This document shows, in pieces, positions 1 through 31,840 of a stretch of 31,840 nt of DNA. Every line of letters begins with the position of its first letter. Position 1 is the first letter of the stretch. The notes below the pieces were generated by a model, which did not search any database, was not told the DNA's origin, and worked only from the letters and a program-made list of their open reading frames with translations. Source of the stretch: a virus; IMG/VR virus record IMGVR_UViG_3300008448_009303, positions 1 to 31,840 of that record, one strand, 5' to 3'. A program made the position numbers and the translations under genes.

Positions 1-1038
1 TTCTTTAATAATTTCATAAAGACTTACTAAATCCTCATCGGGAATAAATAAAAATCCGTCATCATAAGCATCACTTAATGTGATACCATCTTTTTCTTCA
101 TAAACGTCGATAGTTTCTAAACGGTGGAAAGTCTCGTCTTGGAAACCGAATACGTCTACGTCTTTGTCTAATTCTTCTACAAATGAATTCATAATTGTTT
201 TTTGTGTGTATACTATTGGTTTGTAAAGATACTCATATTTTTTTAATCCCAAAACTTTTACCATATTTTTTCCAGCTTCAATTGCACATTTCACATCTTC
301 GATTGAAATGAACTCTTGTGCTGAGTGCATATTATAGTAACCACAAGACATATTGATACAAGAAACGTCAATTTTTTTCTTTAATTGTGAGATGTCAGTA
401 TAAGGGTGAGATTGAATTAACATTTCATTACCAAAACTTTCAGTAATAACTTCTAATGTTTTTTCAAAGAATTCACTATCACGTTCAAATAAACGAACTC
501 CCGAGCAAATCTCGGTAATTAAGTGATTACCTGGCGCATCGTATTGAGTAATATACCCAACATCTTGTAAGAAGTTTACATCACATTTTGATGAACCATG
601 ACAACCTGTTTCTTCTGATACAAATAAACCGATTTTTACTTTGTCTAATTGTTTAAGTAATTCTAAACAAATAAAAATACCACATTTGTCGTCACCACCA
701 ATACCTGTTGGGTTTCCCTCTGTATCGTAAGCCTTTAATACGTCAACAAGAGTGTCGTCAAAAGTTTTACCAAAAGTGTGTGGTCGTTTCAATTTTTCTT
801 CTTCGACAACAATCTTATCTATTTTAGAGTGAACCGTATCTGTGTGTGCAATAAACATCGGATAGAATTCACCTTCTTCAAGTGTACCCTTTGTTGCATA
901 GATGTTCATCATCTCATCACGATAAAAAGACACCCCCTCAATACCCTCAAGTTCATCACAAAGGTATTCCACCATATCCTCCTCTTGATATGTTTTTGAC
1001 GGTACTGAAAGGAGTTCTTTAAATTTATTTAGGTCCAT
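1..1038 (-). CDS. M20/M42-like zinc metallopeptidase, C-terminus cut by window edge
   Basis: Reading leftward from ATG at 1038, the frame stays open for 346 codons to base 1, so the stop lies outside the window. It carries the full metal-ligand pattern of co-catalytic zinc peptidases of the PepT/M20-M42 group: IAHTDTVH (His65, Asp67), IGGDDKCGI (Asp116/117), SEETGCHGS (Glu142/143), YDAPG (Asp167) and NMHSA (His238). These families trim small peptides in the cytoplasm; there is no signal peptide. A TAccTTTG element 17 bases upstream supports the start. Its role in a phage is unclear: peptide recycling during infection is one guess. Family assignment is firm; the exact subfamily (PepT-like versus M42) is not. 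Confidence 0.82.
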   Translation of the reverse strand, partial: MDLNKFKELLSVPSKTYQEEDMVEYLCDELEGIEGVSFYRDEMMNIYATKGTLEEGEFYPMFIAHTDTVHSKIDKIVVEEEKLKRPHTFGKTFDDTLVDVLKAYDTEGNPTGIGGDDKCGIFICLELLKQLDKVKIGLFVSEETGCHGSSKCDVNFLQDVGYITQYDAPGNHLITEICSGVRLFERDSEFFEKTLEVITESFGNEMLIQSHPYTDISQLKKKIDVSCINMSCGYYNMHSAQEFISIEDVKCAIEAGKNMVKVLGLKKYEYLYKPIVYTQKTIMNSFVEELDKDVDVFGFQDETFHRLETIDVYEEKDGITLSDAYDDGFLFIPDEDLVSLYEIIKE

Positions 1039-1055
1039 TATTTTGTTTTTTTTTA

Positions 1056-1063
1056 CAAAGGTA
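1056..1063 (-). promoter_or_regulatory. Bacteroidota-type -7 element (TAnnTTTG) for the peptidase gene
   Basis: On the minus strand this reads TACCTTTG, matching the Bacteroidota housekeeping -7 consensus TAnnTTTG, with 17 bases between it and the ATG at 1038. No convincing -33 TTG was seen at the usual spacing. Confidence 0.5.
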
Positions 1064-1065
1064 AT

Positions 1066-1074
1066 ATATTTATA
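1066..1074 (+). promoter_or_regulatory. ATATTTATA motif, candidate phage late promoter
   Basis: ATATTTATA in coding orientation, 30 bases before the ATG at 1105. It is one of eleven such sites in short gaps before phage genes in this window. Confidence 0.4.
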
Positions 1075-1104
1075 TAATAAAATAAAAAAATATATCAAAT
1101 TTTT

Positions 1105-1926
1105 ATGAAAAAATTTTTAATGACAGAATCAGAAAAATCAAGAATACTTGGTATGCACTATAACGCAATGGGTAAATCATTAGTTAAAGAAGAGGCAGGT
1201 GACCCGGGAACAATTAACGCAGTGCCGAGAGAACAAGATTTAGTTGACGGGGGTATGAGTTATATTGGTATTGATTATTATGATGAGGATGGTAATAGAA
1301 AACAATACTATTACCATTGTACACCGTCGGTTTATTCAAAAAAGGAAGATTGGAATGTACCAGGTAATAGAGCAGGTGATTTTACGGACGGTGATAATAA
1401 CTTAGTAACACTTCAACTAAAGGGTGATTATAAGACACAGTTAAAAAATGCTTGTCAAAACATTTACACTTTTTATAATAATTATAAAAAAACTTTTTGT
1501 GCGAACCCCAAAAATAAAACAAAAGATGCCTATGAGTTTTTATGTCCTAAAGAAACTCCACAACCTCAAGTTGCTGCGGCTACTACGAAAGTAACAGCAC
1601 CAAATCCTGTTTCTGATGCTAATGTGGCTGATGCACAAAAAAGAGCGGCAGAAGCAAAAGCAAAAATAGAACAAGCAAATATTGACCTAAAAAAATTGAT
1701 GGATACACCTAGGTTTTTAAGAACTACTGATAGTGATGGATATACCATTACTGATAAAACAACATTAGATGCTCAGGTTAAAGAGTTAGCCAGAGTTCTT
1801 GCTAATGGTGCTAATCCTACAGATAGAATAGATAAACAAGATTTATTAAGAAGTATGAATAATGTTATTAAAGCATTTCCTGAATACGGTGAAACTTTAA
1901 AAAGTTACATATATCAACTTCAATAA
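1105..1926 (+). CDS. hypothetical protein with N-terminal TESEKSRILGMH motif
   Basis: I do not recognise a catalytic domain. The 273-residue product opens with a short amphipathic stretch (MKKFLMTESEKSRILGMH), followed by a loop-rich region with several Cys and Tyr (residues about 45-150), an Ala/Lys coiled-coil-like helix (about 165-200) and a helical C-terminus. From memory, similar leaders are common on Bacteroidota phage proteins. It has no signal peptide or membrane helix. It stands alone on plus, with its own upstream ATATTTATA motif and a terminator directly after the stop. A virion or capsid-internal role is only a guess. Confidence 0.75.
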   Translation: MKKFLMTESEKSRILGMHYNAMGKSLVKEEAGDPGTINAVPREQDLVDGGMSYIGIDYYDEDGNRKQYYYHCTPSVYSKKEDWNVPGNRAGDFTDGDNNLVTLQLKGDYKTQLKNACQNIYTFYNNYKKTFCANPKNKTKDAYEFLCPKETPQPQVAAATTKVTAPNPVSDANVADAQKRAAEAKAKIEQANIDLKKLMDTPRFLRTTDSDGYTITDKTTLDAQVKELARVLANGANPTDRIDKQDLLRSMNNVIKAFPEYGETLKSYIYQLQ

Positions 1927-1937
1927 ATAATTAAAAT

Positions 1938-1968
1938 AAAAAAACCCACTCACAAGGTGGGTTTTTTT
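1938..1968. terminator. bidirectional hairpin terminator
   Basis: An A-run, stem CCCACT / GGTGGG with a five-base loop (1945-1961), and a T-run. It lies between convergent genes, directly after the plus-strand stop at 1926 and overlapping the CAP gene stop at 1967. The A and T runs allow use from either side. Confidence 0.8.
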
Positions 1969-2476
1969 ATTGACATACGGTTAGTACACAAAAAATATAG
2001 TTGTCTCCTGTATAAACATTACTACCAATAATAAATTCATCATCAATAACGTAATTAACGAAAATACCTGTGAAATATGGGTCTAAAAGTAGTTTATTAT
2101 GTGATGGTGAATTAACCCAAGCATTAAATATTTCAGATGCAACTTGTTCTACAGTTCCTTGATATACCGCCCCGTATAAATTTTCACCAAAAAAATTAAA
2201 ACCTGTTCTATTAACGTAATTTACCCTTTCATCAAAATTATTAAATGTTTTAGGGTAAGATGTTTTTATTTTTTGGCTATGGTCAAGAGGTACGGTATTA
2301 GTTGATGACATATAAGATAATTGCTGTTCATTCAAAGGTTTGGCCTTTTCGTTAACTTTATATGGTACTAATTTATTTTGGACACGGTATTTGTTTACTT
2401 TTTGGATAATTAAATCGTTAATTGATTGACCAAAAGTAAAAAACGAAAAGAATAAAAATAAAAATAGGAGTTTCAT
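1967..2476 (-). CDS. secreted CAP/SCP-domain protein
   Basis: A 169-residue product. I chose ATG 2476 over the upstream in-frame ATG at 2506 because it begins directly with a signal peptide (MKLLFLFLFFSFFTFG, cleavage likely before Gln) and because the TAnnTTTG element at 2493-2500 would lie inside the longer leader. The rest is a CAP domain: helix NDLIIQKVNKYR, PLDHS (His), FGENLYG (Glu) and AWVNSPSHNKLLLDPYFTGI (second His), the usual putative ligand set of bacterial SCP proteins. Such proteins are exported; their biochemical activity is poorly known. It lies downstream of clpC on the same strand but has its own promoter. A phage-encoded secreted CAP protein could alter the host envelope. 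Confidence 0.82.
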   Translation of the reverse strand: MKLLFLFLFFSFFTFGQSINDLIIQKVNKYRVQNKLVPYKVNEKAKPLNEQQLSYMSSTNTVPLDHSQKIKTSYPKTFNNFDERVNYVNRTGFNFFGENLYGAVYQGTVEQVASEIFNAWVNSPSHNKLLLDPYFTGIFVNYVIDDEFIIGSNVYTGDNYIFCVLTVCQ

Positions 2477-2492
2477 ATTGATTTTGTTTTTA

Positions 2493-2500
2493 CAAATATA
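2493..2500 (-). promoter_or_regulatory. TAnnTTTG -7 element for the CAP gene
   Basis: Minus strand reads TATATTTG, 16 bases before the ATG at 2476, the same geometry as for the peptidase and clpC genes. No strong -33 element was seen. Confidence 0.5.
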
Positions 2501-2524
2501 ATACAAAACTCCATATATAAAAAA

Positions 2525-4561
2525 TTATTTCTTTCTTTTTGTTGGTTTTTTTATTTTAACGTCAGTTTTCTTTTCCTTTTCGTTATACGTTAAAATAAAT
2601 TTAGAACCTTTTTCAGGATTATCAGTTAAAATTTTTTCTGTGATTGCATCATCCACCCACTTCTGAACCGTTCTTTTTAGAATACGTGCCCCAAATCTTG
2701 TATCAGTACCAACCTCAGTTAAATGTTTTTTCAAAGTACCATCAACCTCAACTGTGTATTCTAATTTTTCAATTCTTTCATAGAATTTATTTAACTCTAA
2801 ATCAACAATCTTTAATAAATCATCTTGGTTTAAATCTTTGAAGTATACGATGTCATCAAAACGGTTGATGAATTCAGGTGCAAACTTTTTGAACAATTCT
2901 TTTTCTAACAAAGATTTAATTTCCTCGTCTTTTCTTTCGGTTTTTGTTGATGTTGAAAACCCAACTCCTGTACCAAAATCCTGAACTACTTTTGTACCTA
3001 CGTTTGATGTCATTAAAATGATACAATTTTTGAAATTAATTTTTCTTCCATGACCATCAGTCAACATACCTTCATCTAACATTTGTAAAAATACATTAAA
3101 GATTTCAGGGTGTGCTTTTTCAATCTCATCTAATAAAATTACAGAGTAAGGTTTGTTTTTTATTTTGTTTAAGAAAGGTGAACCTTCTTCATAACCAACA
3201 TAACCTGGTGACGTTCCTGTTAATTTTGATGTTGAAATTTTGTCAGAAAACTCACTCATGTCTAATCTGATAAGTGCGTCCTCACTATTGAACATGTGTT
3301 TTGCCAATTGTTTTGCCAACTCAGTTTTACCAACGCCTGAATTACCAATCAACAATCCACTAAAGATTGGTTTTTTGGGGTCATTAAGACCGACGCGGTT
3401 TCTTTGAATTGCTCTTGCAATTTTTGCCACAGCATCGTCCTGACCGATTACCCTTGTCGATAACGTATCTTTTAATGTAATAAGTTGTGAAGTCTCATCT
3501 GTAGTAATCTTATTGATTGGAATTTTTGTCATCAAAGAAACTACATCATAAACAACGTCTTCAGTTACCTCACGACGGTATAAATCTCTATTTTCTTCAA
3601 ACTTTCGTTTTTCGTTTTCAAGTTCAGCTAAAACCTTTCTTTCTTTATCACGAAGATTTGCGGCTTCCTCATATTTTTGTTTGTTGATTACGTCTAATTT
3701 TTCCTCTTTGATTTTAGCAGCCTCTTTTTTAAGTTCCTCAATAATTTCAGGTAATTTAATTTCTACCTGTGAACGTGCACCAACCTCATCAATAATATCA
3801 AACGCTTTATCAGGAAACTCACGGTCTGTAATATATCTATCTGCCAATTCAACACATAGTTTTAGTATATCATCACTATAACTTACTTTGTGGTGGTTTT
3901 CATAACGGTCTTTTGAGTTCTGTAGGATTTGTAAAGTTTCTTCTTTAGTTGAAGGGTCTACAATTACCTTTTGAAAACGTCTTTCTAATGCTCCGTCCTT
4001 TTCAATATTTTTACGATACTCCTCCAATGTGGTTGCACCAATACATTGTAATTCTCCACGGGATAATGCTGGTTTGAAGATGTTGGATGCGTCCATAGAA
4101 CCTGATGAATTACCCGCACCAATCATAGTATGAATTTCATCAATAAAAACAATAATGTCAGGATGGTCATATAACTCCTCCATAATTACTTTCATTCGTT
4201 CTTCAAATTGACCACGATATTTTGTACCAGCAACTACAGATGTCATATCTAAAGAAACTATTCTTTTACCCGCCAAATTTTGTGGACAATCACCCTCAAA
4301 GATTTTCTTAGCTAATCCTTCCACAATTGCGGTTTTACCACAACCTGGTTCACCAATTATAATTGGGTTATTTTTCTTTCTACGAGAAAGGATTTGAGCA
4401 ATCCTATTAATCTCATCTTCCCTACCAATTACAGGGTCTAATTTACCTTCTTCTGCGGCTTTGATTAAATCACGAGAAAAGTTATCTAAAACAGGTGTTT
4501 TTGATGAGCTATCTTGTGTTTTGTTTTTTGGTTTTTCGTTTCCGTCTGCTGAGTCAATCAT
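2525..4561 (-). CDS. clpC: ClpC-type double AAA+ unfoldase lacking the N-domain
   Basis: A 678-residue Hsp100 ATPase. D1 has Walker A GEPGCGKT (70-77), Walker B VFIDE (138-142) and ERRF (193-196). The middle region carries a UVR motif (about 284-310, [10 protein letters not shown]), which marks ClpC rather than ClpA or ClpB. D2 has GNSGVGKT (406-413), ILLDE (475-479), INR (565-567) and sensor-2 GAR (624-626). A VGF tripeptide (533-535) occupies the position of the ClpP-docking loop, so pairing with host ClpP is plausible. The roughly 150-residue Clp N-domain, where adaptors such as MecA bind, is absent and replaced by a short polar leader; the C-terminus is Lys-rich. A TAAATTTG element lies 15 bases upstream. 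Expected role: ATP-driven unfolding of selected proteins in the cytoplasm. Confidence 0.93.
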
Positions 4562-4576
4562 ATTTTAGTTTTTTAT

Positions 4577-4584
4577 CAAATTTA
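4577..4584 (-). promoter_or_regulatory. TAnnTTTG -7 element for clpC
   Basis: Minus strand reads TAAATTTG, 15 bases before the ATG at 4561. A TTG lies 20 bases further upstream (AATTGATT), close to the -33/-7 spacing of Bacteroidota promoters. It is the best-formed host-like promoter in the window. Confidence 0.55.
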
Positions 4585-4622
4585 ACTTATATAAACTGAA
4601 TAATCAATTATTTTTAGGTTTT

Positions 4623-4669
4623 TGTCATAATGTCATATATAAATTTGACTTTACTGACATTTTGTCATA
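4623..4669. promoter_or_regulatory. TGTCATA repeats and palindrome, candidate operator
   Basis: The divergent gap between clpC and the UVR gene holds TGTCATA at 4623-4629, 4631-4637 and 4663-4669, and an inverted TGACA at 4655-4659. The last two form a 13-base palindrome, TGACATTTTGTCA (4655-4667). A second TAAATTTG, facing the plus-strand gene, lies between them at 4640-4647. Clustered half-sites between divergent genes suggest a repressor or activator site; the binder is unknown. Confidence 0.4.
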
Positions 4670-4734
4670 TATTTAGTAGTGGCACATATTTAGTGTAAAA
4701 ATACAAAAATAAACTTATAAAATGAAATAATACT

Positions 4735-5097
4735 ATGATTAACTGGAGAGAATTTGATGAAATGTTTGATAAAATGTTTTCTATGAGGTCAGATTTTTTT
4801 AACGACAAGAGTTGGAATTACAAAACCTATAAATCACCTGATGGAAAATATTCATACACATACATGTCAAAAGGGTTTCAACCAACAGATGAATTAGATG
4901 AATTAAAAAATAAATTAGATGTTGCTGTTGAAGAACAAAATTTTGAGGAAGCCGTTAAGTTAAGAGACCAAATTAAGAGTTTAGAAAAAAACAAAGAAAA
5001 GATTTCGGAGTTACAAACTAAATTAGATGAATGTATTAAAAAACAAGATTTTGAAAAGGCGATTGAATATCGAGATAAAATAAAGGCTCTCAAATAA
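4735..5097 (+). CDS. small protein with two UVR motifs (possible ClpC partner)
   Basis: A 120-residue product. Residues 1-50 are aromatic and charged (MINWREFDEMFDKMF) and unrecognised. Residues 56-85 and 91-120 are two tandem UVR motifs (EEQNFEEAVKLRDQI and KKQDFEKAIEYRDKI), the helical hairpin found in UvrB, UvrC, ClpC and the ClpC partner McsA. The Cys zinc fingers of McsA are absent. It is divergent from the phage clpC, whose middle domain carries its own UVR motif, so a role as adaptor or regulator is a reasonable inference. A DNA-repair role through UvrB/UvrC-like contacts is the alternative. A strong terminator follows, so it is monocistronic. Confidence 0.82.
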   Translation: MINWREFDEMFDKMFSMRSDFFNDKSWNYKTYKSPDGKYSYTYMSKGFQPTDELDELKNKLDVAVEEQNFEEAVKLRDQIKSLEKNKEKISELQTKLDECIKKQDFEKAIEYRDKIKALK

Positions 5098-5101
5098 CAA
5101 G

Positions 5102-5125
5102 AATCCACCTTCGGGTGGATTTTTT
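5102..5125 (+). terminator. rho-independent terminator after the UVR gene
   Basis: Stem AATCCACC / GGTGGATT closed by a stable TTCG tetraloop and followed by T residues, five bases past the stop at 5097. It is the cleanest terminator in the window. Confidence 0.9.
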
Positions 5126-5169
5126 GTTTACAACTATTTTACCAATCATTATTTTTTAAATAAAAAATT

Positions 5170-5424
5170 ATGGCAATAACAAGAACTGATATAGTTGGCA
5201 CAAAAATTATTTGTGAAATTGAGTCTTCTAATTTAGTTAAGACTGAATATGATAGTGAAACAAATATGCTAATCGCAACATTTAAAAATGGTATTATGTA
5301 TGAATATGAAGAAGTTCCACACAAAATTTACGCACAATTCAGACTTGCAGAATCACAAGGAAAATTCTTTAATACAGAGATTGCAAGACAATACAAATAC
5401 AAAAAAGTGGAAGAAACAGAATAA
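5170..5424 (+). CDS. KTSC-domain protein
   Basis: An 84-residue product consisting almost wholly of a KTSC domain: ESSNLVKTEYDSETNML, then AtFKNG-MYEYEEVP, then AESQGKFFNTEIARQYKYK. KTSC domains are small beta-rich modules, often encoded by phages or fused to lysyl-tRNA synthetase-like proteins, with nucleic-acid binding suspected but not proven. The start sits in an A-rich leader (TTTAAATAAAAAATT) almost identical to the one before the portal gene at 10667. No Shine-Dalgarno sequence is present. The nucleotidyltransferase gene follows after 17 bases. Confidence 0.85.
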   Translation: MAITRTDIVGTKIICEIESSNLVKTEYDSETNMLIATFKNGIMYEYEEVPHKIYAQFRLAESQGKFFNTEIARQYKYKKVEETE

Positions 5425-5429
5425 CCTAT

Positions 5430-5438
5430 GTATTTATA
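5430..5438 (+). promoter_or_regulatory. GTATTTATA motif, candidate late promoter
   Basis: GTATTTATA in coding orientation, ending only 3 bases before the ATG at 5442. That is too close for a normal leader, so it is either a leaderless start or a chance match. Confidence 0.25.
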
Positions 5439-5441
5439 GGT

Positions 5442-6215
5442 ATGGAAAGTGATAGTAAAATCATTAATAGTTTATATCTTCAAGACGAATTAAATCCCGA
5501 CATTTGGTATCTACCGAATGAAAAACACATGGGAGACCCTGAGGCACAGTTTTATAAACTTAAACCCGAAATCAAAGAAAGACTTCTTAAAGTAAGTGAA
5601 ATATTTTTAGATTATATCGACATTGATATATATGTTCACGACATCATTCTTATTGGTTCATTAACGGGTTATAATTGGTCTGATTTTTCAGACTTTGATG
5701 TTCATATTCTTTATGATTTTAATGATGCTGGCGAAAACGCTGATTTATATAGAGAATTATTTCATTTGAAAAAAACCGTATTTAATGCGAAGCACGACAT
5801 AAAAATTAAAGGGTATGAAGTTGAAATGTTCATACAGGATTTAAATGAAAAAGAAACTAGTGCTGGTTCATACTCTGTGTTATATAACAAATGGTTAAGG
5901 TCCCCTGAAAAAGAAAACTTCAAAATTGATAAGAAGATTATTAAAGAAAAGGCTAATCAATGGATGAGAATTATTGACGGTGTTTTAGAAAATGCTGAAG
6001 AGGAAGATTTAAACGACGCAATAAAATTAGTTTCAAAATATAGAGAAAAATTAAGAAAATATAGAACCTGTGGGCTTAAAAAAGAAGGAGAGTTTTCTTA
6101 TGAAAATTTGGTATTTAAATTCTTAAGAAGAAATGGTTATATATCCAAATTAGAAGATTTCAAAAACAAAATTACTGATAAAAAATTATCATTAGAACAA
6201 GAAATTGGCGAATAA
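5442..6215 (+). CDS. minimal nucleotidyltransferase-fold protein
   Basis: A 257-residue product with the pol-beta-type nucleotidyltransferase signature LIGSLTGYNWSDFSDFDVHI: Gly72-Ser73 and the Mg-binding pair Asp84 and Asp86. This fold transfers NMP groups to proteins, RNA or small molecules, and related stand-alone copies occur in phages and in MNT/HEPN toxin modules. No HEPN partner is next to it. Residues about 155-257 are helical and Lys/Glu-rich and may bind the substrate. The substrate is unknown. It lies between the KTSC gene and the small NGLNN-tail gene, all on plus. Confidence 0.8.
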   Translation: MESDSKIINSLYLQDELNPDIWYLPNEKHMGDPEAQFYKLKPEIKERLLKVSEIFLDYIDIDIYVHDIILIGSLTGYNWSDFSDFDVHILYDFNDAGENADLYRELFHLKKTVFNAKHDIKIKGYEVEMFIQDLNEKETSAGSYSVLYNKWLRSPEKENFKIDKKIIKEKANQWMRIIDGVLENAEEEDLNDAIKLVSKYREKLRKYRTCGLKKEGEFSYENLVFKFLRRNGYISKLEDFKNKITDKKLSLEQEIGE

Positions 6216-6237
6216 TTGAAAATTATCAATTAACGAT

Positions 6238-6246
6238 ATATTTATA
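6238..6246 (+). promoter_or_regulatory. ATATTTATA motif, candidate late promoter
   Basis: ATATTTATA, 12 bases before the ATG at 6259. It belongs to a 15-mer, TAACGATATATTTAT (6231-6245), repeated exactly at 15306-15320 upstream of the scaffold gene, which argues against chance. Confidence 0.5.
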
Positions 6247-6258
6247 TAGAAAAAAATT

Positions 6259-6450
6259 ATGCCAACAACAGCGTGTACTTCATATTATACTACGGTAGTA
6301 AAAGGTTATGTTCCTGGTTCAGGTGATACACTTGGAACCGTAGTTACATTTACTACCCCAAAACCGGATTACGGTACTCAGACTAATGATAGTACTAATT
6401 TACAATGTAATGCTGTAACATTAGGTGGCTTTAATGGATTAAACAATTAA
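6259..6450 (+). CDS. small protein with conserved NAVTLGGFNGLNN C-terminal tail
   Basis: A 63-residue, Thr- and Gly-rich protein of beta character (TTVVKGYVPGSGDTLGTVVTF) with two Cys. I know no family for it. Its last 13 residues, NAVTLGGFNGLNN, nearly match the end of the 121-residue protein at 21832-22197 (NAVALGGVNGLNN), encoded 15 kb away on the other strand. The DNA in this stretch differs much more than the protein does. The gene has one of the best candidate late promoters here, suggesting abundant late expression, so a minor virion or decoration protein is possible. Confidence 0.8.
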   Translation: MPTTACTSYYTTVVKGYVPGSGDTLGTVVTFTTPKPDYGTQTNDSTNLQCNAVTLGGFNGLNN

Positions 6451-6464
6451 AAAATAATATTAAA

Positions 6465-7811
6465 ATGGCAGATTTAAGACCAATTGGTAGTGAAAAATTA
6501 GAAGGAGTGGATAAGTTGAGAAGGATTATGGAAATCGCAACTTATAAAGAAACCCCAAAAACTGAATTAAATAATTTGTCAACAACAAATTATACCATTC
6601 AATTATCTGATGGTAACTTTTATGGTATTGTAAAAGAAAGACAAGGGTATATTATTAAAACAGGTGTCAATGAGTCTAACATGGATTATTCGGACCCTAT
6701 GAAAAATAGAAAATATTATCGTTCATATTCAGAAGCGATGAAAAAATTAAATTTAATTGTTGCTGAAACAAATAGAATAACTGGTAATGATAATGAAATT
6801 CCACTTATTGGTGAACAACCTGAGGTAAAAAAAAAATTCGTACTGAAAACAGCTAAAAAGGACACACCTGCTCCTGAAGCTCCCGCACCTGATATGGCGA
6901 CTCCGGCTCCTGAAGCACCAGCTTCCGAAGCACCGGCTCCAGAAGTACCGTCTCCCGTAGCACCTGCCGATGACATGTCAGCCCCAACACCTGAAATGGG
7001 TGGAGATACTGATATGGGAATGGGTCTCGACATGGGTGGAGAGGAAACACCAGAAGAACCAGAAATGCCAATGGCACCTGGAGACGCACCTATGTTAGAT
7101 AATGAAACCGATGTAGAAGGTGATGATGAAGAAGGCGGACCAAGTAATTTAAAATTAATCCAAAAACTTACAGGTAAATTAAGTCAAAAATTAAGAATGT
7201 TTGATAAAGATAAGGGACTTGATTCACAAGATATTAAATACGTAATTAATTCAATAGTGTCAGCTATTAATTTAAGTAAGTTAGATGACGACGATAGAGA
7301 AGACATCGTAGATAAAATTGAAGGGTTTGATGAGTATGGTAAAGAAGGTGAAGGTGATTTAGACTTTGATATGGGAGAGTTTGATATGGGGGGTGAAGAA
7401 ATGCCAACTGACGAAATGCCAACTGACGAAATGCCAACTGACGAAATGCCAACTGACGAAATGCCAATCGAACCCGAAACTAAAGAAGGGTATCAAACTG
7501 TAATGGATTCAATTTTTGGTGAGTCTCAAGTTGAGAAAGTTTTATCAGGTTATTTTGATTTTAAAGAAGAGGAAGCTCCGATTTTAGAGGTAAAAAGTAA
7601 AATGGACTTTTTAAAAAATAAAATTAATAGAATTTCACAAAAACAAGAATTAAAAAATTTATCAGTTAATGAAACACAAATGAAGGCTGGGTTAGTTCTT
7701 TTGGAACAATACGATAACTCAACTCTAATAGGTAGAACTAATAAAAATAATTTAGTTTTTAATATTAATAATAGAGAAGTTAAACTTACACCAAACGGTA
7801 GAACTATATGA
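6465..7811 (+). CDS. acidic low-complexity protein, probable head assembly or internal protein
   Basis: A 448-residue product. Residues 1-120 form a small domain (YTIQLSDGNFYGIVKERQGY). Residues about 125-210 are Pro/Ala/Glu-rich with DMGG motifs, then a short helical domain (KLTGKLSQKLRMFDKDKG), an acidic segment with a perfect EMPTD tandem repeat, and a helical C-terminus containing MDSIFGESQVEKVLSGYF. The DMGG and PAPE motifs recur in the C-terminal tail of the portal. It is very acidic overall, as prohead core proteins are. The stop overlaps the next gene (ATGA, 7808-7811), so translation is probably coupled. The function is inferred from context only. Confidence 0.78.
   Translation: MADLRPIGSEKLEGVDKLRRIMEIATYKETPKTELNNLSTTNYTIQLSDGNFYGIVKERQGYIIKTGVNESNMDYSDPMKNRKYYRSYSEAMKKLNLIVAETNRITGNDNEIPLIGEQPEVKKKFVLKTAKKDTPAPEAPAPDMATPAPEAPASEAPAPEVPSPVAPADDMSAPTPEMGGDTDMGMGLDMGGEETPEEPEMPMAPGDAPMLDNETDVEGDDEEGGPSNLKLIQKLTGKLSQKLRMFDKDKGLDSQDIKYVINSIVSAINLSKLDDDDREDIVDKIEGFDEYGKEGEGDLDFDMGEFDMGGEEMPTDEMPTDEMPTDEMPTDEMPIEPETKEGYQTVMDSIFGESQVEKVLSGYFDFKEEEAPILEVKSKMDFLKNKINRISQKQELKNLSVNETQMKAGLVLLEQYDNSTLIGRTNKNNLVFNINNREVKLTPNGRTI
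7398..7467 (+). repeat. 15-bp tandem repeat encoding EMPTD
   Basis: Four exact copies of GAAATGCCAACTGAC (7398-7457) and a fifth truncated copy. The unit keeps the reading frame and encodes the acidic pentapeptide EMPTD. Perfect identity implies recent slippage expansion. Confidence 0.95.
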
Positions 7812-8209
7812 ATTTAGTTTTTATAAATGAATTAGGACCCAATTTTAGGGGAGATAACATTTATGAATTTATATTTTCAGATATTGATGACGTACACGGT
7901 GATGAGTGGGATAGTGAAACAGCAAATGGAAAACCAACACCACCTTACGTTGAATTTATAAAAAAAGTTGGTGTATTAAAAAATTCTGAGGTTGAGTTAG
8001 AATTGATACAAAATTCAGATTTTTTTGGAATGTACGATTCTGTTGACGGTGTAATTGCTTTGGGTTGGGAAAAACCTGATAATTATGAAGGGAAAAGATT
8101 AGTATTTCAATATGGTGAAAGTATTGAAATTGTAGAAAATAAATTATACGAGAAGGACATCGTATTAAAATGGGAAAAAAATTTAGTTAGTGATGAGACA
8201 TATGAATAA
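7808..8209 (+). CDS. conserved hypothetical phage protein
   Basis: A 133-residue acidic protein (FSDIDDVHGDEWDSETANGKP, then GVIALGWEKPDNYEGKRLVF), predicted compact and beta-rich. It has no signal peptide or membrane segment. It overlaps the gene before by 4 bases and the gene after by 8, and sits just upstream of terL, so it is expressed with the packaging genes. I recognise its general look from T4-like phages but no known function. Confidence 0.75.
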   Translation: MNLVFINELGPNFRGDNIYEFIFSDIDDVHGDEWDSETANGKPTPPYVEFIKKVGVLKNSEVELELIQNSDFFGMYDSVDGVIALGWEKPDNYEGKRLVFQYGESIEIVENKLYEKDIVLKWEKNLVSDETYE

Positions 8210-8849
8210 TAAAATAGCAAAACTTTTACACGAAGGGTTTTCGATGACAACTTTAGAAGGACTTAACGAAAAACAATTATCTGTTTTATTTAATAAAATT
8301 GTTTCAGAACAACCTAAACCTATTGAAAAAACAGTCACATCTAAAGTAATCGAATTACCCACAGGTGCAAAGACGGCTTTGGGTGGTGCAACCGTATCAA
8401 ATGAAGCCGGTAAAACTGTTATCACCACAACACCAACAGAAGGTGAAATTGGTGAAGAAGAGGAAGTAGATGTTACAAATGTGGATAAAGGTGAGGACGA
8501 CCAAGACCCAATTCAAATACAAGGTCCTGATGGGATGGGTGAAGGTTACATTTCAGAAAAGGCAGTTTCAAAACAACAACAAAAAATTATGGGTTTAGCA
8601 CTTTCAGTTAAAAGAGGTGATACTCCTAAATCAAAAGTTTCTAAACAAGTTCAAAAAATGGCAAAAGAAATGACAAAAAAAGAACTTGAGGATTTTGCTT
8701 CAACAAAACATAAAGGTTTACCTAAAACAGTTGATGAAAAAGAGGAAGTAGAAAAATTAGAGGAAAGTATCTTAAGAATTATTGAAAATCATTTACCTCC
8801 TCACACTACAAAAGGTGAATTACTAAATTATATTAGAAGAAACAAATAA
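8202..8849 (+). CDS. DUF3008-domain protein, immediately upstream of terL
   Basis: A 215-residue product. I prefer ATG 8202 (MNNKIAKLLHEGF) to 8190 because its overlap with the previous gene is only 8 bases. Residues 1-35 are helical, about 80-110 are an acidic linker, and about 120-178 are a DUF3008 domain: SKQQQKIMGLALSVKRGDTP and FASTKHKGLPKTV. DUF3008 proteins are small basic proteins of unknown function seen in bacteria and phages. The C-terminal helix is charged (EKEEVEKLEESILRIIENH). It lies where T4 keeps the small terminase gene 16, so a DNA-binding packaging role is possible but unproven. Confidence 0.8.
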   Translation: MNNKIAKLLHEGFSMTTLEGLNEKQLSVLFNKIVSEQPKPIEKTVTSKVIELPTGAKTALGGATVSNEAGKTVITTTPTEGEIGEEEEVDVTNVDKGEDDQDPIQIQGPDGMGEGYISEKAVSKQQQKIMGLALSVKRGDTPKSKVSKQVQKMAKEMTKKELEDFASTKHKGLPKTVDEKEEVEKLEESILRIIENHLPPHTTKGELLNYIRRNK

Positions 8850-8852
8850 TGA

Positions 8853-10628
8853 ATGTCTCTTTCAAAAGAACAAATACTATTAGAATATGCTAAATGTGCT
8901 CATGATACACCATATGCACTAAGAACATATTTACAAACCTACGATAACACACAATCCAAATACGTACCGTTAGAATTATTTAATGACCAAGTAACTTTGG
9001 TTAAGGATTATGATACTTGTGAAGAAAATATCGCACTTAAGTATCGTCAGGCCGGTGTATCAACAGTAACATCTGCATGGGCATCAAAACGATTGGTATT
9101 TGCTAAAAAATCAAAACCAGAAAAAATCCTAATTATTGCAAACAAACTTGATACTGCCGTGGAAATGGCGAATAAAGTTCGTGCGTTTGTAGAACAATGG
9201 CCAAGTTGGTTAGGTGTTGGGTTTTCTCCTGAGAAAAATGCAGCAAGACACTTTAAGTTAACTAATGGTTGTGAGGTTAAAGCTGTGGCAACATCAAAAG
9301 ATGCACTTCGTGGTTATACCCCTACTATTCTTATTTTTGATGAGGCAGCATATATTGATGCAGATGAAGATTTCTGGTCTGCTTGTATGGCGTCCCTTTC
9401 AACGGGAGGTAAAGTAATCGTGATTTCAACACCAAACGGATTCGACCCAATCTATTATTCAATCTATAGTCAGGCTGTTAAAGGTATGAATGACTTTAGA
9501 ATTACAGAAATGTATTGGTTTCGTGACCCTCGTTATTCTAAAGACTTAAAACTTGTTAAAGTAGAAGATATAATTCACTATATGTTAAATAGGGGTGATT
9601 ATAGAGATGAGGATATTGTATTAGACTATTCTGAGATTAAAGTTGCGGATAGAGATTTTGAAGAAATAAAACAAAAAATAGAAAAGGGTTATAAACCTTA
9701 TTCGTCGTGGTTTGAAGCCATGTCAAAAAAATTAAAGTTTGATAAACGTAAAATTTCACAAGAGTTAGAGTGTAACTTTTTAGGTTCAGGGGATAACGTA
9801 ATTCCACCTGAAACCATGAAAAAAATCAAAGAAAATTTTATAAAAGAACCTGAAAATAAATTTATGGGTGGTGCTTTGTGGCAGTGGAAAGAACCAATTG
9901 CAGGTCACAAGTACATTATGGGTATTGACGTTTCTCGTGGTGATAGTGAAGACTTTACAACTTTTACTATTATTGATTTTGATGATAGAGAACAAGTGTT
10001 AGAATATATTGGAAAAGTCCCGCCTGATGTGGTTGCAGAAATTGCTTTCAAATGGGCAACTATGTATAACGCATTTATCGTTACCGATATTACTGGTGGT
10101 ATGGGGGTTGCTACTTCCCGTAAATTACAAGAACTTGGTTATAAAAATCTTTATGTTGATGGAATAAATCCTGCCGATAAATGGAAATGGGACCCAAAAC
10201 AGAATGATAAAATACCTGGTATTAATTTTAATTCGAAAAGAGTTTTAATTGTTCAGGCGTTTGAAGAGGCTTTAAGATTTGGGTTTATTATAAGGTCTCA
10301 GAGGTTATTTAATGAACTTAATACGTTTGTATACGTGAATGGTAGACCTGACCACCAAAAAGGTCAACATGATGATTTAATTATGGCTATGGCCATGGCA
10401 ATTTATGTTGGTGAATCGTCATTCGCTAAATTAGAGAAAGCAACAGAACAAGCAAAGGCGATGATTGAGTCTTGGACAACAGAAAAACGTGATTTCAGAG
10501 ATTCTTCACAAAATTTTAATCCGGGGTTACCTGTTGACATATATAACCAATACAGAATGGGTGGGTATCAATCAACAAAGAATGATTATGAAAAGTATTT
10601 ATGGTTATTCAGTAACAAAAGAGTTTAA
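8853..10628 (+). CDS. terL: terminase large subunit (T4 gp17-like)
   Basis: A 591-residue packaging motor with both halves intact. ATPase: deviant Walker A KYRQAGVST (63-71), Walker B LIFDEA (160-165) and coupling motif STP (192-194). RNase H-like nuclease: GIDVSRG (Asp359), VTDITG (Asp412) and GQHDDLIMA (Asp507/508). The missing classical GKT lysine is usual for this terminase branch, where the residue comes from elsewhere. Three bases separate it from the DUF3008 gene. It docks on the portal, pumps DNA into the prohead and cuts the concatemer. T4-type TerL suggests headful packaging. Confidence 0.96.
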   Translation: MSLSKEQILLEYAKCAHDTPYALRTYLQTYDNTQSKYVPLELFNDQVTLVKDYDTCEENIALKYRQAGVSTVTSAWASKRLVFAKKSKPEKILIIANKLDTAVEMANKVRAFVEQWPSWLGVGFSPEKNAARHFKLTNGCEVKAVATSKDALRGYTPTILIFDEAAYIDADEDFWSACMASLSTGGKVIVISTPNGFDPIYYSIYSQAVKGMNDFRITEMYWFRDPRYSKDLKLVKVEDIIHYMLNRGDYRDEDIVLDYSEIKVADRDFEEIKQKIEKGYKPYSSWFEAMSKKLKFDKRKISQELECNFLGSGDNVIPPETMKKIKENFIKEPENKFMGGALWQWKEPIAGHKYIMGIDVSRGDSEDFTTFTIIDFDDREQVLEYIGKVPPDVVAEIAFKWATMYNAFIVTDITGGMGVATSRKLQELGYKNLYVDGINPADKWKWDPKQNDKIPGINFNSKRVLIVQAFEEALRFGFIIRSQRLFNELNTFVYVNGRPDHQKGQHDDLIMAMAMAIYVGESSFAKLEKATEQAKAMIESWTTEKRDFRDSSQNFNPGLPVDIYNQYRMGGYQSTKNDYEKYLWLFSNKRV

Positions 10629-10666
10629 TTTAACACGGATGAACTTATTATTTAAATAAAAAAATT

Positions 10667-12481
10667 ATGGCAGAACAAAAATATACGGTATGGCAAAGGT
10701 TGGGTAAGGTTTTTGGACCTAACGCTACTTTAGACCAACAAACGCCGGTTTTCAAGTTTGATAAAAAAGAACTATTAAAAACCACAGATAAGTCTGAGTT
10801 TGAAAAGGAAAAACTACAAGCCCAACAAACCATGTATATTGGTAAACAGTGGCAAAAAGTTGAAAGTAACTTGTATACTCAAGCGGTTTATTATGAACCA
10901 ACTCGTATGGCATCATATTATGATTATGAGTCTATGGAGTATACTCCTGAGATTTCTGCAGCGTTGGATATCTATGGTGAAGAATCTACAACACCCGATA
11001 AAGATGGATATATGTTACAGATTTATTCTGAATCAAAAAGAATAAAATCAGTATTGGCTGACCTTTTCAATAATAGATTAGACATTAATACCAACTTACC
11101 AATGTGGACAAGAAACACTTGTAAGTTTGGTGATAATTTTGTGTATTTAAAACTAGACCCTGAGAAAGGAATTGTTGGTTGTCAACAATTACCTAATATT
11201 CAAATCGAAAGATTGGAAAAAGGGATGAGGTTCCAACCGGATAAGTATTCTCAAGAAATGGAAAACGATGCATTGAAGTTTACTTGGAAAGAAAAGAATA
11301 TGGAATTTAACACTTGGGAAGTAGCTCACTTTAGAATTTTAGGTGATGATAGAAAACTACCTTATGGTACATCAATGTTAGAAAAAGCAAGACGTATTTG
11401 GAAACAACTTTTATTATCTGAGGATGCAATGTTAATATATCGTGTATCAAGAGCACCTGAAAGAAGAGTGTTCAAGGTGTTTGTTGGTAATATGGATGAT
11501 AAAGACGTTGATGCTTACGTACAAAGAGTTGCTAATAAATTTAAAAGAGACCAAATCGCAGACCCGTCAACAGGTAATGTGGATATGAGATATAACCAAC
11601 TTGCGGTAGACCAAGATTATTTTATACCTGTTCGTGACCAAGCGGCAACAAATCCAATAGAAACTTTACCGGGTGGAACAAACTTGGCAGAGATTGCAGA
11701 TATTGAATATATCCAAAAGAAACTTGTAACGGCATTAAGAATACCTAAGGCTTATTTAGGTTTTGAAGAAGCTGTTGGTGATGGTAAAAACTTATCGTTG
11801 TTAGATATTAGATTTGCAAGAACAATCAATAGAATTCAAAAATCTATGATTGCAGAATTAAATAAAATAGCAATCATCCATCTTTTCTTATTAGGTTTTG
11901 AAGATGAATTAACAAACTTTACTTTAGGGTTGACTAACCCATCTAAACAATCCGATTTATTAGGTATTGAGGTTTGGAAAGAAAAGATTCTTCTTTATAA
12001 AGATGCTGTTGCTGAGATTGCAAATAGTGTTGCGCCTGTATCCGCTTCTTGGGCTAAGAAACACATTTTAGGATTCTCTGACGAAGAAATCAGATTAGAC
12101 ATCCAACAACAGAGAGTAGAAAGAGCGGTTGCAGCTGAATTAGCAAAAACCGCTGAGGTAATCACTAATACAGGTTTATTTGATACAATAGATAAACTAT
12201 ACGGTAAGAAAGATAGTGAAAAACCTGCTGAAGGTGGTGATACAGGAGCACCTGATATGGGTGGAGCGCCTGATATGGGTGGAGCACCACCGATGGGAGG
12301 AGAGTCACCAGCACCTGAGGCTGGAGGGGCTGAGTTGGCACCTGAATCATTCAATAAAGATGACCTAAATTTACTACTTGAAGAACATTTATTTGGTCAA
12401 AATGATTTTATGAATTTAGGTAAAGCAAGAAATTCATTAGTAGAAATAGATGATAAACTGAAAGATTTGTTAGACAGATAA
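10667..12481 (+). CDS. portal protein (T4 gp20-like)
   Basis: A 604-residue product with the gp20-type core: EYTPEISAALDIYGEES (91-107), LLLSEDAMLIYRVSRAPERR (248-267) and VFKVFVGNMDD. The dodecameric portal nucleates head assembly and holds the terminase. T4 gp20 is about 520 residues; the extra length here is a Gly/Pro/Ala/Met tail (about 525-575) with GAPDMGG repeats, then a helical end. This tail resembles the low-complexity part of the protein at 6465-7811. The start sits in an A-rich leader like that of the KTSC gene. It comes straight after terL, so T4 genes 18 and 19 (sheath and tube), which lie between 17 and 20 in T4, are elsewhere. Confidence 0.95.
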   Translation: MAEQKYTVWQRLGKVFGPNATLDQQTPVFKFDKKELLKTTDKSEFEKEKLQAQQTMYIGKQWQKVESNLYTQAVYYEPTRMASYYDYESMEYTPEISAALDIYGEESTTPDKDGYMLQIYSESKRIKSVLADLFNNRLDINTNLPMWTRNTCKFGDNFVYLKLDPEKGIVGCQQLPNIQIERLEKGMRFQPDKYSQEMENDALKFTWKEKNMEFNTWEVAHFRILGDDRKLPYGTSMLEKARRIWKQLLLSEDAMLIYRVSRAPERRVFKVFVGNMDDKDVDAYVQRVANKFKRDQIADPSTGNVDMRYNQLAVDQDYFIPVRDQAATNPIETLPGGTNLAEIADIEYIQKKLVTALRIPKAYLGFEEAVGDGKNLSLLDIRFARTINRIQKSMIAELNKIAIIHLFLLGFEDELTNFTLGLTNPSKQSDLLGIEVWKEKILLYKDAVAEIANSVAPVSASWAKKHILGFSDEEIRLDIQQQRVERAVAAELAKTAEVITNTGLFDTIDKLYGKKDSEKPAEGGDTGAPDMGGAPDMGGAPPMGGESPAPEAGGAELAPESFNKDDLNLLLEEHLFGQNDFMNLGKARNSLVEIDDKLKDLLDR

Positions 12482-12489
12482 TATTTATA
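12481..12489 (+). promoter_or_regulatory. ATATTTATA motif after the portal stop
   Basis: ATATTTATA begins with the last base of the portal TAA and ends 10 bases before the ATG at 12500. Stop codons abutting this motif recur at 14253 and 27780. Confidence 0.4.
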
Positions 12490-12499
12490 ATAAAAAAAG

Positions 12500-13231
12500 A
12501 TGAACAAATTTGGACAATTAAAAACTAATATAGAAAAAACAAGTATTGATTTATTTGGTAAAAATAGATTTAATCAATTTATGAAGGAATTCAAATCTAA
12601 TATTTTAGAGAATAGAGACTTGAGTGAAATTTTCTTCATTTATGATGACTTATCATCAAAAAAAGGAATGGATAAGGATATCGCAACAGACTATGTAAAT
12701 GAATCAATCGAGTATTGTCAAATTTTAATTGATAACAATAAGACTAAAATATCTAAGTTATCTGAGTGGGTTTCATCTTACAATAGTAATACTGAAAACA
12801 ATTATAAGAATATTGATACAATCATTTATAATAACTCAATTAAAAACTTAGAGACAGTATTAGAATCTAAAAAACAAATTATATCTAACTTAATTTCTGA
12901 AGGTGTAAAAAAAGAAATTAAAGAATCAGTTAACTTACCATTATCAACTATGGTTAAAGTTGCCGAAGACAATTTAAAAAATGAACTAGCTAATCTAAGT
13001 GAATCAGACAAAAAAGAAATCACATCGATTTCATCATTATCTAAAGAGGAGTTAGAAAAAGAATTTAACACACTTAAAGAGTCTGTAATAACTAATTTAA
13101 AAGGTTCATTAAACGAATCAAAAGAAGATGAAATTAAAACTATGATTGGTCAAACAATTACAAAAATTTCAGATTCAAAATGTACTCACTACGATTTATA
13201 TAAGTTGAGAAAATTACACCAAGGACTATGA
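12500..13231 (+). CDS. helical hypothetical protein between portal and protease
   Basis: A 243-residue, Lys/Ser/Glu/Asn-rich, almost entirely alpha-helical protein with probable coiled coils (about 110-205) and no membrane segment. I recognise no family. In T4 the interval between genes 20 and 21 holds small prohead core genes (67, 68), so a core or internal head role is the natural positional guess. The end overlaps the next start in an ATGA (13228-13231). Confidence 0.75.
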   Translation: MNKFGQLKTNIEKTSIDLFGKNRFNQFMKEFKSNILENRDLSEIFFIYDDLSSKKGMDKDIATDYVNESIEYCQILIDNNKTKISKLSEWVSSYNSNTENNYKNIDTIIYNNSIKNLETVLESKKQIISNLISEGVKKEIKESVNLPLSTMVKVAEDNLKNELANLSESDKKEITSISSLSKEELEKEFNTLKESVITNLKGSLNESKEDEIKTMIGQTITKISDSKCTHYDLYKLRKLHQGL

Positions 13232-13521
13232 GTAAAAAATACTTTTTTGGTTGGGGTAACATAAAAAAAGGTATTACTGAAATAATCAGAATCTATTCAG
13301 AGAAACCATCTTTCTTTTCTAAGAAGAGAATAGAATCAGGAATTGCTTTTATAATAGCCGAGTGGGGTATGATATTTTTCTTACTTAAAAAGTACCCAAA
13401 TTTAACCATGACAGATTTAGTCATGTGGGCAACAGTTCAGTTCGGAGTTTCGGGATACATTATATATCAAATACAAAAAGAAAAAAAGTTTGAGAAACCA
13501 AATGAAAATCAAGAAAGTTGA
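13228..13521 (+). CDS. small protein with two membrane helices, holin-like
   Basis: A 97-residue product. Residues about 37-53 (SGIAFIIAEWGMIFFLLK) and 63-81 (LVMWATVQFGVSGYIIYQI) are hydrophobic helices joined by a short polar loop; both ends are basic and charged. The size, topology and charged C-terminus fit a class II holin, which would form the lysis pore, but no endolysin gene is adjacent, so another membrane role cannot be excluded. It is translationally coupled to the preceding gene. Its last 13 bases overlap the convergent bS21 gene. Confidence 0.7.
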   Translation: MSKKYFFGWGNIKKGITEIIRIYSEKPSFFSKKRIESGIAFIIAEWGMIFFLLKKYPNLTMTDLVMWATVQFGVSGYIIYQIQKEKKFEKPNENQES

Positions 13522-13700
13522 TTTTTAAGTTTTTGAATATATTGCGCTCTTTTTTTCTCACTTCTCCTTTTAACAGAATTCTTTGTAAACTCTTGTCTAT
13601 CTCGTAATTGTTCAGTTTGCTTTGTCTTATAAACTTTAAATTTATATTGTTTCAAAGCCTGTTCAATTGAAGACGCATTTTTTACTTTAATTATAATCAT
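13509..13700 (-). CDS. rpsU: ribosomal protein bS21, phage-encoded
   Basis: A 63-residue, very basic protein matching Bacteroidota bS21 along its whole length: MIIIKVKNASSIEQALKQYK, then KTKQTEQLRDRQEFTKNSVK, then a basic helix ending KRAQYIQKLKNQ. bS21 joins the 30S platform beside the 3' end of 16S rRNA. In Flavobacterium ribosomes it helps hide the anti-Shine-Dalgarno sequence. A phage copy could replace host bS21 and change which mRNAs are translated. It is alone on the minus strand amid plus-strand head genes, with an ATATTTATA motif 18 bases upstream and no Shine-Dalgarno sequence. It overlaps the convergent membrane-protein gene by 13 bases. Confidence 0.87.
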   Translation of the reverse strand: MIIIKVKNASSIEQALKQYKFKVYKTKQTEQLRDRQEFTKNSVKRRSEKKRAQYIQKLKNQLS

Positions 13701-13718
13701 ATTTTTTTTACTTTATAA

Positions 13719-13727
13719 TATAAATAT
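13719..13727 (-). promoter_or_regulatory. ATATTTATA motif before bS21
   Basis: Minus-strand ATATTTATA, 18 bases before the bS21 ATG at 13700. Its presence on this strand-reversed single gene is good evidence that the motif follows coding direction. Confidence 0.45.
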
Positions 13728-13803
13728 ACGGAAAAAAGTCAATTTTGACATTTTTTATTTTTAGACTTACATTTAAAAAAAATAAACCTGAAAGTTATGA
13801 TTA

Positions 13804-14253
13804 ATGAAAAAAGGAAAAACATCAAAATTAAACATTTTTGATGATGCAAAATGTCTCTACGGTACAGTAGATTCAAAAAATTTAAAATCCATTTATGTGG
13901 TACTACAGACTTGGATTGAACCATTGAGTATAGATGAAAATTGGAACCGATTAGTTGGTGAAATAAAAAGACAAATACAACATACATTATTAGAAGTAGT
14001 AGATACCCAAACATTCGAAAGAAAACAAATTGTAGATTTAGATTTAAGGACAAGTGGGATACAAAAAAATAAAAAAAGTTTTATGAATATTGAAATAACA
14101 TTATTTGTTCATAACAACACACACGACTTTAAATCCCCAATATTAAAAGACAAAATTAAAAAAATAGTTTCTTGTGTTTATACTGACGATTTAAAAAATA
14201 ATAAACATTTTACTCTTAGTAAGACAAAATCTGAAGAATTCAAAGAAAGCTAA
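13804..14253 (+). CDS. hypothetical protein in head cluster
   Basis: A 149-residue basic protein (KTSKLNIFDDAKCLYGTVDS, then LQTWIEPLSIDENWNRLVGE, then IVDLDLRTSGIQ). It looks like a mixed alpha/beta fold without membrane segments. No family is recognised. It precedes the prohead protease by 21 bases on the same strand, so a head-assembly or DNA-completion role is a positional guess. The upstream 100 bases hold the oppositely directed bS21 motif and no clear promoter for this gene. Confidence 0.72.
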   Translation: MKKGKTSKLNIFDDAKCLYGTVDSKNLKSIYVVLQTWIEPLSIDENWNRLVGEIKRQIQHTLLEVVDTQTFERKQIVDLDLRTSGIQKNKKSFMNIEITLFVHNNTHDFKSPILKDKIKKIVSCVYTDDLKNNKHFTLSKTKSEEFKES

Positions 14254-14261
14254 TATTTATC
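14253..14261 (+). promoter_or_regulatory. ATATTTATC motif before the prohead protease
   Basis: ATATTTATC begins with the last base of the preceding TAA stop and ends 13 bases before the ATG at 14275. It matches the window motif at eight of nine positions. Confidence 0.35.
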
Positions 14262-14274
14262 TCTAAAAGAACTT

Positions 14275-14988
14275 ATGAAAATTTTAGGACCTAGCGATAC
14301 AGGTAAAGGTATATTAGTTGAGTGGGATGCAGGGATTATTAACCCTAACGAACCACGTAATCAAAGTATTATACGTGAATCTTACGGACAATTAGAACAT
14401 TCTAAACCATTTGAATTTTATGCAACTCTTCAAAAGTGGGGGGTTCCAAATAGAAACGGAAGAGTATATCCTGAAAAGATATTAAGAAGAGAATCTGAAA
14501 AATATCAAGACGCTATTAAACGTGGTATGTCCATTTCAGAATTAAATCACCCTGAATCTTCTTTAATTGACCTTGATAGAGTATCTCACCTTATCACAGA
14601 GATGTGGTGGGAAGGTAACGTATTAATGGGTAAGATTAAATTATTAACTACGCCAGGTTTTCATGAAAGAGGTATAGTATCATCTAAGGGTGATGTTGCA
14701 GCTAACATGATGAGACAAGGAGTTACTATGGGGGTATCTTCTCGCGGTGTTGGTTCATTAGTTAAAAAGGGTGACCAAAACGAAGTTCAAGACGATTTCG
14801 AATTAATTTGTTTTGACCTTGTATCTTCACCGTCCACACCTGGAGCATATCTTTACTTGAATAAAGAAGATAGACCAAGATATGAAGAAAAATTATCAGA
14901 ACATGATAATACTTTAGTTAGTGTTGGAGGTGGATTAGAAAAATCTGTTGACTTAATGAAAAGATTGTCCGACTATTTAGGAAAGTAA
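14275..14988 (+). CDS. prohead core protease (T4 gp21-like)
   Basis: A 237-residue serine protease of the T4 gp21 type. Visible motifs are NRNGRVYPEKIL (60-70), SELNHPESS with the putative catalytic His92, GVSSRGVGS with Ser155/156, and CFDLVSSPSTPGAYL with Asp181. The enzyme sits in the prohead core and, once the shell is complete, cleaves scaffold, internal proteins and the major capsid protein after (I/L)xE. Candidate IxE or LxE sites in neighbouring proteins fit: INE60 in the capsid protein, INE36 and INE156 in the 19040 protein. T4 gp21 is of similar size. Confidence 0.93.
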   Translation: MKILGPSDTGKGILVEWDAGIINPNEPRNQSIIRESYGQLEHSKPFEFYATLQKWGVPNRNGRVYPEKILRRESEKYQDAIKRGMSISELNHPESSLIDLDRVSHLITEMWWEGNVLMGKIKLLTTPGFHERGIVSSKGDVAANMMRQGVTMGVSSRGVGSLVKKGDQNEVQDDFELICFDLVSSPSTPGAYLYLNKEDRPRYEEKLSEHDNTLVSVGGGLEKSVDLMKRLSDYLGK

Positions 14989-14999
14989 AAAAATTTATT

Positions 15000-15209
15000 A
15001 TGGACGAAAAGTATTTTGTAGCAAAAATCACAACTGATATGGTTGATGATAACACAGGTAAAGTTAAAAAAATGAGAGAAGAAAAACTTGTGAGAGGGTT
15101 TTCACCGACAGATGTCGAAGCAAAGGTAACGAAAGTTTACGAAACTTATTCAATGGATTGGAGAATTACAGCAATTGTTGAAAGTAAAATTGACGAAGTT
15201 ATCGAATAG
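15000..15209 (+). CDS. DUF4494-like small protein
   Basis: A 69-residue product with the pattern of the Bacteroidota domain DUF4494: a strand (YFVAKITTDM), VKKMREEKLVRGFSPTDVEAKV and a final strand with ITAIVESKIDEVIE. The function of that domain is unknown. It starts 11 bases after the protease stop, so it is in the same transcript, which a clear terminator then ends. The match was made by eye, so the family call is moderate; the gene itself is likely real. Confidence 0.72.
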   Translation: MDEKYFVAKITTDMVDDNTGKVKKMREEKLVRGFSPTDVEAKVTKVYETYSMDWRITAIVESKIDEVIE

Positions 15210-15228
15210 TTTTTTAACAAATTTTTTA

Positions 15229-15255
15229 AGAAGGGACTTATGGTCCCTTTTTTTA
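15229..15255 (+). terminator. terminator after the protease / DUF4494 unit
   Basis: Stem AAGGGAC / GTCCCTT with a five-base loop (15231-15249), then a run of T. It separates the protease unit from the scaffold and capsid unit. Confidence 0.82.
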
Positions 15256-15305
15256 TGCTTTTAATTTTTTTCTTGTAAAGGTGGATAAATAAGAACTTTT
15301 TTGAA

Positions 15306-15321
15306 TAACGATATATTTATT
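15306..15321 (+). promoter_or_regulatory. TAACGATATATTTATT, candidate late promoter of scaffold/capsid unit
   Basis: It contains ATATTTATT (15313-15321) and shares the exact 15-mer TAACGATATATTTAT with 6231-6245. It lies just past a terminator and 36 bases before the scaffold ATG, the expected place for a strong late promoter driving scaffold and major capsid protein. Confidence 0.55.
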
Positions 15322-15331
15322 TAGTAAAATA

Positions 15332-15350
15332 AACGCATAACGCATTGCAT
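15332..15350 (+). repeat. AACGCAT tandem repeat in scaffold leader
   Basis: Two adjacent AACGCAT heptamers (15332-15345) followed by TGCAT, inside the likely 5' leader of the scaffold mRNA. They are GC-richer than the surroundings. A leader control element is possible. Confidence 0.35.
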
Positions 15351-15357
15351 TAAAAAA

Positions 15358-16866
15358 ATGAGTTTGGAAAAAAACGAAAATTTAGTCGAGAAAACTTTAC
15401 TACAAATAAAGTCAATCGAGGAAGCTATAAGCGAAAACGCAAAAGGAATACTTGCTTCTACAATGAAGGAAGAAATCAGTGAATTAGTAAAGGAGTCATT
15501 ATTTGGCACAAAATCAAAATCGTCTTTACACGAGCAAGAAGAAGATGACACCGAAGAAGTGGTAGGTGTGGAAACTGACACAGAAGTTGCAGATGATAGT
15601 GAAGAGACAACAGACGTTGATGCTGAGGTTAATCCTGAAGGTGGTGAATTTGATATCACTATGATGGATACCGATGTTGATACTGATAATGAAGACGAAT
15701 TACCTCCCCTTGATATGACAGGGGCAAAACCTGATGAAGTATTGAAAGTGTTTAAGGCTATGGGTGATGAAGATGGAATTATCGTTGTTAGAGACGATAA
15801 TAAAATACACCTTACTGACAACAACACCGACACTGAATACTTTATTGATTTAGGTGATGATTCAGAAATGCCAATGGAAGAACCTATGGAAGATATGAAT
15901 GAGAGTGTGATTTATGAATTAGTCTTCGAAGAGGATGAAAAAATGGGTAAACACGAAATGGAAGAAGATTATATGGAGGAAGAAATAGACGAAGAAATTG
16001 ACGAAACAATTTACGAATTGGAAGTTAGTGAGTCTATGAAACCTGTTGGTATGGGCTTCGGAAAAATGAAAAATGGTTTATCTAAATCATCTGTTAACAA
16101 CAAAGGTTTCGATGAAGATATGGAAGATGGTATTAAATCAGAGAAAAAAGGAAAAGGTCCTAAATTCAACTACGGTAAAATCAAACATGGTGTTACTGAA
16201 AACTACATGGAAGAAGATTACATGGAAGAAGGATGGATGGATGAAGAAATGATTGATGACATGAAAACCGAATCTGACTACATGGAAGGCGATTACATGA
16301 AAGGAGACTACATGGAAGGAGATTGTATGGAAGGTGATTGTATGGAAGGTGACGCTATGGTAGACGAATTACCTGGTGAAACTACAGAAGCATCAAGAAC
16401 TATGACTTACATGAGAAGAGCACAAAGAGACCGAGTTGCAGCACCAAGTCAATTAAGAAAAGAATCTGTTGAAAAAGAACTTAATTTATTAAGAGAGAAA
16501 AACGAAGAATACAAAAAAGCTTTAGACTTCTTTAGAAATAAATTAAATGAAGTAGCAGTATTCAACTCAAACTTGGCTTATTCTACTAGATTGTTCACTG
16601 AACACTCAACAACAAAACAAGAAAAAATAAACATACTTAGAAGATTTGATAATGTTGAAACTATCAAAGAATCTAAATCACTTTACAAAGCAATTAAATC
16701 TGAATTAGACGGAGTAAGTAAAAGTAATGAAGTTGTAACTGAATCAGTTCAAAGAAAACTTGTTAACACTCCTTCAAATGGTTCAGCATCTAATTTGATT
16801 GAAAGTAAAACTTATGAAAATCCACAATTCTTAAGAATGAAAGATTTGATGGGAAAAATTAAATAA
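15358..16866 (+). CDS. prohead scaffold/core-like protein upstream of the capsid gene
   Basis: A 502-residue, extremely acidic protein. Residues 1-50 are helical; 60-110 and 160-350 are Asp/Glu/Met-rich low complexity, including five D(Y/C)M(E/K)G pentapeptides; residues about 370-502 are a helical coiled-coil-like domain (ELNLLREKNEEYKKALDFFR, LFTEHSTTKQEKINILRRFD). It occupies the T4 gene 22 position, directly after the protease unit and before the capsid gene, and the acidity and helices suit a scaffold that is degraded or expelled at maturation. There is no close match to T4 gp22 by eye, so the role rests on position and composition. A SIEE|A site near residue 20 may be a protease target. 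Confidence 0.8.
   Translation: MSLEKNENLVEKTLLQIKSIEEAISENAKGILASTMKEEISELVKESLFGTKSKSSLHEQEEDDTEEVVGVETDTEVADDSEETTDVDAEVNPEGGEFDITMMDTDVDTDNEDELPPLDMTGAKPDEVLKVFKAMGDEDGIIVVRDDNKIHLTDNNTDTEYFIDLGDDSEMPMEEPMEDMNESVIYELVFEEDEKMGKHEMEEDYMEEEIDEEIDETIYELEVSESMKPVGMGFGKMKNGLSKSSVNNKGFDEDMEDGIKSEKKGKGPKFNYGKIKHGVTENYMEEDYMEEGWMDEEMIDDMKTESDYMEGDYMKGDYMEGDCMEGDCMEGDAMVDELPGETTEASRTMTYMRRAQRDRVAAPSQLRKESVEKELNLLREKNEEYKKALDFFRNKLNEVAVFNSNLAYSTRLFTEHSTTKQEKINILRRFDNVETIKESKSLYKAIKSELDGVSKSNEVVTESVQRKLVNTPSNGSASNLIESKTYENPQFLRMKDLMGKIK
16276..16359 (+). repeat. 15-bp tandem repeat encoding D(Y/C)M(E/K)G
   Basis: Five imperfect 15-base units (16276-16350) and a partial sixth. They encode DYMEG, DYMKG, DYMEG, DCMEG, DCMEG and DAM. 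The unit length and Met-acidic character parallel the EMPTD repeat at 7398-7467. Confidence 0.9.
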
Positions 16867-16902
16867 ATAAACAATAAATAAACTCAAATTAAAAAAAATA
16901 AA

Positions 16903-18717
16903 ATGGGAGCATTATTAGAATCAGGTCTTGTTGGTAACATCGGGTTAAAACACCTTAAAGTTATCAAAGAAGATACAATCAACAAATGGGATAAATTAGG
17001 ATTCCTAGACGGTCTTAAAGGACACATCAAAGAGAACATGGCACAGTTATATGAAAACCAAGCTTCTCACCTAATCAACGAAGCGGCTTCTACGGATAGC
17101 TCAGGTTCTTTCGAAACTGTAGTTTTCCCTATCGTAAGACGTGTATTCTCTAAATTGTTGGCTAACGATTTAGTATCTGTACAAGCAATGAACTTACCTA
17201 TCGGTAAATTGTTCTACTTTGTACCTAAAATCCAAAGCTACCAATACCCTAACGCAACTGACGGTCAGTTACACTACCCACCAATTGGAGGTCCTAACAC
17301 ACCTAACAGTAACATTGGTCAAGGTTATAATTCAACGGATAAAAACCTTTACGATAGATTTTACGAAGGTTCTGAACCAACATTAGACCCTCCAGGATTA
17401 TTTGACTATTCTAAAGGTAGATTCTCGGCTATAACTACAAATGCTGTAACTGTTGCTTGGAGCAGCGGTCAATTAGTTGAGTCAGCATATGCTGCGGGCG
17501 AATACAGAAAAGTTCTTTTAATTCTTTCAGGTTTCTCTAGTGCGGGTGCCGGTAAATTAATCGGACCTGAAGGTCAAGAAATGGATAATGAAGCTTTCTT
17601 ATCTGATTTACAAGTTAACGCATTAACTGGTGTAGGTTCACCTGAAAGAGCATTCTCAGGAGCGGGTACTTCAGACTTACTTTTCCGTGTAGTTACTCAA
17701 AAATATGGTAAAGGTATCGTTCAATACGGTTCACAACAAGCTACAACTTTCTACAGTGGTAGTTACAAGGGAAATGGTGGTTCTTATGACAATATCTGTG
17801 ATGCAGCAGGTTTCATCTACTTAGAAGTTGATTTACAAGTACCATGTGCAATCGGAGCTAACTCAATTGATGGTTACTCAGGTTTAACAACTACATTTGC
17901 CGCTGCGGCAGGAGGACAATTTTCATGTTCTTATAGAGTATACGAAGAATTAGAATTCGAAGACAAAATTGGTGAGGTTTCTTTCGACTTAGAATCAGTA
18001 ACTGTTTCTGTAACTGAAAGAAAATTAAGAGCACAATGGTCTCCTGAATTGGCACAAGACGTTTCTGCATTCCATAACATCGATGCTGAAGCTGAATTAA
18101 CAGCTTTATTATCTGAGCAAGTAGCAGCAGAAATCGACCGTGAAATTTTACGTGACTTACGTAAAGGTGCAGCTTGGAACTTACGTTGGGACTACAACGG
18201 ATGGAAAAGAGGTACTTCTTCTAACCCTTTAACTCAATACACTCAAAAAGATTGGAATCAAACATTGATTACAGCAATTAACCAAATTTCAGCACAAATC
18301 CACAAATCTACATTAAGAGGTGGAGCTAACTGGATTGTTGTATCTTCTGAGATTTCCGCTATCTTTGACGATTTAGAATACTTCCACGTATCTAACGCGT
18401 CTCCTGAGCAAGACCAATACAACATGGGTATTGAAAGAGTTGGTACATTAGCTGGTCGTTACCAAGTTTACCGTGACCCTTACTTCCCACCGAACACAGT
18501 ATTGTTGGGACACAAAGGTTCTTCATTGTTAGATACTGGTTACGTTTACGCACCATATGTTCCTCTACAATTAACACCTACAATGTATAACCCATTCAAC
18601 TTCACACCTATCAAAGGTATCATGACAAGATACGCTAAGAAAATGGTTAACAACCGTTTCTACGGACGTATCACAGTTGATGGAGTTAGAACATTCGACT
18701 TGAGAGAATTGAGATAA
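16903..18717 (+). CDS. major capsid protein (T4 gp23-like)
   Basis: A 604-residue T4-type capsid protein. The N-terminal 60 residues form the helical delta-peptide (LYENQASHLINE), with a predicted protease site INE60|A, near T4 gp23's cut after residue 65. The gp23-like core follows: VFPIVRRVFSKLLANDLVSV, GKLFYFVPK, then YEELEFEDKIGEVSFDLESV, EITERKLRAQWSPEL-like text (SVTERKLRAQWSPELAQD), AAEIDREILRDL and a C-terminal GRITVDGVRTF. Codons differ from neighbours, with many C-ending AAC, TTC, TAC and ATC, as expected for the most abundant phage protein. It lies 36 bases after the scaffold gene with only an A-rich leader, and a terminator follows. Confidence 0.95.
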   Translation: MGALLESGLVGNIGLKHLKVIKEDTINKWDKLGFLDGLKGHIKENMAQLYENQASHLINEAASTDSSGSFETVVFPIVRRVFSKLLANDLVSVQAMNLPIGKLFYFVPKIQSYQYPNATDGQLHYPPIGGPNTPNSNIGQGYNSTDKNLYDRFYEGSEPTLDPPGLFDYSKGRFSAITTNAVTVAWSSGQLVESAYAAGEYRKVLLILSGFSSAGAGKLIGPEGQEMDNEAFLSDLQVNALTGVGSPERAFSGAGTSDLLFRVVTQKYGKGIVQYGSQQATTFYSGSYKGNGGSYDNICDAAGFIYLEVDLQVPCAIGANSIDGYSGLTTTFAAAAGGQFSCSYRVYEELEFEDKIGEVSFDLESVTVSVTERKLRAQWSPELAQDVSAFHNIDAEAELTALLSEQVAAEIDREILRDLRKGAAWNLRWDYNGWKRGTSSNPLTQYTQKDWNQTLITAINQISAQIHKSTLRGGANWIVVSSEISAIFDDLEYFHVSNASPEQDQYNMGIERVGTLAGRYQVYRDPYFPPNTVLLGHKGSSLLDTGYVYAPYVPLQLTPTMYNPFNFTPIKGIMTRYAKKMVNNRFYGRITVDGVRTFDLRELR

Positions 18718-18737
18718 TCAATTTAATGGTTAATAAG

Positions 18738-18772
18738 AAAAAAGGTCAGAGAAATCTGACCTTTTTTTTTTT
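18738..18772. terminator. bidirectional terminator after the capsid gene
   Basis: Perfect stem GGTCAGA / TCTGACC with a GAAA tetraloop (18744-18761), flanked by an A-run and a ten-T run. It serves the capsid transcript on plus and the convergent 18771-18995 gene on minus. Confidence 0.93.
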
Positions 18773-18995
18773 AATCTTTATTTAATTCTGATAAAACCCT
18801 GATTGATTTAGAAATAACCTCAACCTCACCTATAGTAAAGATATTATTTTTATAGGATAGTTTTATCGCCTCAACCAAAAAAAACAACGCCTGATTTTTG
18901 TCCATAGATTGTAGTATTACCTCTAAATGTTCTTGTGTTAAAAGATCTACAGTACCAAAAAGATTACCGTACTTTTTTATTTCTTCATTATTCAT
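18771..18995 (-). CDS. small helical hypothetical protein
   Basis: A 74-residue, all-helical protein (NNEEIKKYGNLFGTVDLLTQ, then AIKLSYKNNIFTIGEVEVIS). No family is recognised, and it has no signal peptide or membrane helix. It is a single gene on the minus strand between the capsid gene and the 19040 gene, ending in the shared terminator. The 44 bases separating it from the divergent gene contain one ATATTTATA/TATAAATAT site that could serve either direction. Confidence 0.68.
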   Translation of the reverse strand: MNNEEIKKYGNLFGTVDLLTQEHLEVILQSMDKNQALFFLVEAIKLSYKNNIFTIGEVEVISKSIRVLSELNKD

Positions 18996-19009
18996 TTTAA
19001 GTTATTAAG

Positions 19010-19018
19010 ATATTTATA
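19010..19018 (+). promoter_or_regulatory. ATATTTATA motif in divergent gap
   Basis: ATATTTATA in plus orientation, 21 bases before the ATG at 19040. Read on minus it is TATAAATAT, 14 bases before the 18995 start, so direction of use is ambiguous here. Confidence 0.35.
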
Positions 19019-19039
19019 ATATAAACGTTATTTAATTAG

Positions 19040-20134
19040 ATGGAAATAAAAAATAATAAAATTAAATCTATTGACGGTTGGGTAGAAATTAAACCCGATG
19101 TTCTTACTGAAGACTACATCACGTTCTTTAAAAAAAATATTAATGAAGCCACGGGTGATAGGGTTGGTGGGTCCGGTTCATATGTACCACCATTACAACC
19201 TGGTATGAGACCATTTAAAAAAGATGCGTTAGCACCGTTTTTAGATTCAGTATCTGATTTTGATAGTCCATTAGTTGCTTATGATAGTTATGATCACAGT
19301 TGGGATCTTAGAAGAGATCAAATAAAAGATTTAGAAAGAACCGCAAAAAAAATTACAGATTACATAAAAAAACACCCATACTCCACTTTTTCTGATCAAG
19401 ATGGTAACGTTATAAATCAAACACCAAGTGGAAAAACAAAAAAAAGATCTTCTAATTTAGAAATAGTCCCAATTGAGCATCCAAAAAACAAAAGAAAAAT
19501 TAACGAAATAACAACATCAACAACTTCAGGTGAATATAGTGGGCCACAAGAATTAGGTATGCGAAAATGGAAACCATCTGAGATGGGAGCCTTTTCTAAT
19601 ACCGTAAAAACAGATTATAATTTTACAACAATTAAAAATACAATTAAAAATAACGTAAAAAAAATTGTTGGTGGATGGGAACCACAAAATGGGACATTTG
19701 AGGTTCCTTCGCATAACGTTAATTCAAAAAAAGAAAAAAGGATTAAATCACACGGTGAAGTTTTAGATGACCCAATAAATTGGTACAAAAACTTTGATAA
19801 GAGAAACTTAGCAAAGAAAATCGCAAAAAAATCTATAATGGAAGATTTAGCGGTTTGGTTTGGTAAAAAGAAGAAACCTAAGGGATCTTCTCAACCAAAA
19901 GGTCCTTGGGTTGACATTTGTCGTAAAGTCGATGGAAAACACCCCCCTTGTGGAAGACAAGACACTTCTAAAGGTTCTTACCCTAAATGTCGTGCTGCGG
20001 GAGTGGCAGGTAAAATGAGTGATTCTCAAAAAAGAGCTGCTTGTCAACAAAAAAGATCCGCAGAAAGAAAAGATACTCAAACAGGTAAAGGTCAAAAACC
20101 TATTATGACAAGTTATAAACCAAGAAAAAAATAA
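19040..20134 (+). CDS. basic Cys-rich DUF5872-like protein with internal duplication
   Basis: A 364-residue product. Residues 34-71 and 154-189 are two copies of one module: INE, a Gly/Ser/Thr stretch, GxY, then PGMR or LGMR, a basic-aromatic step (FKK, WKP) and a final Phe. Each begins with INE, a candidate prohead-protease site. The C-terminus (about 270-345) is very basic with paired Cys: GPWVDICRKVDGKHPPCGRQ, YPKCRAAG, SQKRAACQQKRSAE, matching DUF5872-type modules seen in large phages; function unknown. The basic tail and cleavable modules suggest a capsid-internal, DNA-associated protein. It precedes the 20137 gene by two bases. Confidence 0.8.
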   Translation: MEIKNNKIKSIDGWVEIKPDVLTEDYITFFKKNINEATGDRVGGSGSYVPPLQPGMRPFKKDALAPFLDSVSDFDSPLVAYDSYDHSWDLRRDQIKDLERTAKKITDYIKKHPYSTFSDQDGNVINQTPSGKTKKRSSNLEIVPIEHPKNKRKINEITTSTTSGEYSGPQELGMRKWKPSEMGAFSNTVKTDYNFTTIKNTIKNNVKKIVGGWEPQNGTFEVPSHNVNSKKEKRIKSHGEVLDDPINWYKNFDKRNLAKKIAKKSIMEDLAVWFGKKKKPKGSSQPKGPWVDICRKVDGKHPPCGRQDTSKGSYPKCRAAGVAGKMSDSQKRAACQQKRSAERKDTQTGKGQKPIMTSYKPRKK

Positions 20135-20136
20135 AA

Positions 20137-20580
20137 ATGAATAATAATAGATTTAGACAACTTTTAGAATCTAAAATGGGAAATGTTAAACCATTATTGT
20201 TGGAACAACCAACACCGGATAAAAAATTAAATCTTCTTTGTCAAGGCGGTAAAGATCAACAAAATTTAGAAAATCTAACATATAGTAGTGAACGAGACAT
20301 GAATGGTGGATTACAACAAAATGTAGGTTATAAACAAATTTATTTAAATATGGGTGCTTCACCTGTGGCCCAAGAATATGAACCACAGGGGAGTCAGATA
20401 TTTGTTAGAGTATTTAATGGGAGTAATCCTAGTTTAGATAGATTTAGAGACACTATAAAAGTTGACAACTCACAAGATAAAATGGTAATACTTTATACCC
20501 CTACAGAATCAAATCCTTACTTTTGTACTATAGATAGTGGAACAGACCAAGAATGGGCCGATTATTTTAATTCCCTTTAA
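20137..20580 (+). CDS. small hypothetical protein with leader-like N-terminus
   Basis: A 147-residue product. It starts with a short amphipathic helix, MNNNRFRQLLESKMGNVKPL, ending in LLLE|QP, which resembles a capsid-targeting leader with an LxE cleavage site. The rest is a mixed alpha/beta domain with two Cys (QIFVRVFNG, DKMVILYTPTESNPYF). No family is recognised. It lies two bases after the DUF5872-like gene and is cotranscribed with it. The last 14 bases overlap the end of the convergent lipoprotein gene, with no terminator visible. Confidence 0.72.
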   Translation: MNNNRFRQLLESKMGNVKPLLLEQPTPDKKLNLLCQGGKDQQNLENLTYSSERDMNGGLQQNVGYKQIYLNMGASPVAQEYEPQGSQIFVRVFNGSNPSLDRFRDTIKVDNSQDKMVILYTPTESNPYFCTIDSGTDQEWADYFNSL

Positions 20581-20830
20581 AATTTTTTAAAACAATTGGT
20601 TTTTCAGGTACTGTAAACTTACCTTTTTCAATAAAAAATACGCTAGCAAATTCTTGTTTTTGATCTAAAGTCCAATTCTCCGCAGAGTCAGATAACACAC
20701 TCATTGATCTTACAATACTACTATCTTCTGTAGTGTAGTTATATGAATAAGCATCACAATCCGTGTGTTTTGTAGATTTACAACTTACCAATGTAAGTGT
20801 TAAAATTGATAAAAAAATAAGTTTTTTCAT
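20567..20830 (-). CDS. small lipoprotein
   Basis: An 87-residue product. I chose ATG 20830 rather than 20866 because it begins exactly at a lipoprotein signal, MKKLIFLSILTLTLVSC, with lipobox LVSC and lipidated Cys17, and lies one base after the upstream gene's stop. The mature part is short and polar (SKSTKHTDCDAYSYNYTTED-like region) with a second Cys. It would be anchored in the host envelope. Phage lipoproteins of this size often block superinfection, but nothing in the sequence proves that here. It is the second gene of a two-gene unit. Confidence 0.78.
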   Translation of the reverse strand: MKKLIFLSILTLTLVSCKSTKHTDCDAYSYNYTTEDSSIVRSMSVLSDSAENWTLDQKQEFASVFFIEKGKFTVPEKPIVLKNFKGN

Positions 20831-20831
20831 T

Positions 20832-21263
20832 TTAGTCGTTTTTTTCGGTTTTCTTATTAATTGCATCTAATACTTTAACTAAAGTAATTTTAATATTTTC
20901 TTTAACTTTCATTTCAGTATTTGATCGTCTTTTTTCTGTCTCTGTATCATATAAATATAATATACGTTCAGTATCTCTTTTTGACAATTTTACATCATAA
21001 TGAAAAATGTGATTTGTAATCTCAACTCTATCGTAATCTAAGATAATAAATAGATTTAAGTTTTCATTGATTATGTACCTTTTTTGAGACATAGGTGCAA
21101 TCATAAAATCCGAATCTTTGTCTGAAATAAGTTTAACACAAATTTTAAAAGCGGTTTTTTCATGTAATTCTACTTCTTCATACGTTTTCATTGCAGAAGA
21201 ACGACCAATTCTACTCATCCGTACTTTAAATCGTTTGTAGATTCTTCTAAATAGTTTTTTCAT
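20832..21263 (-). CDS. basic hypothetical protein upstream of lipoprotein
   Basis: A 143-residue product with a strongly basic N-terminus (MKKLFRRIYKRFKVRMSRIG) that has no hydrophobic core, so it is not a signal peptide. The middle is probably beta-rich (NENLNLFIILDYDRVEITNH) and the C-terminus helical and charged. No family is recognised. A TATATTTG element 21 bases upstream suggests host-type transcription, and the stop is one base from the lipoprotein ATG, so the two are one operon. Start choice is not certain; Met16 and Met25 are alternatives. Confidence 0.7.
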   Translation of the reverse strand: MKKLFRRIYKRFKVRMSRIGRSSAMKTYEEVELHEKTAFKICVKLISDKDSDFMIAPMSQKRYIINENLNLFIILDYDRVEITNHIFHYDVKLSKRDTERILYLYDTETEKRRSNTEMKVKENIKITLVKVLDAINKKTEKND

Positions 21264-21284
21264 TAATTTGTTTATTTGTTTCTA

Positions 21285-21292
21285 CAAATATA
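21285..21292 (-). promoter_or_regulatory. TAnnTTTG -7 element for the 21263 operon
   Basis: Minus strand reads TATATTTG, 21 bases before the ATG at 21263. It lies in a 77-base gap after the stop of the preceding minus-strand gene, so it is the only visible promoter for the lipoprotein unit. Confidence 0.45.
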
Positions 21293-21340
21293 TGAATTAT
21301 TTAGAATAAAAAAAATTTTCTGGAAAAAAATTTCTGAGAA

Positions 21341-21829
21341 TTAACAATATGATCCTGAACAATGTTTTTTTCCGTCAAGACCTGGTTTTTTACCTTTACA
21401 TACTTGTACTGCGTATCCATTTGCATAAGCTGAAGGATAAACATCATATTTTGCCTTTGCTGCGGCTTTACCTCTAGCACAAAGTTTAGTTCCTGTTTTT
21501 TTTCTACCTTCCATCATAACCATGTCTTCATCATCAATATTCATAGAAAGTTCCATACCACTCTTTTTTGATTCATTCATTAAAAAATCAAAAACTTGGT
21601 CCATATTATTTTTTGCCTCCGCAATATGATCTTGAGCCCAATCGTGACCATTTTCTAAAATAGATTCGATCATACTATGATCCAAATCTAATAACAAATC
21701 ACATTGTCTTCTCATTTGTTCTAAATTAGAAAAGAACATATATCTTGAAGATTCTTTTTCTTGTCTTGAAGGGGTATCCTCAACAGTTTCTCTAATAATT
21801 TTTTTAATAATGTTGTCTAAATTTCTCAT
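21341..21829 (-). CDS. Cys-containing basic-tail phage protein (YPSAYANGYAVQVCKG)
   Basis: A 162-residue product. The N-terminal helix MRNLDNIIKKIIRETVEDTP contains IIRE|T, a candidate IxE protease site. Residues 25-95 are helical and acidic; residues about 107-162 are a basic Cys module, TGTKLCARGKAAAKAKYDVY then PSAYANGYAVQVCKGKKPGL, ending HCSGSYC. From memory this module is widespread in large marine and Bacteroidota phages and often occurs with DUF5872-like proteins; its function is unknown. It is the last gene of the long minus-strand structural cluster, directly after the NGLNN-tail gene, and may be a capsid-internal protein. Confidence 0.78.
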   Translation of the reverse strand: MRNLDNIIKKIIRETVEDTPSRQEKESSRYMFFSNLEQMRRQCDLLLDLDHSMIESILENGHDWAQDHIAEAKNNMDQVFDFLMNESKKSGMELSMNIDDEDMVMMEGRKKTGTKLCARGKAAAKAKYDVYPSAYANGYAVQVCKGKKPGLDGKKHCSGSYC

Positions 21830-21831
21830 GA

Positions 21832-22197
21832 TTAATTATTAAGTCCGTTTACGCCGCCCAAAGCAACAGCATTTAATTGAGTTACCGCAGTACCATAATT
21901 ATTAGTCCAAACTGGATGTGGTAGTATTAATTCAACAAGATTACCATCACAATCTTTAACACAAAGCGTATATTCGTTGTTTACCGATTGTGGTGTACAA
22001 TCTTCACAAGTATCGTAAGGTAAAACTACAACATATGATGGTGTTGTTGGTTCTGTATCGGTTACAACCGCGCAAATTACGTTACCAACCTCATCTTGTA
22101 TTGAGTAGACATCACCCGTACTTGGTGAAATTGCTCCAAAATCAACACAAACCTCAATTTCAGGGTTAGAACATAATGTCATATTAAAATTTGCCAT
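21832..22197 (-). CDS. small Cys-rich protein with NAVALGGVNGLNN C-terminal tail
   Basis: A 121-residue, beta-rich protein with paired Cys (TLCSNPEIEVCVDFG, YDTCEDCTPQ, TLCVKDCDGN). It has no signal peptide. It ends QLNAVALGGVNGLNN, nearly identical to the tail of the 63-residue protein at 6259-6450, although the two proteins otherwise differ. Its position after baseplate or tail genes and a good GTATTTATA motif 13 bases upstream point to a late, probably virion-associated protein. The Cys pairs could bind metal or form disulphides. The function is not known to me. Confidence 0.8.
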   Translation of the reverse strand: MANFNMTLCSNPEIEVCVDFGAISPSTGDVYSIQDEVGNVICAVVTDTEPTTPSYVVVLPYDTCEDCTPQSVNNEYTLCVKDCDGNLVELILPHPVWTNNYGTAVTQLNAVALGGVNGLNN

Positions 22198-22210
22198 CTT
22201 ATTTTTTTAT

Positions 22211-22219
22211 TATAAATAC
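22211..22219 (-). promoter_or_regulatory. GTATTTATA motif, candidate late promoter
   Basis: Minus-strand GTATTTATA, 13 bases before the ATG at 22197 and just after the preceding gene's stop. Both NGLNN-tail genes have this motif at almost equal distance (12 and 13 bases). Confidence 0.45.
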
Positions 22220-22221
22220 TT

Positions 22222-23685
22222 TTATTTTTTGTTTACAATTTGAAATTGTATTTGTTTTTTATAAGTTGTGGTTTGTCCCATCATTTTTACTTGTATATCA
22301 ATAAAATATTCGTTTGGTATTTTGTCTCTCATATCAAACATAAAGTAATATTCATTCGGGGTTCTATTAATATTTTCCCAATCTTCTACAACAACTTCTG
22401 TTTGACCCTCCCTTACATATACTCTGTATTTGGCATCAACATTCGGTAACATTTTGTTTGTTGTATAAGCCTCTTTAATGATTACCCCAACTTTTCTAAT
22501 GTCAGTGTTTATTATTTTTTCATTCTGTAAAATACCATAATATTCAAAACCAAATTTTGAAGGATCAAAAGTAGAAGTTCCTATTTGAATTGATTTCTTT
22601 AATGGGTAAAGTGTAAAATCGTTTATAACGTCAGGTAATGAAAATCCATTTAATTTTAAATTTGACCAAGTATCTGTAAATTGACATGGTGTTTTATATC
22701 CCATAAATGCAGGTAATGTTATTTCATAAACACCCCTTGTTCTTCTACAGGAAGGTAAATTGACCAAACCAGTAATTGGGTCACCCGCAGGATCTTTTAT
22801 TGTTACCAACGGATTTTGATCCAAATTCACAAAATCACCATCTTCGTAAACATACAAATAAAGTTTATTTGCCTTACCCATAGAAAAATAATTTCTATCA
22901 TCCTCAATTAAATCATTATATGTGGTTTCTAAAAATGGCTCATAAAAAGTTTGAGTATGTCTTGTGAAGAACCCAACTGAGTACATACCATCTGTTCCGG
23001 TCAGCAACTCAACTTGAGGTAAATATGCAATACCCCAAGTAGTTTCTTCAGGTAAAACACCGTTTAATATGTCATTAATTTCACTTGTCATATCAAACTC
23101 GATGTTCTCATCCCCAAATTGGAAATGTTGTATGTCAAGTATTGTCAAACCTGAAAAAGGATATGCACCTAAATCTAAATTGTTATAAACACCTGGTTCT
23201 CCCCAATTATCTATAGTTGTTGTTTGGTACCAATTCGAAGGTCTATTTGAATAGTTTTTATCACTCTCAATTGGGTCTTTAACATCGTAAAAATCATAAC
23301 CAACACCTTCATCCCAAAGTTGTGGGGTTGCAGTATCACCGTTAAGATAAGGTACTCTAAATAATATTAAGTCAAATGAAGTTGATCTTAGTGTTCCGTC
23401 AGGATTTGACGTATTTAACAAATCTTTGTCAAAAAAAGAAGTGTTTGTCATTTTTAAGACATGGGTCATAAAAGCGTCAGGACAACTAATTGATATTGTA
23501 CCATCATCTAACTTTTCTTTTAACAAATCTAAATTTAAACCAAAAATAAATCTAGAATAACCAACAGGTTCAGAAAGACCCCCATCACCATAAAAAAGTT
23601 GCATAACGGGGTTTCTACCCGTGTTGACATAACTATTTGAAAGTATTGTATTATTTTTACTGAAATAAGAATTATTAATTGACAT
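22222..23685 (-). CDS. probable tail or baseplate structural protein
   Basis: A 487-residue product, rich in Asn, aromatic residues and predicted strands, with no signal peptide or membrane segment. The first third (FSKNNTILSNSYVNTGRNPV, then FIFGLNLDLLKEKLDDGTIS) looks like a beta-sandwich; the middle (FDMTSEINDILNGVLPEETT, then YSVGFFTRHTQTFYEPFLET) resembles extracellular or virion beta-domains; the end includes an Ig-like part (YRVYVREGQTEVVVEDW). It directly follows the OB-fold spike gene, so a baseplate wedge, tail-tip or fibre-attachment role is inferred. No specific homologue is recognised. Confidence 0.78.
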   Translation of the reverse strand: MSINNSYFSKNNTILSNSYVNTGRNPVMQLFYGDGGLSEPVGYSRFIFGLNLDLLKEKLDDGTISISCPDAFMTHVLKMTNTSFFDKDLLNTSNPDGTLRSTSFDLILFRVPYLNGDTATPQLWDEGVGYDFYDVKDPIESDKNYSNRPSNWYQTTTIDNWGEPGVYNNLDLGAYPFSGLTILDIQHFQFGDENIEFDMTSEINDILNGVLPEETTWGIAYLPQVELLTGTDGMYSVGFFTRHTQTFYEPFLETTYNDLIEDDRNYFSMGKANKLYLYVYEDGDFVNLDQNPLVTIKDPAGDPITGLVNLPSCRRTRGVYEITLPAFMGYKTPCQFTDTWSNLKLNGFSLPDVINDFTLYPLKKSIQIGTSTFDPSKFGFEYYGILQNEKIINTDIRKVGVIIKEAYTTNKMLPNVDAKYRVYVREGQTEVVVEDWENINRTPNEYYFMFDMRDKIPNEYFIDIQVKMMGQTTTYKKQIQFQIVNKK

Positions 23686-23697
23686 TTACCTTTTATT

Positions 23698-23706
23698 AAT
23701 AAATAT
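23698..23706 (-). promoter_or_regulatory. ATATTTATT motif, candidate late promoter
   Basis: Minus-strand ATATTTATT beginning with the last base of the preceding TGA stop and ending 12 bases before the ATG at 23685. Confidence 0.35.
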
Positions 23707-25265
23707 CAATTAAGTCGAATATTTTGATTTAATATTGTTGCATCAGCATCTTGAATCAATTTTCTTATTTCTTCAATCTGAGTTCCGTCAGTTCCAATAG
23801 GTATTGGGGCTTTATTTGGGTTGTGAACATGAGACGCTAAAAAGTCGACAATCTTATTTAATAACTTCATTAATTGATCACCCCTAACCATAGGATCTGT
23901 TCTATCTAAAATCTCTTCAGTAAACTGAATTTGAGTTATACCATACAAAGACTCTTGAAGGTTAACTTTATCTCCTTTAGACGGTATTTGTGTTTTGTGT
24001 GAAATTAAATATAAGTTATCGGCAACTAAAGAACCATAAGAAACTGGGTTTGCTCTGTATTCAGTTCTTTCTATATTATTAATTTTTGTTGTGGTTTGTT
24101 GTCCAACAACACCTCTTGACCAAACTAAAAAATTACCATACTCTGATTCAGAAACATTCAGTTTTATTTTTTGATTAAACCTTGATGCGGAGTTAAAAAC
24201 TGTGGTTCCAGTTGAATTTAAATTATTAAGTGTGGATTCTGTTGGTCTTACAAAAAATGGAAATTGATTTACAATAGGTTCATCATTCGCCGGAGGATAT
24301 TGAGGATAACCATTAATGTTAATCTTACCATCATTTACGTTTTGAATAAATGTGTTTATAAGATTAAGTGCCAAATCAAAATTTAATCCCGAAAAACATA
24401 TCGAATAATCAGTTGTGGTTAAATATTGGTTGATCGGTGTGTCTAAATCTATTGTCGTTGATAATGCAACCGAATTTGGGATCATAGAATATAGATATAC
24501 ACATCCATTATAGAATGTGTCACCAGTAACGTTATTAAATGCCGTTAAACCTGAAATATATTGTGCACCATCTATAGACCACTCAATGACCTTTTTAATT
24601 TGTTGGGGTTCTTGTATTGCTTCTTCTAAGGTAAGAGGCGGTAAAGAAACTCTTTCTTGTTCAAAAGTAGAAAGTTGTAAAAAACTCCAATTAGGATTTT
24701 TTTGTGGTAAATTAAAATTTGCGGTTTGAGTTTGGAAATTTTTACCCGATCTAACTAAGGCGGTATCTTTTCGTAATACAACATCAGTAGTTCCTCGACT
24801 TAAAAGAGCATTGTCACCTGGTTCAGGGTAAATACCGTAAACACTTGGTATTGTAGAACCCGTAGAATCCCTTAGAGAATTTGATAATTTAAGATATTCA
24901 CCACTCGCTAAAAGAGATTCAGAATTTGTATAAGTTTCATAACTATTATTCTGAGGTCTTGTTATTGGTCCTTGGATGTAAAATTTACTATTATTAGTTC
25001 TTTCATTTACGTTATAGTACATTATATGTACATACTCACCGACTTCAGGTGTTTGACTTAAATAATAAGGTATTAACGGTAAAAAAATAAAAGGGTCATC
25101 AGCAGTCCATCTCCACAAAGATTCGGGTAATGGATTACCTTTAACATCTACAGGTGTTAAATCTGCCTTTGTCTCATGTTTTGGAAATACTCTTAATCTC
25201 CCTAACATTAAGGGATCTTTGTTATCTAAAACATAACCGTAAAATATTGATTTATTATCGTACAT
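23706..25265 (-). CDS. baseplate spike/hub protein with gp5-type OB-fold
   Basis: A 519-residue product. Residues about 7-90 match the N-terminal OB-fold of T4 gp5 and VgrG-like spikes: FYGYVLDNKDPLMLGRLRVF, then FIFLPLIPYYLSQTPEVGEY and VHIMYYN. The centre is long, Asn/Thr-rich and probably beta-structured. The C-terminus (about 465-519) has a helix and HVHNPNKAPIPIG, a His motif common at the end of phage baseplate spike proteins. No lysozyme domain like that inserted in T4 gp5 is visible. It should lie on the tail axis and pierce the envelope. Eleven bases overlap the preceding gene, indicating coupled translation. Confidence 0.82.
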   Translation of the reverse strand: MYDNKSIFYGYVLDNKDPLMLGRLRVFPKHETKADLTPVDVKGNPLPESLWRWTADDPFIFLPLIPYYLSQTPEVGEYVHIMYYNVNERTNNSKFYIQGPITRPQNNSYETYTNSESLLASGEYLKLSNSLRDSTGSTIPSVYGIYPEPGDNALLSRGTTDVVLRKDTALVRSGKNFQTQTANFNLPQKNPNWSFLQLSTFEQERVSLPPLTLEEAIQEPQQIKKVIEWSIDGAQYISGLTAFNNVTGDTFYNGCVYLYSMIPNSVALSTTIDLDTPINQYLTTTDYSICFSGLNFDLALNLINTFIQNVNDGKININGYPQYPPANDEPIVNQFPFFVRPTESTLNNLNSTGTTVFNSASRFNQKIKLNVSESEYGNFLVWSRGVVGQQTTTKINNIERTEYRANPVSYGSLVADNLYLISHKTQIPSKGDKVNLQESLYGITQIQFTEEILDRTDPMVRGDQLMKLLNKIVDFLASHVHNPNKAPIPIGTDGTQIEEIRKLIQDADATILNQNIRLN

Positions 25266-25488
25266 TTCTAGAAATATATTCTTTATGTAATAAATTATAC
25301 GTAGATTCTAATTTATCTAAATGCTCACTCATTTTTAAAAGGGCCGCTTTTGTGTGTTCAAAATCCCTCTCAATATATTGAAGTGCGATATGTAAATCTT
25401 TATTAGACGAATTCTTATAATCTTTCACAATAGATAAGACTTTTTTTGAATCTATTTTTTCTCTATCAATTTTAAAATGATTTTCCAT
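25255..25488 (-). CDS. small coiled-coil protein between tail genes
   Basis: A 77-residue, helical, charged protein (DREKIDSKKVLSIVKDYKNS, then ERDFEHTKAALLKMSEHLDK) with a likely coiled coil. No family is recognised. Its start overlaps the end of the 641-residue gene by 17 bases and its end overlaps the spike gene start by 11, so all three are translationally coupled. A chaperone or minor baseplate part is possible from context only. Confidence 0.75.
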   Translation of the reverse strand: MENHFKIDREKIDSKKVLSIVKDYKNSSNKDLHIALQYIERDFEHTKAALLKMSEHLDKLESTYNLLHKEYISRNVR

Positions 25489-27397
25489 ATGCTTTTTGTG
25501 GTACTGTTGTGAATAATGGTGTTACGGTAAGAGGACCAACGGCAACCACCGATTTACCGTTTTCCGCGTTTTCTTTATCCATACCCTCAATAACCGCAGA
25601 TATTGCAGCCAAGAATTCGTTTGGACTTCCATCTGGCATTGGCCCTGTTGGTATCCCTAATTCTTCCATTCTTTGAATGGTATTTATGTAAGATCTTGTG
25701 GGTGATGCACCCTCGAGAAGTCTTGCGGTAAATAATAATGGGAGTGGTACATCCGCATTTGGGTTTGCTTGTAAAGCACTTATCTTCCTTTTTAAAACTA
25801 AACTTAATATTTTAGTCAATTCATCAACGATACTTTTACAATCCCTAAAATCCTTTAATAATTTTATCGACGCCCCAATACCCAAAAGAGTTAAAGGAAA
25901 GATCATTCTTTTTATCTTTAATTTTTTTTCAAAAGATATATCCGCAAGTACTTCTTTTAACAATTTTTTTATATCTTTTCTAACAATATTATAAACGATT
26001 TTTGTGTAAACCGCACCAATTTGAGACATTAATTCTATAAGAAATGTTTTACAATTTTTTTGGAATCCCTCCAAGTTGGTTGTTAAATCTACAAATTGTT
26101 GACCTAATAATTTACCTGTCGCCATAAAAGGTAACAATATTTTTGGTGACAAAACTGCGGTTGTAATTGCTTTAGGAAACTCCTCAATCCAAGACGCATC
26201 AAATGCTAGTTTGAATCCTTGATCCGCAACATTATTGATTACGTTTGATGTTTGATTTATAATGTTATTTTCATTAACACCCTCAACAAAAACTATTTCG
26301 TTAAGAGCATCTATAACCGCTTCAGTATTCATTATCACTTTTATATTTTCACAATCCTGAAACTGTAAAATATTTAATTGTATATCTGAAACCTTTTCTT
26401 CAATAAGTCTTAAATCTAAATTACTGAGTTCAAAAAAATCGTCAGAAACAACATCTCTTTCAGAAATTTTTGCAACGCCACTCACATCTATTTCGGGTGT
26501 TGCGTCATAACATAACCCAAGTATTCTTTGGAGTATTTTTAAGTATTTCTGATATGCGGATATTTCACTTGATCCGGAGTTTTTGGCCACAAACAAGGTA
26601 CCTGTTATAATATTAATAAGTTGAGCATATACATTTTTTTGGTCAAAAATATCTATAGAATCAAAATAATCACTTAAAAACTCATCAACGTTTAATGGGT
26701 TTGCTCGTGGTGCAATTGTAACTTTAAAAAAGTTACCCTGAACAATTTGACCTAATGGGGTTGTGTACTGTTGTACATATTCTAAATCAAATAAATTTTG
26801 CGATGAAGCACCTATGAATGGTGTACCACCAACAGCACTTATTGGTTGACCTAAGTTTTGAATCCTATCGTATAAACATTTGTTCATTGCGAAAGGGTAA
26901 GTATAGTAATTTAGAGGCTTTGACTCGTAAATAAGTTTACCTACTTTGGTTTCCGCACTCAAAGTTAAGTAGTTAAAAAAATCAACTGATTGAACTTTAA
27001 TGTATTGTGGTAAATTGACTGGTAAAATTTGGTCGGTAGAACAACCTAAAGTTTTTTTAATAGTATCAATTAAAATTTGTTTAAGTTGAGGTTGTAATTC
27101 TTTTAATGATTTTATAAAAACTTTTTTTAAATAATTGTTTGTGTCAGCACCACTTCCGTTAATTAATTTAGATAATTTAACTAACTCTTTAAACGCTGTG
27201 GTAACATCGTCCTGAAAATCTTGTTTTTTTTCGGACCATTCCGATAATTGTGTTTTTAAAAAATTTTCACTTGTATCAAAAGAATTCGAAACTTTCTTCT
27301 CCAACTTTTTTTGGTCAGCTCTAAGTTTTTTATAAGTAGGAAATATTTGAGCCTCCTTATCGACTTTTTTAAAACTTTCTGAAACATCAATTGGCAT
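25472..27397 (-). CDS. large probable virion (baseplate) protein
   Basis: A 641-residue, largely helical protein. The N-terminal 120 residues look like coiled coil (YKKLRADQKKLEKKVSNSFD), the middle is mixed (YIKVQSVDFFNYLTLSAETK, IVQGNFFKVTIAPRANPLNV), and residues about 440-560 hold long helices including a hydrophobic stretch (IFPLTLLGIGASIKLL). It ends with a Pro/Val-rich tail (VVAVGPLTVTPLFTTVPQKA). No named family is recognised. Direct coupling to the spike gene suggests a baseplate or tail-core component. A tail-tip or pore-forming role through the hydrophobic part is an alternative. Confidence 0.78.
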   Translation of the reverse strand: MPIDVSESFKKVDKEAQIFPTYKKLRADQKKLEKKVSNSFDTSENFLKTQLSEWSEKKQDFQDDVTTAFKELVKLSKLINGSGADTNNYLKKVFIKSLKELQPQLKQILIDTIKKTLGCSTDQILPVNLPQYIKVQSVDFFNYLTLSAETKVGKLIYESKPLNYYTYPFAMNKCLYDRIQNLGQPISAVGGTPFIGASSQNLFDLEYVQQYTTPLGQIVQGNFFKVTIAPRANPLNVDEFLSDYFDSIDIFDQKNVYAQLINIITGTLFVAKNSGSSEISAYQKYLKILQRILGLCYDATPEIDVSGVAKISERDVVSDDFFELSNLDLRLIEEKVSDIQLNILQFQDCENIKVIMNTEAVIDALNEIVFVEGVNENNIINQTSNVINNVADQGFKLAFDASWIEEFPKAITTAVLSPKILLPFMATGKLLGQQFVDLTTNLEGFQKNCKTFLIELMSQIGAVYTKIVYNIVRKDIKKLLKEVLADISFEKKLKIKRMIFPLTLLGIGASIKLLKDFRDCKSIVDELTKILSLVLKRKISALQANPNADVPLPLLFTARLLEGASPTRSYINTIQRMEELGIPTGPMPDGSPNEFLAAISAVIEGMDKENAENGKSVVAVGPLTVTPLFTTVPQKAYGKSF

Positions 27398-27409
27398 ATT
27401 TGTTTATTT

Positions 27410-27775
27410 TTACATCTTATATTTATAGTCTGAATTCACATCTTTTTTTAACAAATTTTGAATTGTGTCATCATCGATTTCTAAATCGGATAATGTAAAA
27501 TCATCTTCTTTTTCGGTATTTTTTTGCCACATTTGTGCTTGTAACTTTGATAAGGTCAACTTTTTCTCAACACAATCATTAATAATTTTTTGTTGCTTTT
27601 CAATAACAGGTCCAATAAGTGTCATATCTTCAGGTTCTTTCATCATGGTTAACATTTTGTTTTGGATCCTGATTGCGGTATTTCTTTGTTCCACAAGCTC
27701 GTTGTAAATTTCTTGCATAAGAGACAACATTGACTCTTTTGATAAATTAATTTGTTTTTTTGATGGTCTTGGCAT
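27410..27775 (-). CDS. helical protein, speculative small terminase candidate
   Basis: A 121-residue product. It has a basic start (MPRPSKKQINLSKESML), two long helices likely to form a coiled-coil hairpin (LVEQRNTAIRIQNKMLTMMK, then VIEKQQKIINDCVEKKLTLS), and an acidic tail (FTLSDLEIDDDTIQNLL). The layout of basic head, helical hairpin and acidic tail resembles T4 gp16-type small terminases, but I see no decisive motif. It sits between the sigma factor and the 641-residue virion protein. Other options are an adaptor or a tail chaperone. Confidence 0.72.
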   Translation of the reverse strand: MPRPSKKQINLSKESMLSLMQEIYNELVEQRNTAIRIQNKMLTMMKEPEDMTLIGPVIEKQQKIINDCVEKKLTLSKLQAQMWQKNTEKEDDFTLSDLEIDDDTIQNLLKKDVNSDYKYKM

Positions 27776-27779
27776 ACAC

Positions 27780-27788
27780 TATAAATAT
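27780..27788 (-). promoter_or_regulatory. ATATTTATA motif overlapping the sigma-gene stop
   Basis: Minus-strand ATATTTATA begins with the last base of the sigma-factor TAA and ends 4 bases before the ATG at 27775. The motif is perfect but very close to the start, so transcription from it would be nearly leaderless. Confidence 0.35.
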
Positions 27789-28531
27789 TATTTTTTTAAA
27801 ATTTCTTGAACCAACTCAAAGTAAATTTTTTTATACTTCTTCAGGGATGTTCTAATTTCTTTGGTTGAAAGGTTTGTCATCTCTCGTAATTCGAAAAGTA
27901 TTATATTTTTGTTGAATTTATTATTGTTTGAATCGGGAAATATAGTACCATAATTCTCAAACAAATCGTGAATTGCGGAACCTAACTTATATTCTTGTTC
28001 ATTTATTGTTTCACCATCTAAAGTGTCTTTTAATTTTTCTAAAAATTTCTTTATTATCATTTCAGAACTAACATCGTCATTATCAATATAATATGACATG
28101 TTAACATTATTACTCAGATCAGAAGATATATCTTCATAAGAAATTTTACGATTCATTTCTTTTTGGTCTTTCATAATTTGACCCATAAGATAATTTTTAC
28201 AAATAGTACCAAAGTAAGAATAAGCCTTCTTTTCCTTAGAAGGCTTAAACTTTTCTATTTTTGTCATCAAAAAAGAATGAGTGTCATTATGAATCTCTTC
28301 ATAATTCATATCTTTCCTGTACAATTTGTATCTTCTAATAATTGAGGATATCATTTTATCTAAAGGGTGTCTTAAAAACTCATTGTAAATTTTGTTTCTT
28401 TCGTGATAGGAATCTGTTACTAAAAACAGTTTTACAGCATTTTCCTCACGTTCATCAAAATAGTTGTTTGTTTTTGGTTTTCTCCCTTTCTTCTTCTTTT
28501 CTATACTATCGACATTTTCATTGTCAAACAT
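27788..28531 (-). CDS. RNA polymerase sigma factor, T4 gp55-like late type
   Basis: A 247-residue product. After a basic leader (EKKKKGRKPKTNN), residues about 50-140 form sigma region 2: EFLRHPLDKMISSIIRRYKL, DTHSFLMTKIEKFKPSKEKK and AYSYFGTICKNYLMGQIMKD, the Y-F-T/C core typical of gp55-like factors and of sigma-70 region 2. A helical C-terminus (about 205-247, REMTNLSTKEIRTSLKKYKK) could serve as a reduced region 4. T4 gp55 (185 residues) directs host polymerase to late promoters. Here the best partner motif is ATATTTAT(A). It overlaps the preceding glycosyltransferase stop in TAATG. Alternatives such as another phage sigma class are less likely. Confidence 0.85.
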   Translation of the reverse strand: MFDNENVDSIEKKKKGRKPKTNNYFDEREENAVKLFLVTDSYHERNKIYNEFLRHPLDKMISSIIRRYKLYRKDMNYEEIHNDTHSFLMTKIEKFKPSKEKKAYSYFGTICKNYLMGQIMKDQKEMNRKISYEDISSDLSNNVNMSYYIDNDDVSSEMIIKKFLEKLKDTLDGETINEQEYKLGSAIHDLFENYGTIFPDSNNNKFNKNIILFELREMTNLSTKEIRTSLKKYKKIYFELVQEILKK

Positions 28532-29337
28532 TAAACATTTTCAGACTCAAAATTTATTTCTCTATCAAAATTGAAGAACGATTCTTTTTTTGCAGATTCA
28601 ATCCAAAATCTTGCTTCATCCTCATCAATCTTATCAGTTCCATTTTTATAATTCCAAAAAATCGATCCCACTCTTAAGTTCATGTGTTTGTAACCAACTT
28701 TAGGAACACTCATAATTTTAACTGAATTTTGAGTTAGTCTTAAAAATAATTCATAGTTAAAAGTTAATTTAAAATTAGGTTTAAGCCCTCCATAGTTTAA
28801 AAAAGTTTCTTTCCTGAAAAGACATCCTGAGAATTGGAAATTTTGAAAATTTTGTAATGTCTCATTAGTTAGAACGCCTATTTCTGAAGATATGTTTGCC
28901 GCAAAAGTTGCTTCATTAGTAAATCCAGCAAAAACCGCTTTTTCATCCACGTCGACAACAATAGGTAAAAATACATCAACATCTTTGTAAAAATCCATGT
29001 ATTTTTTTCCGTTTTTAAACCATATATTAGAAAATTCATCGTCAAATTCTAAAACACTAACCCAAGTTGATGTTGAAACCTCAACACCTTTATTGACTTG
29101 AGATTGGAAGTTAGGTTGACCGTCCCATTTTTCAAGAACTACTTTTAATTCCCCAAAATCATACCCTTGGAGGTAGGTTTCTAATTCAGACTCATTGCAA
29201 TAAACAATGACTAATTCATTTACATATTCGTTTTGATATTGGACTGATTTAATACTTTTTTCAAAAAAGTCTATAAAATCAAAGGCAGTTGAGGTTTTAA
29301 TTGGTAAAACCACAGATATTGTGTTATTATTTTCCAT
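28531..29337 (-). CDS. GT-A (family 2-like) glycosyltransferase
   Basis: A 268-residue product with the layout of family 2 glycosyltransferases: an N-terminal strand ISVVLPIKTS, nucleotide-sugar region VNKGVEVSTSTWVSVLEFDD where FDDEF fits the metal-binding DxD, and an acceptor-side block FSGCLFRKETFLNYGGLKPN then FNYELFLRLTQ. It would move a sugar from a nucleotide donor in the cytoplasm to an unknown acceptor (DNA base, virion protein or glycan). It lies one base after the GT-B gene, so the two probably act in sequence. Its stop overlaps the sigma-factor start. Confidence 0.83.
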   Translation of the reverse strand: MENNNTISVVLPIKTSTAFDFIDFFEKSIKSVQYQNEYVNELVIVYCNESELETYLQGYDFGELKVVLEKWDGQPNFQSQVNKGVEVSTSTWVSVLEFDDEFSNIWFKNGKKYMDFYKDVDVFLPIVVDVDEKAVFAGFTNEATFAANISSEIGVLTNETLQNFQNFQFSGCLFRKETFLNYGGLKPNFKLTFNYELFLRLTQNSVKIMSVPKVGYKHMNLRVGSIFWNYKNGTDKIDEDEARFWIESAKKESFFNFDREINFESENV

Positions 29338-29338
29338 A

Positions 29339-30400
29339 TTATTCTTCTATTGTTTGGAGTTTATCTAATTGAGTTACAAAATTCTCTTTTCTTATTTCAA
29401 GCATTCTTGTGAATAAAGAAACTACTTCTTCTGCAAAATTTTCTTTAGTAGGTAATTGTTTAACAGTATCTTCCATTGAATCAAAAAGATTTGGATTTAA
29501 ATTATCCTCAAGCCAATTTTGTATGAAATCAGAAAGAACATCTGTCATAATAGTTTTGTTATTTATCCAAATACCGTTATTTTCATTCATCCATGAAGGA
29601 ACCATATCAGGAACCAAACCGATTACTGGTATACCCATTTTCATTGATTCAAGAGGGAATGTACCATACGAACTTTGTTGATCTACCCAAATAGAAACAA
29701 AACTTTCTTTCATTGCTTCGGCAAATTGTTCTTCAGATAAACCTCTTAAATCTCTAAATGTTATCCATCTATATTGAGGGAACTTTGCGTAAAAATGTTT
29801 GATTAAATTTACAGTATCCCTGTGATCTTTTGTGTGAATGTTAACAATAGTTTTAGGTGGAAACTCATTTTTAACAAACTTATCAGAAATGTATGGACTT
29901 ACTACATCAATTGATACATTTCTCATAGCCCCATCTAAATACTCTTTTTGTTTTTCTGAAGTTGTGATACATTTTAAGAAACCTAAATTACCCCAAGTTT
30001 GACCAGGTTGTAGTGTTTCAAAAATATAATCATAAGATTGACTTAAAACTATCTTACCACAAGGTAATTTAGTTATTTGGTCCATGATAAACCCATATAA
30101 TTCAGGTACAACAATTAAATCATCAGGAGAAATTTCAAGATTAGTACCCTCAATCGGTTTATGATCTAACTCCATATATTCTTCTCCTAACCATGATGAA
30201 ACACCAAAATAGTCAGGTTTCTCATGTAATATAATAACGTTAAATCCGTTGTCTTTAAGTGATTTTGCCATTTGGTAGATATATCTTACCGAAGCCTTTG
30301 CATTACCTTTTGTGTCCTGAACTAAGAAATATATTCTAGATTTTTTTTCTTCCATGTTCAGAATTGCGATTTCTAGTTTAGAAATTTGTTCGTTAGTCAT
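29339..30400 (-). CDS. GT-B (family 4-like) glycosyltransferase
   Basis: A 353-residue product. The N-terminal Rossmann half has RIYFLVQDTKGNAKASVRYI and a second helix KDNGFNVIILHEKP; the C-terminal half has the donor-binding signature YGTFPLESMKMGIPVIGLVP and DMVPSWMNENNGIWI, a version of the Ex7E motif of GT4 enzymes. There are no membrane segments. The paired GT-A gene follows immediately. Sugar and acceptor cannot be read from the sequence. Clustering with late tail genes rather than DNA metabolism genes hints at modification of virion proteins, but DNA or host glycan targets remain possible. Confidence 0.83.
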   Translation of the reverse strand: MTNEQISKLEIAILNMEEKKSRIYFLVQDTKGNAKASVRYIYQMAKSLKDNGFNVIILHEKPDYFGVSSWLGEEYMELDHKPIEGTNLEISPDDLIVVPELYGFIMDQITKLPCGKIVLSQSYDYIFETLQPGQTWGNLGFLKCITTSEKQKEYLDGAMRNVSIDVVSPYISDKFVKNEFPPKTIVNIHTKDHRDTVNLIKHFYAKFPQYRWITFRDLRGLSEEQFAEAMKESFVSIWVDQQSSYGTFPLESMKMGIPVIGLVPDMVPSWMNENNGIWINNKTIMTDVLSDFIQNWLEDNLNPNLFDSMEDTVKQLPTKENFAEEVVSLFTRMLEIRKENFVTQLDKLQTIEE

Positions 30401-30405
30401 ATTTT

Positions 30406-30660
30406 TTATATTTTATTTATTATTTTTTTAAAAATTAATGTATTAAAAGCCAATTTAAATGGTATTGTTAGTTCTTTACTTTTTATCCCCATATTTTCAT
30501 CAACTTGATCTATTTCTGTGATTAATGTCTCAATCATCATTTTTACAACTTCATATTTAACTAAATGTATTTGTGTTTCTCCTGATGAATTATTTATCTG
30601 AAGTTCCGCATCTAATTTATCTAAATCTAAGTAGTAGTTCTCGTTTAAAATTTTTAACAT
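30406..30660 (-). CDS. small hypothetical protein
   Basis: An 84-residue product: MLKILNENYYLDLDKLDAEL, then a helical middle (VVKMMIETLITEIDQVDENM) and a basic end (FKKIINKI). No family is recognised. Its ATG lies within the stop region of the HAD-like gene and it ends five bases before the GT-B gene, so it belongs to the same operon. Confidence 0.7.
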   Translation of the reverse strand: MLKILNENYYLDLDKLDAELQINNSSGETQIHLVKYEVVKMMIETLITEIDQVDENMGIKSKELTIPFKLAFNTLIFKKIINKI

Positions 30661-31310
30661 TCTGATTTTATTTTTCTTATTATTTCTTCAAATTCTGATA
30701 AAGTTTTTATTTCGAAATTTGATTTTATCTCACTGTTGTATACTGTATTATATTTTATTACAGTTTTATTATCAGGTATTTCTAATAATAATAAAGGATC
30801 TGAGGTAAGTAAAATATCTATTTGATCCCACATGGATTGTTTTGTTATTTCACTAAAAAAAATTACTTTTTCTAATAAACAACCAAATTTTGATAAGAAA
30901 AATAAAGTTGCTGGTTTAGATTTACCAATTTCACTTGAAACTATCGTCAACTCATTATTGTCTCTTAAATTATAATAAATTTCATTCAAAGTATTGAAGG
31001 TATTTAATTCTGTTGATGGTGCGTGACCAAACAACTCCATTGAATACTCTTCATACATAAAATTAAATACTTCTTCTTTGTTTTTAAAAGAAAAATGTTT
31101 ATCAAAATCTAAAGACGTGACATCTGAAATAATTTTATATTCGAATTTATTTTCTAAATTTAAAATTTCAGTATTACCTGAAAGGTCTATTTCATAGGTT
31201 TGACCATAAAAATCATTCTTTTCCGAATCTATAAGATGTTTTTCGTATAGTTGTGAAAATTTACCAACCGTATCTCTTAGAACACCATTAACATCAATCC
31301 CTATCCTCAT
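30654..31310 (-). CDS. HAD-like (5'-nucleotidase-type) protein with DxN motif
   Basis: A 218-residue product. I chose ATG 31310, right before the HAD motif, rather than 31388, which would overlap phoH by 95 bases; 31313 is equally possible. Motif I is GIDVNGVLRDT, where DxDG of HAD phosphatases is changed to DVNG, so the nucleophile Asp is kept but the general acid is Asn. LTIVSSEIGKSKPATLFFLS fits motifs II and III (Ser, Lys), and ILLTSDPLLL may be motif IV. It resembles NT5C-type nucleotidases. The Asn suggests weak or altered catalysis, or a binding role. It is flanked by phoH and glycosyltransferase genes in one operon. Confidence 0.75.
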   Translation of the reverse strand: MRIGIDVNGVLRDTVGKFSQLYEKHLIDSEKNDFYGQTYEIDLSGNTEILNLENKFEYKIISDVTSLDFDKHFSFKNKEEVFNFMYEEYSMELFGHAPSTELNTFNTLNEIYYNLRDNNELTIVSSEIGKSKPATLFFLSKFGCLLEKVIFFSEITKQSMWDQIDILLTSDPLLLLEIPDNKTVIKYNTVYNSEIKSNFEIKTLSEFEEIIRKIKSEC

Positions 31311-31840
31311 CATACTTCTGTAATATTTTAGTAATAATTGGATTTCTAACTCCGTCTTTATCTCCGAACTCAAAAATACCAATACCATTTATTCCATTGA
31401 ATCTTGTTATTGCGTCATACAGACCTGAATGTTTTTTGTCCTTATATCTGTCAGTTTGTTCGATGTCACCTGAAATAAAGAATTTGGTATTTGTGCCAAT
31501 TCTTGTCAACAATAATTTCATTTGTTTTGGTGTGGCATTTTGAGCTTCCTCAAATATTAAAATAGAATTGTCTATTGTCATACCTCTCATATACGCCAAA
31601 GCAAAAACCTCAATCACTTCCGCATCCTTCAATTTTTCTCTAGCCTCTTTACCGATAATTTTATTTAACAAGTAATAAGATGGAAAAATATATGGGTCTA
31701 ATTTTTCTTCCAAATTACCTGGTAGTGCCCCTAATTTTTCTTCTGCCTCAACCGCTGGTCTTACAATTATGATTTTATCATATCCATTACCATCATCTAA
31801 TAAAAGATCTACCGCTGTTTTCATGGCAATAAAACTTTTA
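31294..31840 (-). CDS. phoH: PhoH-like ATPase, N-terminus cut by window edge
   Basis: The reading frame runs off the right end: codons before Met at 31824 read KSFIA, the end of a Walker A (GKSFIAMK), so the true start lies outside. The visible 181 residues contain the PhoH signature RPAVEAEEKLGALPGNLEEK, DPYIFPSYYLL, EVFALAYMRGMTIDNSILIF, EEAQNATPKQMKLLLTRIG and FFISGDIEQTD. Walker B reads IFEEAQN, with Glu in place of the usual Asp. PhoH proteins are RNA-linked ATPases common in large phages; their phage role is debated (RNA metabolism or phosphate stress). Its end overlaps the HAD-like start. Confidence 0.92.
   Translation of the reverse strand, partial: KSFIAMKTAVDLLLDDGNGYDKIIIVRPAVEAEEKLGALPGNLEEKLDPYIFPSYYLLNKIIGKEAREKLKDAEVIEVFALAYMRGMTIDNSILIFEEAQNATPKQMKLLLTRIGTNTKFFISGDIEQTDRYKDKKHSGLYDAITRFNGINGIGIFEFGDKDGVRNPIITKILQKYDEDRD

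Follow-up and report, generated by a model that had tools for sequence, protein, structure and literature searches.

The prohead protease gp21 of phage T4 has the specificity L/I-X-E, and T4 IPs carry leaders of 10-19 residues that target them to the head; published CTS or propeptide lengths run from about 7 to 65 residues, and an Asp at P1 prevents the processing of T4 IPIII (PMC9026906). A second source (PMC5694885) puts the propeptide of T4 gp23 at 65 residues and the cut propeptide relevant to T4 gp24 at 10-20 residues, and describes gp53 and gp54 of SPN3US as identical in their N-terminal 15 residues and otherwise diverged.

The stretch of DNA analyzed here (31,840 nt, hereafter the window) is part of a virus from IMG/VR and contains a head cluster of the T4 type, made up of TerL, the Gp20 portal, a Peptidase_S77 and Gp23. 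We examined the protein encoded 3′ of the Gp23 gene (the target; Table 1) and consider it, with a probability of about 75%, to be an internal protein that a T4-type leader targets to the head and that the S77 protease cuts after Glu36, Glu156, and Glu268. The target ORF itself matched no peptidase family (Pfam, E 0.1). In the S77 protease, the residues aligned with His85 and Ser140 of the T4 protease, whose numbers and roles we assume here, were retained in 14 of the 14 rows compared. Elsewhere in the window, the protein encoded at 6465-7811 was seen to repeat EMPTD in tandem and to contain long stretches rich in Pro, Glu, and Asp.

Table 1. Positions of the target, its predicted parts, and neighboring genes in the window, with examples of leaders (↓ marks the junction or predicted cut)
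Feature	Position	Strand	Remark
Target ORF, 364 aa	19040..20134	+	3′ of Gp23 gene, same strand
Leader, residues 1-36, candidate capsid-targeting propeptide	19040..19147	+	ends INE36
Extra LTE24 within target leader	codon 19109-19111	+	
Glu36 codon, predicted cut 1	19145..19147	+	
Module copy 1, residues 37-71	19148..19252	+	ATGDRVGGSGSYVPPLQPGMRPFKKDALAPFLDSV
Predicted fragment 1, residues 37-156, 13.6 kDa	19148..19507	+	predicted product
Glu156 codon, predicted cut 2	19505..19507	+	
Module copy 2, residues 157-189	19508..19606	+	
Predicted fragment 2, residues 157-268, 12.8 kDa	19508..19843	+	predicted product
Glu268 codon, predicted cut 3	19841..19843	+	IME↓DLAVWFG
Predicted fragment 3, residues 269-364, 10.6 kDa	19844..20131	+	DUF5872-like tail
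Gp23 major capsid protein (MCP)	16903..18717	+	Pfam E 9.6e-72
Predicted MCP maturation site	Glu codon 17080-17082	+	INE60↓AASTDSSGSF
Peptidase_S77 prohead protease, presumed cutter	14275..14988	+	Pfam E 1.1e-23
Next gene	20137..20580	+	reads MNNNRFRQLLESKMGNVKPLLLE↓QPTPDKKLNLLCQ
Neighbor protein	21341..21829	-	leader MRNLDNIIKKIIRE↓T at 21788-21829, same kind of leader
Leader types			MKKIIRLTESDLTRIVRRVINE-like; MNLQENIRRILRE; MKELIRHILRE
Further leader example			MDLNQIIKKVLSE

Duplicated modules and conserved junctions

The first-pass annotation had proposed an internal duplication of residues 34-71 (19139-19252) and 154-189 (19499-19606), each opening with INE, and this duplication was confirmed far above chance. 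In local BLOSUM62 alignments, residues 1-120 scored at best 58 against the rest of the protein, as did copy 1 against copy 2; among shuffled target proteins (mean 33, sd 5.7), 1 of 2000 reached this score. At the family level, an hhalign comparison of the copy-1 and copy-2 columns gave a probability of 98.8 (E 9.5e-17). Nine of ten control windows stayed at or below a probability of 1.2 (two of these nine being based on just 5 and 10 sequences), and the tenth, residues 126-166, gave 58.8 because of its overlap with copy 2.

Relatives from IMG/VR were taken from a scan of viral contigs, with 80 of 177 relatives listed, and from a second, MCP-based scan covering 80 of at least 598 loci, from which family relatives near those MCP matches were included. 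The 136 ORFs matched corresponded to 97 distinct sequences, of which the 86 longer than 200 aa were used and 11 shorter ones left out; some short family members may derive from truncated contigs. In the 111 distinct module copies of the 86 members listed, the P1 Glu (109/111), Gly (111/111), Tyr/Phe (111/111), Pro (107/111), and Trp/Phe (111/111) were conserved. The filter applied to these copies (G.[YF], at least 35 residues) removed no copy for want of G.[YF]. The resulting pattern reads [I/L]xE↓(A)T...(S/A/R)Gx(Y/F)xxP...Gx(R/K)x(W/F)....LxPF, and conservation extends about 33 residues past the Glu, beyond the triplet alone. With a 65-aa module as tblastn query, cultured phages returned five records at E 4-7 only, a weak test given the short query.

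Each module copy begins directly after the Glu of an [I/L]xE triplet, which matches the specificity of T4 gp21. For sites 1 and 2, P3 was I in 64, L in 35, and V in 2 of 101 distinct contexts, collected with a pattern that demanded Glu, favored a hydrophobic P3, gave no module in 9 of the 86 members, and chose a Glu four residues too early in one of them (L101); since Glu was demanded there, the profile of the 111 copies is the fairer test of this residue. The linkers 5′ of copy 2 differ among members in both length and sequence, the triplet being kept, e.g. IVPIKE↓SDST, EWVEITE↓ASTS, and NKRKINE↓ITTS.

A third conserved site, overlooked in the first pass, lies before the Cys-rich tail (residues 269-364; calculated pI 10.3, 4 Cys). 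The motif [I/L/V]xE↓DLxVWFG was found in all 86 members, in 84 by pattern and, by eye, in two more whose leaders are very short (LSE↓D and LKE↓D). Among 60 distinct contexts of this site, P1 was Glu in 60/60 and P3 was I/L/V in 60/60, neither being demanded by the pattern; I/L/V occupied P4 in 22% and P2 in 2%. Glu156 and Glu268 were invariant in an alignment of 26 members. V at P3 is a small departure from the gp21-type substrate rule (P3 I/L and P1 Glu), seen in 2/101 contexts of sites 1 and 2 and in 10/60 of site 3; the window protein has I at all three and follows the rule at every junction. The short motif [I/L]xE occurs four times in the window protein (24, 36, 156, 268), as compared with 1.6 occurrences expected from composition.

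The units between these sites are kept or lost as wholes. Both modules were present in 46 of the 86 distinct members, the first alone in 26, the second alone in 9, and neither in 5. In L114, which lacks the first module, the second one follows straight after the leader (MLDDIIKKVLNE↓ISTS). In members without modules, the leader abuts the tail: (i) MSKYILSE↓DLAVWFG in L142; (ii) MSQLKE↓DLAVWFG in L095; and (iii) MDNNKELIKNILRE↓DLAVWFG in L089. As the first module or both are absent in some relatives, every internal junction is a leader junction somewhere. Five distinct sequences (L003, L005, L030, L062, and L071) displayed in-frame fusions of the target to the following protein via a complete internal leader. 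The fusion partner in L030 and L071 is related to window gene 20137-20580 (E 1.4e-17 and 3.9e-14), and the leader joining it differs from the leader of that window gene.

An AlphaFold model derived from 26 sequences was poor (mean pLDDT 47), with site 1 near the end of helix 23-38, site 2 in coil, and site 3 in a helix (254-273) of low confidence. As weak evidence, such a model would fit a loosely folded substrate. Virion proteomics of immuto-like phages was not found in the literature, as judged by titles and abstract beginnings.

The capsid protein and the module register

The predicted capsid cleavage site INE60, named in the first pass, is present in the window MCP opposite LTE65 of T4 gp23, and all 157 full-length MCP ORFs, 126 of them distinct, kept INE. 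A search for the repeat in other phage proteins had also been suggested. We ran a module HMM on 6990 ORFs of 162 sequences, and the recurrent class outside the family was Gp23. At 5 bits or more, it matched 97 MCPs, 4 reversed ORFs, and 2 other ORFs, both of which turned out to be clear family modules overlooked by the family search. The best reversed ORF (8.4 bits) scored level with the best MCP (8.5 bits), and no individual MCP match is therefore significant (best E about 0.6). In 157/157 MCPs tested (158 MCP ORFs in total), the MCP Glu fell on module-HMM position 8, which in the target is occupied by Glu36 and Glu156. The repeat recurs on Gp23 in weak, individually insignificant matches, and in no other recurrent class; the probable link to the MCP rests on recurrence and on a register that does not look chance-like, the MCPs not being independent of each other.

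In module scans of whole records, matches with an E of at most 1 were obtained for 29 of 30 contigs; they comprised the family itself, an MCP-sized ORF in 9 records (first 14 positions), and a third family described below. The proposal that the module mimics the entire Gp23 N-arm up to P..R..F was dropped, as similarity to the MCP stops at model position 19/20 among the matches listed. The few remaining weak whole-record matches look chance-like. Weak module matches were noted at G009:94694-94735 (E 0.0019, in a 151-aa ORF) and in G012 (114046).

Several other proteins were observed to carry similar stretches. A third family shows weak module matches with repeats like KE↓ATGTGSAGGY, in G009 (104211-104939, L162; E 9.9e-5) and, more weakly, in G012 (near 286080, L165) and G022 (near 200635, L163). 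Its ATxxSGSY-type repeats follow a Glu (KE↓ATGTGSAGGYEAPLF, TE↓ATDSSSSGSY), and it contains a conserved stretch like KKCKRFPYCNQGD. Small genes between gp20 and the protease in immuto (L207:5436-5657) and Mel-JY01 (L208:4449-4985), a place that corresponds to that of T4 genes 67/68, read ..EE↓MSTTGAVGGY and ..NE↓ENVTGNVDGY and resemble the module start by eye.

The first-pass annotation had suggested that the prohead protease may cut twice at INE and release the Cys-rich tail. As the triplet is kept in variable linkers, shares the MCP register, and marks the places where units are gained or lost, the INE sites appear, by comparison, to behave as prohead-protease sites. The conserved sites number three rather than two, and the tail would be freed at the third, Glu268, and not at the INE copies.

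Leaders of related proteins and relatives of the tail

Where the start was clear, leaders of relatives measured 6-24 aa; the 36-residue leader of the target is an atypical long variant, which agrees with known CTS in being N-terminal, within about 7-65 residues, and terminated by [I/L]xE. A profile built from 23 target-family leaders was run on 903 genes, defined by a simple ORF rule, from the window and from three related contigs of large size. It matched 64 of the 903 N-termini (46 clusters by mature part; 3 of the 64 were target-family genes whose leaders were already in the profile), as compared with 2 matches in shuffled N-termini and 5 in 670 random internal windows. Leaders were detected in 37/384 genes of G012 (304 kb; 31 clusters by mature part), 21/341 of G009, 5/141 of G011, and 1/37 of the window. 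The sole window gene above the cut-off was the neighbor 21341-21829, and the long leader of the target scored below it. The profile was not enriched in immuto (2/209 N-termini vs. 2/136 internal windows) and matched 0/36 genes of a T4 stretch. As it rewards Glu, a fair test omits this residue; with Glu omitted from the motif, Glu came next in 33/38 N-terminal and 2/14 internal matches. The leaders of relatives are shared or swapped among unrelated proteins. They resemble basic amphipathic helices, and nine leader-tagged proteins compared with Pfam gave no match above the family cut-off.

The 63 genes with N-terminal leaders in the large contigs lie in G012 (L168-L183), G009 (L184-L198), and G011 (L199-L206). 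Their leaders and that of the window gene end in [I/L/V/M]xE, one ending in Gln, and the 46 clusters are candidate head-packaged proteins. Upstream of TerL, a protein with a DUF3008 domain (8190-8849; Pfam E 2.6e-15) begins MNNKIAKLLHE↓G, possibly another leader. Leader-like N-termini of other types were seen in window genes 1105-1926 and 20137-20580 (MTESEKSRILGMH... and RFRQLLESKMGNVKPLLLE↓Q). Apart from those of the target family itself, none of the 64 leader sites has the SGxY stretch. A requirement of SGx(Y/F) for cutting is not favored, since the stretch cannot be needed if those sites are cut too.

In the family of neighbor protein 21341-21829, 60 distinct leaders were sorted by pattern into 27 LTES-type and 29 short-type leaders (two of the latter read as LTES-like), with 4 unmatched, of which two hold KE at the expected place and two lack a leader, judging from the ORF start (MSSR, MNNTR). 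Both types end in xE and precede a conserved YMFFSNL-like body, showing a swap of leader types between homologues. The neighbor has a C-terminal domain (phrog_27331) that stands alone in pelagiphages and lies beside the capsid scaffold gene in P-SCSP2.

A 22-aa leader consensus gave no tblastn match in cultured phages, the short query making this a weak test. The strings 'RLTESDL', 'LTESDLHRIV', and 'LTESDLTRIV' were not found in the literature searched, nor was a description of such leaders among the matches listed (titles and abstract beginnings). The N-terminus of T4 gp24, MAKINELLRESTTTNSNSIG, closely resembles these leaders; its cut lies, we presume, after residue 10.

The tail had been labeled DUF5872-like. 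A remote relation may exist via stand-alone phage proteins; the tail itself gave no Pfam DUF5872 match at E 1 or E 10, in a search where HMMER filters drop most matches above 0.1. In the phage collection, a tblastn search with the target (E 0.01) returned two records only, both Pelagibacter phages and both via the tail. Among 2328 ORFs, a tail HMM matched gp25 of pelagiphage HTVC106P (E 2.5e-11) and gp50 of HTVC027P (E 3.8e-13), both of which begin near the equivalent of predicted cut 3. A true DUF5872 protein of Prochlorococcus phage P-SCSP2, located between the scaffold and capsid genes, matched PF19197 at 5e-14 and the tail profile at E 0.016 only; against PF19197, HTVC027P gp50 gave 5.2e-4, below cut-off, and HTVC106P gp25 gave no match. 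The pelagiphage tail genes adjoin a gene for another small basic protein, a relative of the tail of neighbor 21341-21829 (E 2e-17 and 1.5e-15 in pelagiphages, 1.7e-20 in P-SCSP2). In Flavobacterium phage immuto, a cultured phage, a single chain (gp084) seems to combine the two kinds of tail domain, reading IENIIKEILSE↓KKADRC...AIQELLQE↓DETLHKWFSRKG, with the Glu of ILSE at 19 and that of LLQE at 87; both matches are weak and fall on the same ORF (E 0.33 for the target tail, 0.14 for the neighbor tail).

Interpretation and comparison with known systems

The sequences display the duplication, [I/L/V]xE at three junctions, units present or absent there, the MCP register, and exchangeable leaders; cleavage, cutting by the S77 protease, and location of the pieces in the head are inferred. 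In the mechanism we propose, the short CTS-type N-terminal leader would carry the target into the prohead core, and the S77 prohead protease would cut the chain during maturation. The cut after Glu36 would remove the leader, and those after Glu156 and Glu268 would yield two module-headed fragments (ATxxxSGxYxxP...GxRxW....LxPF) and a 96-residue basic Cys-rich fragment, the presumable counterpart of the free-standing small protein of other phages. Most speculatively, the tail might bind DNA and the module might dock on the inner shell or core.

The rival readings differ on whether the chain is cut and where its pieces end up. A prohead core (scaffold-like) protein would receive the same three cuts, mostly be cleared before DNA packaging, and have no role in the mature virion. 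According to PMC9026906, gp21 cuts T4 core proteins into several pieces that are mostly removed; the target, too, offers more than one site and is poorly structured in its model. However, its gene follows gene 23 and does not lie between 20 and 21, the place of T4 67 and 68, and conserved fragments, units kept or lost whole, and a tail that is free-standing elsewhere are unlike sacrificial filler, so that we regard this reading as unlikely. The reuse of whole units argues for pieces that stay in the head as T4 IPs do, rather than being cleared like core proteins.

It is quite improbable that the chain remains uncut and the repeats are short motifs binding the MCP, portal, or scaffold, with the Glu as part of the binding site. 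The roughly 33 conserved residues after the Glu do exceed the published need of gp21, and the SGx(Y/F) stretch is common to the module and the MCP arm. Such motifs would nevertheless leave unexplained why [I/L/V]xE precedes the unrelated DLAVWFG tail (60/60), why Glu ends the leaders of unrelated proteins, and why a leader can abut the tail directly. Very improbable, in our view, is a leader that sorts proteins to a target outside the head, such as a membrane or a host complex, with the final Glu merely capping a helix. The amphipathic look of the leaders, the genome-wide spread of tagged genes in G012, many of them distant from the head cluster, and the nine tagged proteins devoid of Pfam matches above cut-off would suit a sorting signal, but [I/L/V]xE is found within the chain, at its internal junctions, as well as at the site of MCP maturation, and complete leaders lie internally in natural fusions of the target with its partner.

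With head targeting and S77 cleavage as the preferred reading, a wider one can be formulated, to which we give slightly less than even odds: a lineage of uncultured T4-like phages loads its heads with many small proteins, in a varying assortment, via exchangeable leaders that the protease can remove and that about a tenth of the G012 genes carry; the window protein is its three-product polyprotein, and ATxxxSGx(Y/F) is a docking element. The maturation protease, instead of separate genes, would then yield three products, with the cut sites as joints for unit swaps, and the ATxxxSGx(Y/F) stretch that follows the cut in the MCP and in the modules would serve mature head proteins as a shared element for docking. 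If true, hypothetical proteins of environmental large phages would become a predictable class of head-packaged, probably delivered proteins, recognizable from their first 11-22 residues; one head protein would be a polyprotein in which the sites of cleavage also serve as joints in evolution; and cargo could be loaded into phage heads with the help of natural leaders.

Cleavage by this protease class and CTS targeting are known principles; the jointing of units at cut sites, the register that the module shares with the MCP site, and the size of the leader set appear to be new. As in T4 IPI-III and Alt (CTS), a short leader ending in [I/L]xE is common to unrelated proteins, and a gp21-type protease is encoded nearby. 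In contrast to these proteins, further internal sites bound repeated, exchangeable units here, and the leader types differ; no homology of the target to IPI, IPII, IPIII, or Alt was detected (tblastn, E 0.01). T4 gp22, gp67, and gp68 also have several gp21-type sites per chain, but the target differs from them in gene place, in its conserved unit starts, and in a tail that is separate elsewhere. The inner-body and ejection proteins of phiKZ and SPN3US are likewise head proteins with propeptides cut after xxE; according to the literature, they differ in motif (S/A-x-E or A-x-E), longer propeptides, and lineage. The stand-alone pelagiphage proteins HTVC106P gp25 and HTVC027P gp50 are homologous to tail 269-364, which in the target forms the C-terminal unit, following a predicted cut, and, in the window, lacks a PF19197 match. 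Finally, the polyvalent proteins of phages and conjugative elements are, according to PMC5512222, chains of several units for which delivery and processing into units are assumed; their processing is tentatively ascribed there to an embedded MPTase domain, whereas for the target the separate S77 protease is the candidate.
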